Shown: positions 1 to 64,000 of the stretch, one piece after another | Numbering within the stretch: position 1 is the stretch's first letter | Layout of the letters: every line of letters begins with the position of its first letter | Source of the DNA: Echinicola marina | GTDB lineage: Bacteria > Bacteroidota > Bacteroidia > Cytophagales > Cyclobacteriaceae | Assembly: GCF_020463795.1 (NCBI RefSeq) | Contig: NZ_CP080025.1 | Coordinates: 1,367,001 to 1,431,000, forward strand | DNA length: 64,000 nucleotides | Direction of reading: 5' to 3' | Made by a program: the position numbers and the translations under genes | Notes under the pieces: model-generated | Seen by the model: only the letters and a program-made list of their open reading frames with translations | What the model was told of the DNA's origin: nothing | Databases searched by the model: none

Positions 1-83
1 CTTCAATCACAACAGTCTCCTGAGCCTGTAACAATAAAGGCTTGGCAATAAAAAAGAGCAAAAGTAAAATGGTCCTGATCATC
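1..83 (-). CDS. N-terminal fragment of a secreted protein (cut by window edge)
   Basis: The minus strand has an ATG at 83-81 followed by an open frame running off the window. The visible 27 residues begin MIRTILLLLFFIAK and continue through a hydrophobic stretch to a QAQE-type signal peptidase site, a standard Bacteroidota Sec signal peptide. Nothing can be said of the mature protein. It is read in the same direction as the GMC gene pair, which ends about 160 bases upstream of it behind a terminator. Confidence 0.55.
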
Positions 84-186
84 CTTGTAAAAACAACATG
101 GATACAATCTAGACCTTTAGTTTCAGGATTTTTTGGATTTAAAACTCTTTAACACTCGACTTAACATTAATTAAGTAATTCACATA

Positions 187-216
187 AGAAAAGGCTGTCC
201 AAAATAGAACAGCCTT
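187..216 (-). terminator. Rho-independent terminator of the GMC dehydrogenase operon
   Basis: Perfect 8-bp stem AAGGCTGT/ACAGCCTT (191-198 with 209-216), 10-base loop, followed on the minus strand by TTTTCTTAT. It lies 25 bases after the GMC oxidoreductase stop codon. Confidence 0.8.
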
Positions 217-240
217 GGTAAAATTCTCTGTGAAAGGATT

Positions 241-1941
241 TTATCCCTTATTTTTCAATGCATGGTCTACCGCCCTTGCCGCAAACACCATATAGGTCAA
301 TGAAGGGTTTTGGGTACTGGTAGAAGTCATACAAGCTCCGTCTGTAACATATACATTGGTACAGGCATGTAGCTGATTATGCTTGTTCACCAATGAAGTC
401 TTAGGGTCCTTACCCATTCTTACACCACCCATTTCGTGGATATCCAGCCCTGGTCTTCTTCCATCATCCCAAGTACGGATATTCTTGAATCCCGCTGCAT
501 CAAACATTTCCGCCATTTGCTCCCGGTAATCCTTTAGCATATCCTCATCATTCTGGTCATAATCCACATTTACCTTGATGATCGGCATACCCCACTCATC
601 TTTCTGTTCACTATCCAAAGCCACATAATTGCTTTCCTTGGGAATAGTTTCCCCCATCATATGAGAGCCGATTTTCCATGGACCATAACTTGGGTTCATC
701 ATATTGGAAACCAAATTACTTCCAGCCCCATCATAATTGACTTCCTTGGACCTACTGCCATGAAGTCCTGCTGCATAGCCCCTCAAGAAATTGGTTTCTT
801 GCTTATGCACATTACGAAACCTTGGCATATAACCGCTGGTTGGACGCTTGCCTTCTGTAGTATATTCTTGTAAACCATTATATTCAGCAGAAATTCCTCC
901 TCTATAATTATGGAAAGCAATATATTTCCCCATCAGGCCATTATCATTGCCCAATCCATTAGGAAAACGATTGGAAGTGGAATTAAGCAAAATCAAATTT
1001 GTATTCAATGCACTGGCATTGACAAAAATGATGGGAGCATAATACTCCTTCATTTCTTTGGTATTGGCATCTATCACCCTCACACCTGTGGCCTTTTGCT
1101 TAGCTTCATCATAAATAATGGAATGCACCACCGCGTCATTCTGAAGTGTCAAATTCCCCGTTCTGGCAGCCCAAGGCAACGTAGCCGAGTTACTGCTAAA
1201 ATAGCCCCCAAATGGACAGCCTCTTTGACACAGTACCCTGTGCTGGCAGATACCACGTCCTTGTTTGGCATAATATTCGGCATTTCCGGTAATATGGGCA
1301 CAGCGGCCACTGATTACATGACGATCAGGATATTTCTCGGCCATTTGAGCCTTGAAATATTCTTCTCCCGCGGTTAGTTCTATTCCCGGCAAAAACTCCC
1401 CATCTGGTAAATGGGCAATTCCATCATGGAAACCGGCAACTCCAACAAACTTCTCCACATAGCTGTACCATGGCTCCAATTCCTTATATCTGATCGGCCA
1501 ATCCACCGCAAAGCCATCCCTAGCCGGTCCTTCAAAATCAAAATCACTCCATCGCTGTACCTGTCTCGCCCAAAGCAAGGATTTACCGCCAGTCTGGTAA
1601 CCACGAATCCAGTCAAAGGGCTTTTCTTGAATATAGGGATGATCTGTATCTTTTACGAAAAAGTGAGCCGCATCTTCCCGATAGGCATAGCACCTACTGA
1701 TAGAGGGGTTTTCTCTTTGAATATCCTCTGGAATCTGGCCTCTATGTTCAAACTCCCAAGGCATCATATGGGTAGTAGGATAATCTTTATTATGTTCCAC
1801 TTTTCTGCCCCTTTCCAAGACCAAAGTCTTCACACCCTTATCGCATAATTCCTTCGCTGCAAAACCTCCACTCATTCCAGAACCAATAACTATAGCCCCG
1901 TATGTGTTCTCTTCTTTACTTTTTATATTCAGATTAGCCAT
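241..1941 (-). CDS. GMC family oxidoreductase (flavin dehydrogenase large subunit)
   Basis: A 566-residue FAD-dependent glucose-methanol-choline family enzyme that oxidises an alcohol or sugar carbon. The N-terminal dinucleotide-binding motif GSGMSGG is at residues 20-26 with the ribose-binding Glu in LERG near 43. The C-terminal catalytic pair is visible as His502 (HEMGGVRMG) and Asn545 (QNPSLTY). It has no signal peptide of its own. The upstream gene, overlapping it by 8 bases, encodes a gluconate 2-dehydrogenase subunit 3-like protein with a Tat-type signal, the arrangement known from FAD-dependent sugar and gluconate dehydrogenases where the small subunit carries the large one through the Tat pore. 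A periplasmic two-subunit dehydrogenase is therefore inferred. The substrate cannot be read from the sequence; gluconate, glucose or an inositol-type sugar are possible. Confidence 0.9.
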   Translation of the reverse strand: MANLNIKSKEENTYGAIVIGSGMSGGFAAKELCDKGVKTLVLERGRKVEHNKDYPTTHMMPWEFEHRGQIPEDIQRENPSISRCYAYREDAAHFFVKDTDHPYIQEKPFDWIRGYQTGGKSLLWARQVQRWSDFDFEGPARDGFAVDWPIRYKELEPWYSYVEKFVGVAGFHDGIAHLPDGEFLPGIELTAGEEYFKAQMAEKYPDRHVISGRCAHITGNAEYYAKQGRGICQHRVLCQRGCPFGGYFSSNSATLPWAARTGNLTLQNDAVVHSIIYDEAKQKATGVRVIDANTKEMKEYYAPIIFVNASALNTNLILLNSTSNRFPNGLGNDNGLMGKYIAFHNYRGGISAEYNGLQEYTTEGKRPTSGYMPRFRNVHKQETNFLRGYAAGLHGSRSKEVNYDGAGSNLVSNMMNPSYGPWKIGSHMMGETIPKESNYVALDSEQKDEWGMPIIKVNVDYDQNDEDMLKDYREQMAEMFDAAGFKNIRTWDDGRRPGLDIHEMGGVRMGKDPKTSLVNKHNQLHACTNVYVTDGACMTSTSTQNPSLTYMVFAARAVDHALKNKG

Positions 1942-2497
1942 TAATATTCACTTTTTCGCCAGGTACTATTTTCTTACTTCCATTAAAATTTGGACCGGGA
2001 ACCAATGTATAGGGCATCAATTCGGTCATCACATACTCCGAAGCCATATAACCTTGGATCGTATATTTCTTGGTCATCTTCACAAAATATTGATAGGCTT
2101 CTGCATCAGCACCCTGCTCTCCATTCAATAATTCCTCTACAGCCGCTTCCGCTTTACCTTGATCCATCTTTAAAAACTGAGTACCATAACTACTTTTGAT
2201 ATGGTCATCAAAGCCCTTTAATCCCTTAACAAAGCGCTCCTGATCTTCTTGACCCAGACAATCATTGGCCATCACCAGGACAAAATCATGCACGCCTAAT
2301 TCCACTGCGCCTTTTAAATCTGTCTTTGGGATAATTGTATTTACTAGAGATTTTAACACCTGCTGCTGTCCTTCGGTAATTTGCAGCTCATCATAGGTGG
2401 CCAGTATCTTTTCTTCGCTGAAATCACAACCTGGAATCAGGGCAAGTCCCCCTGTCACCAAAGCCAACTGCTTTAAGGCTAATCTTCTGTTCATCAT
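1934..2497 (-). CDS. Gluconate 2-dehydrogenase subunit 3 family protein (Tat-exported small subunit)
   Basis: A 187-residue small subunit. The N-terminus has a twin-arginine type sequence MNRRLALKQLAL, a hydrophobic core and a lipobox-like LIPGC at about residues 20-24, so the mature protein is probably an exported, possibly lipid-anchored protein. The remainder matches the mostly helical gluconate_2-dh3 family (start of mature part DELQITEGQQQVLKSLVNTI with the family's IIPKTD motif). It is the first gene of a two-gene operon: its stop codon overlaps the ATG of the GMC large subunit, implying translational coupling. Family knowledge: this subunit is required for export and maturation of the flavin subunit. 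A second Met one codon later (MM) is an equal start candidate. Confidence 0.87.
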   Translation of the reverse strand: MMNRRLALKQLALVTGGLALIPGCDFSEEKILATYDELQITEGQQQVLKSLVNTIIPKTDLKGAVELGVHDFVLVMANDCLGQEDQERFVKGLKGFDDHIKSSYGTQFLKMDQGKAEAAVEELLNGEQGADAEAYQYFVKMTKKYTIQGYMASEYVMTELMPYTLVPGPNFNGSKKIVPGEKVNING

Positions 2498-2589
2498 TTT
2501 GGTATCGTTAAAAGCTATTCAGGAATGCCTATTTTTTTCAAAAGTTAAAACGGTTTAGTGAAATTTTCAATTATTATAAACAATTAATT

Positions 2590-2618
2590 AAAAAAGCCGA
2601 GAGGTATACACCCCTCGA
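2590..2618 (-). terminator. Terminator after the metallophosphoesterase gene
   Basis: Minus-strand hairpin of a CGAGGGG/CCTCTCG stem with one mismatch, 7-base loop, then GGC and a T-run (TTTTTAATTAATT). It begins about 25 bases after the stop codon at 2641. Confidence 0.75.
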
Positions 2619-2640
2619 CTCCAAAGGAAATCAAGAATAA

Positions 2641-4203
2641 TTATCGAATATGGTAAACCTTTTTACCATAATGTTTTTTACCAAACATATCCGTAGCTTC
2701 CACCTCTATAGTGTGCGGACCTTTTTCCAGTTTTGGATCTATTCCACCCTTCCAAAGATGGGTACTTTTCACTGGATTGGAAGGTCTTCTACCATCCAAA
2801 AGCTCTTCCGTGGTGTCCCATTGATAGACCTCCAACATATAAGTAGGATCATATTCTTCCAAATATTGCATCTTTTTCCACTCCCCATTGTCTATGCGAT
2901 AACGTACTCGGTCATCAGCTGTACCCATAAAGAAGTTAACAAAAATCCCTGAAGAAGTCCGCTTGTCTTTTTCTAATACCTTAGGAGCAAAAATCGCCAT
3001 TTGGTAATCTTTTTCCTGATCCACGACCTTGTACCTGATATCATATTGATTACCTGTAAACTCTATAAAAGCATAGCCTTTAGGCGTACCATCTCTCATG
3101 GTGGACTTTGGAACGCCTTTTTCATTCAATGTACCTGAATACCAATCCCCGGAAGTAGTCCCTACATTATAGTGGTGATGTGGATTTTTTTGGTTCCAGC
3201 CATCTTTTTCGAAAAAGAAGTCTTGCCGCTGCAAGTGGGTGTGGGCAGATAGAGAAAGAGTATGCGGATAATCTTTCAACAAATCAAACAGCTGCTGTCT
3301 GTCCTCATCCTTAAATGGGTCCCCAGATGGCTCGCTCAAAGGAATGTGAAAAGCCAAAACAATCAAATGATCTTTCGGCACATACTTTAGGTCATTCTTT
3401 ACAAATTCCAGTTGGTCTTTTCGGAAACCTCCCCAATAGCTCTTGCCATCTCTAGGGTCTGGGTAAAGTATATCATCCAGCACAATAAAGTGTACCTTGC
3501 CATGGTTAAAAGCATAATTGGCCGGACCAAAATGAGCTTCAAAAGTTTCATCGGAAAGATGGTCTTCCTTTACATCGAAGTTCAAGTCATGATTTCCCAA
3601 TACATTGTACCAAGGGACGCCTACCTTGGAAGTAGCCTCGATATAAGGATCAAAAAGGTCCAAATCATTCCCAACCAAATCTCCCAATGACAGTCCAAAA
3701 TCGATTCCTTCGATTCCTTCTACCTCTGAAACCACTCCATTTTCAAAATGGTTGACTTCTTCAATGGTATAAGGCTGGGGATCCCCAAAGATTAAAGCGG
3801 TAAAATCAGCTTTGTCTTCAGTTGGGATCAAACCAAAATTAAGTTTCCTTGGAAGTTTTCCTGTAGGCTGCACCCCAGGAAATTTGGTTTCTGGGGAACC
3901 AGAAGGCTTGTGAATATAAAAATACTGGGGAAGATTTTTGTCATTGACAGGTGCTAGATATCCCGCGGGCTTGATTACAAATACGATTTGGTCATTGGCC
4001 AAGGGCAATTCATACCGCCCTTTTTCATCTGTTTGTGTTACTTCCACGCCGTTTGAGATCGCTACATTAGCTAGGCCCTTTTCCCGGGACTCTTTCTTTC
4101 CGTTTCCATTCAGGTCCTCATAAATGATTCCTTTGGCGGTTTCCTGTGCCGTCACGGACAAGGAAAAAGCCAATAGACAACCTGATAAAATCAATTTTTT
4201 CAT
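2641..4203 (-). CDS. Secreted calcineurin-like phosphoesterase with N-terminal beta domain
   Basis: A 520-residue protein with a Sec signal peptide (MKKLILSGCLLAFSLSVTAQ). Residues about 22-125 resemble a SdrD/Cna-B type beta-sandwich: a putative calcium-binding LNGNGKKE near 31-38 and a TDEKGRYELP strand. The central metallophosphoesterase domain shows the family metal-binding motifs in order: GDPQP (140-144), GDLVGND (174-180), GNHD (203-206), AFHIP and SAHTH. The C-terminal ~150 residues match the metallophos_C domain found with this architecture in Bacteroidota. It probably hydrolyses phosphoesters in the periplasm or at the cell surface using two metal ions; the substrate is unknown. It is monocistronic with its own terminator. 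Confidence 0.88.
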   Translation of the reverse strand: MKKLILSGCLLAFSLSVTAQETAKGIIYEDLNGNGKKESREKGLANVAISNGVEVTQTDEKGRYELPLANDQIVFVIKPAGYLAPVNDKNLPQYFYIHKPSGSPETKFPGVQPTGKLPRKLNFGLIPTEDKADFTALIFGDPQPYTIEEVNHFENGVVSEVEGIEGIDFGLSLGDLVGNDLDLFDPYIEATSKVGVPWYNVLGNHDLNFDVKEDHLSDETFEAHFGPANYAFNHGKVHFIVLDDILYPDPRDGKSYWGGFRKDQLEFVKNDLKYVPKDHLIVLAFHIPLSEPSGDPFKDEDRQQLFDLLKDYPHTLSLSAHTHLQRQDFFFEKDGWNQKNPHHHYNVGTTSGDWYSGTLNEKGVPKSTMRDGTPKGYAFIEFTGNQYDIRYKVVDQEKDYQMAIFAPKVLEKDKRTSSGIFVNFFMGTADDRVRYRIDNGEWKKMQYLEEYDPTYMLEVYQWDTTEELLDGRRPSNPVKSTHLWKGGIDPKLEKGPHTIEVEATDMFGKKHYGKKVYHIR

Positions 4204-4474
4204 TTTTAGGTTTTAGAGATTAATGATAAAATTCAAATTTATTTAAAGCTTCTTGCCACACTTATATTAAATGCTTGGTTCACTTGGTGACAAAATCCAT
4301 TCATACTATAAATCTATTTCTATTTAAATAGTGTGTTTTAAGGGGACTTACTACTATCCAAAACCATTAATTAATTGTTATTAATCAAAAAAATCCGATA
4401 ATGTCAGGCTAAAGGAGTTACTAAAAATCACCTTTAGGATGTAAAAGAGCACCTTTTCCGCCCTATTAAAAAGA

Positions 4475-5122
4475 TTAGCTTTCCTTCCACTTTTTCATGT
4501 ATTTCCAGTTCCTTGGCTTTCCCTCTTCCATATAAATTATGGCAGTCATCAAACGGCGCTTACGGGTAGCTTCAGTTTTGGCCTCGTTCAACCATTCGAT
4601 ATAATCTTTTTGGTTAGAATAACTAAAATTCTCAAAAGTGTCCAATGCTCTGGAATTGGCTTCCAAGGCCAATTTTAAATCCGCTGGCATGACAAGGTCA
4701 GCTTTCTTCTTGGATATTTTTTTGGGAAGCTTTATTCCTTTTTCATTGAGCTCAACAGCCTCATAGAGATAGGCCAACATTTGATCATCCTCTGGTAAGT
4801 CTTCCATCGCTGTAATTTTACCCAAATGGCCCATAGCTGTTTCTCCAGTAGCATTTTCCCTTAATACTGGATCCTGCATCAATGCGCCCTTCCAAAAAAG
4901 AAAAACACAATGTTCCTTAAAGCCGGCCATGCTGCACAAAATCTCCCCTTTATAGGTAAAATGAGGCATGCCCCATTTGATGGTTTCCTCCACCTCTGGA
5001 CAAGCCTGATGGACCAAAGCCCTCAGATGTCTAAGAATAGGTTCAGCAAAATCCTGCAACTTATTAATATAAGCATCAATTCGCTTATCATGAGAAGGGT
5101 GAAATTGGGTCTTTCCAGTCAT
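4475..5122 (-). CDS. YdeI/DUF1801 family protein
   Basis: I place the start at the ATG at 5122 (MTGKTQFHPSHDKRID), giving 215 residues; an ORF extends 20 codons upstream but that stretch is hydrophobic and unlike the family. Residues about 10-110 match the DUF1801/YdhG-like fold (PILRHLRALVHQACPEVEETIKWGMP and FTYKGEILCSMAGFKEHC). The C-terminal part with repeated basic residues, ending in ARRRRLMTAI-like and MEEGKPRNWKYMKKWK motifs, matches the YdeI/OmpD-associated family. The biochemical function is not established. It is the last gene of a possible minus-strand run after 5216-6450. Confidence 0.75.
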   Translation of the reverse strand: MTGKTQFHPSHDKRIDAYINKLQDFAEPILRHLRALVHQACPEVEETIKWGMPHFTYKGEILCSMAGFKEHCVFLFWKGALMQDPVLRENATGETAMGHLGKITAMEDLPEDDQMLAYLYEAVELNEKGIKLPKKISKKKADLVMPADLKLALEANSRALDTFENFSYSNQKDYIEWLNEAKTEATRKRRLMTAIIYMEEGKPRNWKYMKKWKES

Positions 5123-5215
5123 AATTATTGATTGGGTAGTTTTATGAATGAAAATAACAAAAAAAAGGAGAAGCCTAAACACCTCTCCTCGTTCAATGCT
5201 ATAAAATCTGATTTC

Positions 5216-5671
5216 CTATTCCTGGATATGTATATAATAACTACGCTCCTTGGGAAATGCCAAACCAACAAGCGCTCCTATTCCTGCCCCACAAACCGAA
5301 AATAAAGTTAAGGACAGTACCTCACTTTTCGACTCCTGATTCAGATCTCCATGATCTCTAGGTAAAGAAGCAAGTGAAAATAGCAACATTGTTCCCCCAC
5401 CTATCAAGGCTCCTTTTCCTACACTATTTCCTTCCTTAACTCTTATATAATTAACTTCTGAAAAAGATAGTGAACGGGTCATGTCTTCTGAAATAAAACT
5501 GATACTGTCTTTCTCTATGATAAGATTGCTCACAGATAATTTTCCCGAATTTTTCAAGCCTAACTTAGCTTTGGAATACTTTATCTTGGGAGGAAGATTA
5601 AGAGATATTTGAGCAGAAGTTTCTATAGTGATGATGAAAACAAATGCTAAACATAATATAAAAAACCGCAT
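5216..5671 (-). CDS. Hypothetical exported protein with glycine-rich membrane segment
   Basis: A 151-residue protein of unknown function. It starts with a cleavable-looking signal peptide (MRFFILCLAFVFIITIETSAQ). A beta-rich segment (KLSVSNLIIEKDSISFI) is followed at about residues 85-140 by two hydrophobic glycine-rich segments (GKGALIGGGTMLLFSLASL and CGAGIGALVGLAF), resembling glycine-zipper envelope proteins. It starts 8 bases after the stop of the lipoprotein gene 5680-6450, so the two are almost surely co-transcribed. Confidence 0.65.
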   Translation of the reverse strand: MRFFILCLAFVFIITIETSAQISLNLPPKIKYSKAKLGLKNSGKLSVSNLIIEKDSISFISEDMTRSLSFSEVNYIRVKEGNSVGKGALIGGGTMLLFSLASLPRDHGDLNQESKSEVLSLTLFSVCGAGIGALVGLAFPKERSYYIHIQE

Positions 5672-5679
5672 TATCTGAC

Positions 5680-6450
5680 CTAGCTATTTTGAATATATTC
5701 ATTCAATTTTCTAGAGATTTCATCTGCCAAACCTTCAAACTTATGCAACTGAATGACATATTCATTGGAGTTTTTTCCACTAATTTGCTCTGGTTTGGTC
5801 CACCCTTTTATATTGATCAATAAGTCTCCCTGAGAATCATATATAAACAAATAAGATTCCAAACTGATCATTCCAAATGAACCAAAAGCTCCTACCCCTA
5901 CTATTCCAAGCCTATTATAGGATACGGCAACATTACTAATATCTAGTGCTTGGGCTATCTCCCTTACTCTATCTTTAATACCTTCATCATTCTTAAAAAT
6001 TTTATTCACATTCTTTCCTTTACCAAGATCCGCAATGTTCAAATCACCCTCACTAAAAAAAACAACTGGAAAATTCTTATTATCTACTTTCAATCCTTTT
6101 TCCACTTGATATGGTTCAATTGATGCTCCATCAAATTCCCCTATAGTTTTGACCGAAGAACTAAGATGGCCTTTTAAGGTACTCGTTAGAATGTACTTAA
6201 ATTCTTCAATCATTCTTTCCTCTTCATCCATAATGACATCCGCAATTTTATTGGTTTTACCATTAAATGATGCTGCATCAATCAATGGAAGATCGGGTTG
6301 AAAGAGTGGGCCAATCATTGTCGAAGCTAAATTAAGTTGCTCCAAAGCAATTGTCGAGCTTTTAGAGCTTTGTACTTTTACCATAATTGGGGCTGTAGCG
6401 CACGAAACTAAAAAAATTGCAACTAAGGCAATGGGGAAAATTCTTTTCAT
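5680..6450 (-). CDS. Hypothetical lipoprotein
   Basis: A 256-residue protein with a type II signal peptide: MKRIFPIALVAIFLVSCAT, lipobox VSC at about residue 17. The mature part has no motif I recognise; it looks like a soluble alpha/beta lipoprotein with a hydrophobic glycine-rich strand near 165-180 (GIVGVGAFGSFGMISLESY). It is first in a two-gene unit with the glycine-zipper-like protein 5216-5671, so an envelope role is inferred from context only. Confidence 0.65.
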   Translation of the reverse strand: MKRIFPIALVAIFLVSCATAPIMVKVQSSKSSTIALEQLNLASTMIGPLFQPDLPLIDAASFNGKTNKIADVIMDEEERMIEEFKYILTSTLKGHLSSSVKTIGEFDGASIEPYQVEKGLKVDNKNFPVVFFSEGDLNIADLGKGKNVNKIFKNDEGIKDRVREIAQALDISNVAVSYNRLGIVGVGAFGSFGMISLESYLFIYDSQGDLLINIKGWTKPEQISGKNSNEYVIQLHKFEGLADEISRKLNEYIQNS

Positions 6451-6801
6451 AAATTCTACTAAACGTTTAATTCAACGTAATAATAATTTAGTTTTTAGTA
6501 AAATGAAAACATATCCCACCTTATAAAAAATTGAAGTTCAACATTGAATCTTAAACTATCAAAAATTCATTATTCCTCCTCAATAACTAAACTGGAATAA
6601 ACTCTTTCAGCTTTAAACTAAAAATCACAGCCTAGTTAGTCTCTCAATGCCATAGATATAAAATGGACCAAGCCGAAAAACTGGGGAAAAACAGTCTATT
6701 TTAGCTTTGATATGCGCTATTTATCAACCACAGATGGATAGCCTATCTACTCAACAACGGTGGAATCTTGAATAAATAAGCGTTATCTTAATACAAGAAC
6801 A
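6451..6801. other. Gene-free AT-rich stretch
   Basis: A 351-bp spacer between the minus-strand lipoprotein start and the stop of the minus-strand DinB gene. It should contain the lipoprotein promoter. No ORF with family character, no repeat shared with the rest of the window and no strong hairpin was seen. Confidence 0.5.
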
Positions 6802-7323
6802 TCACTCCTTACCTTCATTCTTTTTATTCAGGTCTATTCCTGCATAAAAGCCCAAATCCTGCTCTCGTACTATCTTGGTCCAAAAAGCAATTTGTCCGGT
6901 ATGATATGAAAAATGCTCCACGGCATGCAATACATTGCCTACACCAGTATACCTGAATCCCTGAACATTGTATTTGCTTATTAAGTCCTTTTCTGATATC
7001 GTCTCTAAAGTTTCACAGGCCACCTTAATTTCTTTATTCATAAGATGAATCAAGGCACTTTTGGACATTCCTCCACAAGCTGAAAATTCGGCATCCCTAT
7101 CTCTTTTGTCTTCATGGCCGCCCAAGGAAGAAACAATATATTGACCTAAATTCCCTGCCAAATGAAGCACTAAGTTCCCAATGCTGTTAGAAACCTCATT
7201 GGGGCGCTGCCAGATTTCCTCTTCAGTTAACCAATCCAAGCAACTGATAATTTTAGCTTTATTCTCATTTAATCTAAATATGGCATGTTTTATCAACTCT
7301 TGCCCTATAGGGTTGTTATCCAT
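6802..7323 (-). CDS. DinB superfamily protein (DUF1572-like)
   Basis: A 173-residue four-helix-bundle DinB/YfiT-type protein. Characteristic features are the early LDWLTEEEIWQRPNEVSNSIGNLVLHLAGNL segment with a histidine in VLHLAGN, and the C-terminal HAVEHFSYHTGQIAFWTKI motif carrying the metal-ligand histidines. Members often bind a divalent metal and some are thiol-dependent S-transferases, but this branch is uncharacterised. It stands alone on the minus strand. Confidence 0.8.
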   Translation of the reverse strand: MDNNPIGQELIKHAIFRLNENKAKIISCLDWLTEEEIWQRPNEVSNSIGNLVLHLAGNLGQYIVSSLGGHEDKRDRDAEFSACGGMSKSALIHLMNKEIKVACETLETISEKDLISKYNVQGFRYTGVGNVLHAVEHFSYHTGQIAFWTKIVREQDLGFYAGIDLNKKNEGKE

Positions 7324-7525
7324 TGTTTTACTCGCTTATAGTATTTGTTATCTCAATTATTCCTACTCATTAAAATAGATCAAAACCTAAAAAGTTCAAT
7401 ATCATCCGACTAAAGTACCGGCCAGTTTCATAAAATAACCTTTTTGATTTCTCTATATTCACTAATGATCAAACAATAAAGATCTACTTGTTGAACACAA
7501 ATTGTCTTAGTCAAAACAGTTTCTT

Positions 7526-8062
7526 TCAAAATTTCTTGCAAAAACCAAGCGATATAGCCCAAGTATCATACCCTTTCTTCATATCAAACAAAAGAGTAGG
7601 GGTAAACTCCCAGTTCCGCTGCATCTCAAACGCATACTCTGTCCCCAGTCGATATATCCCCAGGTTTTCGCTCTTTTCCAGCTCTATACCTCCTCCAGTA
7701 AGGACCTTCCACCTCTCTGTTATGCCATAAGTAAGGACAAATGCAAAGATCATGGCCCTTTCCCTTTCCAGCTCTCTGCCTGTCACAATATAATGGTCCA
7801 ACTCCCAGTCCCACATTAGTCCAATTTCAAAATTTTCTTGGATCTTCCTGAAATAGTCAAAACCCACAGCGGGAACAAAAAAACCACTTTCACTTTCTGA
7901 TTCACCCAAACTTGCCCCTTTGGGAATCCAGGTATAGCCTAAAGAGAAAACTACCCTATTTTTTAACAGGTCTTCTTTTTCAGCTTCTTCTTGGGCATAA
8001 GCAGAATAGTTGAACATGGTCAACAGGAAAAGCATGAAGGTAAACCGCTCGAGAGCTTTCAT
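7526..8062 (-). CDS. Hypothetical outer-membrane beta-barrel protein
   Basis: A 178-residue protein with a signal peptide (MKALERFTFMLFLLTMFNYSAYAQ). The mature chain alternates polar and hydrophobic/aromatic residues in short strands (RVVFSLGYTWIP, FEIGLMWDWELDHYIV, MIFAFVLTYGITERWKVLTGGGI) and ends ISLGFCKKF with a C-terminal aromatic residue, as expected of a small outer-membrane barrel. The family is not recognised beyond that. Overlapping ORFs on both strands are shadows of this gene. Confidence 0.65.
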   Translation of the reverse strand: MKALERFTFMLFLLTMFNYSAYAQEEAEKEDLLKNRVVFSLGYTWIPKGASLGESESESGFFVPAVGFDYFRKIQENFEIGLMWDWELDHYIVTGRELERERAMIFAFVLTYGITERWKVLTGGGIELEKSENLGIYRLGTEYAFEMQRNWEFTPTLLFDMKKGYDTWAISLGFCKKF

Positions 8063-8128
8063 ATAGAAATCTATTTATCAAAAATGTCCCCTATCAATTT
8101 ACCATAAAAATTTCAAACAAACTTAAAA

Positions 8129-8489
8129 TCAACTCCTAACAACTCCATTTTGAATTAAAATTATTTCCTTATTTGATTCCAAATTAAATTGGCTATTTCT
8201 ATCATTCCTTTCAAATGGATAAACATTTTCCCTCATAACTTCTATGTCAGGGTTAAGGGTATTTAGCGAATCACTTAAAACACTAAAATAATCCTTATCA
8301 GCAGCACTTGCTGCCATTATCCCAGCCAATATCTGGTGCCGGTGGATGGTAAGTGATACTGTTTCCAATGACCAATACCTTTGACAATGGAGCTTCAGGA
8401 GGCTCATCTTCCTTATTACAGGACACTAATATCATTCCCATTAATAAAAAAACCATAAAAATGGATTTGGTCATGCTGATCTTGTTCAT
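8129..8489 (-). pseudogene. Frameshifted and truncated SGNH-hydrolase lipoprotein gene
   Basis: Frame 1 starts at 8489 with a lipoprotein signal (VFLLMGMILVSCNKEDEPP) and the SGNH block I signature VLVIGNSITYHPPAPDIGWDNG, then stops. The family sequence continues in another frame from about 8325: MAASAADKDYFSVLSDSLN, then EVMRENVYPFERN, the segment that follows IGW..GMAAS in intact relatives. That frame ends at 8129 after IILIQNGVV, so blocks carrying the catalytic Asp and His are missing. I infer two lesions: a small indel near 8325 and loss of the C-terminal two thirds. A sequencing error could explain the first but not the second. Confidence 0.7.
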
Positions 8490-8526
8490 TCGTATAAATT
8501 AGAAATGGTAAAATAATTTTACGCTA

Positions 8527-10122
8527 TCACTCTCTGCAATAATAACGATTTTCTAAGTCTTCTTTCAGTTTTAAAAACTGCTGCCATTTTGGATAAATAG
8601 TCACATCGTGTACCGCCTGTACCTCATCAAACATTTCTTGGGCCAGTTCATATTCACCTTGCCTGAAAGCCCTAAAGGCATGTTTCAAAAGTTGTAGGGC
8701 CCTAGCCAGTTCCAATTCTTTTTCTACTTGGGCCGCTTCCAATCGCTGCCGACTGAAAACCAAACTATCTGGGCTCACCTTCACACTTTGGACTCCTATC
8801 GGAGATTTAAGTACTAGCCCCTCCAAATTGGTGCACCTGCTAAGTGCCACATAGGCTTGACCTGCTTCAAAAGACCTGCTGATATCCAAAATGGCCCTTT
8901 CAAAGGTCAGGCCTTGGCTTTTATGAACAGTAATCGCCCAGGCCAACTTTAATGGAAACTGTGTAAAGGTTCCTATGACCTTCGCCTCCAAATGCTCTTC
9001 TTTTTCATTATAGATAAACTCCACATTTTCCCAGGTTTCCCTACGGACTTCATAGATAAAGCCCCTATGGTCTTCCACTTCGATCACATCCTTCTCCATT
9101 TTAGAAACCTTGCCTATCATCCCATTATAATATTTCGCCTCAGCATTATTACGCATAAATATCACTTGCGCACCAATCTTCAAGGTCAAATCCACAGGAT
9201 CAAAAGGGGCCATGTTCATCGGAAAATCATCCTTTAATTCAGCAGGATATTTCCTTGGCTCCTTTTTAAGCTCAGCCAGTTTCTTGGTATTGATTTCCGC
9301 AATGGTGGCATTATGCGTGCCGATAAGGATATACTCTTGGTCCAAAAGGTCAAAACGGTATTTGCTCGCAGTAGCATTTAATACCTTCAGGTCTTCCTGT
9401 GTATGATCACTTTCACGAACCCTATTGAGGATTTCCTTGAAGGCTTCATCTTTTTGCCTGTATATTTTATCCAACTCAATATGAATAGGATTAAGCTCCT
9501 GAAAAGCATGGGCACTAAAGAAAAAGCGGGAAGAATAATATGGTGCCAAATGCTCCCAATCAGCATTTCTCACCACTGGTGGAAGCTGAAAAGGATCACC
9601 GATAAATATCATCTGCACACCCCCAAAGGGCAAATGCATCTTCTTTCTATACACACGCAAAAGCTGATCTATCACATCCAAAATCTCCACACGCACCATG
9701 GAAACCTCATCGATAACCAAAATATCCAGCCTATTGATCAGGTCCCGGTGCTTCTTGCGATACTGAAATTGCTCAAAGATAGACATGCCCTTTTCCTTGG
9801 CCTTTGGAGATAGCCTGGGATCTCCTGGTAAGAACATCTGCCTTGGATCAATCTTAAAGAATGAGTGAATGGTTTTGCCTTTCGCATTGATAGCGGCTAC
9901 GCCCGTTGGGGCGACTACTGCCATGTTTTTTTCGCGATTGAGCTTCCTAAGGGTATGTAAAAAAGTGGTTTTCCCCGTACCCGCTTTACCTGTCAAAAAC
10001 AAGGACCTTTTTGAAAACAATGCCACTTCCAAGGCGTGGATAAATGCCTCATTGCTGGTATCCAATCCCTGCGATTGAAACTCATGATAAAGAAAGTCCT
10101 TGATGGAAAATGCCATGGACAA
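8527..10122 (-). CDS. PIF1-like AAA ATPase / DNA helicase
   Basis: A 531-residue superfamily 1B helicase of the PIF1/RecD type. Visible motifs in order: Walker A GKAGTGKTTF (about 43-52), AAINAKGKTIHSFF (motif Ia), DEVSM (motif II), IFIGDPFQLPPV (motif III), AWAITVHKSQGLTF (motif V) and YVALSRCTNLEGL (motif VI). The last ~100 residues after the helicase core are helical and TPR-like (AFRAFRQGEYELAQEMFDEV). The family resolves DNA structures during replication or recombination using ATP. It is separated from the MATE gene by about 100 bases and is likely its own transcript. Confidence 0.85.
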   Translation of the reverse strand: MSMAFSIKDFLYHEFQSQGLDTSNEAFIHALEVALFSKRSLFLTGKAGTGKTTFLHTLRKLNREKNMAVVAPTGVAAINAKGKTIHSFFKIDPRQMFLPGDPRLSPKAKEKGMSIFEQFQYRKKHRDLINRLDILVIDEVSMVRVEILDVIDQLLRVYRKKMHLPFGGVQMIFIGDPFQLPPVVRNADWEHLAPYYSSRFFFSAHAFQELNPIHIELDKIYRQKDEAFKEILNRVRESDHTQEDLKVLNATASKYRFDLLDQEYILIGTHNATIAEINTKKLAELKKEPRKYPAELKDDFPMNMAPFDPVDLTLKIGAQVIFMRNNAEAKYYNGMIGKVSKMEKDVIEVEDHRGFIYEVRRETWENVEFIYNEKEEHLEAKVIGTFTQFPLKLAWAITVHKSQGLTFERAILDISRSFEAGQAYVALSRCTNLEGLVLKSPIGVQSVKVSPDSLVFSRQRLEAAQVEKELELARALQLLKHAFRAFRQGEYELAQEMFDEVQAVHDVTIYPKWQQFLKLKEDLENRYYCRE

Positions 10123-10220
10123 ATGTACTATTTTTTAAGCAGCTATGTCAATGTCCCCAACTACAGAAAAAGCATCAAGCTAAACTGCTGCTCAGCAAGG
10201 TTATTCTGTACAAAACCCAA

Positions 10221-11585
10221 TTATTTATTTCCCAGTCGCTTTTTCCAATACCCCATGCGGAAATACACAAAGGCCACGATGGCAGAAATCCAGTTGGAAA
10301 TCGGAAAAGCCCAATAAATCCCCTCGTGTTTTAAGTCTGTATGGTATGCCAAAAAATAGCCTACTGGAAAACGAATTATCCATAGGTTCAGAAAGGATAT
10401 AAACATAGAGGCCTTGGTAAATCCAGCTCCATTAAAGGTGCCGTTGACCACTTGCTGAACACCCAAAAAACCAAAGCTCGGTCCCATGATTTTTATAAAC
10501 ATGGCTCCATCTTGGATGACCTGAGGTTCATTTGGCACAAAAAACCGCACCAAGTCTTCAGCAAAGATAAATAATAATGCACCGATGCCCGTCAACCCAA
10601 AAAAAGCAATTTTCACAGATAAAATACCAGTTTTTTCTGAGCGGTGAAGCTTATTCGCGCCTATATTTTGCCCTACCAAGGTAGTCGTGGCAATGGCCAG
10701 GCCAAGAGCAGGAATAATCACAAAACTCAAGATCCTGGCACCAATACCATAAGCAGCTACCACCTCAGAACCAAAGCTGGTCACCAATACCACCATCATG
10801 GCCATCCCCAAAGCCCGGGCAGACTGCTCCATACTGGATGGCAAACCCAACTCAAACAACTTCTTGGTCCAAGAAAGGTGGAATTTCATTTCTGACAAAT
10901 GGATCTTGATTCCGTGGTTTCCTTTCAAAAGTATATAGAGTCCCACCGCAGCTGAAATCCCCTGGGTAAATACACTGGCCACTGCCGCACCTGCCACACC
11001 ATAGCCGGGCAATGGACCATATCCATAAATGAATAAGGGATCCAAAACCAAATTGAGCAAAACAGTAACCAAAATGACATAAACTGGCAGAAGCACATTG
11101 CCGATTCCCCGCATCAGCGACTGAAACACAAAAAATATAAAGAGGAACACAAAACCCAAGGCTGAAACCTTGAAATAAGCCACAGACTCTGCTTGCACTT
11201 CAGGCCCTGCTCCAATCAACTTCATCAAAGGCCCCGCCATGGTAAATCCTATAACGGCCAATAATAAAGACACTATAAAGACCACCAGAACGGTTTGTGA
11301 AGAGACAAAATTCACCATTTTCTGATCGTTGGCCCCCTTATATTGAGAGACCAAGACCGTACCCGCCAAGGTTAAACCTCCACCAAGCGAAAGGATCAGA
11401 AAGAGAATGGGAAAGCTCAAACTCACCGCCGCCACGGCATTGGCCCCCAAACGTCCCAGCCAAAATGTGTCGATCAACTGGTAGGCAGTTTGGAGCACAT
11501 TGGCCAAGATGATGGGAATGGCAAGCTGTGTAAGCGCAGTGAGGATCTTTCCTTCCGTGTATTTTTTCTCCTTAGGTGGCCGCAT
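10221..11585 (-). CDS. MATE family efflux transporter
   Basis: A multidrug and toxic compound extrusion carrier with about 12 hydrophobic segments in two related halves. The MATE signature regions LAIPIILANVLQTAYQLIDTFWLG at the start and LGLPSSMEQSARALG at the start of the second half are clear. It exports organic cations or similar compounds using a Na+ or H+ gradient. I prefer the ATG at 11585 (MRPPKEKKYTEGKIL), which begins with the usual basic cytoplasmic leader; an in-frame ATG nine codons upstream (11612) is possible. Confidence 0.88.
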   Translation of the reverse strand: MRPPKEKKYTEGKILTALTQLAIPIILANVLQTAYQLIDTFWLGRLGANAVAAVSLSFPILFLILSLGGGLTLAGTVLVSQYKGANDQKMVNFVSSQTVLVVFIVSLLLAVIGFTMAGPLMKLIGAGPEVQAESVAYFKVSALGFVFLFIFFVFQSLMRGIGNVLLPVYVILVTVLLNLVLDPLFIYGYGPLPGYGVAGAAVASVFTQGISAAVGLYILLKGNHGIKIHLSEMKFHLSWTKKLFELGLPSSMEQSARALGMAMMVVLVTSFGSEVVAAYGIGARILSFVIIPALGLAIATTTLVGQNIGANKLHRSEKTGILSVKIAFFGLTGIGALLFIFAEDLVRFFVPNEPQVIQDGAMFIKIMGPSFGFLGVQQVVNGTFNGAGFTKASMFISFLNLWIIRFPVGYFLAYHTDLKHEGIYWAFPISNWISAIVAFVYFRMGYWKKRLGNK

Positions 11586-11889
11586 AAAAATCAATTGCCC
11601 AAAGATAACCAATCACTAAGAATATACCCTTGATGAAGATTTATTTCCTTCCCTCTTTAGGAAGATATAAACTGATACCGTCAAGAGATAAGATTCCAAA
11701 AACCAGCTTTAAACTAAGGAATTATAAGCATTCATAACTGTATAAAAGGCCTTTATCATCAAAATCAGGCTCTTTTATTCCGATTGGCTATTTCCAAAAA
11801 ACTTTGATAAATTAAAGGTAGACTTTTTTAATAGATGTGGTGATTGAGTACCTTCGTGGTTCGGAAAAAAATAAAATAAATATAACGAT

Positions 11890-12243
11890 ATGGAAATTAC
11901 TGGAAAAATCATTCAAATCATGCCGGAGCAATCTGGTAATGGAAGAAACGGGACCTGGAGAAAACAGGATTTTATCCTTGAAACAGAAGGACAATATCCA
12001 AAGAAAGTATGTTTGACCGTTTGGGGAGACAAAATTGACCAATTTGGAATGCAACAGGGCGATTCCGTAAAGGCAGGCATTGAAATCGAAAGCCGTGAGT
12101 ACAATAGCCGCTGGTATACAGATGTAAAAGTTTGGAGAGTAGACAAGGTAGTTGCTGGAGCCACCTCTGACACAGCCAATGCCGGTGCTCCTGAAGTAAG
12201 TACCTTCAATGACGATAGCGGGGAAGATATTTTGCCATTCTAA
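11890..12243 (+). CDS. DUF3127 domain protein
   Basis: A 117-residue protein; residues 1-85 (MEITGKIIQIMPEQSG, KVCLTVWGDKID, DSVKAGIEIESREYN, WYTDVKVWRV) match the DUF3127 family of Bacteroidota, whose predicted OB-like fold resembles small ssDNA-binding proteins. The tail is acidic and low complexity and ends DDSGEDILPF, very like the acidic DDDIPF tip of SSB proteins that recruits partners. A nucleic-acid role is inferred from this, not proven. It is monocistronic with a strong terminator. Confidence 0.85.
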   Translation: MEITGKIIQIMPEQSGNGRNGTWRKQDFILETEGQYPKKVCLTVWGDKIDQFGMQQGDSVKAGIEIESREYNSRWYTDVKVWRVDKVVAGATSDTANAGAPEVSTFNDDSGEDILPF

Positions 12244-12274
12244 TAGGGAAGGATATTTCAAAAAGATTATATTT

Positions 12275-12300
12275 AAGCGATCAAATGATCGCTTTTTTAT
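12275..12300 (+). terminator. Terminator after the DUF3127 gene
   Basis: AAGCGATC/GATCGCTT perfect 8-bp stem with a 4-base loop followed by TTTTTTAT, 32 bases after the stop codon. Confidence 0.85.
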
Positions 12301-12318
12301 TACCCTAATAGAATAACC

Positions 12319-12777
12319 ATGTGGGATGACTTTGATGATGAAGAGCACTGGGACAGTGATGATGAGGAGGATTTCAGAAAAGAACAGGAACGCATCCAGA
12401 AACATCCGTTGATGCAAAAAGCCAATGATATCCTTCATCTTACTGAAGCCCTGGTGGGTGCATTGGATGAAATGTCCAAAGAAATGTATGGCACTTTTAT
12501 GCTGGAAGATGCCTCCGTAATCTGTGGAAAATTTGCCGGTGCGGAAGGAGTGGACGATTATATCCTAAAGATGGAAAATGCTGTCTTTATGAAAGTTCAT
12601 GCACGCCACCTCAATTCCATGACCTATTCAGTGGCCATGGTGGACACCCATCCGGAAGAACATTTACAATTACTCCGGGATGCCATCAATGATTTCCAGC
12701 AGCTTTTTATTGAATGGGTAAAAGGTTTTGACCCTAGCAATAAATATGACGATGGCTGGGGACTGTTTTTGGATTAA
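12319..12777 (+). CDS. Hypothetical acidic protein
   Basis: A 152-residue soluble protein with a very acidic start (MWDDFDDEEHWDSDDEEDF) followed by an alpha-helical region (QKANDILHLTEALVGALDEM). It has no signal peptide or membrane segment. I know no function; similar acidic-leader proteins occur in Cytophagales. It begins about 19 bases after the DUF3127 terminator, so expression may be from its own promoter or by read-through. Confidence 0.7.
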   Translation: MWDDFDDEEHWDSDDEEDFRKEQERIQKHPLMQKANDILHLTEALVGALDEMSKEMYGTFMLEDASVICGKFAGAEGVDDYILKMENAVFMKVHARHLNSMTYSVAMVDTHPEEHLQLLRDAINDFQQLFIEWVKGFDPSNKYDDGWGLFLD

Positions 12778-12939
12778 AGATGCAATCCTACGAGCAAATT
12801 TATTCTTACACGAACATGATCGATTCCCAAAAAGCAGGTAATATCAATAATACAGTATCACAAAACATCCCTACATTTCTTCGTATTTCCCGGCAAAAAC
12901 CTTACAGCTGAGGCTACCGCCTTCCTTTTTGGCTAATAC

Positions 12940-13092
12940 TTAATTGATATTTTTCCCAAACTTAAATCCCAGATAAGCTCCTCCAATCACCATAATCAGG
13001 GTGATGCCTAATAATAACAGAAGCACTCCCAAAGGCATTTCCCAATCCTCTGAGCCGATTTTGAATTTGATATTCTTTTTAAAATCTATCAT
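12940..13092 (-). CDS. Small single-pass membrane protein
   Basis: A 50-residue protein from the ATG at 13092 (MIDFKKNIKFKIG). A polar N-terminus is followed by one hydrophobic segment (MPLGVLLLLLGITLIMVIGGAYLGF) and a short basic tail. The ORF extends 13 codons further but that overlaps the purE terminator hairpin, so the downstream start is preferred. The function is unknown. Confidence 0.5.
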   Translation of the reverse strand: MIDFKKNIKFKIGSEDWEMPLGVLLLLLGITLIMVIGGAYLGFKFGKNIN

Positions 13093-13103
13093 AGCTGTGA
13101 TTA

Positions 13104-13150
13104 AAGAAAAATGACGCCAGAAGGAAGACAATTAGCTCTTTCTGACGTCA
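13104..13150 (-). terminator. Terminator of the purK-purE operon
   Basis: Stem TGACG.CAGAA-AGA on one side pairing with TCT-TTCTG.CGTCA on the other (13112-13149), followed on the minus strand by ATTTTTCTTT. It lies 27 bases after the purE stop. Confidence 0.75.
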
Positions 13151-13176
13151 ATATATTTTATGGATTTTGGTACTGC

Positions 13177-13692
13177 CTATTCCTCGAATGTATCCTTCCA
13201 ACCCTTCAGCTCCACCTCACGGGCAGTTTCCTCCACCTTTTCTTTCAGCTCTTTTTTGTAATTATCCAAGGTTTCAGCCACCTTGGCGTCAAATGCACCT
13301 ACCATAGAAGCTGCTAAAATACCGGCATTTTTTGCTCCATTCAAGGCCACTGTGGCCACAGGAATTCCACCTGGCATTTGCAAAATAGACAAAATACTGT
13401 CCCAACCATCGATACTATTGGATGACTTGATAGGCACCCCCACCACTGGAAGTGAAGTCAATGAAGCAACCATTCCCGGCAAATGAGCCGCTCCACCAGC
13501 GCCTGCAATAATGACTTTGATTCCTCTTTGGCGCGCGCCTTCTGCATATTCGATCATCCTGCGTGGGGTCCTGTGGGCCGATACAATGGTGATCTCATAC
13601 CCCACACCCAAATCTTCCAATGCCTTAGCTGCTTCAGACATGATGGGAAGGTCAGATTTACTCCCCATGATGATTCCTACCTGTTTGCTCAT
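13177..13692 (-). CDS. purE: 5-(carboxyamino)imidazole ribonucleotide mutase
   Basis: A 171-residue class I PurE, which moves the carboxyl group of N5-CAIR to carbon 4 to form CAIR in de novo purine synthesis. The family's MGSKSDLPIM start (substrate phosphate binding), the SAHRTP motif with the catalytic His at about residue 40, and the glycine-rich AGAGGAAHLPGMVA loop are all present. It lies directly after purK (3 bases between stop and start), the standard pairing because PurK makes the PurE substrate. The pair shares a terminator. Confidence 0.96.
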   Translation of the reverse strand: MSKQVGIIMGSKSDLPIMSEAAKALEDLGVGYEITIVSAHRTPRRMIEYAEGARQRGIKVIIAGAGGAAHLPGMVASLTSLPVVGVPIKSSNSIDGWDSILSILQMPGGIPVATVALNGAKNAGILAASMVGAFDAKVAETLDNYKKELKEKVEETAREVELKGWKDTFEE

Positions 13693-13695
13693 GAT

Positions 13696-14856
13696 TTATG
13701 CTTTTATCTTAATGATATCTTTTACTTTCAGTGCTTTGGCCTTCAAAGCAGCTACATTTTCTTCCAAAATAGTCACATGTCCCATTTTTCGGAAAGGTTT
13801 GGTGATTTTCTTTCCATATAAGTGAATATACACCCCTTTTTCTTTCATCGCTTCATCCATTCCCTCCAATACAGCATCGCCCGTAAAACCATCTTCGCCT
13901 AGAAGGTTCACCATGGCCGCAGGCATCCTCAATTCGGAATTGCCCAATGGCATGCCCATCACCGAGCGCAAATGCTGCTCAAACTGCGAAGTAAAATTGG
14001 CTTCTATGGTATGGTGTCCTGAATTATGTGGTCTAGGAGCCACTTCATTGACCAAAATCTCTCCATCCTTGGTCACAAACATCTCCACAGCCAAAATTCC
14101 AATCATATCCAGTTGGGTAATGACATCCTTGGCTATCTCGATAGACGCTTTACTGATCTCCTCTGAAATCTGCGCTGGAGCAAAAAGAAACTCCACCAAG
14201 TTGGCGGTAGGATGGAAGGCACATTCCACCGGAGGAAAAGCATCCAGCTCCCCATGTTCATTCCTGGAAACGATCACGGCAATTTCCTTATCAAAATCCA
14301 CCAACTTCTCCATGAGACTAGGTGCTTCAAAGGCCTTTTCTAAATCAGCTTCAGACTTCAGCACCTGAACCCCTCGACCATCATATCCTTCCTTGCCGAG
14401 TTTATTCACCGCTGGCAGAAAATCTGCATTGGCCAGTACAGCTTCTTTATTGTCCGTTAAGATAAAATCAGCTGTTGGAATATTTTTTTCCTTATAAAAT
14501 TGCTTTTGCTCCCTTTTATCTTGGATGAGCTTGATGATATGTGGCTGTGGGAAGACCTTCTTACCTTCCTTGGCCAGCTGCTCCAAAGCATCCGTATTCA
14601 CATTTTCTATCTCAATGGTCAGGATATCACATTTCTGCCCAAAACGATATACGGTATCATAATCCGTCAGCTTTCCTTGGGTAAAATCATGACAAATATC
14701 CTTACAAGGTGCATTGGCATCCGGATCCAAAATATGAATGTCTATGTTATAATTGATGGCAGATTGGATGACCATTCGGCCTAATTGCCCCCCACCTAAT
14801 ATTCCCAGTGTTTTCTGCTGATAATTATCTTGCACTTTTTCTTTGGTTTTATACAA
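13696..14856 (-). CDS. purK: 5-(carboxyamino)imidazole ribonucleotide synthase
   Basis: A 386-residue ATP-grasp enzyme converting AIR, bicarbonate and ATP to N5-CAIR. The N-terminal LGILGGGQLGRM motif (about 18-29), the DRKREQK-like QDKREQKQFY region, VNKLGKEGYDGRGV, and the ATP-grasp EVAPRPHNSGHHTIEA block are conserved. It is first in the purK-purE operon. The start at 14856 gives a 16-residue leader before the core; a shorter start is not available nearby. A hairpin terminator upstream (14878-14914) insulates it from the preceding small gene. Confidence 0.95.
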   Translation of the reverse strand: MYKTKEKVQDNYQQKTLGILGGGQLGRMVIQSAINYNIDIHILDPDANAPCKDICHDFTQGKLTDYDTVYRFGQKCDILTIEIENVNTDALEQLAKEGKKVFPQPHIIKLIQDKREQKQFYKEKNIPTADFILTDNKEAVLANADFLPAVNKLGKEGYDGRGVQVLKSEADLEKAFEAPSLMEKLVDFDKEIAVIVSRNEHGELDAFPPVECAFHPTANLVEFLFAPAQISEEISKASIEIAKDVITQLDMIGILAVEMFVTKDGEILVNEVAPRPHNSGHHTIEANFTSQFEQHLRSVMGMPLGNSELRMPAAMVNLLGEDGFTGDAVLEGMDEAMKEKGVYIHLYGKKITKPFRKMGHVTILEENVAALKAKALKVKDIIKIKA

Positions 14857-14877
14857 TGATCGGACAAAATTAAAACA

Positions 14878-14914
14878 AAAAAACGCTATCCTTAGTGAAG
14901 AATAGCGTTTTTTT
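14878..14914 (-). terminator. Terminator after the lmo0937-type small membrane gene
   Basis: AAACGCTAT/ATAGCGTTT perfect 9-bp stem, 12-base loop, flanked by A-runs and T-runs, so it could act in both directions. It lies between the small membrane gene and purK, both minus strand. Confidence 0.85.
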
Positions 14915-14930
14915 CATATTTACTTACTTG

Positions 14931-15083
14931 TCAGACAGCACGCCCACCAATTAACCTGAAAAGGATGGCGATAATAGCCAATACTAACAAAATATGTATC
15001 AATCCTCCGACACTATATACGAAGGCGCCAAATATCCACCCAATTACTAATATGATCGCAATTAAATATAATAGAGAACTCAT
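14931..15083 (-). CDS. lmo0937 family small membrane protein
   Basis: A 50-residue protein from the ATG at 15083 (MSSLLYLIAIILVIGW). Two hydrophobic helices are joined by a short glycine-containing turn (YSVGG) and it ends LFRLIGGRAV, the typical lmo0937-family pattern. These tiny proteins are widespread and often stress-induced; no activity is known. The ORF could be extended 20 codons upstream but that part is unlike the family. Confidence 0.7.
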   Translation of the reverse strand: MSSLLYLIAIILVIGWIFGAFVYSVGGLIHILLVLAIIAILFRLIGGRAV

Positions 15084-15162
15084 AACTATGGTGTTTAGTG
15101 AAACAATTGATTTATAACCAATTACAACCAATCTTAATGCCACAATTATTTTTTCTGCTTAT

Positions 15163-16929
15163 TTAATTAAACTTAATGCCCATTAATTCCATTAATTTAT
15201 GGGCATTAAAGCTTGGACAAGGCCCTTTTTTGATTTTATAATCAAATAAAATTTCATTGTCTTTGATATCGCTTTGAAAACTATAATTGACCAATGTCCC
15301 GAAACTATCCTCCAATTTGCTAAGCTCTATATCATGTGTGGAAATGATTCCCTTGCTCTTACTTTCCATCAACTGCCTGATCAAAGCCTCACTGCCCATG
15401 ACACGATCAATGGTATTGGTTCCCTTCAATATTTCATCCAATAAGAAAAATACCGGCTGCTGCTGTTCTGCCTGCTCCAATAAGCCCTTTATTCTTGCCA
15501 ATTCCGCATAAAAAGAACTTACACTTTCTCCCAAACTATCGGTATTCCTCATACTGGTAAACAGTTGGAAAGGTCCAGAGCGGTAATAAGCTGCAAATGG
15601 ACTCAAGCCCAGGTTGACCAAGACCATATTGGTGCCCAAAGTCCTCATAAAAGTGGTTTTCCCTGACATATTGGATCCTGTCAGCAAGACCGTCTTTTCC
15701 TCCTCCATCATACTAAAATCATTGGTAACACAGACATCCTGTGGCAAGAGTGGGTGGCCCAGTGATTTTACATCAATCTCCAGTTTTTCTGACCAATCCA
15801 CTTCACAAGTAATCTTCTCCTCATTGGTAAAGGCCGCTAAGGACACCACCACTTGCCATTCCTCAAAAATCTCCTCCCACTCCTGCATATGACCGGCATA
15901 ATTCTTTTTCCACCTTTCCAGTCTCCAAAGCACCCAAAAGTCCGTCCAGAAAAATAAATTAAATATCAAATACATCAGGTTGGTACGGTTCTGAACAGCA
16001 AAGCTCTGCTGCTCCAGAGACTTCAATGCTTCAGATGCGCGGTATTGTTGATCTAAAATAGGTGCTTGAAGTCTTTTCAAATACGGATCCACAAAGTCAA
16101 GTCGCTCCAACTCACCTGACCATGAACGTAAGGTCTTCAGGTCTCCTTCATCAGGCATAATCTTATATGCTTCCATTAATGGCTTAAAAATCATCGCCAA
16201 AAATGTCATGCCTATTAATATCCATCCACTGAAATATGCCATGGGCAAGTCAAAAAACAGCCAAGCCATCAATAAAAACAAACCGATAAACGGACCTGCT
16301 ATGAGAGGCAGCCAATACAGCTGTTTCCAAGCATTGGGCGTTTTCAACCATTTATAAAATGGTTTCTTGTTTTTTTCTTCCTTGATAAAGGCTTTGCCGA
16401 TAGCTTCAAAATTCCTCACAAAGTTTTGGTGGGTGCTTAACTCTTTTATACCACCAAACCTTTCTTTTGCCTGCTCAGGATTCACCTCAGCTTTCAACCA
16501 TCCTGCCAATAGAGCCTTTCCTCCGTCCGCCACTGTGTGGTTTAACAGTTGAAATAAAGAGTGCTGTCCAAAAAGATCAAGGTCATTACAAAAAGCATGG
16601 TTTTTATCTTTGAACTGCTCCCCCGCATCAAAAGTGGACAATTCCCTCTTACACCTTAATACTTGGTCTCGCTTCATTTTTATGACTGCCTTCAAAAAAC
16701 TTTGACGGTCCTTTTGGTCATTAAATAATTTGATCAAATAAATAAACAGCGCTGCCAAAGGAAAAAATGCCAGCAGTAATAGGCGTATTTCGCTCAAGCC
16801 AATGATCATTACGGCCCCAATACTAAAAAACAAAATTAATCTTCCCAAGGCCAAACTTGCTATGGTCTTTTTGCAAGTGCTAAGCTCTGACTGGGGGTTT
16901 TCAGTTTGAAAATTCTTATTCATGCCCAA
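15163..16929 (-). CDS. MutS-like ATPase with N-terminal membrane segments
   Basis: A 588-residue protein with the MutS core and ATPase but no mismatch-recognition domain. Residues about 25-70 (RLILFFSIGAVMIIGL, LLLLAFFPLAALFIYLI) and 205-250 (WLPLIAGPFIGLFLLMAW, GWILIGMTFLAMIF) are four predicted membrane helices. The ATPase has Walker A TGSNMSGKTT near 420, Walker B FFLLDEILKGTN near 495, and ISTHDIEL. Bacteroidota carry such genes annotated loosely as mismatch repair protein MutS. With membrane helices and no clamp/mismatch domain, ordinary mismatch repair is unlikely; the true role is unknown. It is monocistronic. Confidence 0.85.
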   Translation of the reverse strand: MGMNKNFQTENPQSELSTCKKTIASLALGRLILFFSIGAVMIIGLSEIRLLLLAFFPLAALFIYLIKLFNDQKDRQSFLKAVIKMKRDQVLRCKRELSTFDAGEQFKDKNHAFCNDLDLFGQHSLFQLLNHTVADGGKALLAGWLKAEVNPEQAKERFGGIKELSTHQNFVRNFEAIGKAFIKEEKNKKPFYKWLKTPNAWKQLYWLPLIAGPFIGLFLLMAWLFFDLPMAYFSGWILIGMTFLAMIFKPLMEAYKIMPDEGDLKTLRSWSGELERLDFVDPYLKRLQAPILDQQYRASEALKSLEQQSFAVQNRTNLMYLIFNLFFWTDFWVLWRLERWKKNYAGHMQEWEEIFEEWQVVVSLAAFTNEEKITCEVDWSEKLEIDVKSLGHPLLPQDVCVTNDFSMMEEEKTVLLTGSNMSGKTTFMRTLGTNMVLVNLGLSPFAAYYRSGPFQLFTSMRNTDSLGESVSSFYAELARIKGLLEQAEQQQPVFFLLDEILKGTNTIDRVMGSEALIRQLMESKSKGIISTHDIELSKLEDSFGTLVNYSFQSDIKDNEILFDYKIKKGPCPSFNAHKLMELMGIKFN

Positions 16930-17186
16930 ATATAGGAGAGAAATCTAAACATAAGGAAACAGAATGAACAAGTTCCTCTTGCTCATATATTATTGATTTA
17001 ATCATTTACACTTTCAGAACAATAAAATTTAAAAAACTTTAAAAATGCATTATAAATATATTTTTAATATTTACACAATATTTAAAACGCATTTCGTATA
17101 ATAATTTCGTAATAATAGCTTATATTTATGAAACACCGACATCCACACACAAACTAATTTTGAGACGTCTATTTTTACACAGATTA

Positions 17187-18356
17187 ATGCAGGTAGGCAA
17201 TGTTCCCCATTTACTATTAGCCTTTTTGCTCATGTTTATGGGCATATTGCAATCCCATGCACATGACAAAAAGTTTCATACTGATTTCGGCTGGGACAGC
17301 AGTCCGCTGCTAATCGTATCCCAAGAAACACAACATTTTGACGGTTTCCCCAATGCCTTTTATCCAAATTTTGAGTTTGCGTATTACTCAAATTCACCTG
17401 AAACCTACCAACTTATTCGGGACCTCTCCATCAAACAGTCTCTTCTTAAAAAAACCTGGAGCAAAACAGCTCTGATTTTGCTCATTATGGCCGGTTTGGC
17501 TTGGGCTTTGGGAAAGAACCGTCAAAACCATTCTACTGAAATACATCATTTGAAAGGTGGCAAAAAATGGAAATCGTCATCTCACCTTAAGCTTAAAGAA
17601 AAAGCATTATTGATCATTGGGACAAATCAACAGCCATATTTAGTCTTGAAGAACAGCGGATATAGCGCCAGCTATGCTTCCGAAAATGACAATATCCCAG
17701 AGAGATTAAACAAAAGCCGTCCAAACTATATCCTACTGGATCTTAATATGAGTCCAGAGAAAAGCAAATTGATCTTGAGCACCATCAGGTCCATGGACAT
17801 CAGACACCAAATCAAAATCGTTGCATATGGTGGTTCAGCCCTTTTCAGTCAAAAATTATGGGCTTTGTTTCACGGGGCAGATGAATACATATTTGGCTCC
17901 ATTAACCCTCAAATTCTCGAAAACCATTTATTTACCAGTTGGCACCATCTAGGATTTTTGGAAGATTCCCTTCCAGTTCAAAAATACGTCCATCTAAAAA
18001 AACAAATAAGTCTAAAGCAATTTCCAGACTCCGAAGAGGACTGTTTTGTAGAAAAGGTCTTCCATGCCATTCTGGAGCACTATGAAGATGAAAACTTTAA
18101 CATTGATGAATTGGCCGCCCTAGTGAACCAAAGTCGATCCAATCTTTACAGAAAAGTCAAAGAACAAACAGGAAGAACCCCAAACAATCTCATCAGACTT
18201 GCTAGAATTACCAAGAGTGCCCACCTATTGGCGGCAAAATCCGGCACCGTTAGTGAAATTGCCTATTCGTCGGGTTTTAGTAGCCTATCCTATTTTTCCA
18301 AAGTATTTACCGCTAGTTTCGGAATAAGCCCAAGTACTTATATGGAAAGCCATTGA
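17187..18356 (+). CDS. Membrane-tethered AraC-type regulator with degenerate receiver domain
   Basis: A protein of 389 residues from the ATG at 17187; a TTG nine codons upstream (17160) is an alternative. It starts with a signal-like hydrophobic stretch (HLLLAFLLMFMGILQSHAH), a short extracytoplasmic part of about 60 residues, then a helix ALILLIMAGLAWALG. A cytoplasmic segment resembles a response-regulator receiver (KALLIIGTNQQPYLVL, YILLDLNMSP with the usual Asp, IKIVAYGG, GADEYIFG). The last 105 residues are an AraC HTH pair (NIDELAALVNQSRSNLYRKV, EIAYSSGFSSLSYFSKVF). It looks like a stripped-down hybrid two-component protein; the target may be the next gene. Confidence 0.8.
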   Translation: MQVGNVPHLLLAFLLMFMGILQSHAHDKKFHTDFGWDSSPLLIVSQETQHFDGFPNAFYPNFEFAYYSNSPETYQLIRDLSIKQSLLKKTWSKTALILLIMAGLAWALGKNRQNHSTEIHHLKGGKKWKSSSHLKLKEKALLIIGTNQQPYLVLKNSGYSASYASENDNIPERLNKSRPNYILLDLNMSPEKSKLILSTIRSMDIRHQIKIVAYGGSALFSQKLWALFHGADEYIFGSINPQILENHLFTSWHHLGFLEDSLPVQKYVHLKKQISLKQFPDSEEDCFVEKVFHAILEHYEDENFNIDELAALVNQSRSNLYRKVKEQTGRTPNNLIRLARITKSAHLLAAKSGTVSEIAYSSGFSSLSYFSKVFTASFGISPSTYMESH

Positions 18357-18488
18357 AGTGAGTTTTGGGACTATTTTACAAGCATTTGAGAGAAATTTAC
18401 AAACATCAGATAAAGCAATTGGTGTAAATTTAAGATTATAGCCAACGGCCACAGCTTCAATTATTCTTTCCGATAAACCCAAAGCAAA

Positions 18489-19247
18489 ATGAAGCATTTT
18501 AGATATTTATTGAGCATTTTTCTTTTGGTTGGTCTGCTACCAAATCACTCTCAGGCCAGACAACTAGAAAACATGGAATTTATCCGTGTCATTTTAGAAT
18601 TTGATATTAAGGAAGGTCATGCAAAAAAATTTGAGGATCATCTATTGGCCTGGAAGGAATGTTATCTCTCCAATGGTGGACAAATCGAGTGGAGCGTATT
18701 TTATCGCATGAATGGTGAAGGTGATAATTATGTCTTTACTTATATCAAACCCAACTGGGCTGCCTTTGATGAAAAAGATGAGGCTGCTGGTGAATGTTTC
18801 AATTTGGCAGAACTGATGGTCTCTCCCGATGTTAAAACATCCAGAACCCATATGGCGAAGTTCATGCCCGAGGTAAGTAAAGCACCATCCACCGGGGATA
18901 TATCGGTCATTTGGGCTACCTTTTTCAAAGTCAAACCTAGCGGTTATGCACATTTTCTGGAAAACATAAATACCCTTTCCGACCATATCGCTGAGGTCGA
19001 GGGTGATAAAAGAGTTTACTGGTATCAATATCAAGGAGGAGGGGAGAGTTATCCACATTTCTTTGTCACGCAAGCTTTCAGTGACTTTGCCAGTTTAGAT
19101 CAAATTAATGGTGTGTGGAAAAACCTGGAAGAAGGCTTGGAAAAAAAGAAAAAAGATGAACTTTATCAACAGTTTTTTGAGCCTGTAACAAGTATATACA
19201 GCCATATCTATCGCAGGCTGAACGAGCATAGCCATGTAAATGATTAA
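18489..19247 (+). CDS. Secreted protein with two ferredoxin-like (dimeric alpha-beta barrel) repeats
   Basis: A 252-residue protein with signal peptide MKHFRYLLSIFLLVGLLPNHSQA. Two related halves are visible: MEFIRVILEFDIKEGHAKKFEDHL with VFYRMNGEGDNYVFTYIKPNWAAF, and ISVIWATFFKVKPSGYAHFLENI with YWYQYQGGGESYPHFFVTQAF. Both have the strand-helix-strand layout of ABM-like or EthD-like dimeric barrels, so one chain probably forms a full barrel. No catalytic residues are recognised. It lies 130 bases after the AraC gene, same strand, with its own terminator; regulation by that neighbour is a guess. Confidence 0.65.
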   Translation: MKHFRYLLSIFLLVGLLPNHSQARQLENMEFIRVILEFDIKEGHAKKFEDHLLAWKECYLSNGGQIEWSVFYRMNGEGDNYVFTYIKPNWAAFDEKDEAAGECFNLAELMVSPDVKTSRTHMAKFMPEVSKAPSTGDISVIWATFFKVKPSGYAHFLENINTLSDHIAEVEGDKRVYWYQYQGGGESYPHFFVTQAFSDFASLDQINGVWKNLEEGLEKKKKDELYQQFFEPVTSIYSHIYRRLNEHSHVND

Positions 19248-19274
19248 ATGACAATTCATACAGTTTATATAATA

Positions 19275-19309
19275 AGCAGGTAGGATTCCCTGAGCCCTAC
19301 CTGCTTTCT
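19275..19309 (+). terminator. Terminator after the secreted ABM-like gene
   Basis: AGCAGGTAGG/CCTACCTGCT perfect 10-bp stem with an 11-base loop, then TTCTAAAA. Confidence 0.8.
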
Positions 19310-19393
19310 AAAAGACTGATTTTCAATAAACTCATAATGTACAGCCATCATTCCCTTATTTTGGTTTAACGACGGAATGATTGTTGACTGATT

Positions 19394-19430
19394 TAAGCCT
19401 CGGCATTCTGCTGGGGCTTATTTTAATTTT
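19394..19430 (+). terminator. Second terminator-like hairpin in gene-free region
   Basis: TAAGCC/GGCTTA outer stem and GCA/TGC inner stem (394-420) followed by TTTTAATTTT. No gene is visible just before it; the 370-bp stretch 19248-19617 otherwise holds nothing I recognise. It may be a backup terminator or the end of a small RNA. Confidence 0.45.
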
Positions 19431-19617
19431 AGGACTTGGCCAATAAGTTACCAATTCACAGTACCTGCATAAAAATCTTAAGAGGACTGCCCCCAGCCAT
19501 GATCACTGTTACCATTATTTCAATATTATTGGAAAATGAGAAATTTACCTTCATTTGAATACAATCAACTTAATCTTTCTGTATTTTTAATTGTAGGAAA
19601 TATTAAGTTGAAACCCA

Positions 19618-20220
19618 ATGCCACAATACCAAATCAACCAAACAGAAAAATTCCGATGCCCATGGTGTTTGGGATTTGAGGATTATATCAAATATCATGA
19701 CGAGGAATGGGGAGTTCCAGTGTATAGCGACAAGGTTCATTTCGAGTTTTTGGTACTTGAAAGTGCTCAAGCTGGCTTAAGCTGGGCCACCATTCTCAAG
19801 AGGAGAGAAGGCTACCAAAAGGCCTTTGCTGATTTTGATTATAAAAAAGTTGCCGATTTTCCAGAAAGCATGGTACAGGAACTGCTTCAGGACAAGGGTA
19901 TCATCAGGAACAAAATGAAAATTGAAGCAGCCATCAACAATGCCCGTCAATTCATGGAAATACAAGCCAAAGTGGGCAGTTTTACCAGTTATATTTGGGA
20001 TTTCGTCAATGGAAAACCTATAGATGGGCAACTAAAAAGCATAGGTGAGGCAAAAGCTACCACAACAGAATCAGACAAGCTATCCAAAGATTTAAAAGCA
20101 AGGGGCTTTAAATTTCTGGGCAGTACCACCGTCTATGCCCATATGCAGGCCACAGGATTGGTAAATGACCATTTATTGCAATGCTTCAGGCACCAAGAAG
20201 TAAAAAGAATGATCAGGTAA
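19618..20220 (+). CDS. tag: DNA-3-methyladenine glycosylase I
   Basis: A 200-residue base-excision enzyme that removes 3-methyladenine from alkylated DNA. Alignment by eye to E. coli Tag gives the zinc ligands Cys14, His27, His185 and Cys189 with the same spacing as Cys4/His17/His175/Cys179. The motifs YHDEEWGVPVYSD, FEFLVLESAQAGLSWATIL (substrate pocket), and KFLGSTTVYAHMQATGLVNDH are canonical. It is monocistronic in a region flanked on the 3' side by repeat sequences. Confidence 0.95.
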   Translation: MPQYQINQTEKFRCPWCLGFEDYIKYHDEEWGVPVYSDKVHFEFLVLESAQAGLSWATILKRREGYQKAFADFDYKKVADFPESMVQELLQDKGIIRNKMKIEAAINNARQFMEIQAKVGSFTSYIWDFVNGKPIDGQLKSIGEAKATTTESDKLSKDLKARGFKFLGSTTVYAHMQATGLVNDHLLQCFRHQEVKRMIR

Positions 20221-20255
20221 AAATAATCTCCCATAATTTTAACCTTTTAAAACAA

Positions 20256-20394
20256 CCATCTGTATTTATCCTTTTTATCTGTGGTTAATAAATAAGCGTC
20301 CACCGATACACACAGATTAACACAGATGAAATGTTTGACTGAGGTGTTTTATTCCAATATCTGTGTTAATCCTCTTCATCTGTGGTCAATATTT
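20256..20394. repeat. CCACAGATG/CATCTGTGG inverted-repeat element
   Basis: The stretch holds two outward copies of CATCTGTnTTTAATCC...CATCTGTGGT-like sequence around an inverse copy CACCGATACACACAGATTAACACAGATG (about 20299-20330), each carrying ACAGAT/ATCTGT words. The same vocabulary recurs at 43.4 and 44.0-44.5 kb. Just after it, 20425-20500 has further repeat-like sequence (CGGACTTTGCGAGAATAATAATCGTCCAC) sharing the AATAATCGTCCAC leader seen at 44 kb. Confidence 0.7.
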
Positions 20395-20542
20395 CTAGCA
20401 ACAAAAAGTCTCTCTAGCGAGCACCACGTATTCTTAGCGGACTTTGCGAGAATAATAATCGTCCACACAAAGCGCACAAAGGTGGAGTAAAAATCGATGA
20501 GCCATTTATACCACATTAAAAAATGATCCTTGGCAAACCCCG

Positions 20543-20575
20543 TGAGAAAAAAATCCCAACCGAGATGGTTGGGAT
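20543..20575 (-). terminator. Terminator of the TIM-barrel gene
   Basis: ATCCCAACC/GGTTGGGAT perfect 9-bp stem, 5-base loop, then on the minus strand TTTTTTTCTC. The 170-bp palindromic repeat lies between this and the stop codon at 20772, so the transcript would include the repeat. Confidence 0.75.
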
Positions 20576-20598
20576 ATAATTAAATGTTAAATCCATTC

Positions 20599-20768
20599 AA
20601 CCCGGATTATGCATTAGCAATCGTAATGAGGGCTGAAAATGCAAGAAAATCAGGCTGTTTGGAGACTGAGGCATAGCACCGCTATGGTGAAGTCGAAAAC
20701 AGCAGCAAAGCGTCTGATTTTAAAGCATTTTCAGTCCGTAATAGATAAGCTAATGCATATTTCGGGTT
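20599..20768. repeat. 170-bp long-palindrome repeat, copy A (MITE-like)
   Basis: The element begins AACCCGGATTATGCATTAGC and ends GCTAATGCATATTTCGGGTT, inverted termini of about 20 bp. The inverted symmetry continues inward (AAAATCAG/CTGATTTT, GTTT/AAAC) to a centre CATAGCACCGCTATG at 20672-20686, so the whole unit can fold into one long imperfect hairpin. A second copy of identical length is at 35692-35861. It contains no ORF of its own. Confidence 0.85.
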
Positions 20769-20771
20769 CAA

Positions 20772-21791
20772 TTAAGAAAGTGCCTTCTCGCAAAATACCA
20801 AGCACCGCTGAACCTCTTTCACGGCATCAGATCCTTCAGGAATCTTATATTCCAATTCTATGGTTGCAGGGAACTTGTACTTATTTTCCCTCATCATATT
20901 GAGCAATTCCGGAATTGGTGTATCTCCTTGACCCCAAATAAGGTTATCCTGCCCATTTGCCTTTGTCTTTCTGTCTTTGGTATGCATGCTCATGATCCGC
21001 TTATGCTGTTTATTGATCAATGCAACTAGATCAGTATGTCCTGCGGCAATATAATGCCCTGCATCTAGGTTCATTCCATTTCTAGGGCTTTGGGCGAGAG
21101 CAGTATCCCAAAAATTAAACGTTTCCTGGGTATGGCCATGATATGCAACAGTCATCTTATACTTTTCTCCCAATTTACCTAACCTCATGGTATGGGCATC
21201 ATCTGAAGGGTGTTCCAAGGTTACATGACTTGCTCCCAAAGCTTTTGCTGCTTTCATGCCATAGGCAATATCCGCATCCGTATTGTTTTTGCCAAATGCA
21301 TTGGGCTTGAATGCATAAATGCTGACACCTGCTGCTTTGTACATTTTTCGCAAGTCCTCAAACTTCCTCATATCCACTCCAGCTTTCCATGCAGCCACTG
21401 CCTTTTCATATGCAGTATTTTCGGCTTTCAATTCTTTGAGCTCAGCTATTTCATTGGCGGTCAGATCTTCTCCTTTTCTGGAAAGGCGATAGATTTTCCC
21501 TCTGTCAATACTGGATACTGGCTTACCTGCAAAATGCTCCGCAGGATCTCCCATTAATTCTATAGCGCTAATACCGGAATCGGTCACATATTTCAGGGTA
21601 GCTTCTGCACTTTGGTCAGGCATGGAGCGAAAAGAGTAGGTGATACAGCCAATCTGTACGCCATTGATCAAAGAGTTCGGTTTATTATATGACTTAATGA
21701 TGGAAGGTGCACCTTGTAACCAGCTAGGTGCCGTAACCAAACCAGCTACGCCTAAAGCCGATTTAACAAGAAATTCTCTTCTGTTTTTCAT
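20772..21791 (-). CDS. Tat-exported sugar phosphate isomerase/epimerase family protein
   Basis: A 339-residue xylose-isomerase-like TIM barrel. The N-terminus MKNRREFLVKSALGVAGLV is a clear twin-arginine signal (RREFL), cleaved after about LQGA. The barrel shows the AP_endonuc_2 pattern: IGCITYSFRSMP, GISAIELMGDPAEH, a His/Glu-rich VTLEHPSDD, VAYHGHTQETFN, MNLDAGHYIAAGH and the C-terminal ATIELEYKIPEGSD. The acidic and histidine residues would bind a divalent metal. Such proteins are abundant in Bacteroidota sugar metabolism, but the substrate is unknown. It ends 3 bases before the 170-bp repeat. Confidence 0.87.
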   Translation of the reverse strand: MKNRREFLVKSALGVAGLVTAPSWLQGAPSIIKSYNKPNSLINGVQIGCITYSFRSMPDQSAEATLKYVTDSGISAIELMGDPAEHFAGKPVSSIDRGKIYRLSRKGEDLTANEIAELKELKAENTAYEKAVAAWKAGVDMRKFEDLRKMYKAAGVSIYAFKPNAFGKNNTDADIAYGMKAAKALGASHVTLEHPSDDAHTMRLGKLGEKYKMTVAYHGHTQETFNFWDTALAQSPRNGMNLDAGHYIAAGHTDLVALINKQHKRIMSMHTKDRKTKANGQDNLIWGQGDTPIPELLNMMRENKYKFPATIELEYKIPEGSDAVKEVQRCLVFCEKALS

Positions 21792-22064
21792 ACTATTTTG
21801 AGCTTATTGAATAGGTTGATAATGTTAAAGGACAACAAATTAATAATTTTTCATTGAAATGGACTCCAAAATCCACTGTTCCTGAATAGGAGGGGATAAT
21901 TGGTAAAAAGCTTATTTAAAATACCATTTACTAAAACTGCAAATCCATCAAAGTCCTGCTTAGTCCAAAACAGAAAATATTTATTGTTTTATTCAGTGAA
22001 TAATCAGAAATTAAAAGCCATTATTTTACAGTTTGTGCTAAGCTATTTTAAAAGCCCTTGAATT

Positions 22065-22475
22065 ATGAACAAATACGTTAAAATTGCCATTTTTTCACTC
22101 ATACTGATTTTCGCAGCATTTGTGTATTGGAGATTCTTCTTTGTTTTTGCTGAAGGGGTAAAAGGCGGCACACTCAATTATTACGAGAAAAAAGGCTTTG
22201 TTTTTAAAACATGGGAGGGGAGACTGGTACAGGAAGGCTTCCAAAGTCCTACTGCAGGCGCTCTTCAAAGTAATGAATTTCGATTCAGCGGAATGGGTAC
22301 AGAGGTCTCTGAAAAACTGGAAAGGGCCAGTGGTAAATTCGTCGAACTCCGCTATAAAGAATACCTAGGAAAACTGCCTTGGAGAGGTGCCAGTAGATTT
22401 GTGGTATACGAGGTGATTGAAGTGGGAGGAAGAGAAGGAAGTGGAAATAGTGAAATCCCCGCAAATAAGGAATAG
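22065..22475 (+). CDS. Small membrane-anchored protein of unknown function
   Basis: A 136-residue protein with an N-terminal helix (YVKIAIFSLILIFAAFVYWRF) and a soluble domain with FAEGVKGGTLNYYEKKGFVFKTWEG, ESNEFRFSG-like strands and KEYLGKLPWRGASRFVVYEV. This family is found across Bacteroidota and has been labelled 6-phosphogluconate dehydrogenase in some records; no dehydrogenase motif is present, so I reject that name. It converges on the methyltransferase gene at a shared terminator. Confidence 0.65.
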   Translation: MNKYVKIAIFSLILIFAAFVYWRFFFVFAEGVKGGTLNYYEKKGFVFKTWEGRLVQEGFQSPTAGALQSNEFRFSGMGTEVSEKLERASGKFVELRYKEYLGKLPWRGASRFVVYEVIEVGGREGSGNSEIPANKE

Positions 22476-22503
22476 GCTCATTAATGGAAAAACATTATAA
22501 ACA

Positions 22504-22530
22504 AAAGGGCCAATGGAATATTGACCCTTT
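22504..22530. terminator. Bidirectional terminator between convergent genes
   Basis: AAAGGGCCAAT/ATTGACCCTTT stem with one mismatch and a 5-base loop between the plus gene ending 22475 and the minus gene ending 22536. Confidence 0.65.
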
Positions 22531-22535
22531 ATGTT

Positions 22536-23117
22536 CTATTTTTTAGTCGCCACCACCACACCTGTGGACCAATTCATTTTACAAATAGAAAAGTCTTGTC
22601 GTGACTCCAAATAAGCAAGCAACTTATCCACATTATCCTGATGGCCATCTGGCCAATTAGGCTGGACATTCATGTCATCAATCACATAAAATCCACCCGT
22701 GCTTACCAAAGCCAAGGTTTCTTCCAATTCACTGTATTTTCCAGGCCAAGCATCTGCAAAAATCAAATCAAAGGGAGCGCCTTTATATTCTCTGATCCAT
22801 TTAGAACCATCCATGCAGACAATATCCACACGCCCATCTGCACCAAAATACCCATGGGCAATTTCACTTAATGAAAAATCATTATCCACAGTAATAAGAG
22901 TAGCATCCTCGCTTAAGCCATCCACCATCCATGATAGAGAAAGTCCAATTCCTGTACCCAGTTCTAAAAAACGACCTTTGGGCTTGGAGATCATGAGGCT
23001 TTTGAGCAAGGTGCCTATATATTTATCAGAAGGCATGGTAAAGCCTATTTCCTTACATTTTGCTTCAATTTGTGGATAAATCTCCGGCAAGTCTAAAATA
23101 TTGCTGTCATTCATCAA
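22536..23117 (-). CDS. Class I SAM-dependent O-methyltransferase
   Basis: A 193-residue methyltransferase of the Methyltransf_24/O-MT type. The SAM-binding GRFLELGTGIGLSLSWM motif is at about 54-70, followed by ITVDNDFSLSE (acidic end of strand 2), VDIVCMDGSKWI and FDLIFADAWPGKYSEL with the usual Asp. The small size matches the catechol-like group. The acceptor is unknown. Its coding sequence contains three perfect TTATCCACA words (22624, 22882, 23071), with a fourth just upstream (23215). Confidence 0.8.
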   Translation of the reverse strand: MMNDSNILDLPEIYPQIEAKCKEIGFTMPSDKYIGTLLKSLMISKPKGRFLELGTGIGLSLSWMVDGLSEDATLITVDNDFSLSEIAHGYFGADGRVDIVCMDGSKWIREYKGAPFDLIFADAWPGKYSELEETLALVSTGGFYVIDDMNVQPNWPDGHQDNVDKLLAYLESRQDFSICKMNWSTGVVVATKK

Positions 23118-23245
23118 TGGAAATATTGAAAGGTTAAAAGAAAAATTTCACTCTGAATATAATTAATTCTTATTTATTTAGGCAATGGCATCTTTTAATA
23201 AGCATGACAAAAACTTATCCACATTCCTTAAAGCAAATAGGCCAT

Positions 23246-23866
23246 CTATAATTTTTTCGATCGTACCAAGCCAATCATTAAGCCTATAGATAGCCCAATA
23301 GTTGATTTTTTTGATGACAGCATACTGTTCACTGCCACCGAGGCGCCGACATATTTTGAGAAAGCAAATTCCACTTTTGGAAGCAATACCAAACCAATAC
23401 TTGACTCATCCACATTCTCATATATGTAATTGGCTCCATTTGTACCCTCACCCAAAGGTACCGCAGACCAATTGGCTACCATTCGGTGATCATTATAGCT
23501 CAAGCCAGCTGATAAATTTGCCCGAATAGTTTTGGCAGAATTTAGGTTAATGATTTTCCCTATACTTGCGCGGTAAGTCCTTATCCAATCAGTAGGATTA
23601 CCTAGACCAAAGCTAATTATAGCAATAATTGGATGAATCCGGAAGTCCTCAGGCTTGTTACTCGGAAGAATATAAGTAGTATACCCCAATTCCAGTGTGA
23701 GCTCAGATGCCCCAACATAATGAAGACCAACATCCAGTCCTAATCCAGACCCGACAAGTATATCCTCAGAAAAATAATAGAACCTTTGAGGGATCTCCTG
23801 CGCTGTTGATTTCAGCCAAGACATGGAATAAACAACTAGCAGTAAAAAGAAAAACCGTTTTGTCAT
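23246..23866 (-). CDS. Hypothetical outer-membrane protein
   Basis: A 206-residue protein with signal peptide (MTKRFFFLLLVVYSMSWLKSTAQ). The mature chain is strand-rich (GLDVGLHYVGASELTLELGYTTYI, IGLVLLPKVEFAFSKYVGASVAVN) and ends in repeated hydrophobic glycine strands (STIGLSIGLMIGLVR). An outer-membrane barrel is likely; the family is unknown. It stands alone on the minus strand. Confidence 0.6.
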   Translation of the reverse strand: MTKRFFFLLLVVYSMSWLKSTAQEIPQRFYYFSEDILVGSGLGLDVGLHYVGASELTLELGYTTYILPSNKPEDFRIHPIIAIISFGLGNPTDWIRTYRASIGKIINLNSAKTIRANLSAGLSYNDHRMVANWSAVPLGEGTNGANYIYENVDESSIGLVLLPKVEFAFSKYVGASVAVNSMLSSKKSTIGLSIGLMIGLVRSKKL

Positions 23867-23925
23867 AACTAAAAATAGTGCTTTTCACCAAAACGTAGTG
23901 AACATCTATTATGTCCCAATATATA

Positions 23926-24005
23926 AAAATAAAAACTGTCTCATAAATTGATCATTTGATTGGCTTGCATACCAGCAAAACAGTTGATCAAAATATGAGA
24001 CAGTT
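23926..24005 (-). terminator. Long-stem terminator after the DoxX gene
   Basis: AACTGTCTCATA/TATGAGACAGTT perfect 12-bp stem (934-945 with 994-24005), with a second inner stem TTGATCA, followed on the minus strand by TTTTTATTTTTAT. The 48-base loop is unusually large. Confidence 0.65.
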
Positions 24006-24016
24006 GCGCTAAGTTT

Positions 24017-24391
24017 TTATGCTTTTGCTGTGGCCAAGCGCTTTTGTTGAAAGCGAAAAGAAACCAACAAGATGGCTAAAAACACCAATGGCATTACCAA
24101 AGCAGAAACAGCATCGCCCAAAGCCAAGTGTGTGATAAATGCAGATACAAACACAATGACAAAGCCCACATATGCACCAGTTTTGAACAATTGGGGGATA
24201 CCTGGAATCAACAGTACCAAAGCACCAATGATCTTGGCCGTTCCCAATTCTATCCTAAAGAAATCAGGAAAGCCCATGGCCTCAAAACCTGCTTTCATAT
24301 TGGGATCTGCAAAATAATTATATGCGCTGAAAAGCATCATCAAAGCCACTATGGCCGTGCTCACCCAATAAATAATATTGTCCTTTTTCAT
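24017..24391 (-). CDS. DoxX family membrane protein
   Basis: About 124 residues with four hydrophobic helices (IIYWVSTAIVALMMLFSAYNYF, ELGTAKIIGALVLLIPG, AYVGFVIVFVSAFITHLALG, LVMPLVFLAILLVSF), the DoxX layout, with the family's conserved MGFPDFFRIELGTAKI. DoxX proteins act in thiol and redox stress handling at the membrane, by family knowledge. It starts directly after the nitroreductase stop; a GTG one codon upstream of the ATG is possible. Co-transcribed with the nitroreductase and likely controlled by the divergent HxlR regulator. Confidence 0.85.
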   Translation of the reverse strand: MKKDNIIYWVSTAIVALMMLFSAYNYFADPNMKAGFEAMGFPDFFRIELGTAKIIGALVLLIPGIPQLFKTGAYVGFVIVFVSAFITHLALGDAVSALVMPLVFLAILLVSFRFQQKRLATAKA

Positions 24392-24394
24392 CAC

Positions 24395-25027
24395 TTATAC
24401 GGTTTCAAGTAAAAACTCTTCCTTCGGAGTTCTCACCTTCTTCAAATTTACATTCCAATCTGCAGTTTCATCTCTGTACCCAAGAGGCAATATAACGGCA
24501 CTTTTCAGACCATATTCCTCTAAGCCCAATAGCTCGTCCATCGCTGCATTATCAAAACCCTCCATAGGAGTAGCATCTACTTTTTGCTCAGCAGCTGCAG
24601 CGATCGCCAATCCAAAAGCAATATAAGCCTGTTTGGCAGCATGGTTTGCATGCCATTCTTCAGAAAGCTGGCTATATAGGCCCCATAATTTCTCTTTATA
24701 GTCGTCCATTCTATCCAATGGCAACCCTCTTTCCTCTAAAGTTTTATGGAAAACTTCCTGAATCTTCTCTTCAGTATATTTATCCCAAGAAGCAAAAACC
24801 AAAATATGAGAGGCATCAGTGATCTGGCTTTGATCCCAAGCAATAGGCTTCATTTTTTCTTTTATCTCTGGATCAGTAATCACCAAAACCCTGTAAGGTT
24901 GTAAACCGGAAGAAGATGGAGACATTCTGGCAGCTTCAAGGATATACTCTACTTTTTCCTGAGGAACTGCCTTTCCATTCATCTTTTTAGTGGCGTATCT
25001 CCAAGCTAAATTTTCTAATAAACTCAT
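24395..25027 (-). CDS. NAD(P)H-dependent nitroreductase family oxidoreductase
   Basis: A 210-residue FMN enzyme of the NfsB type that reduces nitro compounds or quinones. The start LAWRYATKKMNGKAVP and EAARMSPSSSGLQPYRVLVI (FMN-binding Ser/Ser/Gln), AKQAYIAFGLAIAAAAEQKVDATPMEGFD, and the closing SAVILPLGYRDETADW are standard. It is first in a two-gene unit with DoxX and divergent from HxlR; the shared 108-bp intergenic region carries a long palindrome. Family knowledge of the HxlR/YodB/NemR-like pairing suggests induction by electrophiles or quinones. Confidence 0.9.
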   Translation of the reverse strand: MSLLENLAWRYATKKMNGKAVPQEKVEYILEAARMSPSSSGLQPYRVLVITDPEIKEKMKPIAWDQSQITDASHILVFASWDKYTEEKIQEVFHKTLEERGLPLDRMDDYKEKLWGLYSQLSEEWHANHAAKQAYIAFGLAIAAAAEQKVDATPMEGFDNAAMDELLGLEEYGLKSAVILPLGYRDETADWNVNLKKVRTPKEEFLLETV

Positions 25028-25049
25028 AATTTCTTTTTTTCTTTTGCTA

Positions 25050-25057
25050 CAAAATTA
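25050..25057 (-). promoter_or_regulatory. Predicted -7 element of the nitroreductase promoter
   Basis: The minus strand reads TAATTTTG here, a match to the Bacteroidota -7 consensus TAnnTTTG, 23 bases from the ATG. A TTTTG about 15 bases further upstream could be the -33 element, a little closer than usual. The palindromic operator lies just upstream. Confidence 0.4.
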
Positions 25058-25082
25058 GCTATATTTACTATACAAAAGTAAG

Positions 25083-25120
25083 TACTATACTTTAGTATAC
25101 CGATATACTAAAGTATAGTA
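25083..25120. promoter_or_regulatory. Palindromic operator between nitroreductase and HxlR genes
   Basis: A perfect 17-bp inverted repeat: TACTATACTTTAGTATA (25083-25099), spacer CCGA, then TATACTAAAGTATAGTA (25104-25120). Each arm is itself nearly palindromic (TATAC TTTA GTATA), so it could bind two dimers. It ends 15 bases before the HxlR ATG and sits upstream of the nitroreductase promoter, so it can control both genes. Confidence 0.8.
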
Positions 25121-25135
25121 AACTCGTATAGAATA

Positions 25136-25492
25136 ATGGAAACAATCATAGAAAACCAAAAAGTTCACTTATGCTCTGGTGAATTTGTCTTAGCTGTTCG
25201 TGAGGCAATGAATGCCATTAGTGGCAAATGGAAATTGCCGATTATCGGATCACTCTGCTATGGTACGAAGCGATTTAAAGAATTGGAAAGGGACATTCCC
25301 AAAATCACGCCAAGAATGCTTTCCAAGGAATTGAAGGAATTAGAGCTGAACAGCATTGTAAAAAGAACTGTCCACGACACTACTCCGGTGACAGTGGAAT
25401 ATGAGCTCACCCCCTCAGGCAAAAAAATCAAGAATGTGCTAGATGCCATGGTCAAATGGGGATTGGAGCATAGGGAAAGTGTCATGGTATAA
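25136..25492 (+). CDS. HxlR family transcriptional regulator
   Basis: A 118-residue winged-helix regulator. The family signature ISGKWKLPIIGSLCYGTKRFKELERDIPKITPRMLSKELKEL is clear, with the wing VKRTVHDTTPVTVEYELTPSGKKI. There is one cysteine near the start (HLCSGEF, residue 13), in the position where redox-sensing HxlR/YodB proteins have theirs. It likely represses itself and the divergent nitroreductase-DoxX operon through the palindrome and is released by electrophiles or oxidants; this is inferred from family and layout. Confidence 0.9.
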   Translation: METIIENQKVHLCSGEFVLAVREAMNAISGKWKLPIIGSLCYGTKRFKELERDIPKITPRMLSKELKELELNSIVKRTVHDTTPVTVEYELTPSGKKIKNVLDAMVKWGLEHRESVMV

Positions 25493-25539
25493 TTTATATT
25501 CCTTGTTACGTTACTCTGAATAATTATCCACATATAAAT

Positions 25540-25573
25540 ACAAAAAAAGGACAGCCTATAATAGGCTATCCCT
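25540..25573 (-). terminator. Terminator after the peroxiredoxin-like gene
   Basis: GGATAGCCTAT/ATAGGCTGTCC stem with one mismatch, then TTTTTTTG on the minus strand, 26 bases from the stop at 25600. Confidence 0.8.
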
Positions 25574-25599
25574 AATTAATTCTCACTATCTGATTTCTG

Positions 25600-26223
25600 T
25601 TACTTCAATGTTCCAAGCGCTGCCTTGATCAAATCCCCGCTGATTCGAGTATCATAATTGGGATTGATATATTCAAACTGAATATTTCCTTTTGTATCCA
25701 AGGCAAATACAGCTGGTACAGGAATAATTCCTGGATTTAACTGAGCGGAAGCCTTGAAAAGCATTTCCTTATACCTCCCAGGAGCCTGAAATGCCAGCCC
25801 AAAAGCCTTGGTCACCTTTAGGTCATTATCAGAATAAAGGCTGTAGGTCAATTCATTCTTATCCACAGTAGCTTTCAGCTGCTCTGGTGCATCCGGGCTG
25901 ATGGCCACAATCTGATAGCCCATACCCAGAATATCCTGCTCTATGCTTTGCAGCTCTGCCAAATGCTTATTGCAGTAAGGACACCAACCTCCACGATAAA
26001 AGATCAACAAGGTCGGCTTTTTGGCCACAATTTCATTTAGGGACTTTATATTTCCATCTATGTCCTTAACTTGACTCACAGGAATTTGTTCACCAATCAA
26101 AAGGGGAGAAATGTCGGTTGGATCAGCTGGCACGTCCATTCCCTCTTGTGCAAAAGCACCGTTATATTGGAAAAGGGCAATAAGCAAAAAGGCCCAGAGG
26201 CTTTGAAAACAGTAATTTTTCAT
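25600..26223 (-). CDS. Exported peroxiredoxin-like thioredoxin-fold protein (AhpC/TSA family)
   Basis: A 207-residue protein with a signal peptide (FQSLWAFLLIALFQYNGAFAQ). The thioredoxin fold has the active-site motif FYRGGWCPYCNKHL with Cys81 and Cys84, followed by AISPDAPEQLKA and the YSLYSDNDLKVTKAFGLAF segment of the PrxQ/AhpC type. It probably reduces peroxides or disulfides in the periplasm. It faces the HxlR gene tail-to-tail, which keeps redox genes together, but it has its own promoter. Confidence 0.85.
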   Translation of the reverse strand: MKNYCFQSLWAFLLIALFQYNGAFAQEGMDVPADPTDISPLLIGEQIPVSQVKDIDGNIKSLNEIVAKKPTLLIFYRGGWCPYCNKHLAELQSIEQDILGMGYQIVAISPDAPEQLKATVDKNELTYSLYSDNDLKVTKAFGLAFQAPGRYKEMLFKASAQLNPGIIPVPAVFALDTKGNIQFEYINPNYDTRISGDLIKAALGTLK

Positions 26224-26320
26224 CTTATCTAAATTCGCATCAATAGTTCAGGTTTAGCAAACGTCATTTGACTAACAATGGTTTTAAGGAGTATAAAAGT
26301 CCCTTCCTTATTCATTAGAT

Positions 26321-27157
26321 TTATTGATATACCCTGACCCAATCTACCTCCATATCCACTGGCAAATCATTTGGATTGGCCTTTCCAACCCAGCTTCCTT
26401 CTAACTGCATATCGATTAACAAATAAAATGGTTGGTCATAGGGCCATTGGGACTTATCCACATTCTCCACCCGAGGATAAGTAAAAGTAGGCTCTCCGTT
26501 TAAGGTAAATACCAATTTATCAGGATACCATTCCAAACCAAAAGTATTAAAAACATCCTTATCAAAATCAGCCGTTCCTCCATGAGGTGGATTTTTGGTT
26601 TGTTTTAGATTCAGCGTATAATAGGAATGGGTAGTTTGATAAATCCGATCTTCAAAATTGATATGCTCCATAATATCAATTTCTCCATTTTTGGGATAAT
26701 TCCCATATTTATTCTGTTCTGCAAGCATCCAAATTGCCGGCCAAGCCCCCTTTGCAGATCCCAGCTTAGCACGGATTTCTATCTTTCCGTATTGAAAAGC
26801 AAATTTCCCCTTGGTATACACCCCACCGGTCAAATAAGGACGATCATCTTTTGATTGGTCTTCATTCTTGATGCCTTTAAGTATCAATTTCCCATCTTCA
26901 AAAGCATAGCATTTTGGATCGGAAGTCATATAATTCCCCCAATCAGCATTATTCGGTGGAATCTTGGTCCATTTCTCTGAATCTATTTTACCCTCCTCAA
27001 ACTCATCATTCCAAACCAATTTCCATTCTTTGTCATATCGTTTACTTTTTTGAATATAACTGTGACCTTCAGATATCTTATAAGGCTTGGGATTACAAGA
27101 CTGCACCATTATACCAACACCCAACAAAAAATGGGGCAGCATCTTTGAGATTTTCAT
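26321..27157 (-). CDS. Glycoside hydrolase family 16 lipoprotein
   Basis: A 278-residue lipoprotein (lipobox VQSC, Cys21) with a GH16 beta-jellyroll. The catalytic motif EIDIME is at residues 159-164, with nucleophile Glu159 and acid/base Glu164. The flanking KLVWNDEFEEGKIDSEKW and GAWPAIWML are standard, and DFHTYGLEW-like FNTFGLEWYPD follows. GH16 enzymes cut beta-1,3/1,4-glucans, agar or carrageenan; subtype cannot be fixed by eye, though laminarinase-like is most common for this form. No SusCD pair or other polysaccharide gene is adjacent. Confidence 0.9.
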   Translation of the reverse strand: MKISKMLPHFLLGVGIMVQSCNPKPYKISEGHSYIQKSKRYDKEWKLVWNDEFEEGKIDSEKWTKIPPNNADWGNYMTSDPKCYAFEDGKLILKGIKNEDQSKDDRPYLTGGVYTKGKFAFQYGKIEIRAKLGSAKGAWPAIWMLAEQNKYGNYPKNGEIDIMEHINFEDRIYQTTHSYYTLNLKQTKNPPHGGTADFDKDVFNTFGLEWYPDKLVFTLNGEPTFTYPRVENVDKSQWPYDQPFYLLIDMQLEGSWVGKANPNDLPVDMEVDWVRVYQ

Positions 27158-27366
27158 ATTTATTATGTTTAAGAATTGGAATTGTTAGGATTGAAAGGGC
27201 TATCATCTATAAAGATGTAATAAAATCAATTAATATCTACCAACTTTTTTATAAAACCTAGCCCCTTAGTGGGAATTGGTCACAAGAGCTGAAAACTGGA
27301 GAAAAATTGTTTACTGGAAAAGGATAATTGATCCAAACCTTAAAAGTCAATGATGCCAATTATAAA

Positions 27367-29238
27367 CTACTCGGGCTTCTCCTTTTTGATATTGACATTA
27401 AAAGGCGGTGCCTGATAATCCTTTGGCAAATAATCCGATGGAATGGTAGTAGAATTTCCATCTCGCTGCGCCCTGTAATGGGGTGAAAGAATCTCTACGC
27501 CCTTCTCATTGCATACATCTTGTATATTTTGATGGAGATTGCTATAGATCAATGCTTGCTTACTGGCTTCTTGGGTATAAGCGTTCAACTGATAAGCCAC
27601 ATAAAAATCATCCAAACTGGTTTGCAGAACAAATGGTTTAGGCTCCTTCATGACCAAATCCGTCCTTAAGGCTGCCTCTATCAATGTTTCATACATCAAC
27701 TGCCATGGGACATCATATCCAATGGTCACTGAAGTGTGGATAATCAAGCCTTCATTCTTAGAATAAGAAGAGTAGTTTATGGTATTTCCCGTTAGAATAG
27801 CTGAATTGGGAATGGTAATTTCCTCATTTTTGATGGTTTTCAGCCTGGTCACCAAAAGGGTCTTTTCCACTACATCCCCTGAAGTATCTCCTAATCTAAT
27901 CCTATCTCCAATTTTGAATGGCCGCATATAGGTAATCACCAAACCAGCTATCATATTGGAAATCGCAGAAGATGAACCTAAAGAAAATAGAATACCTATA
28001 AATACAGAAACCCCCTTGAAAGCCGGAGAATCCGACCCAGGAAGATGTGGAAAAATCATTACAAAAGTAAAGGCGTATAATAAAAACCTGACGATATTAT
28101 AGGTGGGCTTGGCCCAATCCGTATGGAAGCCTGTAATGACCAATTTTTCATTGGCAATTTCATCAAAAATATAACTCACAAATTTGATGACATAGCGCAT
28201 CACAAGGTATATGGCCAAAATACTGAACAAGTCAGGCAAAAATTCTACTACAGAAATAAATATGGCTTTAAAGGGAGACCATATTAGATCAAACAGTTGA
28301 TATGACCAGCCTCTGGTAAATGGGAACACACTGAGCACTAGTGGCAAGGCGATATACAAAACCAAAGCGTAAATCACCCATTTCAAAAAGCGACTGATGA
28401 AAATGATAAATTTGAATTCCTGATAGGCTGAAAGGAAGGTATAATCCTTATAAGATAAATCCTTCAACCAATCATCCTTGCGGGCTGCTATAAACTTTAA
28501 TAACCTGCGGTGGCCTTTTCCTACCAGCCATATGACTAGCCAAGTACCGGAAATTGAGAGAATGACCAGCCCAATTCTGATCAATATGGTGACAAAACTA
28601 TTATCCTTGCGTGCCTGTAAAATAGATGCTTTAACTTCATCCTTATATTGGTCAGCCAATGCCCTAATGCTCGTATCATTCCATAGGCCATCCATTTCAG
28701 ATACGCTCATCAGGATGGTTTCATTATAGACAATATCCGCTAGGTTTTCTTCAGCAATTACCTTGATGGAATCCAATACCAAAAAATCATCATCATATAA
28801 TTCTTTAATCTTTTTGCTAATATTCTCAGCCCGTTCCTTGGGTCTGGAAGCGCCAATTTTTGTATAAACAGTAAAAAGTGTATCACCCATCACCCCCAAA
28901 ACTGGATAACCTTTGGTGTTTTTTCGAAGAGAATCAATCTGAGACATCTTCAAGGACAATCTATTGGATTCTCGGCTCGCAATCTCATCCAACTGTGCCT
29001 GCAACTCTTCCTTCCTGAGATTATCTGTAGTTTTCAGGGAATTAATTTGCCTCTCCAGAGCGGCCCGCATCAAGGAATCTTCTAAGCGTTGTTTTTCTAT
29101 GGCAGCAATCTTGGACTCATAGGCCTCTAGCATCACGATATCCATGGAATCTTGATGGGCCAAGCTATCCGTTTGGCCATTGGCTACAATGGATGGAAGC
29201 AGAAGCACTACCAAAAAAACACCTAAAAACTTCTTCAT
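27367..29238 (-). CDS. MscS-type mechanosensitive channel with periplasmic N-terminal domain
   Basis: A 623-residue protein. A signal peptide (MKKFLGVFLVVLLLPSIVANG) is followed by about 170 residues of coiled-coil and charged sequence, then at least four membrane helices from about 215 (FVTILIRIGLVILSISGTWLVIWLVG). The last pore-lining helix and MscS beta domain are clear: SSSAISNMIAGLVITYMRPF, KIGDRIRLGDTSGDVVEKTLLVTRLKT and EEITIPNSAILTG. It should open on membrane tension to release solutes during osmotic downshock, like the large MscK/YbdG-type members. Confidence 0.9.
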   Translation of the reverse strand: MKKFLGVFLVVLLLPSIVANGQTDSLAHQDSMDIVMLEAYESKIAAIEKQRLEDSLMRAALERQINSLKTTDNLRKEELQAQLDEIASRESNRLSLKMSQIDSLRKNTKGYPVLGVMGDTLFTVYTKIGASRPKERAENISKKIKELYDDDFLVLDSIKVIAEENLADIVYNETILMSVSEMDGLWNDTSIRALADQYKDEVKASILQARKDNSFVTILIRIGLVILSISGTWLVIWLVGKGHRRLLKFIAARKDDWLKDLSYKDYTFLSAYQEFKFIIFISRFLKWVIYALVLYIALPLVLSVFPFTRGWSYQLFDLIWSPFKAIFISVVEFLPDLFSILAIYLVMRYVIKFVSYIFDEIANEKLVITGFHTDWAKPTYNIVRFLLYAFTFVMIFPHLPGSDSPAFKGVSVFIGILFSLGSSSAISNMIAGLVITYMRPFKIGDRIRLGDTSGDVVEKTLLVTRLKTIKNEEITIPNSAILTGNTINYSSYSKNEGLIIHTSVTIGYDVPWQLMYETLIEAALRTDLVMKEPKPFVLQTSLDDFYVAYQLNAYTQEASKQALIYSNLHQNIQDVCNEKGVEILSPHYRAQRDGNSTTIPSDYLPKDYQAPPFNVNIKKEKPE

Positions 29239-29421
29239 CTACAAATGGTTATCATATCTTCTCAAAACATGGCCTCCAGAATCCAAAAAGAACAATATTT
29301 CTATTATTAAAAATAAAGCTAATATTTGAAAAACCTTCTTTTTCCCTCAAAATATGAAGCCAAATCTACAGACGAATTCTCTGCCACTTTGGATCAGACA
29401 AATAATGCATAATATATTATG

Positions 29422-29568
29422 TATATCCGCAATTGCACTAGTAAAAGTTAAAAGCGAATCGAAATGTTCGTTTTAATTAAAATATCAACTCCTTCGGTCT
29501 TCAGTCTTAAAACTCCCGACCACTTAAGCAAAGGATTTAAGGTTACTGGCATCATTGCGGATAATCAG
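29422..29568. repeat. 147-bp repeat, copy A
   Basis: The sequence from TATATCCGCAATTGCACTAG to GCATCATTGCGGATAATCAG recurs at 57391-57537 in the opposite orientation with the same length and only a few mismatches seen by eye. Its ends form short inverted repeats (ATATCCGCAAT / ATTGCGGATAAT). It holds no ORF. It starts 9 bases after the stop of the ion-channel gene. It fills much of the 338-bp gap between that gene and the MscS gene. Confidence 0.85.
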
Positions 29569-29576
29569 ATAATATA

Positions 29577-30257
29577 TTAAGCATCCTTACCATTTTGATT
29601 TGCAGTAGAAAATTTACTGATCAAAATCCCCACTAGCACCACATTATATATTTGCCCCATCACGCCAAAAAAAGATGTCACCATCTTGGTCGTATGAGAT
29701 AGGGGAGTGATATCTCCAAATCCTATACTGGTCTGTATAATAGAAGCATAGTACACCATATCTACAAAAGTATTCGGCACACTGCTCATGTCTAAATGAG
29801 CCATGGATGAAGGATCATTATAGACCAAAAACTGCAGCATAAAGGCACTGATTTCAATCAAAAGAAAATAGCCACAACCCGCAGCCATCAGTAAATCTAA
29901 ATTGATGTACTTGGGTTTCAGCAAAAATTTGATGACCTCTCCAAAAATGATAAAAAAGAAGCCCATGTATATCAAACTAGAAACTTGTAAGTAAATGACA
30001 TTATTTTTAAAAATCTGGAATATAGGCAGAAAAACCACCAATAATAACAGTAAATTCTTTACCCTTACCAACCATTTTCCCTTACCCAAAAAAACACCCA
30101 CACTGGCCAAGCCTAAAAATATCATATTGAAAGGCCAAATAATATGCATATAGAAATCCATATCCTTAAAAAAAACAGAAATATATAGGTGCTGAACCAA
30201 AGCATAAAGCAACAATTCATATTTCCAGTTCTCCAAAATGGACAGCAGTCTCTTCAT
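29577..30257 (-). CDS. Potassium-channel-like membrane protein
   Basis: A 226-residue membrane protein with about six hydrophobic segments. Near the C-terminus is the pore loop and selectivity filter TSIGFGDITPLS (compare TxGYGD) between helices ADMVYYASIIQ-like VDMVYYASIIQ and MVTSFFGVMGQIYNVVLVGILISKF. This is the ion_trans_2 pattern. There is no cytoplasmic RCK domain. It is probably a K+ channel; the GFGD filter is a normal variant. The MscS channel gene lies 340 bases downstream, same strand. Confidence 0.82.
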   Translation of the reverse strand: MKRLLSILENWKYELLLYALVQHLYISVFFKDMDFYMHIIWPFNMIFLGLASVGVFLGKGKWLVRVKNLLLLLVVFLPIFQIFKNNVIYLQVSSLIYMGFFFIIFGEVIKFLLKPKYINLDLLMAAGCGYFLLIEISAFMLQFLVYNDPSSMAHLDMSSVPNTFVDMVYYASIIQTSIGFGDITPLSHTTKMVTSFFGVMGQIYNVVLVGILISKFSTANQNGKDA

Positions 30258-30373
30258 AGGTATTGATAAAAATCAAAAATGAACAGTTAACCTACCTAAA
30301 ATAAAAAATTCTTGTTCTCTAAACTAAAATGGGGGGAGTTTTAAGTAAAATCCCACATTTTACCTACATAAGC

Positions 30374-31177
30374 TTATATAATACCTTCCATCAAACACTT
30401 AGTCACCAACTTTCGCATGGAAGAATATTGGGTCTTTTTAAGCATATTTTTTCTGTGGGTTCGAACGGTCGACTCCGTTATATTTAAATTATAAGCAATC
30501 TTATGGACTGAATACCCCCTTGAGGATAACTGTATGATCTCTATTTCTCTTTTGGTCAACTGTTTGTCCAAGTTGTCTTCAGCATCTTGGTCTTCTTCAA
30601 AAAACAATTTATCCGAATTAATATTCACATCATAAAAGGACTTTCCCCCATTGAGATGTACAAATGATACCGTATCGGTCTTCTGAACCCCCATAAAGGA
30701 AATATCAGTATGAACACTCAATATATGCTCAATGGTACCCTTTTCAGATACCGAAAGCACATTTACTTGAAGCAGCATAGTCCTATATTTCCCAAACCTA
30801 TCCTTGATCCTATACATATACAACATCTTATAAGATGGTAGTTCGGTTGGAGGAACCACATTTTCCATAAATTCTTTTAGGAGCAATTCCTTGGCTTTGA
30901 CAGTTTCTACATCATCTGGATCAATCGAACTGAGCAAATTTTCTATGCTTGCTGTTTTTGGATCGACATCGATAAACTGCTGCACACCCGGATGAACATA
31001 TTCCAGTTCCAGATTATGCATGTTCAAGATAAAATAAAAAAACTCTCCCGGAATAAACAGGGCTGCGATATGCTTCAATTGCTCAACCGCCTGATAGGGT
31101 TTGTAATTTTCTATATGATTGGAATAACCCTCTTTCCATAAATCAACCAAATGTGTAATTCCGGCACTCATATTCAC
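30374..31177 (-). CDS. LuxR-type regulator with PAS-like sensor domain
   Basis: A 267-residue protein. The N-terminal about 160 residues look PAS-like (FYFILNMHNLELEYVHPGVQQFIDVDP, MYRIKDRFGKYRTMLLQVNVLS) and would sense a ligand. The C-terminal HTH is a clear LuxR/GerE domain: LTKREIEIIQLSSRGYSVHKIAYNLNITESTVRTHRKN, residues about 205-255. No phosphoreceiver is present. It stands alone on the minus strand; targets are unknown. Confidence 0.82.
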   Translation of the reverse strand: MNMSAGITHLVDLWKEGYSNHIENYKPYQAVEQLKHIAALFIPGEFFYFILNMHNLELEYVHPGVQQFIDVDPKTASIENLLSSIDPDDVETVKAKELLLKEFMENVVPPTELPSYKMLYMYRIKDRFGKYRTMLLQVNVLSVSEKGTIEHILSVHTDISFMGVQKTDTVSFVHLNGGKSFYDVNINSDKLFFEEDQDAEDNLDKQLTKREIEIIQLSSRGYSVHKIAYNLNITESTVRTHRKNMLKKTQYSSMRKLVTKCLMEGII

Positions 31178-31440
31178 TGTAAAATGTATTTTGAGTTCAC
31201 TAAAACCTCAAAATTCTACCCAATGATAATAAAAATATAAGATTATATGGGCTTTTCAATGAGATTCAAAAGAAATTACATCAATGGAACTTGAAACTTT
31301 CCTCTAAATCATTAGCATACAAAGCCCTATAAAAAAGGATTTTTTAAATGTAAAAAACACCATATACTGTTCCTGTTTAACCATTATTAAGAAAATTATT
31401 CTGTATTTAATTTCCAAGACAGCAAAGCAGCGCTTCACCT

Positions 31441-32124
31441 TTATCCGGCTGTAGCAGCGGTTGTGGTTGCTACGTTGGTCGCAATAATAGTACTTATAAT
31501 GGCTGCCTGGACTTCAGAAATAGTCTTATCCACATTAGTAGAAATAGGGCTTTCCTTAACCAATTGCTGTAAATCCTTTTTCAGGGTCTTCAATTGATTT
31601 TTTTCCTTACTTAGTACATTATGCATTTTACAGGCTTCTACTAAACCTAGAACCGCCATATTTTCTGGAGCAATATTCTTCTTTCTAAAAATTTCACTTT
31701 TCAAGTCCTGAATCAATTTATTTCTAACTTGGCTATTGAGTAAATAGGTTTGAGTATAAGGAATTAAACCCAAAAACTTCTTTTTCTCCACTTTTATCAA
31801 TCTTTCTTTGGCCATTTGATCATAATAATGGTACCTCCACCTAGAAGCCTTATGACCTATTTTTTGTATCCAATACTTCATCTTCCTTGGCTTTCTTGAT
31901 GATTGGATCATTTCTGCGATTTGCAGTAATTGGGGATCATTGAACATTGCTCCTTTCTTGATATAAACCAGTTCATCTTTCAGGTTCAGTTTGTCCTCCA
32001 TGGACATCTGAAGTAATAATGCCCCTGCCAAGCCAAATTGAAGATGTATACCAGAAATCAGCATCCTGCCTTTTTCTGGATGTTGGGCAAGCAATAAAAA
32101 TCGTTTTGCAATGCTTATGTCCAT
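31441..32124 (-). CDS. GPP34 (GOLPH3-like) family phosphoprotein
   Basis: A 227-residue member of the GPP34 family, known in eukaryotes as Golgi phosphoprotein 3 that binds PI4P. Matching features: the start RFLLLAQHPEKGRMLI, LQFGLAGALLLQMSM (the LGLAGAxLLDL family helix), FNDPQLLQIAEMI, YYDQMAKERLIKVEKKKFLGLIPY and NSQVRNKLIQDLKSEI. The C-terminal tail is Thr/Ala-rich (ATNVATTTAATAG). Bacterial members occur mostly in actinobacteria and Bacteroidota; their role is unproven. It precedes a small four-helix membrane protein in opposite-most position (transcribed from the same strand). Confidence 0.8.
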   Translation of the reverse strand: MDISIAKRFLLLAQHPEKGRMLISGIHLQFGLAGALLLQMSMEDKLNLKDELVYIKKGAMFNDPQLLQIAEMIQSSRKPRKMKYWIQKIGHKASRWRYHYYDQMAKERLIKVEKKKFLGLIPYTQTYLLNSQVRNKLIQDLKSEIFRKKNIAPENMAVLGLVEACKMHNVLSKEKNQLKTLKKDLQQLVKESPISTNVDKTISEVQAAIISTIIATNVATTTAATAG

Positions 32125-32159
32125 AGTATTTATTATTAATCAAAATTTTGGGTAATCAC

Positions 32160-32591
32160 TCAGGTAAGCCAATGCTTTTTGATGCTAAAATTGGATAGCC
32201 ATACTAAGAATATAGCCAATACAATAATCATTGTTGGCATCACTGCCGCACCAGGACCATATACTTCCATGGCTCCAGAAATGGCCAAACTATGAAACAC
32301 CTGGATGATTATTCCGATCAATGAAATGATCAATACCATCTTCGCCCATTTCTTTTTCAAAAGTAGACCGATACATCCCAAAGCCCCGCCAAAAACAGCA
32401 ACTGCATATGCAATGGTTGCCCAAAGCGGATAGGAAGCATATAATTCCCTTTCTGTCTCAGGCAAGGCAGCCATGGCTTCCTCGGACATACCAATCTGCA
32501 TAAAAAAAGCACTAACCCCCAATAGGTTCCATAAAAGCATAATTATGGCCACTACCCAATACCAAGTCGGAATTTTTATTGTTTGTTCCAT
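32160..32591 (-). CDS. Hypothetical four-helix membrane protein
   Basis: A 143-residue protein with four predicted membrane helices (WYWVVAIIMLLWNLLGVSAFF, ATIAYAVAVFGGALGCIGLL, MVLIISLIGIIIQVFHSL, MPTMIIVLAIFLVWLSNF). The MSEEAMAALPETERELYASYPLW segment between helices 1 and 2 is typical of a Bacteroidota sugar-transporter-like small family. It lies 35 bases upstream of the GPP34 gene on the same strand, so the two are probably one operon. Function unknown. Confidence 0.65.
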   Translation of the reverse strand: MEQTIKIPTWYWVVAIIMLLWNLLGVSAFFMQIGMSEEAMAALPETERELYASYPLWATIAYAVAVFGGALGCIGLLLKKKWAKMVLIISLIGIIIQVFHSLAISGAMEVYGPGAAVMPTMIIVLAIFLVWLSNFSIKKHWLT

Positions 32592-33359
32592 GAATATAGT
32601 ATGTTTAGCTCAACTAGTTAATTTACTAATTTCCCAGTAAAAATCACCATATAATATGTTAATTAGGATATTACCTACTATATGATATCCCTTTTCTAAA
32701 TAGGTTCTTGCTGTGTATTATTCATAAAAGCTTTGGAAACCATTACTGCCTTTACATTATTTTTTCGGTTCTATATGATTTACTGTGGGTGACTTTTACT
32801 TTGTTTGTCAAATTTCAGAGTGACTTTCATCTCGCCACATTTGTTACTTTTTTCCTACAGGTGAAAAAAGTAACCAAAAAACCCCGCCGCAATACATCTA
32901 TTGTGCTAAAATTAAAGCCTTCCCTCATGCAGGCAAACTCCTTCTGCATAGCTGCTTGCGGCCTTTTTGCCCAGCATTTCGTCAAACAAGCCTGCCTTTT
33001 TGCTTGCCCACTTCTTTAATTTCTTGACGCTCAATATCTGTAAGGCGGATTAGCAAATTCACTTGAAGCCTCATGCGACAGGCTAGCGACAGTTTTCCTA
33101 ATTAAGATTTAGCCACACTATTCCATATAGAACCATTTTTTCTAATGCAAAGCCCGCAAAGAATCATCAAAATACGCCAATATTGCCTTTGTAAAAACTC
33201 CGAACAAATGTTTTGAGCCACCTTCTTATAACATTTATCTCATTCGAAACCGATGAAGTGCTAGTATAACGGGAAAATGGAGCAGTTCATCGAAATAATT
33301 TTTCGGAATTTTACTATCCACCTATCTTCAAAGCATTATTCATCTTAACTTCAAATGTT
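32592..33359. other. 768-bp gene-free stretch with repeat-like sequence and hairpin
   Basis: No protein-coding gene is convincing here. The main structure is a perfect 12-bp inverted repeat GTTACTTTTTTC/GAAAAAAGTAAC with an 8-base loop at 32843-32874. An open frame on the plus strand (32708-33019) has low-complexity Cys/Phe-rich content and no family look. The 33140-33290 part contains GCAAAGCCCGCAAAG-like words of the kind found in intergenic repeats. The 3' end should hold the promoter of the LytS operon. Confidence 0.55.
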
Positions 33360-33953
33360 ATGAAAACTTTACAGAAACCAACTTTGCTGTTTTTGCTTAT
33401 TGTTTCTTTGGTCAGTAGTTGTGTTTTACGCAGTCTACATCCACTATATACAAAAAGTGAATTAATAATAGATAATCGTTTGGAAGGAAGCTATATAGTA
33501 GACGAAACTGATACATGGAATATTACTAAAGCTGATAATCAAGCTATTGAAAATGGGGATAAGCTTTACCATTTGGAACATATTCAAAATGGAGATACTG
33601 TAATTTTTGATTTGTTCTTGGTAAAGCTGGATAAGTATCTTTACCTAGATTTTTTTATTGATGAGTATAAATCCAAACCTTTAGAGAATGAATTTGCAGC
33701 TTTCCACCTTTACCCTGTACATAGCTTTGCCAAGGTTTCGTTTGATGGAAATCAAATTATTATTAACCCATTTAATAGCCAATACCTTGGCAAATTGATT
33801 GAACAAAATCGAATTAGAATTTCTCACGAAATGGCCAACGAAGATATTTTATTAACAGCCTCGCCAGAGGAATTACAAAAGTTTGTGATAAAATATTCAG
33901 ATGATGAAAATATTTTTGAAGAGGAATCTTTTATCCTAAAACGCAAAGGCTAA
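33360..33953 (+). CDS. Hypothetical lipoprotein co-transcribed with LytS/LytTR pair
   Basis: A 197-residue protein with a type II signal (LLFLLIVSLVSSCVL, Cys21). The mature part begins RSLHPLYTKSELIIDNRLEGSYIVDETDTW, a pattern I associate with small unknown Bacteroidota lipoproteins, and is strand-rich. The stop TAA is followed with no gap by the GTG start of the kinase, so it is the first gene of a three-gene operon. A sensing or accessory role for the kinase is an inference. Confidence 0.7.
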   Translation: MKTLQKPTLLFLLIVSLVSSCVLRSLHPLYTKSELIIDNRLEGSYIVDETDTWNITKADNQAIENGDKLYHLEHIQNGDTVIFDLFLVKLDKYLYLDFFIDEYKSKPLENEFAAFHLYPVHSFAKVSFDGNQIIINPFNSQYLGKLIEQNRIRISHEMANEDILLTASPEELQKFVIKYSDDENIFEEESFILKRKG

Positions 33954-35006
33954 GTGAACCTGTCTACAAATAATAAAGCCTACCCAATCCTCCAAAACAG
34001 TTTGTTTAACCACTTGCTGTTTTGGGTAGTTGCCTATTTTATCCTGATCAATATCTTTTCCAATGCGAATAAGATCCTACCGGTAGATAGGGTATATACT
34101 TTGATATTTATGGTGACACTATCATTACCAGTTTACCTCAATCTTCAATTCCTAATTCCCAAATTTCTGAGAACAGGAAAGTACTTTGCTTTTCTACTGG
34201 GATTTTTTCTGGTTTTAAGTCTTGGAGTAGCTTTTAACTATTTCCTGTTTAGCCATCTTATAGATTATATTTTGCCTGGCTACTATTTCATTTCATATTA
34301 CACACTTTGGGACTTAGCCAAATTCTTTTTAGCCTTCCTTATTTCAAGTACACTATTGAAACTCTCCAAGGAATGGTTTGAATTACTAAAAACGCAAAAG
34401 GAAATCAGTGAACTGGAGAAAGAAAAAACAGCTATTGAACTCAAGGCCCTCCGATCTCAGGTAAACCCACACTTTCTTTTTAACACTTTGAATGTGCTTT
34501 ATACCCTTGCTTTGGACAAGGCAAAAGAAACACCTGAAGTAATCATCAAATTATCGGACTTATTGCGCTACGTGATCTATGATTCCAATAAGGACAGCAT
34601 CCCTTTATCTGCAGAACTGGAGCAAATCAACAATTATATCAGCCTACAAAGCTATAGGACCGAAAATACGGCTAAGGTAAAGCTCAAAAAGCAAATAAAA
34701 GAAGATATCCACATTCCTCCTATGCTATTGATTCCATTGGTAGAAAACAGTTATAAACATGGTATCAAAGGGGATTTAAACAATACCTTCATCAATATAC
34801 AGATCAATGCAGACAAGCGTCAGCTTGACTTTGAAATTGAAAACAATCTTCCAGAAGCAAGCGACATCAAACAGACAGACCACGGTGTTGGACTGGCCAA
34901 TATCCAAAACAGATTGGCCCTGCTTTTTCCGGAAAAGCACCTTTTCCAAATATCAAAAGACGAACATAAATTTAAAGTTAGCCTAAAACTAAGCCATGAA
35001 GATTAA
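33954..35006 (+). CDS. LytS-type sensor histidine kinase
   Basis: A 350-residue kinase starting with GTG immediately after the lipoprotein stop. Four membrane helices span about 14-140. The His_kinase domain has LRSQVNPHFLFNTLNVLYTLAL (phospho-acceptor His at about 178), followed by the ATPase N box PPMLLIPLVENSYKHGI and G box HGVGLANIQNRLALLF. It is the sensor half of a LytS/LytTR system; its 3' end overlaps the regulator by 11 bases, giving translational coupling. The stimulus is unknown. Confidence 0.92.
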   Translation: MNLSTNNKAYPILQNSLFNHLLFWVVAYFILINIFSNANKILPVDRVYTLIFMVTLSLPVYLNLQFLIPKFLRTGKYFAFLLGFFLVLSLGVAFNYFLFSHLIDYILPGYYFISYYTLWDLAKFFLAFLISSTLLKLSKEWFELLKTQKEISELEKEKTAIELKALRSQVNPHFLFNTLNVLYTLALDKAKETPEVIIKLSDLLRYVIYDSNKDSIPLSAELEQINNYISLQSYRTENTAKVKLKKQIKEDIHIPPMLLIPLVENSYKHGIKGDLNNTFINIQINADKRQLDFEIENNLPEASDIKQTDHGVGLANIQNRLALLFPEKHLFQISKDEHKFKVSLKLSHED

Positions 35007-35688
35007 CTGCATCATCGTTGAAGACGAACCCACATCCAGGGACTTATTGGAAAAGTATATTGTGGAATGTCCCTCTCTTAATCTTATTGCCAGTTGCAAG
35101 CACGCTTTGGAGGCCTTGGAAATTATCAACACTAAAGAGGTGCAGTTAATATTCCTAGATATCAACATGCCAAAAATCTCTGGCTTGGATTTTTATAAGT
35201 CCCTTACAAAAGCTCCCTATGTGATTTTCACAACGGCTTATCCACAATATGCCATTGAGGGATTTGAGTTGGATGCTGTGGACTATTTACTGAAACCATT
35301 CCCCTTTGATCGTTTCCTCAAAGCAGTACAAAAAGCACTCAACAAGGTATATACTGATTCATCCCAACTGAATAAGGAACCAAGACATATCGTCCTAAAA
35401 GCAGATAAAAAACTTTACCGTGTGGATATCGATGATATTTTTTACCTGGAGGCTTTCGGGGATTATATAAAAGTAAACTGTGCGGATAAGTACATTTTGG
35501 TTCACGAAACCTTCCAAGGCCTTTTGGGACAACTCCCTGAAAGGGACTTCATCAGGATACATAAATCCTATGCCATAGCCATTAATAAGCTGGACCATAT
35601 AGAAGGTAATATGGTCCATATCAATAATACTACGATCCCAATCGGTCAAACCTATAAAGCCGAATTTCTTAATAGCATCAAAGCATAA
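34996..35688 (+). CDS. LytTR-family response regulator
   Basis: A 230-residue regulator. The receiver has the acidic pocket IIVEDEP (about 6-12), phospho-acceptor Asp in IFLDINMP (about residue 55) and the Lys of LLKPF (about 104). The C-terminal LytTR DNA-binding domain runs from about 130: KLYRVDIDDIFYLEAFGDYIKVN, IRIHKSYAIAINKLDHIEGN, IPIGQTYKAEF. It is phosphorylated by the preceding kinase. The stop codon is 3 bases before a 170-bp palindromic repeat. Confidence 0.94.
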   Translation: MKINCIIVEDEPTSRDLLEKYIVECPSLNLIASCKHALEALEIINTKEVQLIFLDINMPKISGLDFYKSLTKAPYVIFTTAYPQYAIEGFELDAVDYLLKPFPFDRFLKAVQKALNKVYTDSSQLNKEPRHIVLKADKKLYRVDIDDIFYLEAFGDYIKVNCADKYILVHETFQGLLGQLPERDFIRIHKSYAIAINKLDHIEGNMVHINNTTIPIGQTYKAEFLNSIKA

Positions 35689-35691
35689 TTA

Positions 35692-35861
35692 AACCCGTTT
35701 TATGCATTAGGAATCGTTATGAGAACTGAAACTACAAGAAAATCAGGCTGTTTGGAGATTGAATCATAGCATCGCTATGGTGAAATCGAAAACAGCAGCG
35801 AAGCGACTGATTTTAAAGTAGTTTCAGGTCGCAATAGATAGGCTAATGCATAATGCGGGTT
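35692..35861. repeat. 170-bp long-palindrome repeat, copy B (MITE-like)
   Basis: Same organisation as 20599-20768: AACCCGTTTTATGCATTAGG at one end, CTAATGCATAATGCGGGTT at the other, and centre CATAGCATCGCTATG. Identity to copy A is high by eye (roughly 85-90 percent), and many differences keep the stem paired (for example CATAGCACC/CATAGCATC at the centre). It sits tightly between the LytTR stop and the amidase stop. Confidence 0.85.
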
Positions 35862-35875
35862 AAACAAGAGAACAA

Positions 35876-37546
35876 TTATTGGTCAAATAAAGGCGGCCTC
35901 CTTTCATCCCATTCGGTTGCTTCCTGATACATTCTTCCCAACATGATCAATTTTTCCTCCTCATATAAGTTTGCCAGAAAGGTGATGGAACTTGGACTAC
36001 CAGCTTCATTAAAGCCATTTGGCAGACACAAGGCGGGATGCCCCGTCAGGTTAGTTATCAACAATTGGTTTCCCGCAAAGGAAGGACTAATGATCACATC
36101 ATAATCTTTGAAAAGTGCATGCATTTCCTCTACTAACAAGGCCCTGAGGCGACTGGCCTGTATATACTCCACTGCAGGGATAAAACGTGAAGCCCGAAAT
36201 AAATTGGGCCAAGCATTCTTGTTTTGAGATACCAAAAGATCATCTTTTCCGGATCTGGTCATTTGATCAAAGGCAGCTGCTCCTTCTGCCATCAACATAA
36301 TAATCATACTACTCACTGGCATATCAGTCTTTAACTCCAAAGGACTTAAGTGAATACCACTTTCCCTCATCACCTCCAGTACAACCATATCGTTTGACCC
36401 TCCAGCCTTTTCAGTATCGAATAAATCTTTGAAATAGCCCACTTTTAAATCACTAAGTTTATTATCCGCATCATAATTAAATGCCGCTGGAATCGTGCTC
36501 TTATCTTTAGCATCTGCACCATTTAAAACGGACAAAACTATTCCATTATCCACGACAGACCTGGAAATAGGCCCTATTTTATCCATGCTCCAACTCAATG
36601 CCATCGCTCCATATCGACTAACTCTTCCAAAAGTAGGCCTTAAACCTGTCACCCCATTTCTGGTAGATGGAGAAACAATACTTCCATAGGTTTCTGTCCC
36701 CAAAGCAAAGGGAATAAGTCCAGCCCCCACGGCTGAAGCAGATCCTGCAGAAGAGCCAGAAGATCCCTGTTCCAAATTCCAAGGATTCCTGGTTTTCCCA
36801 CCATACCAAACATCCCCCATGGCCAAAGCCCCTAAAGTAAACTTGGCAACCAAAACGGCCCCTGCCTCATCCAACTTTTCCACAACAGTAGCCGTCACAT
36901 CAATTTTCTGGTCCTTATAGGGCATTGCACCCCAAGTGGTTTTGGTTCCCTTTACAGCGAACAGATCCTTAATACCATAAGGTATTCCATGAAGCGGACC
37001 TCTATATTTCCCTTGTTTGATTTCCTCATCCATCATTTTGGCCTTATTCAGCGCTTCCTCTTCCAGCAAGCTGATAAGACATTCCAAGGTGTCACTATAT
37101 GTCTTTAGCCGCTCCAAATAGAGCTTCGTCAAGCTTTCTGAGGTGATTTTTTGATTCCTGATCAATGTGGATAAGTCCGCAACGGTCATAAAAGCAATAT
37201 CATTATCCTTTGCCGGTAATTCAGCATTTTTAATCCCCCAATTAAAATCATATTGCTCTTGATCCGGATAAAAGCCATGAGGAAGAGGATTAAAAGTTAT
37301 AGTAGGGCTAACCGAGTTATCAAGATCAGTTTTGCGCATTGCTTGATAATCTGCCATCTGCTCCTCAAGCAATGAAACCATGCTGTCGCGTTCAGAAGGC
37401 AAAAACTCTAAACCTATAAGTCGTTCGGCCCATGAAATGGCTTCAGCAGAAATCTCTTGGCTACGCTTCCCTATTACAAATCCAGTTATCAACAAAACCA
37501 GACCTAAGAGGAATATTGGCCAAAATGCAGTGTTTTTGTTTTCCAT
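35876..37546 (-). CDS. Membrane-anchored amidase signature enzyme
   Basis: A 556-residue amidase. The N-terminus has one membrane anchor (FWPIFLLGLVLLITGFVIG). The Ser-cisSer-Lys triad is visible as Lys193 (PYGIKDLF), Ser265 (GSSGSSAGSA, 261-270) and Ser289 (ETYGSIVSPS), with spacing 72 and 24 matching the family. It hydrolyses an amide bond, probably facing the periplasm. The Gly-Ser loop reads GSSGSSAGS rather than GGSSGGS but keeps the catalytic serines. Not the GatA subunit, because of the anchor and divergence. Confidence 0.9.
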   Translation of the reverse strand: MENKNTAFWPIFLLGLVLLITGFVIGKRSQEISAEAISWAERLIGLEFLPSERDSMVSLLEEQMADYQAMRKTDLDNSVSPTITFNPLPHGFYPDQEQYDFNWGIKNAELPAKDNDIAFMTVADLSTLIRNQKITSESLTKLYLERLKTYSDTLECLISLLEEEALNKAKMMDEEIKQGKYRGPLHGIPYGIKDLFAVKGTKTTWGAMPYKDQKIDVTATVVEKLDEAGAVLVAKFTLGALAMGDVWYGGKTRNPWNLEQGSSGSSAGSASAVGAGLIPFALGTETYGSIVSPSTRNGVTGLRPTFGRVSRYGAMALSWSMDKIGPISRSVVDNGIVLSVLNGADAKDKSTIPAAFNYDADNKLSDLKVGYFKDLFDTEKAGGSNDMVVLEVMRESGIHLSPLELKTDMPVSSMIIMLMAEGAAAFDQMTRSGKDDLLVSQNKNAWPNLFRASRFIPAVEYIQASRLRALLVEEMHALFKDYDVIISPSFAGNQLLITNLTGHPALCLPNGFNEAGSPSSITFLANLYEEEKLIMLGRMYQEATEWDERRPPLFDQ

Positions 37547-37605
37547 GAGTTAGTTTTGTAAGGTTTGAGGGGGAAATCCCCTTAGGAAGTTAGAAAATTT
37601 TAATT

Positions 37606-38043
37606 ATGGAAAAAAATCAGGAATTTCCTCGTTTTTCTATGCCGCTGAGGGGGCTATTATTACTGGCAGGAATGACTACAGTCGCTTGGGGAGCATTCTT
37701 CAAATGGTTTGGTGCGCCTTTGCTTTCTTGGCTATCCATGCACCCAGAAGTGCCTGTCGATGTCAGTTCTACTATTTATGGCAGCTTTGGCCTGATCATA
37801 GGTTTCCTGATTTTCCTCAGCGGTTTCTATCCCATTAGTTGGCTATACCTTATTATGGTAGGAATAGGGGGCAAATTAATATCTGCAATTTGGTTTGCTG
37901 TTTATTATGCTGACATTTTAGGTTGGAATAAGCGTACCATATTTCATTTGGGCTTTAATGAAGTATTGTGGATAATAATTCTAGGTATTGTGCTCTGGAA
38001 AGCCCTTCAGGTAAAGGCTTATTTACAAACATTGGAAGATTGA
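37606..38043 (+). CDS. Hypothetical four-helix membrane protein
   Basis: A 145-residue protein with four hydrophobic helices (MPLRGLLLLAGMTTVAWGAFF, SFGLIIGFLIFLSGFYPI, LYLIMVGIGGKLISAIWFAVYYAD, EVLWIIILGIVLWKALQV). I recognise no family. It converges on 38104 at a strong shared terminator and diverges from the amidase gene across 60 bp, so promoters of both lie in that spacer. Confidence 0.65.
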   Translation: MEKNQEFPRFSMPLRGLLLLAGMTTVAWGAFFKWFGAPLLSWLSMHPEVPVDVSSTIYGSFGLIIGFLIFLSGFYPISWLYLIMVGIGGKLISAIWFAVYYADILGWNKRTIFHLGFNEVLWIIILGIVLWKALQVKAYLQTLED

Positions 38044-38048
38044 AAAAG

Positions 38049-38086
38049 AAAAAGGGGTTGATTTAATTAAATCAACCCCTTTTTTA
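38049..38086. terminator. Bidirectional terminator
   Basis: AAAGGGGTTGATTT/AAATCAACCCCTTT, a perfect palindrome with A-run and T-run at either side, between convergent genes. Confidence 0.9.
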
Positions 38087-38103
38087 TCTATTCTGTGTCC
38101 AGA

Positions 38104-38421
38104 TCAGGTCACCAAGATCAAGATCAACAAAATGATAATAATAGCTCCAACAGATAGATAGATGCCGCCTCCCATGGTTTTGGCTTCTTTTTTCATACTT
38201 CTCAATTCATCCCGCACTTCTTTACGTTCCTCTTTGCTCATTTCACTAAAATCCATTGCTTTGATCTCATCCACGCGGGCGTTCATTTCTTCCAGTCTTG
38301 CTTCCTCTTCAGGACTCAGCTCTGTTTCTTCTTTGTCTTTTTTAATGGGCTCGGCCATTATACTTGGTGCAAATGCGGTGAATGTAAACATCACCGCCAA
38401 AAAGAATGCTAATCTTTTCAT
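38104..38421 (-). CDS. Hypothetical exported protein with charged helix and C-terminal anchor
   Basis: A 105-residue protein with signal peptide (MKRLAFFLAVMFTFTAFAPSIMA), a highly charged coiled-coil-like middle (EEEARLEEMNARVDEIKAMDF, SKEERKEVRDELRSMKKEAK) and a C-terminal membrane helix (GIYLSVGAIIIILLILILV). Similar Bacteroidota proteins are common and unassigned. Function unknown. Confidence 0.68.
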   Translation of the reverse strand: MKRLAFFLAVMFTFTAFAPSIMAEPIKKDKEETELSPEEEARLEEMNARVDEIKAMDFSEMSKEERKEVRDELRSMKKEAKTMGGGIYLSVGAIIIILLILILVT

Positions 38422-38704
38422 ATAATTTTCAAATTTAGTGAAATAAAATAATTAAGAATGTCTCAATAATATACAAAAATCCCTTTCATTTTAAAATCAA
38501 TGATCAGGATGAACTATCGCCATGATCAAATATTAATCCAAAATATCTAATTTTTATCCTTAATTCACGCCCAAATGAAAAAAACATTTCTTTTCATTGA
38601 TTTTCAAGAAGAAACTTTTCTTCCTAATAACTGTATTTTTTTATGGATTGTTTTCGGGTCAAAGAAGATCAAAAAGCCTCACTGACCTTTGCATTATAAT
38701 TTGT

Positions 38705-38752
38705 AATTTAGCCTCAATCCCAAATTGGGAAAACTGCCTTGAGGGCTAAATC
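38705..38752 (+). promoter_or_regulatory. Inverted repeat in the polA leader
   Basis: ATTTAGCC-TCAA pairs with TTGA-GGGCTAAAT, with an inner CCCAATTTGGG-type pairing. It sits about 25 bases before the polA ATG. It could be a leader hairpin or an operator; there is no T-run, so it is not a standard terminator. The rest of 38422-38776 holds nothing else I recognise. Confidence 0.4.
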
Positions 38753-38776
38753 AATCATTTTAAGCATATTATAACC

Positions 38777-41590
38777 ATGCCCAGTTCAGACAAGAAAAAA
38801 CTGTTTCTACTAGATGCCATGGCTCTGATCTATAGGGCCCATTTTGCTTTCAGTAAAAATCCCAGAATTAATTCCAAAGGCCTTAATACCGGAATCATGT
38901 TGGGATTTACCAACACCTTACTGGAAGTAATCGAAAAGCAAAAGCCCAGCCACCTAGCAGTAGCTTTTGATACTTCGGCACCTACTTTTCGTCATGAGCA
39001 GTTTGAAGCCTATAAGGCCAACCGTCAAGAGACTCCCGAAGATATCAGTGTCGGGATTCCATGGGTAAAGCAGATTGTGGAAGGATTTAATATTCCAATT
39101 CTTGAACTGGATGGTTATGAAGCAGACGATATTATAGGAACCATCGCAAAAAAAGCCGAATACAAGGACTTTGAAGTGTTTATGATGACACCTGATAAGG
39201 ATTATGGCCAGTTAGTGGATGACCATATTTTCCTTTACAAGCCAGCCTTTATGGGCAATGCGGTAGATATCATGGGACCAAAGGAGGTATGTGAAAAATG
39301 GGAAATTGAAAGTCCTGACCAAGTAAGGGATATTTTAGGACTGATGGGAGATGCAGTGGACAATATTCCAGGTATCCCGGGCATCGGTGAAAAAACAGCC
39401 AAAAAACTATTGAAAGCCTACGGGAGTATTGAAGGCTTATTGGAGCACACAGAAGAACTGAAGGGCAAACAAAAGGAAAACGTCGTCAATTTTGGGCAGC
39501 AGGGAATATTGTCAAAAGAGCTCGCTACTATCATGCAAAATGTTCCCATTGAGTTTAATCCAAAGGATTTTACTTATGATGGACCGGATGAAGAAAAACT
39601 TAAAGCCTTATTTGCCGAATTGGAATTCCGAACCCTGACCAAAAGAGTATTTGGAGAAAGTATTAAGAAACCTTCGCTTAAAGTCAATGAACAATTAGGC
39701 TTATTTACTGGGCCACAGGATACAGAAGAGGAGGAAGATATTGAAGAAACCAATCCTATTCCTACGCCCAGCCAATTGGATTCGATTTTTTCAAAAGCCC
39801 ATGACTATCATAAAGTAGCTGGAGTAGAAGCTATCAATGAATTGGTCGAATACCTAGAGATCCAGGATGAGCTTTGCTTTGACACCGAAACCACTGATGT
39901 GGACCCAAACAAGGCAGAATTAGTGGGTATTTCCTTTGCCTATATTACCGGAGAGGCATTTTATATTCCCATTCCTTCCGATGTGGAAGAAGCCCAAAAA
40001 CTATTGGCTCCTTTAAAACCGGTTTTTGAAAATGATAAAATCACCAAAATCGGCCAAAACATAAAGTATGATGTCCTAGTGCTGAAGAATTATGGCATTG
40101 AGGTAAAAGGCACTTACTACGACACCATGCTGGCCCACTATCTCATAGAGCCAGAAGGGAAGCATGGCATGGACTGGTTGGCAGAACACTATCTCAACTA
40201 CAAACCTGTTTCCATCGAAAGCCTGATTGGTAAGAAAGGCAAAAACCAAGGCAATATGCGTGATGTGGATGTGGATAAGGTGGTAGAATATGCCTCAGAA
40301 GATGCTGACATCACCTTACAATTGGCCCAAAAGCTCAATCCTGACCTTAAGGACAGGGGATTAGAAAAACTTTTCTATGAGGTAGAAACGCCTTTGATTC
40401 CGGTATTGGCGGCCATGGAGTTTGAAGGGGTCAGGCTAGATGAAAATAGTTTAGCAGATTTATCCAAAGAATTGGAAAAAGAGATTGTCCAAATAGAACA
40501 AAAGGTTTACGAACTGGCCGGAACCAAATTCAATTTGGCTTCTCCGAAACAGCTTGGGGAGGTACTCTTTGTCAAAATGGAATTGGATCCAAAAGCCAAA
40601 AAAACCAAAACCGGTCAATATGCCACTGGTGAAGAAGTACTGTCCAAACTAGCTCCAAAACATGAAATCGCACAAGCCATTTTGGATTTCAGGGAATTGG
40701 TAAAACTTAAAAACACTTATGTGGATACCCTGCCAACCCTGATCAACCCAAAAACCGGTCGAATACATACCACTTATAATCAGATAGTCGCTGCTACAGG
40801 AAGACTTTCCTCCGTCAATCCTAATTTGCAAAATATTCCGATCAGAACAGAAAGGGGTAGGGAAATCCGAAAGGCCTTTGTACCCAGAGATGAAGAGCAT
40901 GTTATCTTGGCAGCGGATTATAGCCAAATAGAATTACGTATCATGGCGGCCTTCTCTAAGGATGAATCCATGATAGAAGCTTTTAAGAACGGTAGAGATA
41001 TCCACAGCACCACGGCAGCCAAGATTTTCCAAGTTCCCATAGATGAGGTTACCTCGGATATGCGTAGAAAGGCAAAAACGGCTAACTTCGGTATCATTTA
41101 TGGTATTTCAGCCTTTGGTTTATCCCAACGATTGAATATTTCAAGAACTGAAGCCAAAGAAATCATCGATGCTTATTTCAAGGAATTCCCTGCCGTAAGT
41201 GAATATATGAACGATTGTATTGAGCAAGCGCGGAAAAACGAATATGTGGAAACCTTGTTAGGAAGACGCAGGTACCTAAGAGATATCAACAGCCGAAATG
41301 CGACCATGAGGGGATTTTCTGAAAGAAATGCCATCAATGCTCCCATTCAGGGCAGTGCTGCAGATATGATCAAAGTAGCCATGATCCATGTGCATAAATG
41401 GATGAAGGAGAAACAATTGAAATCCAAGATGATCCTACAGGTACATGATGAATTGGTTTTCGATGCACATAAGGATGAGGTGGATCTATTGAAAAAGGAA
41501 ATTCCAAAACTGATGACAGAAGCCTTGCCTATAGAAGTGCCAATGCAGGTAGAAGTAGGCGTAGGCAAAGACTGGTTAGAGGCCCATTAA
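38777..41590 (+). CDS. polA: DNA polymerase I
   Basis: A 937-residue three-domain polymerase. The 5'-3' exonuclease domain fills about residues 1-290 (FAFDTSAPTFRHE, ELDGYEADDIIGTIA, MGDAVDNIPGIPGIGEKTA). The 3'-5' proofreading domain keeps its acidic residues (CFDTETTDVDP, Asp369 and Glu371), so proofreading is likely active. The polymerase domain has DYSQIELRIMA (Asp714), KTANFGIIYGIS finger helix, and QVHDELVFDAH (His890-Glu892). It removes RNA primers and fills gaps in replication and repair. Monocistronic. Confidence 0.97.
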   Translation: MPSSDKKKLFLLDAMALIYRAHFAFSKNPRINSKGLNTGIMLGFTNTLLEVIEKQKPSHLAVAFDTSAPTFRHEQFEAYKANRQETPEDISVGIPWVKQIVEGFNIPILELDGYEADDIIGTIAKKAEYKDFEVFMMTPDKDYGQLVDDHIFLYKPAFMGNAVDIMGPKEVCEKWEIESPDQVRDILGLMGDAVDNIPGIPGIGEKTAKKLLKAYGSIEGLLEHTEELKGKQKENVVNFGQQGILSKELATIMQNVPIEFNPKDFTYDGPDEEKLKALFAELEFRTLTKRVFGESIKKPSLKVNEQLGLFTGPQDTEEEEDIEETNPIPTPSQLDSIFSKAHDYHKVAGVEAINELVEYLEIQDELCFDTETTDVDPNKAELVGISFAYITGEAFYIPIPSDVEEAQKLLAPLKPVFENDKITKIGQNIKYDVLVLKNYGIEVKGTYYDTMLAHYLIEPEGKHGMDWLAEHYLNYKPVSIESLIGKKGKNQGNMRDVDVDKVVEYASEDADITLQLAQKLNPDLKDRGLEKLFYEVETPLIPVLAAMEFEGVRLDENSLADLSKELEKEIVQIEQKVYELAGTKFNLASPKQLGEVLFVKMELDPKAKKTKTGQYATGEEVLSKLAPKHEIAQAILDFRELVKLKNTYVDTLPTLINPKTGRIHTTYNQIVAATGRLSSVNPNLQNIPIRTERGREIRKAFVPRDEEHVILAADYSQIELRIMAAFSKDESMIEAFKNGRDIHSTTAAKIFQVPIDEVTSDMRRKAKTANFGIIYGISAFGLSQRLNISRTEAKEIIDAYFKEFPAVSEYMNDCIEQARKNEYVETLLGRRRYLRDINSRNATMRGFSERNAINAPIQGSAADMIKVAMIHVHKWMKEKQLKSKMILQVHDELVFDAHKDEVDLLKKEIPKLMTEALPIEVPMQVEVGVGKDWLEAH

Positions 41591-41981
41591 GGATAATAGC
41601 CATTTCGACAAGCTCAATGTCCAAACGCTTACGGCCTCTGAGTTTGTCGAAGAGCTCGAATCCACTGTTCGCTATTTGCAATGCATATTTAAAATATAGA
41701 GACAATATCCTAAACCAAATTGTCTGTCATTCTGACGATAGGAAGAATCTCAAATAAATAATTAATAAGGAATACATGATGTTGAGATTTCTGGCACCTC
41801 AAAAAAACAATGGTACTAGCTGTTCGTCATTTGCAATGGCGAACATTTAAATAAAGGGCTTTTAAAAAGCCCCTAATAAATATTTAATCAGATCGGAATT
41901 GAAAATGCCGATCAGCATCAAATTCAATATTTCCTGCAAGCTTTGCCAGCTTTAAATAACCATTAACCGAACAACTCATTC
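41591..41981. repeat. Composite intergenic repeats between polA and radA
   Basis: Three repeat-like units: an inverted pair TTCGACAAGCTCA (41604-41616) and TGAGTTTGTCGAA (41639-41651); two direct copies of a TGTTCG..ATTTGCAATG..A.ATTTAAA unit (41665-41693 and 41820-41851; the second copy has its own TGTTCG/CGAACA pairing); and GTCATTCTGACGATAGGAAGAATCTC at 41727-41752, a form common in Bacteroidota intergenic repeats. A hairpin AGGGCTTTT/AAAAGCCCC follows at about 41855-41875. Confidence 0.65.
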
Positions 41982-43355
41982 ATGCCTAAAATAAAAACTG
42001 CTTTTTTCTGCCAGCAATGTGGCGCCCAAAGCCCCAAATGGGTGGGCAAGTGCCCAGCATGTGGCGAATGGAATACTTATGTAGAAGAAGTTATCCACAA
42101 GGAAGAATCGGGCCGAGGAAGCTGGAAACAGGGTTCTGAAAATAATAAGCGACAAGGTTCACCCAGAAAGTTACAGGAGATTAACTATGAAGAGCACCCA
42201 AGACTGATCACCAAAGATCCCGAACTGGATAGGGTTTTGGGAGGAGGAATTGTGCCTGGCTCACTGACCTTAATAGGAGGGGAACCGGGTATCGGGAAAT
42301 CCACCTTGATGTTACAAATCGCCTTGATTCTTAACCAGACCAAGGTCCTTTATGTCTCCGGAGAGGAAAGCGAAAGTCAAATCAAAATGCGGGCTGACCG
42401 TATGCAGTTCAGGTCAGACAATTGCTTTGTGCTTTCTGAAACCAACACCCAAAACATATTTCAGCAGATCACAGCGCTCAAACCAGAAGTCTTGGTTATT
42501 GATTCCATTCAGACTTTACACAGCAAACATGTTGAATCTGCGGCAGGAAGCGTTTCCCAAGTCAGAGAATGTACCGCGGAGCTAATGAAATTTGCCAAGG
42601 AAACAGCTACTCCTGTTTTTCTTATTGGCCATATCACCAAAGATGGCTCCATTGCAGGACCAAAAATCCTAGAACATATGGTGGATACTGTTTTGCAGTT
42701 TGAAGGAGACCGTCATTTATCTTACAGGATTCTACGCACCTCCAAAAACAGGTTTGGCTCTACCAATGAACTGGGCATCTATGAAATGCGCGCAGAAGGA
42801 CTCCGGGGAGTGGCCAACCCATCCGAAATCCTGCTCAGCCAGCGCGAAGAAACCCTCAATGGAGTGGCCACTGGCGCCATGCTGGAAGGAAACCGACCAT
42901 TATTGATAGAAATCCAATCCCTGATCAGTCCGGCCACCTATGGCACTCCCCAGCGGAGCAGCACCGGCCATGATGCCAAAAGGCTGAATATGCTCTTGGC
43001 AGTTTTGGAAAAAAGGGGCGGTATGAGACTAGGCAACCAAGATGTATTTCTAAATGTCGCTGGGGGTATGCGTGTGGACGATCCGGGTCTGGATTTATCT
43101 GTATGTGCAGCCCTATTATCATCTTATGAAGACACACCGATTTCACCTGACCTTTGTTTTGCTGGCGAGGTAGGCCTAGGTGGCGAAATCAGGGCAGTCA
43201 ACAGGATAGAAAACCGCATTGCAGAGGCAGACAAGTTAGGATTCAAAAAAATCATTGTTTCCAAATACGCTGTGAAAGGTGTGGATTTAAAAAGCTTCGG
43301 CATTGAGGTCATCCCCATCACCAAGCTTGAAGAAATGTACCAGCAGTTGTTTTAA
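41982..43355 (+). CDS. radA: DNA repair protein RadA
   Basis: A 457-residue RecA-like ATPase with all family parts: N-terminal C4 zinc finger CQQCGAQSPKWVGKCPACGEW (residues about 10-30), Walker A GGEPGIGKSTLM, Walker B LVIDSIQTL, the RadA-specific KNRFGSTNELGIYEM motif, and a C-terminal Lon-like domain ending in QQLF. It processes branched recombination intermediates. It is monocistronic with a repeat-rich region directly after the stop codon. Confidence 0.97.
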   Translation: MPKIKTAFFCQQCGAQSPKWVGKCPACGEWNTYVEEVIHKEESGRGSWKQGSENNKRQGSPRKLQEINYEEHPRLITKDPELDRVLGGGIVPGSLTLIGGEPGIGKSTLMLQIALILNQTKVLYVSGEESESQIKMRADRMQFRSDNCFVLSETNTQNIFQQITALKPEVLVIDSIQTLHSKHVESAAGSVSQVRECTAELMKFAKETATPVFLIGHITKDGSIAGPKILEHMVDTVLQFEGDRHLSYRILRTSKNRFGSTNELGIYEMRAEGLRGVANPSEILLSQREETLNGVATGAMLEGNRPLLIEIQSLISPATYGTPQRSSTGHDAKRLNMLLAVLEKRGGMRLGNQDVFLNVAGGMRVDDPGLDLSVCAALLSSYEDTPISPDLCFAGEVGLGGEIRAVNRIENRIAEADKLGFKKIIVSKYAVKGVDLKSFGIEVIPITKLEEMYQQLF

Positions 43356-43364
43356 ATGAATTAA

Positions 43365-43553
43365 TCATAGATGGACACAGATTAACACTGATCAAATGTT
43401 TTTTGATTCCAAGGCCCAAAAATGCATCCTTTTTATCAAGTCTCCATAATAATCGTCCACCGATGGACACTGATAAACACGGATAAAGTCTTTTGACCTT
43501 TAATTCCAAGGCATAGAAACACATCTGTGTTTATCCTTTTCATCTGTGGTTAG
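43365..43553. repeat. CCACAGATG/CATCTGTGG inverted-repeat element after radA
   Basis: Two units, each having a GATGGACACAGATTAACACTGATCAAATG-like or GTCCACCGATGGACACTGATAAACAC-like start, a 40-60 base middle, and the second closed by ACATCTGTGTTTATCC TTTTCATCTGTGG. It belongs to the same family as 20256-20394 and 44047-44518. Confidence 0.7.
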
Positions 43554-43622
43554 TAGATTACCAACAGGTTTATTGATAGTTTGAAGTAGATTTTTTAGTT
43601 TAATCCATAAAACTTTTTGATT

Positions 43623-43981
43623 ATGGAAGATTTTGACGAACTAACAGAAATAATTATTGGAGCTTCCTATAAAGTATCCAATGCTTTAGGAAGTGGTTTT
43701 TTGGAAAAGGTTTAGCCGTTGAATTAAGAAAATCTAAAGTGCCCTTCAAGCAACAATTTCCTTTAGACGTTAATTATGAAGGCATTATTATTGGCAACTA
43801 TTATGCTGATTTGTTGGTGGATGAAACGGTTATAGTAGAATTAAAGGCTTTGAAACAATTGGAAAGTATACATACAGCCCAATTGATGAATTATTTGAAA
43901 GCTTGTAATAAACGATGCGGATTACTGATCAATTTCGGCAAACCAAGAGTAGAAGTAAAGAGGATTTTAAACGGCTTCTAA
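43623..43981 (+). pseudogene. GxxExxY family gene disrupted by a small deletion
   Basis: A 30-codon frame from the ATG at 43623 reads MEDFDELTEIIIGASYKVSNALGSGFLEKV then stops (TAG 43713-43715). The family continues in another frame from 43709 as LAVELRKSKVPFKQQFPLDVNYEG ... YYADLLVDETVIVELKALK (PD-(D/E)XK type) to 43981. The intact family motif is GFLEKVYENALAVEL, so about 13 bases are missing, including the Tyr of GxxExxY. The sequence at the break (GGTTTAGCC) fits deletion between two TTTA copies. Inactivated, or read by frameshifting; the former is likelier. Confidence 0.8.
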
Positions 43982-44046
43982 TAAGAATTTATTACAAAAT
44001 CCACAAATGGATACTGCAGCTCTGTTTATCCTTTAAATCAGGGCTT

Positions 44047-44518
44047 AATAATAATCGTCCACAGATGCACACAGATAAACACTGATGAAAGCTTTGTTTT
44101 TTTTGATCAGCTCTTAGAAATCTTTGTGAACTTAGCTACTTCCTTCCAGGGCCCTGCATGAAAAAACTATGAACATCTGTGGTTAGCCCTTACATCTGTG
44201 GTTAATAATAATCGTCCACAGATGCACACAGATAAACACTGATGAAAGCTTTGTTTTTTTTGATCAGCTCTTAGAAATCTTTGTGAACTTAGCTACTTCC
44301 TTCCAGGGCCCTGCATGAAAAAACTATGAACATCTGTGTTTAGCCCTTTCATCTGTGGTTAATAATCTGCGTCCACAGATGCTCACAGATAAACATTGAT
44401 GAAAGCTTTGTTTTTTGATCAGTTCTTAGAAATCTTTGTGAACTTAATTACTTCCTTCCAGAGCCCTGCATGAAAAAACTATGAACATCTGTGTTTATCC
44501 TTCTTCATCTGTGGTTAA
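44047..44518. repeat. Three tandem 157-bp repeats of the CCACAGATG family
   Basis: Units start at 44047, 44204 and 44361 (GTCCACAGAT at 44057, 44214 and 44371, spacing exactly 157). Each unit has CCACAGATGCACACAGATAAACACTGATG at its start, an internal stretch TTTGATCAGCTCTTAGAAATC and CAGGGCCCTGCATGAA, and ends CATCTGTGTTTAGCC...CATCTGTGGTTAAT, inverted to the start. Units 1 and 2 are nearly identical; unit 3 has more differences. Together with the 43365-43553 element they flank the GxxExxY pseudogene. Confidence 0.9.
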
Positions 44519-44545
44519 AAAACAAGCACTTATTACTTTTGTATT

Positions 44546-44968
44546 ATGAAAATCTTTCAAAAACATATATCTCTAAAAGCTCATTCCAGAGGCTTCCATT
44601 TGATTACCGATGAGGTGGAAGATGCCCTACCCGAAATCAGGGAAATAAAAATGGGCACTTTGCAGGTTTTTATCAAGCATACCTCTGCCGGCCTCACCAT
44701 CAATGAAAATGCTGACCCAACGGTACGAAAGGACTTCGAAACATTTATTAATGACTTGGTTAGCGAAACTTATCCACGATTTATCCACACCTACGAAGGA
44801 CCGGATGATATGCCCGCTCATATCAAAAGCAGTCTCTTTGGTTCCACGTTAAATATTCCTATTTCAAATGGAAAATTGGCCTTGGGGACTTGGCAAGGCA
44901 TATATTTAGGAGAATTCAGGAATTATGGCGGACCTAGAAAACTGATCATCACGGCCATGGGTGCCTAA
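44546..44968 (+). CDS. YjbQ family protein (secondary thiamine-phosphate synthase-like)
   Basis: A 140-residue member of the UPF0047/YjbQ family. Family motifs are visible: VFIKHTSAGLTINENADPTVRKD, DMPAHIKSSLFGSTLNIPI, LGTWQGIYLGEFRN. The conserved His residues point to a metal site. Members have a weak thiamine-phosphate synthase activity in vitro, but their true role is not settled. Only about 28 bases separate it from the tandem repeats, so its promoter may lie within the last repeat. Confidence 0.9.
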   Translation: MKIFQKHISLKAHSRGFHLITDEVEDALPEIREIKMGTLQVFIKHTSAGLTINENADPTVRKDFETFINDLVSETYPRFIHTYEGPDDMPAHIKSSLFGSTLNIPISNGKLALGTWQGIYLGEFRNYGGPRKLIITAMGA

Positions 44969-44975
44969 AAAATAA

Positions 44976-45015
44976 AGTGTGGAAAACCTGCTTTTATAGT
45001 TTTTCCACACTTTTT
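44976..45015. terminator. Bidirectional terminator
   Basis: AGTGTGGAAAA/TTTTCCACACT perfect 11-bp stem with 14-base loop and flanking A/T-runs, between convergent yjbQ-type and HAD genes. Confidence 0.85.
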
Positions 45016-45038
45016 CAATCCATTTATATCAAATTGTT

Positions 45039-45695
45039 TTATTTAAGCATTTCCAGTATATTTTGTACTGAAATTTCACTGTAATCATTGATATAATACT
45101 GACAAGGAGGCAGCTCTTCTTTAGTGTGCGAAGTAAGCACGCCGACCACCTGCATACCGGCATTTATACCCGCAGAAGCACCTGAGAAGGAGTCTTCAAA
45201 AACTATACAGTGCTCAGGATGTGCTTCAAGGTTTTCCGCAGACTTTAAATACACCTCTGGCTCAGGCTTATGTGTCTTCACATCTTCACTGGCCATAAAA
45301 GACTCCATCAATGTTCTTATCTCCAGCGTATCAATGATCAAATCCATATTGGCTCTCGGTGCAGAAGTCCCCACACCGGTTTTAAAACCATTTTGCTTCA
45401 AGCCATTCAAAAATTCCAAATAGCCCGGAACTGGCTCCACCACCGGTGCATAGATCTCACGGAAAAGTCCTTCCTTTTCATTTTCCAGCTCAAGAAGTTC
45501 CTCTCCCTTCACCTCTCTCTGTAAAAAATGGCTAAAGATATAGCTATTGGGCTTCCCATACATATGCTGAGCATATTCCTCCTGGCTAGGATTCATGCCT
45601 CGTTTAGCAAAAAACTGTTCAAAAGCCTTAGAATGGTAAGGATTGGTATGACAGATCACCCCATCCATATCAAATATCACTGCAAGATTTTTCAT
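45039..45695 (-). CDS. HAD superfamily phosphatase (beta-phosphoglucomutase-like)
   Basis: A 218-residue HAD enzyme. Motif I is IFDMDGVICHT (nucleophile Asp9 and Asp11), with a helical cap domain of about 70 residues, motif II GVGTSAPRAN, motif III HKPEPEVYLKSA and motif IV IVFEDSFSGASAGINAGM. The cap and motif spacing match the beta-phosphoglucomutase/phosphatase group, acting on a sugar phosphate or similar. Substrate unknown. Confidence 0.88.
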   Translation of the reverse strand: MKNLAVIFDMDGVICHTNPYHSKAFEQFFAKRGMNPSQEEYAQHMYGKPNSYIFSHFLQREVKGEELLELENEKEGLFREIYAPVVEPVPGYLEFLNGLKQNGFKTGVGTSAPRANMDLIIDTLEIRTLMESFMASEDVKTHKPEPEVYLKSAENLEAHPEHCIVFEDSFSGASAGINAGMQVVGVLTSHTKEELPPCQYYINDYSEISVQNILEMLK

Positions 45696-45940
45696 AGCAC
45701 AAAATTAGAGAATTTATAGTAAGACACTAGGCTCAAGACTATAGATCTGAGATGAATGTTTTGTTAACCACAGAGTTTGCTGTGATGTCAAAGAGTCCAA
45801 GAAGTTTTTGATTGATTAATAAAAAATGGAAAGTTGAGCAAGCTTGAAGTCCTTAATAGTAAAAAATGATCAATCCATTCAAGTTAAATCAAAGAAGCAT
45901 AAAATAATAACCTATCTTAGAGTGTAAAAACCACTTTTCT

Positions 45941-46363
45941 ATGTTAAAGGTAACCTGCGCCATAATTGTTCGGGATGGATTGGTGCTCGCTGTTCAAAGA
46001 AGTAAAAAGATGAAAATGCCCCAAAAATGGGAATTCCCAGGTGGGAAATTAGAAGATGGGGAATCAGACCAGGAATGTCTGATCAGGGAAATCAAAGAAG
46101 AACTACATTTGGATATTTTGCCAGGAGGGAAGTTACCCGAAGTCATCCATAAATACCCCGACTTCACAATCTGCCTGATACCCTTTATCGCCAGCATCCA
46201 ATCCGGTGAATTACATTTGGCAGAACACCAGGCCTACCAATGGCTACCTAAAGACAAACTATTAGAGCTAGACTGGGCTGAAGCTGATGTGCCGGTGGTT
46301 AGGGAGTTTTTGAAAATATTTCATCAAATGAAGAAAGAAATATTTAAATCAATTACTTCTTAA
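45941..46363 (+). CDS. NUDIX hydrolase (MutT-type)
   Basis: A 140-residue NUDIX protein. The box runs from Gly35 to about Leu57: GGKLEDGESDQECLIREI KEELHLD, with the Glu residues of REIKEEL in position (Arg49, Glu50, Glu53, Glu54). The P-x-K-WEFPGG start is typical of (deoxy)nucleoside triphosphate pyrophosphohydrolases such as MutT. It probably cleans oxidised or non-standard nucleotides. It is 55 bases upstream of the DUF2075 gene, same strand, but with a clear change in base composition after it. Confidence 0.85.
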   Translation: MLKVTCAIIVRDGLVLAVQRSKKMKMPQKWEFPGGKLEDGESDQECLIREIKEELHLDILPGGKLPEVIHKYPDFTICLIPFIASIQSGELHLAEHQAYQWLPKDKLLELDWAEADVPVVREFLKIFHQMKKEIFKSITS

Positions 46364-46418
46364 CTTATAAATACTCGTCTAAATAATTTAAGACCAAAAA
46401 ATTGTAATTAAGATTTTT

Positions 46419-48395
46419 ATGCTTAACTATTACTATAAAGACAGTCTTCACAACTTTTTCTCTAAAAAAACAGAAGAGATCATTGGGGAGATAACCTTAG
46501 CTAATCAATTTGATTCAACATTAAACCAGAATAAATCTTGGGAAATACAAATTCCAATGTTAAAAGAGACCTTAAAAAATTACGAGGGTACGATTTTCTT
46601 TGAATTTTCCATTCCTAGGATGGGAAAGAGGGTTGATGTTTTAGTTATTATCAATAGTGTAGTTTATGTTATTGAATTTAAAGTTGGAGAAAGTAACTAT
46701 CATAGATCTGATTTAGATCAGGTTTGGGACTATGCTCTTGATTTAAAAAACTTCCATAAACCTAGCCATGAGGCTCTATTGGTTCCTATTTTAGTTGCTA
46801 CTGAAGCTGAAAATTCTTTTGTGGAAGTAGCCAAAACAGCTCATAATGACAATTTACTAAATCCATTAAAAGTTAATAAAACGGATTTAGCTGACGCTTT
46901 TAATACAACACTACAATTCTTTAAATACCACCGCAAATTAAATTCTGATCATTACTCAAAGGGTCGTTACTCACCAACTCCAACCATAATCGAAGCTGCT
47001 CTTTCGCTTTATCATAATCATACTGTAGATGAAATTACCAGAAATGATGCAGAAGCGAAGAATCTAACAAAAACTACTTCAATCATTTCAAAGATAGTAT
47101 CAGAATCTAAACGTCAAAGAAAGAAAATTATCTGCTTTGTCACTGGGGTACCTGGTGCAGGTAAAACCTTGGTTGGCCTAAAAGTAGCTACTTCCCATCT
47201 TGATGAGAAGAATGGGAATGCCAGTGTTTATTTATCTGGAAACGGTCCTTTAGTTGCTATACTACAAGAAGCACTATCAAGAGATAAGATAAAAAATGAA
47301 AGAGCTAAAGGGATAAAACTAACTAAAGGAAAGGCTAAAGCAGGCGTAAAAACTTTTATACAAAACATACATCATTATCGTGATGCCTATTTAGTGGACC
47401 CTAAACCACCATATGATCATGTCGCAATTTTTGATGAAGCACAAAGAGCTTGGAATAAGGAACAAACCGTAAAATTCATGAAGCAAAAGAAGGGGCAGCA
47501 TAATTTTGACGCTTCTGAGCCAGAATTTCTTATCTCTTGCCTTGATCGGCACCAAGATTGGGCAGTAATAGTATGTTTAGTAGGAGGAGGTCAGGAAATT
47601 AATACCGGTGAGGCCGGAATATCCGAATGGTTAAATGCCATAAAAACCAGATTTTCACATTGGGACATATTTATATCCCCTAATCTTACCGATTCTGAAT
47701 ACTCAGCATCTTCTATTATTTCTGAATTACAAGGTTTAACAAAAGTAAATTTGAATTCTGATTTGCATTTAGGAGTATCTATGCGATCTTTCAGGTCGGA
47801 AAATTTATCGCTTCTTGTAAAAAGTATATTAGATTTAGATAAAGAAAAAGCATCTAATACTTACTTAAAACTAAAAGACAAATATCCAATTGTCCTTACA
47901 AGAGATTTAAAAAAGGCAAAAAATTGGCTCAAAGAAAAAGCTAGAGGAAGTGAAAGATATGGAATTGTCGTTTCTTCCCAGGCCCAACGACTAAAACCCT
48001 ATGCGATTGATGTAAAATCCCCAATGAACCCAGTACATTGGTTTCTAAATGATAAGGAAGATGTAAGATCTTCTTACTACCTCGAAGAGGTTGCAACCGA
48101 ATTTCATGTACAAGGCTTAGAGTTAGACTGGGCTTGCATAACTTGGGATGCTGACTTAAGATACTCTGAAAACCAATGGAAAACATTTTCTTTTGTGGGT
48201 AGCAAATGGCAGCATATTCATAAGACAGAAAGAAAAACATACCTAATTAATGCTTACAGAGTACTTCTTACAAGAGCCAGACAAGGAATGGTAATTGTAG
48301 TTCCGGAAGGCGATTCAGGAGATCATACTCGGATACCAGATTTTTATGATCCAAATTTCAATTACTTAAAAGATTTAGGAATACCTGTAATTTAA
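46419..48395 (+). CDS. Nuclease-helicase fusion, DUF2075 family
   Basis: A 658-residue protein. Residues about 60-90 look like a PD-(D/E)XK nuclease: GKRVDVLVI (Asp73) and VVYVIEFKVG (Glu86, Lys88). An ATPase follows with Walker A VTGVPGAGKTLVGL (about 240-252), Walker B AIFDEAQRAW, and a C-terminal AYRVLLTRARQGMVIVVPEG motif VI, the DUF2075 (Schlafen-like SF1) pattern. This nuclease plus SF1 helicase pair is common in anti-phage loci, but this gene has no partner that proves it. Its base composition and codon choice are visibly more AT-rich than the neighbours, suggesting transfer. Confidence 0.85.
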   Translation: MLNYYYKDSLHNFFSKKTEEIIGEITLANQFDSTLNQNKSWEIQIPMLKETLKNYEGTIFFEFSIPRMGKRVDVLVIINSVVYVIEFKVGESNYHRSDLDQVWDYALDLKNFHKPSHEALLVPILVATEAENSFVEVAKTAHNDNLLNPLKVNKTDLADAFNTTLQFFKYHRKLNSDHYSKGRYSPTPTIIEAALSLYHNHTVDEITRNDAEAKNLTKTTSIISKIVSESKRQRKKIICFVTGVPGAGKTLVGLKVATSHLDEKNGNASVYLSGNGPLVAILQEALSRDKIKNERAKGIKLTKGKAKAGVKTFIQNIHHYRDAYLVDPKPPYDHVAIFDEAQRAWNKEQTVKFMKQKKGQHNFDASEPEFLISCLDRHQDWAVIVCLVGGGQEINTGEAGISEWLNAIKTRFSHWDIFISPNLTDSEYSASSIISELQGLTKVNLNSDLHLGVSMRSFRSENLSLLVKSILDLDKEKASNTYLKLKDKYPIVLTRDLKKAKNWLKEKARGSERYGIVVSSQAQRLKPYAIDVKSPMNPVHWFLNDKEDVRSSYYLEEVATEFHVQGLELDWACITWDADLRYSENQWKTFSFVGSKWQHIHKTERKTYLINAYRVLLTRARQGMVIVVPEGDSGDHTRIPDFYDPNFNYLKDLGIPVI

Positions 48396-48484
48396 AATAT
48401 ATTGTCCAATATTTGAATCGGGAAAAGTATATCGCTCAAATCAGGATCATAATACTTCACCCACATTAATTTCTTTAGAAAACT

Positions 48485-49267
48485 ATGGATTTACGCACTG
48501 TAAATGTGACCCTATATATCCTTCCGCTAAGGGAGGGAGGTTCTTTGCCGGCCTTGACCGATGCTGATGATGGATTCAAATATGTTTTGAAGTTCAAAGG
48601 TGCTGGACAGCGTGAAAAAGCACTGATCGCGGAATTGTTGGGTGGTGAAATCGCCAGAGCTTTGGGATTTAAAGTTCCCGAACTGGTATTTGCCTTCTTG
48701 GACCCAGCATTTGGCAGGTCAGAAGGAGATGAGGAAATCCAAGACTTGCTCAAAAGCAGTCAAGGCCAAAACCTGGCCCTGCATTTTCTATCTGGTGCCA
48801 TCAATTATGATGCTTTGGCCATGGAGGTAGATCCATTGCTCGCCTCCAAAATCGTTTGGCTGGACATGCTCATCACCAATGTGGATCGCACTTTCCGCAA
48901 TACCAATATGCTGATGTGGAATAGGGAATTATGGCTAATCGACCATGGTGCAGCCTTTCTTTTCCACCATGCCTGGAGCAATTGGGAGAAAAGCGCCACC
49001 AAAGCATTTCCTATCATCCAAAACCATGTGCTACTGCCACAGGCCAGCCAGCTTGAAGAAGCCAACGCCCTATTCAAGGAAATCCTCAGCCCCGAAAAAC
49101 TGAAGGAAATCGTGGCACTGATTCCTGAGGAATGGCTGTTGGCAAGTGGGGACAGTGAGGATGCCGAAGAGTTACGAAATATTTATCAACAATATTTAGC
49201 GCTGAGATTTTCTTATGCCGATCAATTTACCAAAGAAGCCCAAGATGCAAGAACAGCACTTATTTGA
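48485..49267 (+). CDS. HipA-like kinase domain protein
   Basis: A 260-residue HipA-family protein. The kinase core shows the GGSLPALTDADDGFKYVLKF glycine-rich start, EKALIAELLGGEIARALG helix, the catalytic-loop TNVDRTFRNTN (131-141) and LIDHGAAF (152-158) with the metal-binding Asp. It lacks the N-terminal HipA domain of E. coli HipA, so it is a short form. It overlaps the DUF3037 gene by 23 bases. This pair is found in many phyla; its role is unproven, and no HipB-type antitoxin is adjacent. Confidence 0.82.
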   Translation: MDLRTVNVTLYILPLREGGSLPALTDADDGFKYVLKFKGAGQREKALIAELLGGEIARALGFKVPELVFAFLDPAFGRSEGDEEIQDLLKSSQGQNLALHFLSGAINYDALAMEVDPLLASKIVWLDMLITNVDRTFRNTNMLMWNRELWLIDHGAAFLFHHAWSNWEKSATKAFPIIQNHVLLPQASQLEEANALFKEILSPEKLKEIVALIPEEWLLASGDSEDAEELRNIYQQYLALRFSYADQFTKEAQDARTALI

Positions 49268-49628
49268 TTATGCCATCATCCGGGTGGTACCTCGGGTGGA
49301 AAGGGAGGAATTTATCAATGCGGGAGTGATCCTCTGCGCATGGAAAAGCGGTTACCTTAAAGTAAAGACCACATTAAATGAAGAAAAGCTCCTAGCACTG
49401 GACCCAGCAGCTGATATTGAAATGATCAAATTAAACTTGGCATCATTCGATAAAATCTGCTTTGGTAAGGACAATGGGGGAAAAATAGCCGAAATGGACC
49501 TGGCTTCCCGTTTCCGCTGGCTCACTGCTGTCAGAAGCTCTATCATCCAAACTTCCAGGCCGCACAGCGGTTTCAGTAAGAATCTGGATAAAACCTTGGA
49601 AAAGCTCTTTGAGGAAAATGTGCTATAG
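49245..49628 (+). CDS. DUF3037 domain protein
   Basis: A 127-residue protein from the ATG at 49245 (MQEQHLFDYAIIRVVPRVER); an upstream in-frame ATG exists but starts inside the kinase gene more deeply. It matches DUF3037: DYAIIRVVPRVEREEFINAGVILCA and LASRFRWLTAVRSSIIQTSRPHSGF. It overlaps the HipA-like gene by 23 bases, so the two are translated together. Neither domain's function is known in this setting; a regulator or substrate of the kinase is possible. Confidence 0.85.
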   Translation: MQEQHLFDYAIIRVVPRVEREEFINAGVILCAWKSGYLKVKTTLNEEKLLALDPAADIEMIKLNLASFDKICFGKDNGGKIAEMDLASRFRWLTAVRSSIIQTSRPHSGFSKNLDKTLEKLFEENVL

Positions 49629-49692
49629 TTTCCTTGATGGTTTGAAACTCACTCAAATGCCTAAATAATAACAACTATCCAATAAGCCCATT

Positions 49693-50367
49693 ATGCCTAC
49701 TCTTGAACAAATAATCCAAGATTTCAGAATAAGCCTAGAAGACCATGTACTTTCCCGCTCGGAAAGAAGGGAACTAAAATCTGATCTTTCGGCATTATCC
49801 ACACATGAAAAACAGGTGCTTCTCTCTGAAATTAGAAATTTGGCTTTGGAAAATACTCATGATCCACAAAGCCAAAATCTCATCCAATGGTTCTATGAAG
49901 CGGTTAAAGTATTACAACAAAAAGAACAAGCAAATACATCTACTGCTGCATATTTCAGCCCTGGAAATACGTGCAGAGATGCTATTAGAGAGGAAATAAG
50001 AAATGCTTCTTCACTTATTCACATTTGTGTTTTTACGATAAGCGATGACCACATTACCGATGAATTGCTCCTAGCTCATCGAAGAAAGGTACCTATTAAG
50101 ATCATCACAGATGATGATAAATCTTTGGACCTAGGATCTGATATTGATCGAATGGAAAAGGAAGGCATTCTTATACAAAAGGATAATAGCCCTGTGCATA
50201 TGCATCACAAATTTGCCATTTTTGATCAGAAGAAAGTGCTAACTGGAAGTTATAATTGGACAAGGTCAGCAGCAGAACACAATTATGAAAATATTGTATT
50301 ACTCGAAGATATCCACACTGTAAGATCTTTTCAGAAAGAGTTTGAACGGTTATGGCGAGAATTTTAG
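49693..50367 (+). CDS. Phospholipase D-like domain nuclease
   Basis: A 224-residue protein. After an N-terminal helical part of about 90 residues (TLEQIIQDFRISLEDHVLS), a single PLD domain has the HKD motif HHKFAIFD (His172, Lys174, Asp179) and the following GSYNWTRSAAEHNYENIV, as in Nuc and MitoPLD-like endonucleases. These act as dimers on nucleic acids or phospholipids. It sits 65 bases after the DUF3037 gene on the same strand. Confidence 0.85.
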   Translation: MPTLEQIIQDFRISLEDHVLSRSERRELKSDLSALSTHEKQVLLSEIRNLALENTHDPQSQNLIQWFYEAVKVLQQKEQANTSTAAYFSPGNTCRDAIREEIRNASSLIHICVFTISDDHITDELLLAHRRKVPIKIITDDDKSLDLGSDIDRMEKEGILIQKDNSPVHMHHKFAIFDQKKVLTGSYNWTRSAAEHNYENIVLLEDIHTVRSFQKEFERLWREF

Positions 50368-50389
50368 ACCATCTACGGGATTTAAATCT

Positions 50390-50998
50390 CTAATCATGAA
50401 ATTTTTTTACACCTGCCTCAATGGCAAGCGGCAAATCATTTTCTTTTGGGGGAATGGGACAGGAATATTTGCCATTATAGGCGCAGTAGGGATTATAAGC
50501 TTTATTAAAATCAAGCATTATGGTATCGCCCTCTGGAATTTCCAAGTCCATAAACCTACCACCACCATAGGTACTTTTTCCATTAGTAAGATCCGTGAAG
50601 GGCAAAAACAAATAATTCTCAAATTCCTCCATTTCCCTCAATCTATGACTTTGATAAATACTTAACACATAGGATTCTCCCTCCAAATCAAAGTGCAACT
50701 CACCGTATTTTTCATAAATAGGTTTCCTATCCGTAGTAGTGGGCATCTGAAATGGAAGGCCTTTATCGCTACGTACAAACTTGGCTTCAACCCTATATTT
50801 TTCATCAATGGGAAAAAAGTCCAAGGATTTAAATCGTTTTAGATCCCTAGCCTTCAATGGTGATTCATCAGGATTCGAAAATTCATGGTTCAGTTCTGTC
50901 TGGAAGTCCAGAATTTCTTTTTTATGGTCCTGGTCCTGGGCATGTACTGTAACTGAAATTATAAGGCTATAGAAAAATCCGGCCAAAATTGCTTTCAT
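50390..50998 (-). CDS. DUF1684 family exported protein
   Basis: A 202-residue protein with a signal peptide (MKAILAGFFYSLIISVTVHAQ). The DUF1684 pattern is clear: FSNPDESPLKARDLKRFKSLDFFPIDEKYRVEAKF, LYLPFTDL-like YLFLPFTDLTNGKSTYGGGRFMDLEIP, and FNKAYNPYCAYNGKYSCPIPPKENDLPLAIEAGVKKF. The last part contains the conserved CAY and CP cysteines. Function unknown; common in Bacteroidota. Confidence 0.88.
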   Translation of the reverse strand: MKAILAGFFYSLIISVTVHAQDQDHKKEILDFQTELNHEFSNPDESPLKARDLKRFKSLDFFPIDEKYRVEAKFVRSDKGLPFQMPTTTDRKPIYEKYGELHFDLEGESYVLSIYQSHRLREMEEFENYLFLPFTDLTNGKSTYGGGRFMDLEIPEGDTIMLDFNKAYNPYCAYNGKYSCPIPPKENDLPLAIEAGVKKFHD

Positions 50999-51100
50999 GA
51001 CACATTATTTATCTAGCAAATTAATACAATTTACGCATGTAAGGATAATTGAACGACCAATTCTTTATGCTTTAGTCAACGAATTGTCTATTTTAAACCT

Positions 51101-51328
51101 ATGAATCATGAAATCGGAAAATGGTTAATGGGCATTGGGCTGGGAATCCTTGGGATAGGCCTGATTGTTTATATTTTTGGTAGCAAATTACACTGGCTAG
51201 GGAGATTGCCTGGAGATATTCGCGTGGAAAAAGATGGTTTCAGTCTCTATATTCCAATTACCACCATGATCCTGCTCAGTATTATCTTTTCTGTGATTAT
51301 TAGATTGATACAGTATTTCACCAAATAA
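51101..51328 (+). CDS. DUF2905 small membrane protein
   Basis: A 75-residue protein with two helices (LMGIGLGILGIGLIVYIFGSK and FSLYIPITTMILLSIIFSVIIRLIQYF) joined by LHWLGRLPGDIRVEKDG, the DUF2905 signature. Function unknown. Confidence 0.85.
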   Translation: MNHEIGKWLMGIGLGILGIGLIVYIFGSKLHWLGRLPGDIRVEKDGFSLYIPITTMILLSIIFSVIIRLIQYFTK

Positions 51329-51348
51329 AAAGCTGAAAGATCATAAAA

Positions 51349-51810
51349 TTAATTCCGAATGCTTTCTGCAAAAAAGTCCTTTTTCCACATTTCCCGGGTA
51401 ATGAAATTAACCGTATCCAAAATGGCATACACATTTTTGGGAACAAAAGGACTTAAGCGAATCTGATAGTTCCCATGCCTATCCTTTTGTATGTTCATCT
51501 CATATTTATTCTTCAAATGAAGCAGTGTTCTGGGAAAAAATATTTGCACATGCGTAGAAGTGAGTTCGGAATGAAAACCAAAACGCTTTTTTTTATGGTG
51601 ATAATGCTGTAAAACCGCCTTTTCTTGAAAAGTCTTTTCTTGGATAAGCAGCGAAGATTCCAACCACAGCTTAGGATTAAACTCATGCTTGACCAAAATA
51701 TTTCCCTTTATAAAGGAATAATGAACATGCTTATCCAAATCCAGCTTGACTGGCATGTTGTTTTTGATCCCTAGAAATCTCCAGAGATTATCGATCTTTT
51801 TAATGTCCAT
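51349..51810 (-). CDS. Hypothetical protein
   Basis: A 153-residue protein with many basic and aromatic residues (HYHHKKKRFGFHSEL) and no signal or membrane segment. A proline-rich LSPFVPKNVYAI stretch precedes a helical end. I recognise no family. It follows 51829-52419 by 18 bases on the same strand, so they are probably co-transcribed. Confidence 0.6.
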   Translation of the reverse strand: MDIKKIDNLWRFLGIKNNMPVKLDLDKHVHYSFIKGNILVKHEFNPKLWLESSLLIQEKTFQEKAVLQHYHHKKKRFGFHSELTSTHVQIFFPRTLLHLKNKYEMNIQKDRHGNYQIRLSPFVPKNVYAILDTVNFITREMWKKDFFAESIRN

Positions 51811-51828
51811 AAGGTTGTACTTTTGGGT

Positions 51829-52419
51829 TTACTCAATGAGCCTGAAATAATCTTCAGCGGTTACCTTAAAAGCATAACGCTCTTTTTCAGTATCCAGTAT
51901 GCTTTGCCAATGACCATCAATCTTCACCTCAAACACTATTTCATCTTCAATGAGAGGAGCTAGTTCAGCTACAAAATCAAAATGAGAATGTCTATCTCCA
52001 GGTATAAAACTTAGGATTCCACCTGTATCATTTTCGAGATTTTTCCATCTTATCTGTATTTCACTTTCCTTCTGGAGAGGTGTTGAAGGCTCCAAATAAA
52101 TAAAGGCTTTATCTTTTATACGACTTATAATAATAGAAAGGTTGATAAAAGGCAAGTTTTCCTCTTTTAACCTTTTACTATAACGGAAAATATCCAGCTT
52201 AGCCTCATCCTGTTTTTCCATATCATAATAATACCGACGCATATTTTTGAAATAAAGTCTGCTCGCATCAGTAATATGGCTTTGACCAGCATCTCCGCTG
52301 TTATCGGCTCTGTAGTCATTAAAAAAGGAAAAGAATAAAACTATGCCAATTGATAGCAAACCAAATATCTTGATAACCTTGACCAATTCCGGAGTAAATA
52401 TGGGCTGTTTTCCTGACAT
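51829..52419 (-). CDS. Hypothetical membrane-anchored protein
   Basis: A 196-residue protein with one helix near the start (VIKIFGLLSIGIVLFFSFF) and a soluble beta-rich domain that would face the periplasm (LPFINLSIIISRIKDKAFIYLEPS, EIQIRWKN, HFDFVAELAPLIEDEIVFEVKIDG). Function unknown; likely one operon with 51349-51810. Confidence 0.6.
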   Translation of the reverse strand: MSGKQPIFTPELVKVIKIFGLLSIGIVLFFSFFNDYRADNSGDAGQSHITDASRLYFKNMRRYYYDMEKQDEAKLDIFRYSKRLKEENLPFINLSIIISRIKDKAFIYLEPSTPLQKESEIQIRWKNLENDTGGILSFIPGDRHSHFDFVAELAPLIEDEIVFEVKIDGHWQSILDTEKERYAFKVTAEDYFRLIE

Positions 52420-52482
52420 GTCTGTTTGATCAACTTAAATTATTAAGCCATTATCTGCCTATATCCAAAACTCAATTTTTGG

Positions 52483-53898
52483 TTAATTGAGTTCCGCTAA
52501 TTTCTCCATAAGTAATTCCCAAGCCATATTTATTTCATCCATGGACACATCCGTTTGGCCAATTACCCATCTGATGCAATAGTTTCCATCCAATTTAGTA
52601 TGGGTAAAAAATGCCTTTCCTGTTTCATTTACAGACTGCATCCACTGGGCATTTAAAAGATTTAACTTTTCTCGACTTAGAGACTTATCCACAAATCTAA
52701 AACATATGGTATTCAATGGAATAGGAGCCATCAACTCTAAATTCTTATGGTTTTCGACCAAGTTGGCTACCTCCTTGGTCAAAGCCAAATGCATTCTGAG
52801 CTTCTCCCTGATCCCCTCCAAACCATAAGACCTGATTACAAACCAAAGCTTCAATGCCCTAAACCTCCTGCCCAATTGTATTCCCCAATCACGGTAATTA
52901 TTCACATGCGCATCCTGTGCTGTTTTCAAATATTCTGGAGTCATGGAAAAAGTATTGACCAATTGACCAGCATCCTTTACATAAAGCACCGAACAGTCGA
53001 AATTGGTCAACATCCATTTATGGGGATTAAAAACATAACTGTCTGCCTTCACCTTATCATCCATCATCCAACGGCACTCTGGAAGCAATAATGCTGTTCC
53101 CGCATAGGCTGCATCTATATGGTGCCACAAGCCAAATTCCTCACAAATCTCACCGATTTCCTTGACCGGATCAATGGCCGTGGAACTGGTGGTCCCCAAA
53201 GCTGAAACCACACAAAGAGGGGTAAATCCAGACAGTAAATCTGTGGATATAGCCTCCCTAAGGGCATTTTGATCCATAGCGAAGGAATTATCCACCGCCA
53301 CTTTTACCAAGTTTTCCTCCCCTAAACCAGCAATTCTCATGGCCTTATCCACAGATGAATGTACATGCAAAGAACTATATACCCTGTATTTTTCATGACC
53401 AGTAAAGCCCTGCCTATTGATCAAAAAATTACTTGCCCGTTCTCTAGCTGAAAGTATTGCACAAAGGGTAGCAGTGGAAGCAGTATCCTGAATCACTCCT
53501 TTCCAAGATGCATTGAGTCCCTTAGCATCCCTTAACCATTCCAATACCTTTTCTTCCAATTCAGTTGCAGCAGGCGAAGTCAACCAAGACATACATTGTG
53601 CCCCCATTGTAGCCATTAGCATTTCTGCCAAAATTGAAGGTTCGGAATTATTCGCTGGAAAATAGCCGAAAAAAGCTGGATGCTGCCAATGGGTCATGCC
53701 TGGCATAATGACTTTCTCAAAATCCTCTAAAATATCCTCAAAAGATTCAGGCATCTCAGGAGCATCATCTGGCAGTTGTTGATAAATATCTCCAGGCTGA
53801 ATATTAGGACTGACAGGGTAGGAAGCCTTGTTTTCCAGATAGTCAGCCATCCAATCTACCAGTTGATGGGCATGTTTTCTAAAATCCTTCTTATTCAT
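52483..53898 (-). CDS. Pyridoxal-dependent group II amino acid decarboxylase
   Basis: A 471-residue PLP enzyme of the aromatic-L-amino-acid decarboxylase type. The MPGMTHWQHPAFFGYFPANNSEPSILAEML start is typical (substrate-binding), the PLP Lys lies in FNPHKWMLTNFDCSVLYV (around residue 290), and VSALGTTSSTAIDPV and HIDAAYAGTALLLPE (PLP-binding Asp) are conserved. It likely decarboxylates an aromatic amino acid or related compound to an amine. Monocistronic on the minus strand. Confidence 0.9.
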   Translation of the reverse strand: MNKKDFRKHAHQLVDWMADYLENKASYPVSPNIQPGDIYQQLPDDAPEMPESFEDILEDFEKVIMPGMTHWQHPAFFGYFPANNSEPSILAEMLMATMGAQCMSWLTSPAATELEEKVLEWLRDAKGLNASWKGVIQDTASTATLCAILSARERASNFLINRQGFTGHEKYRVYSSLHVHSSVDKAMRIAGLGEENLVKVAVDNSFAMDQNALREAISTDLLSGFTPLCVVSALGTTSSTAIDPVKEIGEICEEFGLWHHIDAAYAGTALLLPECRWMMDDKVKADSYVFNPHKWMLTNFDCSVLYVKDAGQLVNTFSMTPEYLKTAQDAHVNNYRDWGIQLGRRFRALKLWFVIRSYGLEGIREKLRMHLALTKEVANLVENHKNLELMAPIPLNTICFRFVDKSLSREKLNLLNAQWMQSVNETGKAFFTHTKLDGNYCIRWVIGQTDVSMDEINMAWELLMEKLAELN

Positions 53899-54018
53899 GG
53901 TTTAAAATAATAGTCCAGAGCCAAGTCGGGAGTAGTGAGTTTTGGGTAAATACGTCATCGTGAGAGGTCAACATTTTCACAAATACAAAAGAGTTGTATA
54001 ACGTGAGCTCCAAATCGA

Positions 54019-54112
54019 TGTCATGCTGACGATAGAGCCTGTCCCGATTATCGGGAAAGCATCTCTTCCAGTAACGATTAGGAAAAGAGATCCTTCCTTT
54101 GTAAGTATGACA
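54019..54112. repeat. Structured intergenic repeat
   Basis: Bounded by TGTCAT (54019-54024) and ATGACA (54107-54112). Inside are TCCCGATTATCGGGA (54042-54056) and ATCTCTT/AAGAGAT pairing around 54061-54090, so three nested or adjacent stems are possible. The start GTCATGCTGACGATAG resembles 41727-41742 (GTCATTCTGACGATAG). No ORF covers 53899-54198. Confidence 0.7.
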
Positions 54113-54198
54113 TTTTATTCACGTCAATGGTATGAGTTCTGCGACGTGGCGATCTTGATTTAAAGTTTTAATCTTGGCTATCAAATCTAAAGTCTAAG

Positions 54199-54963
54199 CT
54201 AATGTACATAAGATCCAGCATTAAAATCTATGGTACTTCCAGTGGCATGGTCTGCCAAGCCTGAACACAGTAAACATACCATGGGGGCGATATCCTTAGG
54301 CTCCGTCAATCGCTCCAAAGCGATATCCTTAATCGCAAAATCGGCTCCATACTGATCGATAAAGTCCTGGGCCATATCGGTACGTACAAATCCAGGTGCG
54401 ATGATAAAAGCCCGGATTCCTTCCTTTCCATAATAACGCGCAACAGATCGAGTAAAGCCTATTAAAGCAGATTTGGAAGCAGCATAAGCCAAATAATCTG
54501 GGGTATCTCCCCTAAAGGCTGCCCTTGAACTGATCATTATCAGCCTTCCATTCTTATTCAATCGGGCATGGTTAATAAACTCCTTACTTATAATAGCCAA
54601 TGAATGGACATTCACTGTCATGGTCTCCAACCATGTCGAAATCCATTCATGCGTATCTGCTTCATCAGAAATGGATTTGGCCATGCCAGCATTATTGATG
54701 ACTGCATCTATTTTCCCATATTTATCCACTAAACTGGGCAACCAGCCTTTCACTTGTTCCAAATCAGACAAATCGCAAGGGACTAAATGAGATGGATTGG
54801 GCAAGGTCTCTTGAAGTTCTTGGGCAGCAGATAGGTTTTTATGGTAGTGTAAGAGTACTTCAGCGCCGTAATCCGAAAGCCTTTTCGCAATGGCTTTTCC
54901 AATTCCTCGAGAAGCTCCTGTAACCAATATTCTTTGATTTGAAAGGGAAATCTCCATAGTCAT
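54199..54963 (-). CDS. SDR family NAD(P)-dependent oxidoreductase
   Basis: A 254-residue short-chain dehydrogenase. NAD(P)-binding TGASRGIGKAIAKRL (about 15-29), NNAGMAKS (about 90), catalytic Ser in LIMISSRAAF and Tyr/Lys in YLAYAASKSALIGF. The C-terminal GFVRTDMA and LLCSGLADHATGSTIDFNAG are like FabG-type members. Substrate unknown; it may be a 3-oxoacyl reductase-like enzyme, but no fatty-acid context is present. Confidence 0.88.
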   Translation of the reverse strand: MTMEISLSNQRILVTGASRGIGKAIAKRLSDYGAEVLLHYHKNLSAAQELQETLPNPSHLVPCDLSDLEQVKGWLPSLVDKYGKIDAVINNAGMAKSISDEADTHEWISTWLETMTVNVHSLAIISKEFINHARLNKNGRLIMISSRAAFRGDTPDYLAYAASKSALIGFTRSVARYYGKEGIRAFIIAPGFVRTDMAQDFIDQYGADFAIKDIALERLTEPKDIAPMVCLLCSGLADHATGSTIDFNAGSYVH

Positions 54964-55041
54964 ATAAAATCACTTAAGGCTAAAAATAAGTAATATGTCT
55001 CCATCTGCAAAAATCTATCTGTAATGCCCTCCATGAAAGGC

Positions 55042-55656
55042 TTAAACTTCCTTTACACCTTCCTTTGTGGATAAGTAATCCATTATTTCAGGTTCAGACA
55101 GTTTAAATGTCTCTTTAATGCCTGCTATAATTGTGGATAAATAGGAGGGATGAGGCTTTACTTTAGGAGATATCACATTTTCGTGGGTAAAAGTAAAAAT
55201 TGGCGCAGCCTCTTCTTTCCCAAGGTAACAAATAGTATTGTACCAGTTAGCACCAGCTAATATTCCAGCACCTTCTTTTTCAATGGCACAAAAATCAACA
55301 TTAGGACGTTCTTTAAGGGCATTTTCCTGCATCACCACATCCATAAACTGATCTTTTGTGATCAAATACATCCTTCCAAAAATCTTAGCGGACAGGTCTT
55401 TTTCTTTGTGGATAAAGGCAACTCCACCATTATGCCATACACTTGCTTCTTTCGCAAAGTAAAGCTCATGATGAATAATAAGCCCTTTTTTATCTTTGGG
55501 TAGGGACTTATCCACACATCCATCATAAGTCCTAGCGGCATGTTTTGGTTGACCACCTTGGATATAGCAAAGAAATCTTTCTTCCAACAAATTAGATCCA
55601 TAACTGGCATACCAAACTAGCTCTTTTGAACCTGTTCTATTTTCCTTCTTATTCAT
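55042..55656 (-). CDS. Gamma-glutamylcyclotransferase-fold protein
   Basis: A 204-residue protein. Its start ELVWYASYGSNLLEERF matches the YASYGSN signature of the gamma-glutamylcyclotransferase/BtrG fold, and GRMYLITKDQFMDVVMQEN and NTICYLGKEEAAPIFTFTHE follow the fold. Some records label such proteins histone deacetylase, which the sequence does not support. A catalytic Glu cannot be fixed by eye. Four perfect TTATCCACA words occur inside this gene in different reading frames (see findings). Confidence 0.7.
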   Translation of the reverse strand: MNKKENRTGSKELVWYASYGSNLLEERFLCYIQGGQPKHAARTYDGCVDKSLPKDKKGLIIHHELYFAKEASVWHNGGVAFIHKEKDLSAKIFGRMYLITKDQFMDVVMQENALKERPNVDFCAIEKEGAGILAGANWYNTICYLGKEEAAPIFTFTHENVISPKVKPHPSYLSTIIAGIKETFKLSEPEIMDYLSTKEGVKEV

Positions 55657-55737
55657 AAAATATCAAGTCAATAATCTTTGGATGAAATTATCAAAAGAGG
55701 GTGGCAGAAAAAAGGATTTTACCCATCTCCCTTCTTA

Positions 55738-56766
55738 TCACTTTTTGGCTACGGCTGCACTGGTAGGCCCTATAAGTCGCATCAAAGAAACCTCCTTAAA
55801 TCCCGCTTCCTTAGCCAATTCTTCAAAATCACCCATACTAAAATCATAACCAGCCTCAGTCTCTATCAACATATTCAAGGACATCAAAAGACCAAAAGTA
55901 TTGTCTCTACGCTCGTTGTCAATGATATTTTCAATGATGACCAAGGCTCCTCCTTCAGGCAATGCCTCATAAGCCTTTCTGATTAGCATTTTCTTATCTT
56001 CTTTTCCCCAATCATGCAAAATATTTCCCATCGTTATTACATCCACTTTTGGAAAATTGTCCTCAAAAAAATCACCTGATTGGACTTTCACTCGCTCTTC
56101 CAATCCCATAGAACGAATATTATCCAAAGCAATGGGCGAAACGGGTTCTAAATCGAAGGAAATACAACTCATATGGGCATTGTTCAAGGCTATCTGAGCC
56201 GCCAGATATCCTCCTGCACCTCCAATGTCACAATGGGTGAAATAGGGGGAAAAATCAAACTCATTGGCAAACATGATAAAATTCCCCCTCTGTATGCCAG
56301 CCATCGCATTCAAGAACTCCCTTAATTTAGTTTCATCCGCATAGACCATTTCAAAAATGGATCCTTGAGCTCCTTTGGCTTCATTTTGGGGCTTTCCGCT
56401 TTTTAAAGCTTCTTCCAGATTATTCCAAAAGGGATAAAGCCTGTTATTGGCCATTTCCAAAATTCCTCCAATATAACTGGGCTTATTCCTATCTAAAAAT
56501 TGATTAGCATCGGGCGAATTAGAATAATAGGCACCAGATTTAATCCCTTCTCTTTCCAAAAACCCAAGTGAAACCAATGCATCCAAGAAATCATATAAAG
56601 CCCTATCGTCCAAACCCAGTTTTTCTTGAATGGCCTGGACAGATTGTTTCCCAAAGGATAAAAAGGTAAAAAGTCCCATTTTTACGGCGACGAGCAAGGC
56701 CTTACTGGCAAAAAAGCCCATTCCAATCTGTAGGATTTTCTCGGGGGTGACTTGATCTGAATTCAT
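55738..56766 (-). CDS. O-methyltransferase (family 2, dimerisation domain)
   Basis: A 342-residue methyltransferase. An N-terminal winged-helix dimerisation region (ILQIGMGFFASKALLVAVKMGLF) precedes the SAM domain: CDIGGAGGYLAAQIAL (about 175-190), CISFDLEPVSP, VQSGDFFEDNFPKVDVITMGNILHDWG and ALPEGGALVIIENIID. This is the acetylserotonin/hydroxyneurosporene O-methyltransferase type. Acceptor unknown. Near the end it is separated from 55042-55656 by about 80 bases, same strand. Confidence 0.85.
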   Translation of the reverse strand: MNSDQVTPEKILQIGMGFFASKALLVAVKMGLFTFLSFGKQSVQAIQEKLGLDDRALYDFLDALVSLGFLEREGIKSGAYYSNSPDANQFLDRNKPSYIGGILEMANNRLYPFWNNLEEALKSGKPQNEAKGAQGSIFEMVYADETKLREFLNAMAGIQRGNFIMFANEFDFSPYFTHCDIGGAGGYLAAQIALNNAHMSCISFDLEPVSPIALDNIRSMGLEERVKVQSGDFFEDNFPKVDVITMGNILHDWGKEDKKMLIRKAYEALPEGGALVIIENIIDNERRDNTFGLLMSLNMLIETEAGYDFSMGDFEELAKEAGFKEVSLMRLIGPTSAAVAKK

Positions 56767-56903
56767 CTTGATTGGGTTTAATGTTGAAAATGACTAATAA
56801 ACTCATCCAAAAGTGCCCAAAAAGCACTTCATATTAGTGGTAAGTCAAATTGTTAGACATTAGATGAAACTGACATCAAAGCCCAATAGTTAATTTTTAC
56901 TTT

Positions 56904-57275
56904 TCACACATGCTGATCTATCAACACTGGATTTCCGTCCGGATCAATAAGCACAACACTTCCCGGCCCAGATCCTGATTCATCCACTTCCTGCTCAGGT
57001 ACGATTCCTGCTTTTTTTACATGCTCCTGAATTTTCCTCACATCATCAAAATCCTTTAGGGTATTGGCGTTCTCATCCCATCCAGGATTAAAGGTCAGGA
57101 TATTCTGCTCAAACATCCCCTGAAATAGACCGATCAAAGCATTGCCATTTTTCATGATCAGGTAGTTCTTTCCCAAATCTCCAGCAAAAACTTCAAATCC
57201 CAATTTTTCATAAAAAACCTTGGAAGCCTTAATATCCTTTACACTAAGACTTATGGAAAAAGCGCCTAATTTCAT
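56904..57275 (-). CDS. VOC family (glyoxalase-fold) protein
   Basis: A 123-residue protein with the paired beta-alpha-beta-beta-beta modules of the vicinal oxygen chelate fold: FSISLSVKDIKASKVFYEKLGFEVFAGD and the end GSVVLIDPDGNPVLIDQHV. It may bind a metal or act as a bleomycin-resistance type binding protein; substrate unknown. Confidence 0.85.
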   Translation of the reverse strand: MKLGAFSISLSVKDIKASKVFYEKLGFEVFAGDLGKNYLIMKNGNALIGLFQGMFEQNILTFNPGWDENANTLKDFDDVRKIQEHVKKAGIVPEQEVDESGSGPGSVVLIDPDGNPVLIDQHV

Positions 57276-57390
57276 TTGTTTTGAGCTTTTGGTGTTACAA
57301 TCAATTTAAGCATTTTTTGGAAGATATAGGAGGATTATAGCTAAATAAAAGGAGATTGTATAAGGTAATATGGTTTTAAAAAAGCTGATT

Positions 57391-57537
57391 CTGATTATCC
57401 ACAATGATGCCAGTAACCTTAAATCCTTTGCTTAAGTGGTCGGGAGTTTGAAGACTGAAGACCGAAGGAGTTGATATTTTAATTAAAACGAACATTTCGA
57501 TTCGCTTTTAACTTTTACTGGTGCAATTGCGGATATA
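57391..57537. repeat. 147-bp repeat, copy B (inverted relative to copy A)
   Basis: Reverse complement of 29422-29568 with the same length; by eye I count only a handful of mismatches (for example at the GCGG/GTGG end). It starts at CTGATTATCCACAATG, here carrying a TTATCCACA word that copy A lacks. It fills the gap between the VOC and cupin genes. Confidence 0.85.
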
Positions 57538-57599
57538 CATAAAGCTGATTAATCATTCTTGACAAAAAAATATTATCTCTGGAGAACACTTTTCCAGGA

Positions 57600-58100
57600 T
57601 CATTCTCTAGTAAACTGCTCAATCAAAGTCTTATGATCGGGATAGGCTTCAGCTAATTTTTCCCGTTCCGCCAATTCAAAATCCCTAAAATCAAACCCTG
57701 GGGACACTGTACAGCCCACCAAGGCAAAAGTATTCTCCTCAAGCACTTCAGCAGCAAACCAATATCCAGCAGGAACTATTAATTGGGGAACCTGCCCATT
57801 TTCTAAATCGGAACCGATAATAAATTCCTCATGAATTCCATCCGGAGATAGGCAATGAAGTCGAATAGGAGAGCCCTTATAAAAATGCCATATTTCATCT
57901 TGATGGATACGGTGAAAAGCCGAAAATGTATCTGAGGTCAACATAAAGTAAATGCTGGTGGAATAGTTTCTTTTTCCAATAAAGTCCTCAGACAAACTTC
58001 CTTGATCAATTTCCCCCGTACTTCTATAAACTTCCTTAAAAAAACCACCCTCGGGGTGCGGTTCCAATCCTAATTTTTCTATTATTTGCTGAATTTCCAT
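57600..58100 (-). CDS. Cupin family protein (DUF985/cupin_5)
   Basis: Start set at the ATG at 58100 (MEIQQIIEKLGLEPHPEGG), which fits the family; the ORF also allows MMMTHNSQA upstream (58127). The DUF985 pattern is clear: LEPHPEGGFFKEVYRS, STSIYFMLTSDTFSAFHRI, DEIWHFYKGSP, LIVPAGYWFAAEV, and FALVGCTVSPGFDFRDFEL. The histidines and Glu suggest a metal site in a cupin barrel. Function unknown. Confidence 0.88.
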   Translation of the reverse strand: MEIQQIIEKLGLEPHPEGGFFKEVYRSTGEIDQGSLSEDFIGKRNYSTSIYFMLTSDTFSAFHRIHQDEIWHFYKGSPIRLHCLSPDGIHEEFIIGSDLENGQVPQLIVPAGYWFAAEVLEENTFALVGCTVSPGFDFRDFELAEREKLAEAYPDHKTLIEQFTRE

Positions 58101-58216
58101 TGCTTGAGAATTATGAGTCATCATCATCCGAACTTAGCCATGCTTAATGGATAAATCAAACTAATTCTGGTTGATGATGATCATTTCTCTTTTGGTAAGA
58201 ACGATGGAATTTTCAC

Positions 58217-58909
58217 TCATTTCCCTGCAGCAATCACAGCTAAATCTACCTGATCTGCACCTGCCTCCAAAAGGATATTTGCGCAAGCTGCCAGTGTGGC
58301 ACCGGTAGTCATCACATCATCTACCAGAAGCAGCGTTTTCCCCTTTATTTCTTCTGATGATAAAACCGAAAAAACCCCTTCTACATTCTCTATCCTTTCC
58401 AATCGGGACTTTTTGGTCTGCGTGGAAGTAAAGCGCGTTCTTTTAAGACCATGCATCACCTCAATATCCAAAACACCAGCCAAGCCCAGGGCAAATTGAA
58501 GACTTTGGTTATAACCTCGCCGCTTTTCCTTAAGAGGATGGAGAGGCACTGCCAGAATAGCATCCCAACACACCTGAAAACCGCTTTCCAACAAGCTCTG
58601 CCCATATAATCTCCCCAATACCTGTCCCAATTCCGGTTTATTTCTGTATTTCAGCTGATGAAGCAACTTTTGGCTGGTTCCTTTTTTGGTAAACCTCAGA
58701 TAGGACATCACATTGCTTACTTGGCTAAGTCCATAAACCTTAATGGCCAGGTCATTATTTTGTGGACGAAGATGATAACTGGTCACAGGAAGCTTTGCTT
58801 TACAGATCCTGCACAGCTGATCCTCAAAATCAAATAAGCTCCTTTTGCAGAGACAACAGCTTTGCGGAAACATGAGAGCCAAAAAATCTTGTAAAAAATT
58901 GAAACGCAT
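58217..58909 (-). CDS. ComF family phosphoribosyltransferase-like protein
   Basis: A 230-residue ComF/GntX-type protein. The N-terminal zinc-binding segment has four cysteines (SCCLCKRSLF and LCRICKAKLP). The C-terminal PRTase-like part has the PRPP-loop LLLVDDVMTTGATLAACANIL and RRGYNQSLQFALG. Members are needed for DNA uptake or recombination in other bacteria; here the role is not shown. It is divergent from the CMD gene at 58992. Confidence 0.9.
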   Translation of the reverse strand: MRFNFLQDFLALMFPQSCCLCKRSLFDFEDQLCRICKAKLPVTSYHLRPQNNDLAIKVYGLSQVSNVMSYLRFTKKGTSQKLLHQLKYRNKPELGQVLGRLYGQSLLESGFQVCWDAILAVPLHPLKEKRRGYNQSLQFALGLAGVLDIEVMHGLKRTRFTSTQTKKSRLERIENVEGVFSVLSSEEIKGKTLLLVDDVMTTGATLAACANILLEAGADQVDLAVIAAGK

Positions 58910-58924
58910 TAGGAAAAAGACTTG

Positions 58925-58961
58925 TTTGTTCTAATTGACAGGAAAATACCTGTTATATTTG
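58925..58961 (+). promoter_or_regulatory. Predicted promoter of the CMD-family gene
   Basis: TATATTTG (58954-58961) matches the Bacteroidota -7 consensus TAnnTTTG exactly, with a TTTG 25 bases upstream (58925-58928), slightly longer than the usual -33 spacing. The start codon follows 31 bases later. Confidence 0.4.
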
Positions 58962-58991
58962 CTAATTAGATAAAAACTATCCTATAAGTTA

Positions 58992-59339
58992 ATGAATTTA
59001 GTAGACGAATTCAACGAGTACCGCGCCAAGATGAACGAAAAGATCCTTGGAGAAGACAATAAAGTGTTGAAGCGCATTTTTAACTTGGACACGAATGCCT
59101 TTACTGAGGGAACAGTGGACATTAAATCAAAAGAAATGATCGGCTTGGCTTGTTCGATGGTATTGAGATGTGATGATTGTGTGCGCTATCATCTCGGCAA
59201 ATGCCATGAACTTGGTCTCAGCAAAGAACAGGTTTTTGAAGTGTTTTCTATTGCCAACCTAATCGGTGGAACCATAGTTATCCCACATCTGCGCAGAGCC
59301 GTAGAATACTGGGAAGAGCTAGAACAACAAAAAGGATAA
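58992..59339 (+). CDS. Carboxymuconolactone decarboxylase family protein (AhpD-like)
   Basis: A 115-residue protein with the CMD/AhpD motif C-x-x-C and His: CDDCVRYHLGKC (Cys60, Cys63, His67). AhpD-like proteins use these residues for peroxide or thiol chemistry; others lack that activity. It is the first gene of a plus-strand run and its stop codon overlaps the next ATG by one base (TAATG), so the next protein is coupled to it. Confidence 0.88.
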   Translation: MNLVDEFNEYRAKMNEKILGEDNKVLKRIFNLDTNAFTEGTVDIKSKEMIGLACSMVLRCDDCVRYHLGKCHELGLSKEQVFEVFSIANLIGGTIVIPHLRRAVEYWEELEQQKG

Positions 59340-59701
59340 TGTTAAAAAAGGATTTTGATCTTGAAAAAAGATGGGGGAGACTCTTGGTCGGTTTGCATGA
59401 GCTGATAGGTAAAAAGCCCGCTGATTTAAATGGAGTGCTATTCATCATAGGTATTCAAGAACTCGGACAAGGCATCAAAAACTTTAGCAAGGAGCAAAAG
59501 CAGGATCTAATGCATATTGCTATTTGCAAAGTATTAAGTCTTGCAGGATTTTATGAATTGGATTTTATAGATCAAGATGGTTGGCCACACTGGAAACTTG
59601 TGAAAGAGTTGCCCCATTTTGACATCCTGGAACAGGAAAAATTACTTAAAATACAAATCTTAGAATATTTCGAAAAAGAATTTGAAATAGACATAAAATA
59701 A
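59339..59701 (+). CDS. Conserved hypothetical protein coupled to the CMD gene
   Basis: A 120-residue soluble protein (MLKKDFDLEKRWGRLLVGLHELIGKKPADLNGVLF ...) with a helical character and a C-terminal acidic-amphipathic helix. I know no function. The TAATG overlap with the preceding gene shows they are translated together, and the same order is common in Bacteroidota as far as I recall. Confidence 0.75.
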   Translation: MLKKDFDLEKRWGRLLVGLHELIGKKPADLNGVLFIIGIQELGQGIKNFSKEQKQDLMHIAICKVLSLAGFYELDFIDQDGWPHWKLVKELPHFDILEQEKLLKIQILEYFEKEFEIDIK

Positions 59702-59785
59702 GATAAACACTTCAAATATAAATATTAATTAGTCTTAAAGGATAATTATTAAACCAAATACTAGCAAAAACAAACCTATTATAAT

Positions 59786-60547
59786 ATGAATATCGTATCC
59801 TATAATGTCAACGGAATTAGAGCAGCCATGAGAAAAGGTTTTGCAGAATGGCTCGCAGAATATTCCCCTGACATCATCGGATTACAGGAAATAAAGGCAA
59901 CAGAAGACCAAATAGAAATCAATCTACTAGAAGATTTAGGTTATCACAGCTATTGGTATCCTGCAGTAAAAAAAGGTTATAGTGGAGTAGCCATTTTAAG
60001 TAAGGTAAAACCAAAACATATTGAATATGGTATGGGCGTCCAAGCTTTTGATGACGAAGGAAGGATGATCAGAGCTGATTATGAAGATTTTTCATTTATC
60101 AGTGCCTATTTTCCCTCTGGGACAACAGGTGGCCCAAGACAAGATTTCAAATATGAATTCTTAGATGAAATCCATGGATATAGTCAAGACCTGAGCAAAA
60201 AATTCCCTAACTTGATACTTAGCGGAGATTATAACATATGTCATAAGGCCATTGATATCCATAATCCCATAGCCAATAAAAACACTTCTGGTTTTCTACC
60301 TGAAGAAAGGGCATGGATGGACAAGTTCACCACCTCTGGTTTTGATGATAGCTTCAGAGTAATCAACCCTGGCCCTCATCAGTATTCATGGTGGAGCTAT
60401 AGGGCCAATGCGCGCGCCAATAATAAAGGATGGAGAATAGATTACCATATGACGAGTAGTCCAATGAAAGAAAGAATTAAAGATGCAGCAATACTGGCAG
60501 ATGTGGTACATTCAGATCATTGCCCCATCTCACTGGTAATAGAATAG
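59786..60547 (+). CDS. xth: Exodeoxyribonuclease III
   Basis: A 253-residue AP endonuclease. Standard motifs: NVNGIRAAMRKGF, DIIGLQEIKATEDQ (catalytic Glu), YSGVAILSK, YFPSG, LSGDYNICH, PEERAWMDKF, YSWWSYRANAR and VVHSDHCPISL (catalytic Asp-His). It cleaves the DNA backbone at abasic sites in base-excision repair. It starts about 85 bases after the previous stop. Confidence 0.96.
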   Translation: MNIVSYNVNGIRAAMRKGFAEWLAEYSPDIIGLQEIKATEDQIEINLLEDLGYHSYWYPAVKKGYSGVAILSKVKPKHIEYGMGVQAFDDEGRMIRADYEDFSFISAYFPSGTTGGPRQDFKYEFLDEIHGYSQDLSKKFPNLILSGDYNICHKAIDIHNPIANKNTSGFLPEERAWMDKFTTSGFDDSFRVINPGPHQYSWWSYRANARANNKGWRIDYHMTSSPMKERIKDAAILADVVHSDHCPISLVIE

Positions 60548-60584
60548 GTATATATTAGGAAGATAAACAATAATAATAAGCTTA

Positions 60585-60986
60585 ATGAAATCAATAAAAA
60601 TTTCTATCCCTTCTCTGATTGAGAACATAAAGATCATAGAAAGCTTCATTGACAATGCGAAAGAAAAATTCCAAATCAATGATGACATCTATGGAAATAT
60701 CATGATTTCAGTAACGGAATGTGTCAGCAATGCCATCATCCATGGAAATCGGGGAGACGCCCAAAAGACTGTAAAACTGGAACTCACTTTCCTCGAAGAC
60801 CAATTAAAGTTTATTATTGAAGACGAAGGCAAAGGCTTTGACTTCGACAACTTGCAAGACCCGACCTCACCAGAAAACATTGAAAAATCAGGAGGAAGGG
60901 GAGTATTTATCATGAAAAACCTTTGTGACGAAGTCAAATTTGAAGAAGCAGGAAAGAAAACAGTATTAACTTTCTACATGAATTAA
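60585..60986 (+). CDS. RsbW-type anti-sigma kinase domain protein
   Basis: A 133-residue GHKL ATPase. N box SVTECVSNAIIHGNRGDAQ, and G boxes DEGKGFDFDNLQDP and KSGGRGVFIMKNLCDEV are visible. It may bind a sigma factor or an STAS partner; none is in the window. It is one base from ybeY, and the block RsbW-ybeY-mnmG is conserved in Bacteroidota to my knowledge. Confidence 0.88.
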   Translation: MKSIKISIPSLIENIKIIESFIDNAKEKFQINDDIYGNIMISVTECVSNAIIHGNRGDAQKTVKLELTFLEDQLKFIIEDEGKGFDFDNLQDPTSPENIEKSGGRGVFIMKNLCDEVKFEEAGKKTVLTFYMN

Positions 60987-60987
60987 T

Positions 60988-61437
60988 ATGGCCATTAATT
61001 TCTTCCAAGAAGACATCAAATACAATCTTCCTCAGAAAAATTTAAGCAAGAAATGGTTAAGACATATCGCTCAAAAAGAAGGCTTTACCATCTCCGACTT
61101 AAACTATATATTCTGCACCGATGAATACCTACATCAAATAAATATAGAATACCTGAACCATGACACCTATACAGACATCATCACCTTTGATAATTCCGAA
61201 GAAGAAAATAAAATCGAGAGTGATATCTTCATCAGTATAGAAAGGGTCAAAGAAAATTCCAAAACAGAAGGTCAAGAATTTCAAAAAGAAATACTTAGAG
61301 TATTAAGTCATGGAATCCTCCATCTCTGTGGATACAAAGACAAATCAAAAGAAGAAGCGCTATTAATGAGAAAAAAAGAAGACGAATCCATAGACTTCTT
61401 TCTTCGATTAGCAGAACAAAAACAAAGTTCCACGTGA
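60988..61437 (+). CDS. ybeY: YbeY-family rRNA maturation endonuclease
   Basis: A 149-residue YbeY. The zinc motif is SHGILHLCGYKDKS: His108 and His112 are in place, but the third ligand position (118) is Asp, where E. coli has His in GYDH. The YLNHDTYTDIITFDN stretch before it is standard. YbeY matures 16S rRNA. Its TGA stop codon (61435-61437) lies inside the first parS-type site, so the gene end and the site overlap. Confidence 0.93.
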   Translation: MAINFFQEDIKYNLPQKNLSKKWLRHIAQKEGFTISDLNYIFCTDEYLHQINIEYLNHDTYTDIITFDNSEEENKIESDIFISIERVKENSKTEGQEFQKEILRVLSHGILHLCGYKDKSKEEALLMRKKEDESIDFFLRLAEQKQSST

Positions 61438-61441
61438 AACA
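61426..61441. promoter_or_regulatory. parS-type site 1
   Basis: AGTTCCACGTGAAACA, 15 of 16 positions compatible with the ParB consensus TGTTYCACGTGRAACA. It overlaps the last bases of ybeY including the stop codon. Confidence 0.85.
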
Positions 61442-61481
61442 TTATCTCAAAAAGAACATGACAACATATCAAGTTCTCACC

Positions 61482-61497
61482 TGTTCCACGTGAAACA
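61482..61497. promoter_or_regulatory. parS-type site 2
   Basis: TGTTCCACGTGAAACA, identical to the well-known B. subtilis-type parS consensus variant. Confidence 0.9.
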
Positions 61498-61527
61498 CTA
61501 CACTTAATTAAGAAGAATATTCAAGAC

Positions 61528-61543
61528 TGTTTCACGTGAAACA
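61528..61543. promoter_or_regulatory. parS-type site 3
   Basis: TGTTTCACGTGAAACA, a perfect match to the canonical parS; the palindrome extends to 20 bp (ACTGTTTCACGTGAAACAGT, 61526-61545). Confidence 0.93.
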
Positions 61544-61571
61544 GTAAAAATGAATAAATAAAAACCAAACA

Positions 61572-61587
61572 TGTTCCACGTGGAACA
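61572..61587. promoter_or_regulatory. parS-type site 4
   Basis: TGTTCCACGTGGAACA, a perfect palindrome and a parS variant with C/G at the inner wobble positions. It ends 20 bases before the mnmG ATG. Confidence 0.9.
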
Positions 61588-61606
61588 GTAATAAAATTAT
61601 TAAAAT

Positions 61607-63472
61607 ATGTTTCCAGAATACGACGTAATAGTAGTAGGGGCAGGTCATGCGGGTTGTGAAGCAGCACATGCAGCAGCAAAGATGGGGAGTTCAGTGCTTT
61701 TATGTACCATGAATATGAACACTATTGCCCAAATGTCATGCAATCCAGCTATGGGTGGTGTAGCAAAAGGGCAAATCGTTAGGGAAATTGACGCACTTGG
61801 TGGTCAATCCGGTATTATTTCCGATAAATCCATGATCCAATTCCGTATGCTGAACCGATCTAAAGGTCCAGCTATGTGGTCTCCAAGATCACAGAATGAT
61901 AGAATGCGTTTTGCGGAAGAATGGAGATTGGCATTAGAAAGGACGCCAAATGTAGATTTTTGGCAAGAAATGATTACTGGTTTGATCGTAAAAGACAAAC
62001 GCGTAATAGGAGTAAAGACCAGCATAGGTCTGGAAATAAAAGCAAAATCCGTAGTACTTACCAACGGTACATTTTTGAATGGACTTATCCATATTGGTGA
62101 AAAACAATTCGGTGGTGGTAGAACAGGTGAAGCCGCAGCAAGAGGAATAACAGAACAGCTTGTAGAATTAGGTTTCGAAGCAGGTAGAATGAAGACAGGT
62201 ACTCCACCCAGGGTAGATGGAAGGAGCTTGGATTACTCTAAAATGGAAGTGCAATATGGCGATGAACACCCTGAAAAGTTTTCTTTTTCGGATGAAACCT
62301 CTCCTCTAAAAGAGCAAAGAACCTGTTGGATTACCTACACCAATAAAGAGGTGCACGAAACTTTGGAGACTGGTTTCGATAGATCTCCTATGTTTAATGG
62401 TAGAATACAAGGCTTAGGACCTCGATATTGTCCCTCTATTGAAGATAAAATCAACCGTTTTGCAGAACGCGATAGGCATCAAATATTCGTGGAACCAGAA
62501 GGTTGGGATACAGTAGAGATATACGTTAATGGCTTCTCTACTTCCCTGCCTGAAGATGTTCAATATAAAGCCATCCGTAAAATACAAGGTTTTGAAAATT
62601 GTAAGATGTTCCGTCCTGGCTATGCCATTGAATATGATTTCTTTCCTCCTACTCAGTTAAAACTTACGTTGGAAACACAGTTGGTAGAGAATCTATTCTT
62701 TGCCGGACAAATCAATGGGACTACCGGTTATGAAGAAGCCGCCTCCCAAGGGTTAATTGCAGGGATGAATGCAGCACAAAAGGTCAAGGAAGAAGCGCCT
62801 TTTATTCTAAAAAGATCAGATGCCTACATCGGTGTACTGATAGATGACCTCATCAATAAGGGTACCGAAGAACCTTATAGGATGTTTACCAGCAGGGCAG
62901 AGTTCAGACTATTACTAAGGCAAGACAATGCAGATCTCCGATTGACCCAATTAGGCCATAAAGTTGGTCTGGCATCAGATGAAAGACTCGATAAAATGAT
63001 GGACAAAAAGAACGATACTGCTAAACTGATCAATGATCTAAAGCAGAAAAAGCTAAGTCCTGAAAGCATCAATACAGGTTTAGAAGATCTACAGACTGCT
63101 TCTATCAAAGAAAAAATAACGGTAGAAAAACTATTGAAAAGACCTCAGCTAGGTTTACAAACTATAAAGAATTTAGATGAGGAATTAAATAGCTACCTAA
63201 ACAAATACCCAAAAGAGGTATTGGAGCAGGCAGAAATCCAGGTCAAATATAATAGCTATATAGAGAAGGAACAGCAGATGGTAGAAAAGCTTAATAATAT
63301 GGAGAATTTCAAAATACCTCTTGACTTCGACTACTTATCTGTACCAGCTCTATCCGCGGAGGGCAAACAAAAACTTAATAAAGTAAGACCAGAAACCCTA
63401 GGACAAGCATCCAGAATCAGTGGCGTATCACCTGCTGATTTATCCATACTCACAGTATATTTAGGAAGATAA
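61607..63472 (+). CDS. mnmG: tRNA uridine-5-carboxymethylaminomethyl modification enzyme MnmG
   Basis: A 621-residue FAD enzyme that with MnmE modifies the wobble uridine of several tRNAs. FAD motif VVVGAGHAGCEAAHAAAKMG (about 8-27), CNPAMGGVAKGQIVREID, KTGTPPRVDGRS, GLGPRYCPSIEDKI, TSRAEFRLLLRQDNAD and a C-terminal helical domain ending ISGVSPADLSILTVYLGR. Often next to the origin of replication in bacteria, consistent with the parS cluster just upstream. Confidence 0.97.
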   Translation: MFPEYDVIVVGAGHAGCEAAHAAAKMGSSVLLCTMNMNTIAQMSCNPAMGGVAKGQIVREIDALGGQSGIISDKSMIQFRMLNRSKGPAMWSPRSQNDRMRFAEEWRLALERTPNVDFWQEMITGLIVKDKRVIGVKTSIGLEIKAKSVVLTNGTFLNGLIHIGEKQFGGGRTGEAAARGITEQLVELGFEAGRMKTGTPPRVDGRSLDYSKMEVQYGDEHPEKFSFSDETSPLKEQRTCWITYTNKEVHETLETGFDRSPMFNGRIQGLGPRYCPSIEDKINRFAERDRHQIFVEPEGWDTVEIYVNGFSTSLPEDVQYKAIRKIQGFENCKMFRPGYAIEYDFFPPTQLKLTLETQLVENLFFAGQINGTTGYEEAASQGLIAGMNAAQKVKEEAPFILKRSDAYIGVLIDDLINKGTEEPYRMFTSRAEFRLLLRQDNADLRLTQLGHKVGLASDERLDKMMDKKNDTAKLINDLKQKKLSPESINTGLEDLQTASIKEKITVEKLLKRPQLGLQTIKNLDEELNSYLNKYPKEVLEQAEIQVKYNSYIEKEQQMVEKLNNMENFKIPLDFDYLSVPALSAEGKQKLNKVRPETLGQASRISGVSPADLSILTVYLGR

Positions 63473-63473
63473 C

Positions 63474-64000
63474 ATGTACGAAAGATTAACCAAATGTCCA
63501 CTTTGTCAAAGTGGACTTTTTATTAATCATTTGGTGGTAAAGGATCATAGCGTTTCGCAAGAATCCTTTACCATTTGCAAATGTAATAACTGCAATTTTT
63601 TATTTACCAATCCTAGACCAGACCAGAAACATATTGGTGATTACTATAAGTCAGAAGACTATATTTCCCATACTGATAAATCCACCAATCTGGTCAACTT
63701 TATTTACAAGCAAGTAAGGAAATTCACACTAAAGCAAAAGGTTAACTGGATCAATAAATACAGTAATAAGAAGGGAAGACTTTTGGATTTTGGATGTGGT
63801 ACAGGACATTTTCTCAACCAAGCAAAACAAGATGGTTGGCAATGCATTGGCCACGAACCTAGCAAAGATGCAGCAATAATTGCCAGGAATAATTTCAAGC
63901 TCAGTATATATGACAATACTCAAGGGCTAAACAAAGAAAAGAAGTTTGATGCCATAACATTATTCCATGTTTTAGAACATGTACATGACCTCAGTGGCAC
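63474..64000 (+). CDS. Zinc-ribbon class I SAM methyltransferase, 3' end beyond window
   Basis: An ATG at 63474, one base after the mnmG stop, opens a frame that runs off the window (about 175 residues visible). It begins MYERLTKCPLCQSGLF with two CxxC-type pairs (CPLC; CKCNNC), followed by FTNPRPD, then the SAM motif LLDFGCGTGHFLNQA and FDAITLFHVLEHVHDL. This is the zinc-ribbon methyltransferase type used on glycans and other substrates; the substrate is unknown. Confidence 0.85.
   Translation, partial: MYERLTKCPLCQSGLFINHLVVKDHSVSQESFTICKCNNCNFLFTNPRPDQKHIGDYYKSEDYISHTDKSTNLVNFIYKQVRKFTLKQKVNWINKYSNKKGRLLDFGCGTGHFLNQAKQDGWQCIGHEPSKDAAIIARNNFKLSIYDNTQGLNKEKKFDAITLFHVLEHVHDLSG

Follow-up and report, generated by a model that had tools for sequence, protein, structure and literature searches.

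A putative chromosomal parS centromere beside an oriC candidate in Echinicola marina, adjoined by a largely one-sided field of DnaA boxes that may act as a DnaA reservoir

Chromosomal ParABS systems operate through the nucleation of ParB at parS, its CTP-dependent sliding and ParA-driven movement; the parS consensus of the Spo0J-parS family was reportedly set out by Livny et al. in 2007. Whether titration of DnaA on the chromosome serves as a timer for replication has long been debated, and the idea has recently gained support in Escherichia coli. For gut bacteria, including Bacteroides and Muribaculum, the sections of a Hi-C study cited here locate the origin of replication from parS clusters combined with GC skew, and state that origin and dnaA are not systematically found in the same place (PMC10197239). 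In E. coli and Salmonella an origin-proximal excess of DnaA boxes over permuted words is described, and proposed to favour DnaA titration, in the portion of a second study drawn on here, which also describes growth-rate-dependent control of free DnaA by the E. coli chromosome (PMC12371093). Non-oriC DnaA sites that restrain initiation take the form of six DnaA-box clusters in Bacillus subtilis and of the single locus datA in E. coli, according to the cited part of a third (PMC5295017).

The locus described here was analysed within a window of 64,000 bp of the Echinicola marina genome (positions 1367001–1431000 of a single contig of 5,693,670 bp). We read it as a chromosomal parS centromere near an oriC candidate, plus an adjoining reservoir of DnaA boxes, and put the probability of this reading as a whole at roughly 0.8. 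The centromere part resembles known chromosomal ParABS systems in having the same 16-mer, clustered beside a skew-defined origin, a ParB with parS-type residues and a ParA-like partner; it differs in that parAB do not adjoin parS, and in the packing of four sites into 162 bp between ybeY and mnmG. The separation of origin from dnaA is shared with the gut bacteria above, whilst neither the ybeY-mnmG placement nor the density of DnaA boxes appears in those sections of the account (PMC10197239). The excess in E. coli is milder (a median Z of about 2, for 10-centisome windows around oriC and degenerate motifs, in the part of PMC12371093 used here), whereas in the present genome an exact 9-mer shows ~20-fold enrichment over 1.3 percent of the chromosome, largely to one side and with codon-level selection. 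Unlike the B. subtilis clusters or datA, the Echinicola field consists of diffuse single boxes, 29 of 32 of them inside ORFs. A literature search found no paper joining the DnaA box with Cyclobacteriaceae, Echinicola with oriC, or parS with Flavobacterium and ybeY, and none that brought together four of the five themes of DnaA boxes, density, origin proximity, Bacteroidetes and titration. It is the field, distinguished by its strength, lopsidedness and codon-level encoding, that forms the unexpected part; it matters more than the parS sites and is worth an experiment.

Reading the junction from left to right, ybeY (rRNA maturation RNase; window 60988–61437, + strand; above the cut-off of NCBIfam TIGR00043) forms the left border of the centromere and mnmG (gidA; window 61607–63472, + strand; above the cut-off of TIGR00136) its right border. 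Between them stand four parS sites matching TGTTYCACGTGRAACA, to which no strand is assigned: site 1 (window 61426–61441) has a single mismatch (A at position 1) and overlaps the stop codon of ybeY, which ends at 61437, inside the site; site 2 (61482–61497) is perfect; sites 3 (61528–61543) and 4 (61572–61587) are both perfect and symmetric, the latter starting 35 bp before the mnmG ATG, with a gap of 19 bases between its end and that codon. The initial annotation of this DNA had placed four palindromes in these 162 bp, ‘two or three’ of them perfect and the first across the ybeY stop; each of these statements holds, the perfect sites being three in number. The remaining two matches to TGTTYCACGTGRAACA in the window have three mismatches each, and at ≤3 mismatches the window contains six matches as compared with a mean of 0.57, and a maximum of 2, in 100 dinucleotide shuffles. 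Across the whole genome, sites with 0–1 mismatch comprise these four and nothing else (the annotation had taken scattered copies of the 16-mer as a reason for doubt, and at this threshold there are none), and parS-like sites with two mismatches number three, at 207564, 1299259 and 4037865. A chance origin of the four-site cluster is excluded. The window was also scanned with Rfam and for tRNA, and nothing was found.

The same arrangement recurs among relatives. From 422 MnmG relatives, the best of them being from Echinicola salinicaeni (at 97 percent identity) and from E. arenosa (at 95 percent), the parS loci of the best 80 were surveyed, a sample in which near kin are over-represented; parS-like sites stand directly 5′ of mnmG in all 80, with, at ≤1 mismatch, two sites in 73 loci, three in 3, four in 2, five in 1 and one in 1. 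The last site starts between −25 and −37 bp from the mnmG ATG in every locus (mean −32, sd 2.2), and amongst the 78 loci in which the end of ybeY was located the first site begins 1–3 bp past the ybeY stop in 51 and the ybeY-mnmG gap measures 65–90 bp in 52. What had been called an unusual arrangement is thereby shown to be a shared one, at the last site in 80 of 80 relatives and at the ybeY stop in 51 of 78. Spacings between the relatives’ sites peak at 43–47 (48 of 89 spacings); a 46-bp spacing was nevertheless dropped as a feature, since the short ybeY-mnmG gap may account for the peak.

Further afield, the exact 16-mer occurs in 298 of 395 sampled genomes of the phylum, against two for the reversed control word. 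The 29 wider loci inspected from this search were its nearest matches, all from the same class or nearer; parS lies 5′ of mnmG in 19 of them (18 of which have a ybeY match in the locus) and 3′ of it in three, and the other seven lack mnmG within flanks of 1.5 kb. The distance from parS to mnmG is variable in the more distant members of the class. The ybeY-parS-mnmG placement is a rule among near relatives, common but not universal in the class, and the parS cluster taken alone is ordinary and belongs to a known kind. Exceptions to the rule (3 + 7 genomes) are L015–L017, where parS is directly 3′ of mnmG, and the L025–L028; L034–L036 group. In one locus (L018, genome G017) an exact parS lies at position 2038, ~380 bp inside the mnmG coding sequence, in addition to three sites upstream.

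The annotation had left parB to be sought in the rest of the genome; it is present, in a parAB operon near 2.873 Mb, 1.44 Mb or 25 percent of the chromosome away from parS. Its ORF is the sole match in the genome above the family cut-off (TIGR00180, 185 bits; cut-off 58), a second ParB-family match at 3.558 Mb scoring 18.8 bits, below it. Directly upstream of parB lies a ParA-like ORF (L054:10704–11483); partition ATPase models match it, below cut-off in all 25 families listed, and its name rests on similarity and neighbourhood. ParB carries an arginine at Caulobacter position 173 and a glycine at 201 (numbering set via alignment), residues that are given as absolutely conserved in extant ParB orthologues in the section of PMC7383237 cited here. 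Together with the uniqueness of the sites and the change of GC-skew sign described below, parAB and these specificity residues support the annotation’s proposal of a partition centre at the replication origin, and we consider the four palindromes to be, very probably, the chromosome’s centromere. By analogy with the family, ParB, although encoded at such a distance, would load on parS as a CTP clamp and spread over ybeY-mnmG, and its movement by ParA would separate the new origins.

GC skew was sampled in 40 loci of 20 kb, plus the window. Negative values run from ~4.5 Mb across 0 to 1.42 Mb, save for a weakly positive locus at 1.14 Mb; between 1.43 and 4.3 Mb the skew is positive or close to zero, and the reverse change falls near 4.42 Mb. 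Calculated base by base over a joined 118-kb stretch, the cumulative minimum falls at window 58842, 2.8 kb before mnmG, in line with the earlier expectation that it should not lie far from that gene. The local minima of five congeners are positioned at +6.0, −2.8, −4.4, −10.8 and −12.7 kb relative to mnmG, and that of G398, counter to the others, at −83.8 kb; parS is thus origin-proximal to within 3 kb here and to within 13 kb in five of six congeners, the figure for G398 being 84 kb.

Just beyond the end of the window, at the skew switch, an AT-rich intergenic stretch ~4.5 kb from parS (genome 1433089–1433926) contains a cluster of DnaA boxes at ≤1 mismatch and is our candidate for oriC; nine one-mismatch boxes lie in it or at its edge, none of the nine being the exact 9-mer. 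Within 20 kb of mnmG, the 500 bp in which DnaA boxes (≤1 mismatch) are most concentrated is found at +4450 from the mnmG start in all seven Echinicola examined, with a G+C of 0.29–0.35, and in relatives 49 of 71 perfect boxes fall 2.5–5 kb downstream of the mnmG start, as counted from −10 to ~+12 kb in the 70 of 80 loci with full flanks.

As an origin marker, dnaA was rejected: its ORF begins at base 101 of the sequence record, 1.43 Mb or a quarter of the chromosome from parS, a position that the skew puts in mid-replichore. Five of six closed Echinicola records begin at dnaA. Distances from dnaA and from parB to parS are, respectively, 1.21–1.35 and 1.39–1.60 Mb in four other closed Echinicola genomes, and 1.00–1.43 and 0.74–1.17 Mb in five further closed genomes from the same class (G404, with no exact length, and G387, with parS not beside mnmG, being set aside). 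In Echinicola it is the ybeY-parS-mnmG junction that marks the origin, with dnaA ~1.2–1.4 Mb off. Seven further frames of 263 aa, at 609630, 1783650, 2701175, 3627540, 4136260, 4307284 and 5270658, match a DnaA-type ATPase with identical score and length; judging by these scores, they probably encode the IstB-like helper ATPase of an insertion sequence. Two small, similar ORFs close to the origin (L049:14261–14620 and L049:15933–16286) may resemble proteins of the four-helix-bundle type (23S rRNA intervening sequence).

On the ybeY side of parS, 72 kb of the chromosome (genome 1352369–1424395) carries 32 perfect copies of TTATCCACA, presumably the canonical DnaA box, out of 128 genome-wide, as compared with 64 for the reversed word. 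To the right of parS there are none up to 1465000 (+36 kb), and further right a weaker excess is seen (18 boxes, 1489306–1622580; +61 to +194 kb). Twenty-four of the field boxes are in the window (19049–57403, no strand assigned), starting at 19049, 22624, 22882, 23071, 23215, 25524, 25859, 26454, 27735, 31526, 35238, 37166, 37967, 40270, 42091, 44781, 49795, 52685, 53345, 55066, 55132, 55407, 55508 and 57395; the eight others lie to its left (genome 1352369–1364022). In an unbiased count against a 680-kb background the box is the most enriched 9-mer of the region (32 against 1.66 expected), and exact boxes near the oriC candidate exceed permuted words of the same composition, which average 0.12–0.35 per 20 kb in the field, as elsewhere. 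Their flanks are unrelated, which rules out the boxes being members of a repeat family, and a strand preference was discounted (113 against 79 over seven genomes, with an inconsistent direction). Box-bearing genes in the window include polA, a RadA-like gene, an amidase, an MscS channel and a UPF0047 gene, amongst others. A second enriched word, CATCTGTGGTT, was rejected as a field-wide feature, being mostly local and repeat-borne: four of its six copies lie within a tandem repeat of 157 bp. This repeat (window 44045–44518) consists of three head-to-tail copies of the unit, with 94 percent matches.

Both the codons used and the conservation of the boxes point to the DNA word as that which is retained. 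Aligned with congeners, the exact box is conserved in 29 of 59 alignments and same-phase neighbouring 9-mers in 529 of 8346, a difference of ~8-fold, in a count that covers the 19 of 32 boxes alignable in at least one congener and in which comparisons with several congeners are not independent. Within polA (DNA polymerase I; window 38777–41590, + strand) the box at 40270 is kept exactly in five of six aligned congeners, and within the UPF0047 gene (window 44546–44968, + strand) the box at 44781 is kept in six of six. Peptides that permit a box are spelled as one in 29 of 43 cases in the field, versus 13 of 154 in 34 other loci; the opportunities offered by codons are realised in 142 of 246 cases in six field genomes, in 2 of 15 in G396, and in 15 of 164 on the right-hand sides of seven genomes (7 of 30 in G398 alone). 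Codon usage and exact conservation therefore constitute strong evidence, at the level of sequence, for selection acting on the DNA word itself.

Around mnmG, 200 kb was read in each of six congeners, a box again being a perfect TTATCCACA. Within 100 kb of mnmG the ybeY side and the other side contain, respectively, 33 and 8 boxes in G398, 34 and 6 in G401, 21 and 5 in G402, 40 and 0 in G403, 25 and 7 in G397, 6 and 5 in G396, and 33 and 8 in the genome studied here; for the seven Echinicola together, 192 against 39. The first 20 kb to the right of mnmG are free of boxes in six of the seven, with one box in G396; within 100 kb, the right side has 5–8 boxes in four of six congeners. The field is mostly, not strictly, one-sided, and the left-right contrast stands. 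Box groups are found at differing distances from mnmG among the congeners. Ranked against the right-hand background, TTATCCACA comes 1st to 6th amongst 9-mers in six of the seven genomes and 1478th in G396, in which the field is nearly missing, five of its six ybeY-side boxes lying at −6.3 to −8.1 kb.

Of 78 genomes counted in the family Cyclobacteriaceae, MnmG served to locate 20, and six of these were examined around mnmG: G470 and G452 over 40 kb on the ybeY side, and G416, G417, G455 and G446 as lists of matches. G111, G320, G146 and G273 were read in addition, over 100 kb each. Three of these ten genomes, all from outside Echinicola, have a field on the ybeY side: G111 (Algoriphagus kandeliae) with 14 boxes between −36 and −23 kb, G273 (another genus) with 22 between −62 and −13 kb, and G455 with at least nine from about −14 to −27 kb. 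There is no field in 80 kb of the ybeY side of G320 (1 box) or G146 (3 boxes), there are zero boxes in 40 kb of that side in G470 (Rhodonellum), three in 40 kb against 0.5 expected, and no such field, in G452 (Pararhodonellum), and no such field near mnmG in G416 or, among the matches listed, in G417. G446 was counted neither for nor against; it has dense box groups on a contig not joined to mnmG (C18:205237–317019), as well as a group to the right of that gene (C14:79856–109630). The field is patchy within the family and on the ybeY side wherever it can be placed; being all but absent from G396 and, close to mnmG, at or near background in six other members examined, it is not essential for the family. 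Its presence in some genera and absence from others offers a ready natural experiment for the titration model.

What, other than a centromere, might the palindromes be? That they form RNA hairpins, or a terminator or attenuator, in the ybeY-mnmG transcript is scarcely credible. On the minus strand, site 4 does score like the stem of a terminator, but of the 169 sites accepted in relatives at ≤1 mismatch all 45 mismatches are at the outer positions 1 and 16, with none at positions 2–15 beyond the allowed Y and R, and 53 have a C/A combination at positions 5/12 that would break an RNA hairpin; the sites are therefore kept as DNA, and we reject the hairpin reading on both counts. Less far-fetched, though still unlikely, is that parS here mainly regulates mnmG, ParB bound 9–21 bp from the start codon blocking or tuning the start of transcription or translation. 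This would suit the very tight position of the last site across the 80 loci; against it, two sites hardly fit anywhere else in so short a gap, the first site is anchored to ybeY in most loci, and the distance varies in more distant members of the class, three genomes having parS 3′ of mnmG. No promoter-like element was found between ybeY and mnmG: TAnnTTTG, the Bacteroidota −7 element, was not found upstream of mnmG here and occurs within 200 bp upstream of it in 4 of 80 relatives. Of the effects of parS on its neighbours elsewhere, the cited part of a review relates that adjoining genes are without expression change in B. subtilis lacking Spo0J, and that some are repressed in Pseudomonas aeruginosa (PMC7022226).

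As regards the field, we think it improbable that only the centromere is functional and that local base or codon usage, or a mobile element, has produced the excess of boxes as a by-product. Such an origin would be in keeping with a field found in some but not all of the family genomes read, and with the variable distances of box groups from mnmG; it does not account for the scarcity of permuted same-composition words in the field, nor for the ~8-fold better retention of boxes than of neighbouring 9-mers. Of 18 window proteins compared with Pfam, 15 of them box-bearing, none falls in a mobile-element family, the 15 being from ordinary families or, in three cases, from no family, and a mobile island was rejected. 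Somewhat easier to entertain, if doubtful, is that another DNA-binding protein (an organiser of a macrodomain or of nucleoid occlusion) shares the word of DnaA and reads the boxes. Sites dispersed inside genes around an origin are indeed how those of Noc and SlmA are laid out, and the field recalls them; however, the 9-mer ranked first by an unbiased scan is identical to the canonical DnaA box, the candidate origin of relatives is marked by that word as well, and DnaA here has GGRDHSTVIHA, aligning to GGRDHTTVIHA of B. subtilis DnaA.

Our preferred reading remains that of a centromere adjoined by a reservoir. The 32 boxes would most likely bind free DnaA, and the doubling of the field soon after the passage of one fork may damp re-initiation at oriC. 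We incline, by a little, towards the fuller proposal that Echinicola and some of its kin possess a lopsided and dedicated DnaA reservoir, with a quarter of all perfect boxes concentrated on the parS side of oriC and maintained by codon-level selection inside unrelated genes; a single fork would double these titration sites soon after initiation, and parS would mark the border between reservoir and origin, with a possible functional link between field and centromere.

To the right of mnmG, at 34–128 kb, six genomes also have a compact cluster of 3–4 perfect DnaA boxes (here at G000:C1:1556566–1556670; at +68.4 kb from the mnmG start in G398, +62.1 in G401, +33.9 in G396, +58.4 in G397 and +80.3 in G402), which in G398, G401 and G396 takes the form of three boxes at 10-bp steps. 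This could be a datA/DARS-like second DnaA locus or a second origin element. Its neighbours, named by eye, are ClC-channel-like and Fur-like in G398 and G396, and ClC-like and another transporter-like in G397.
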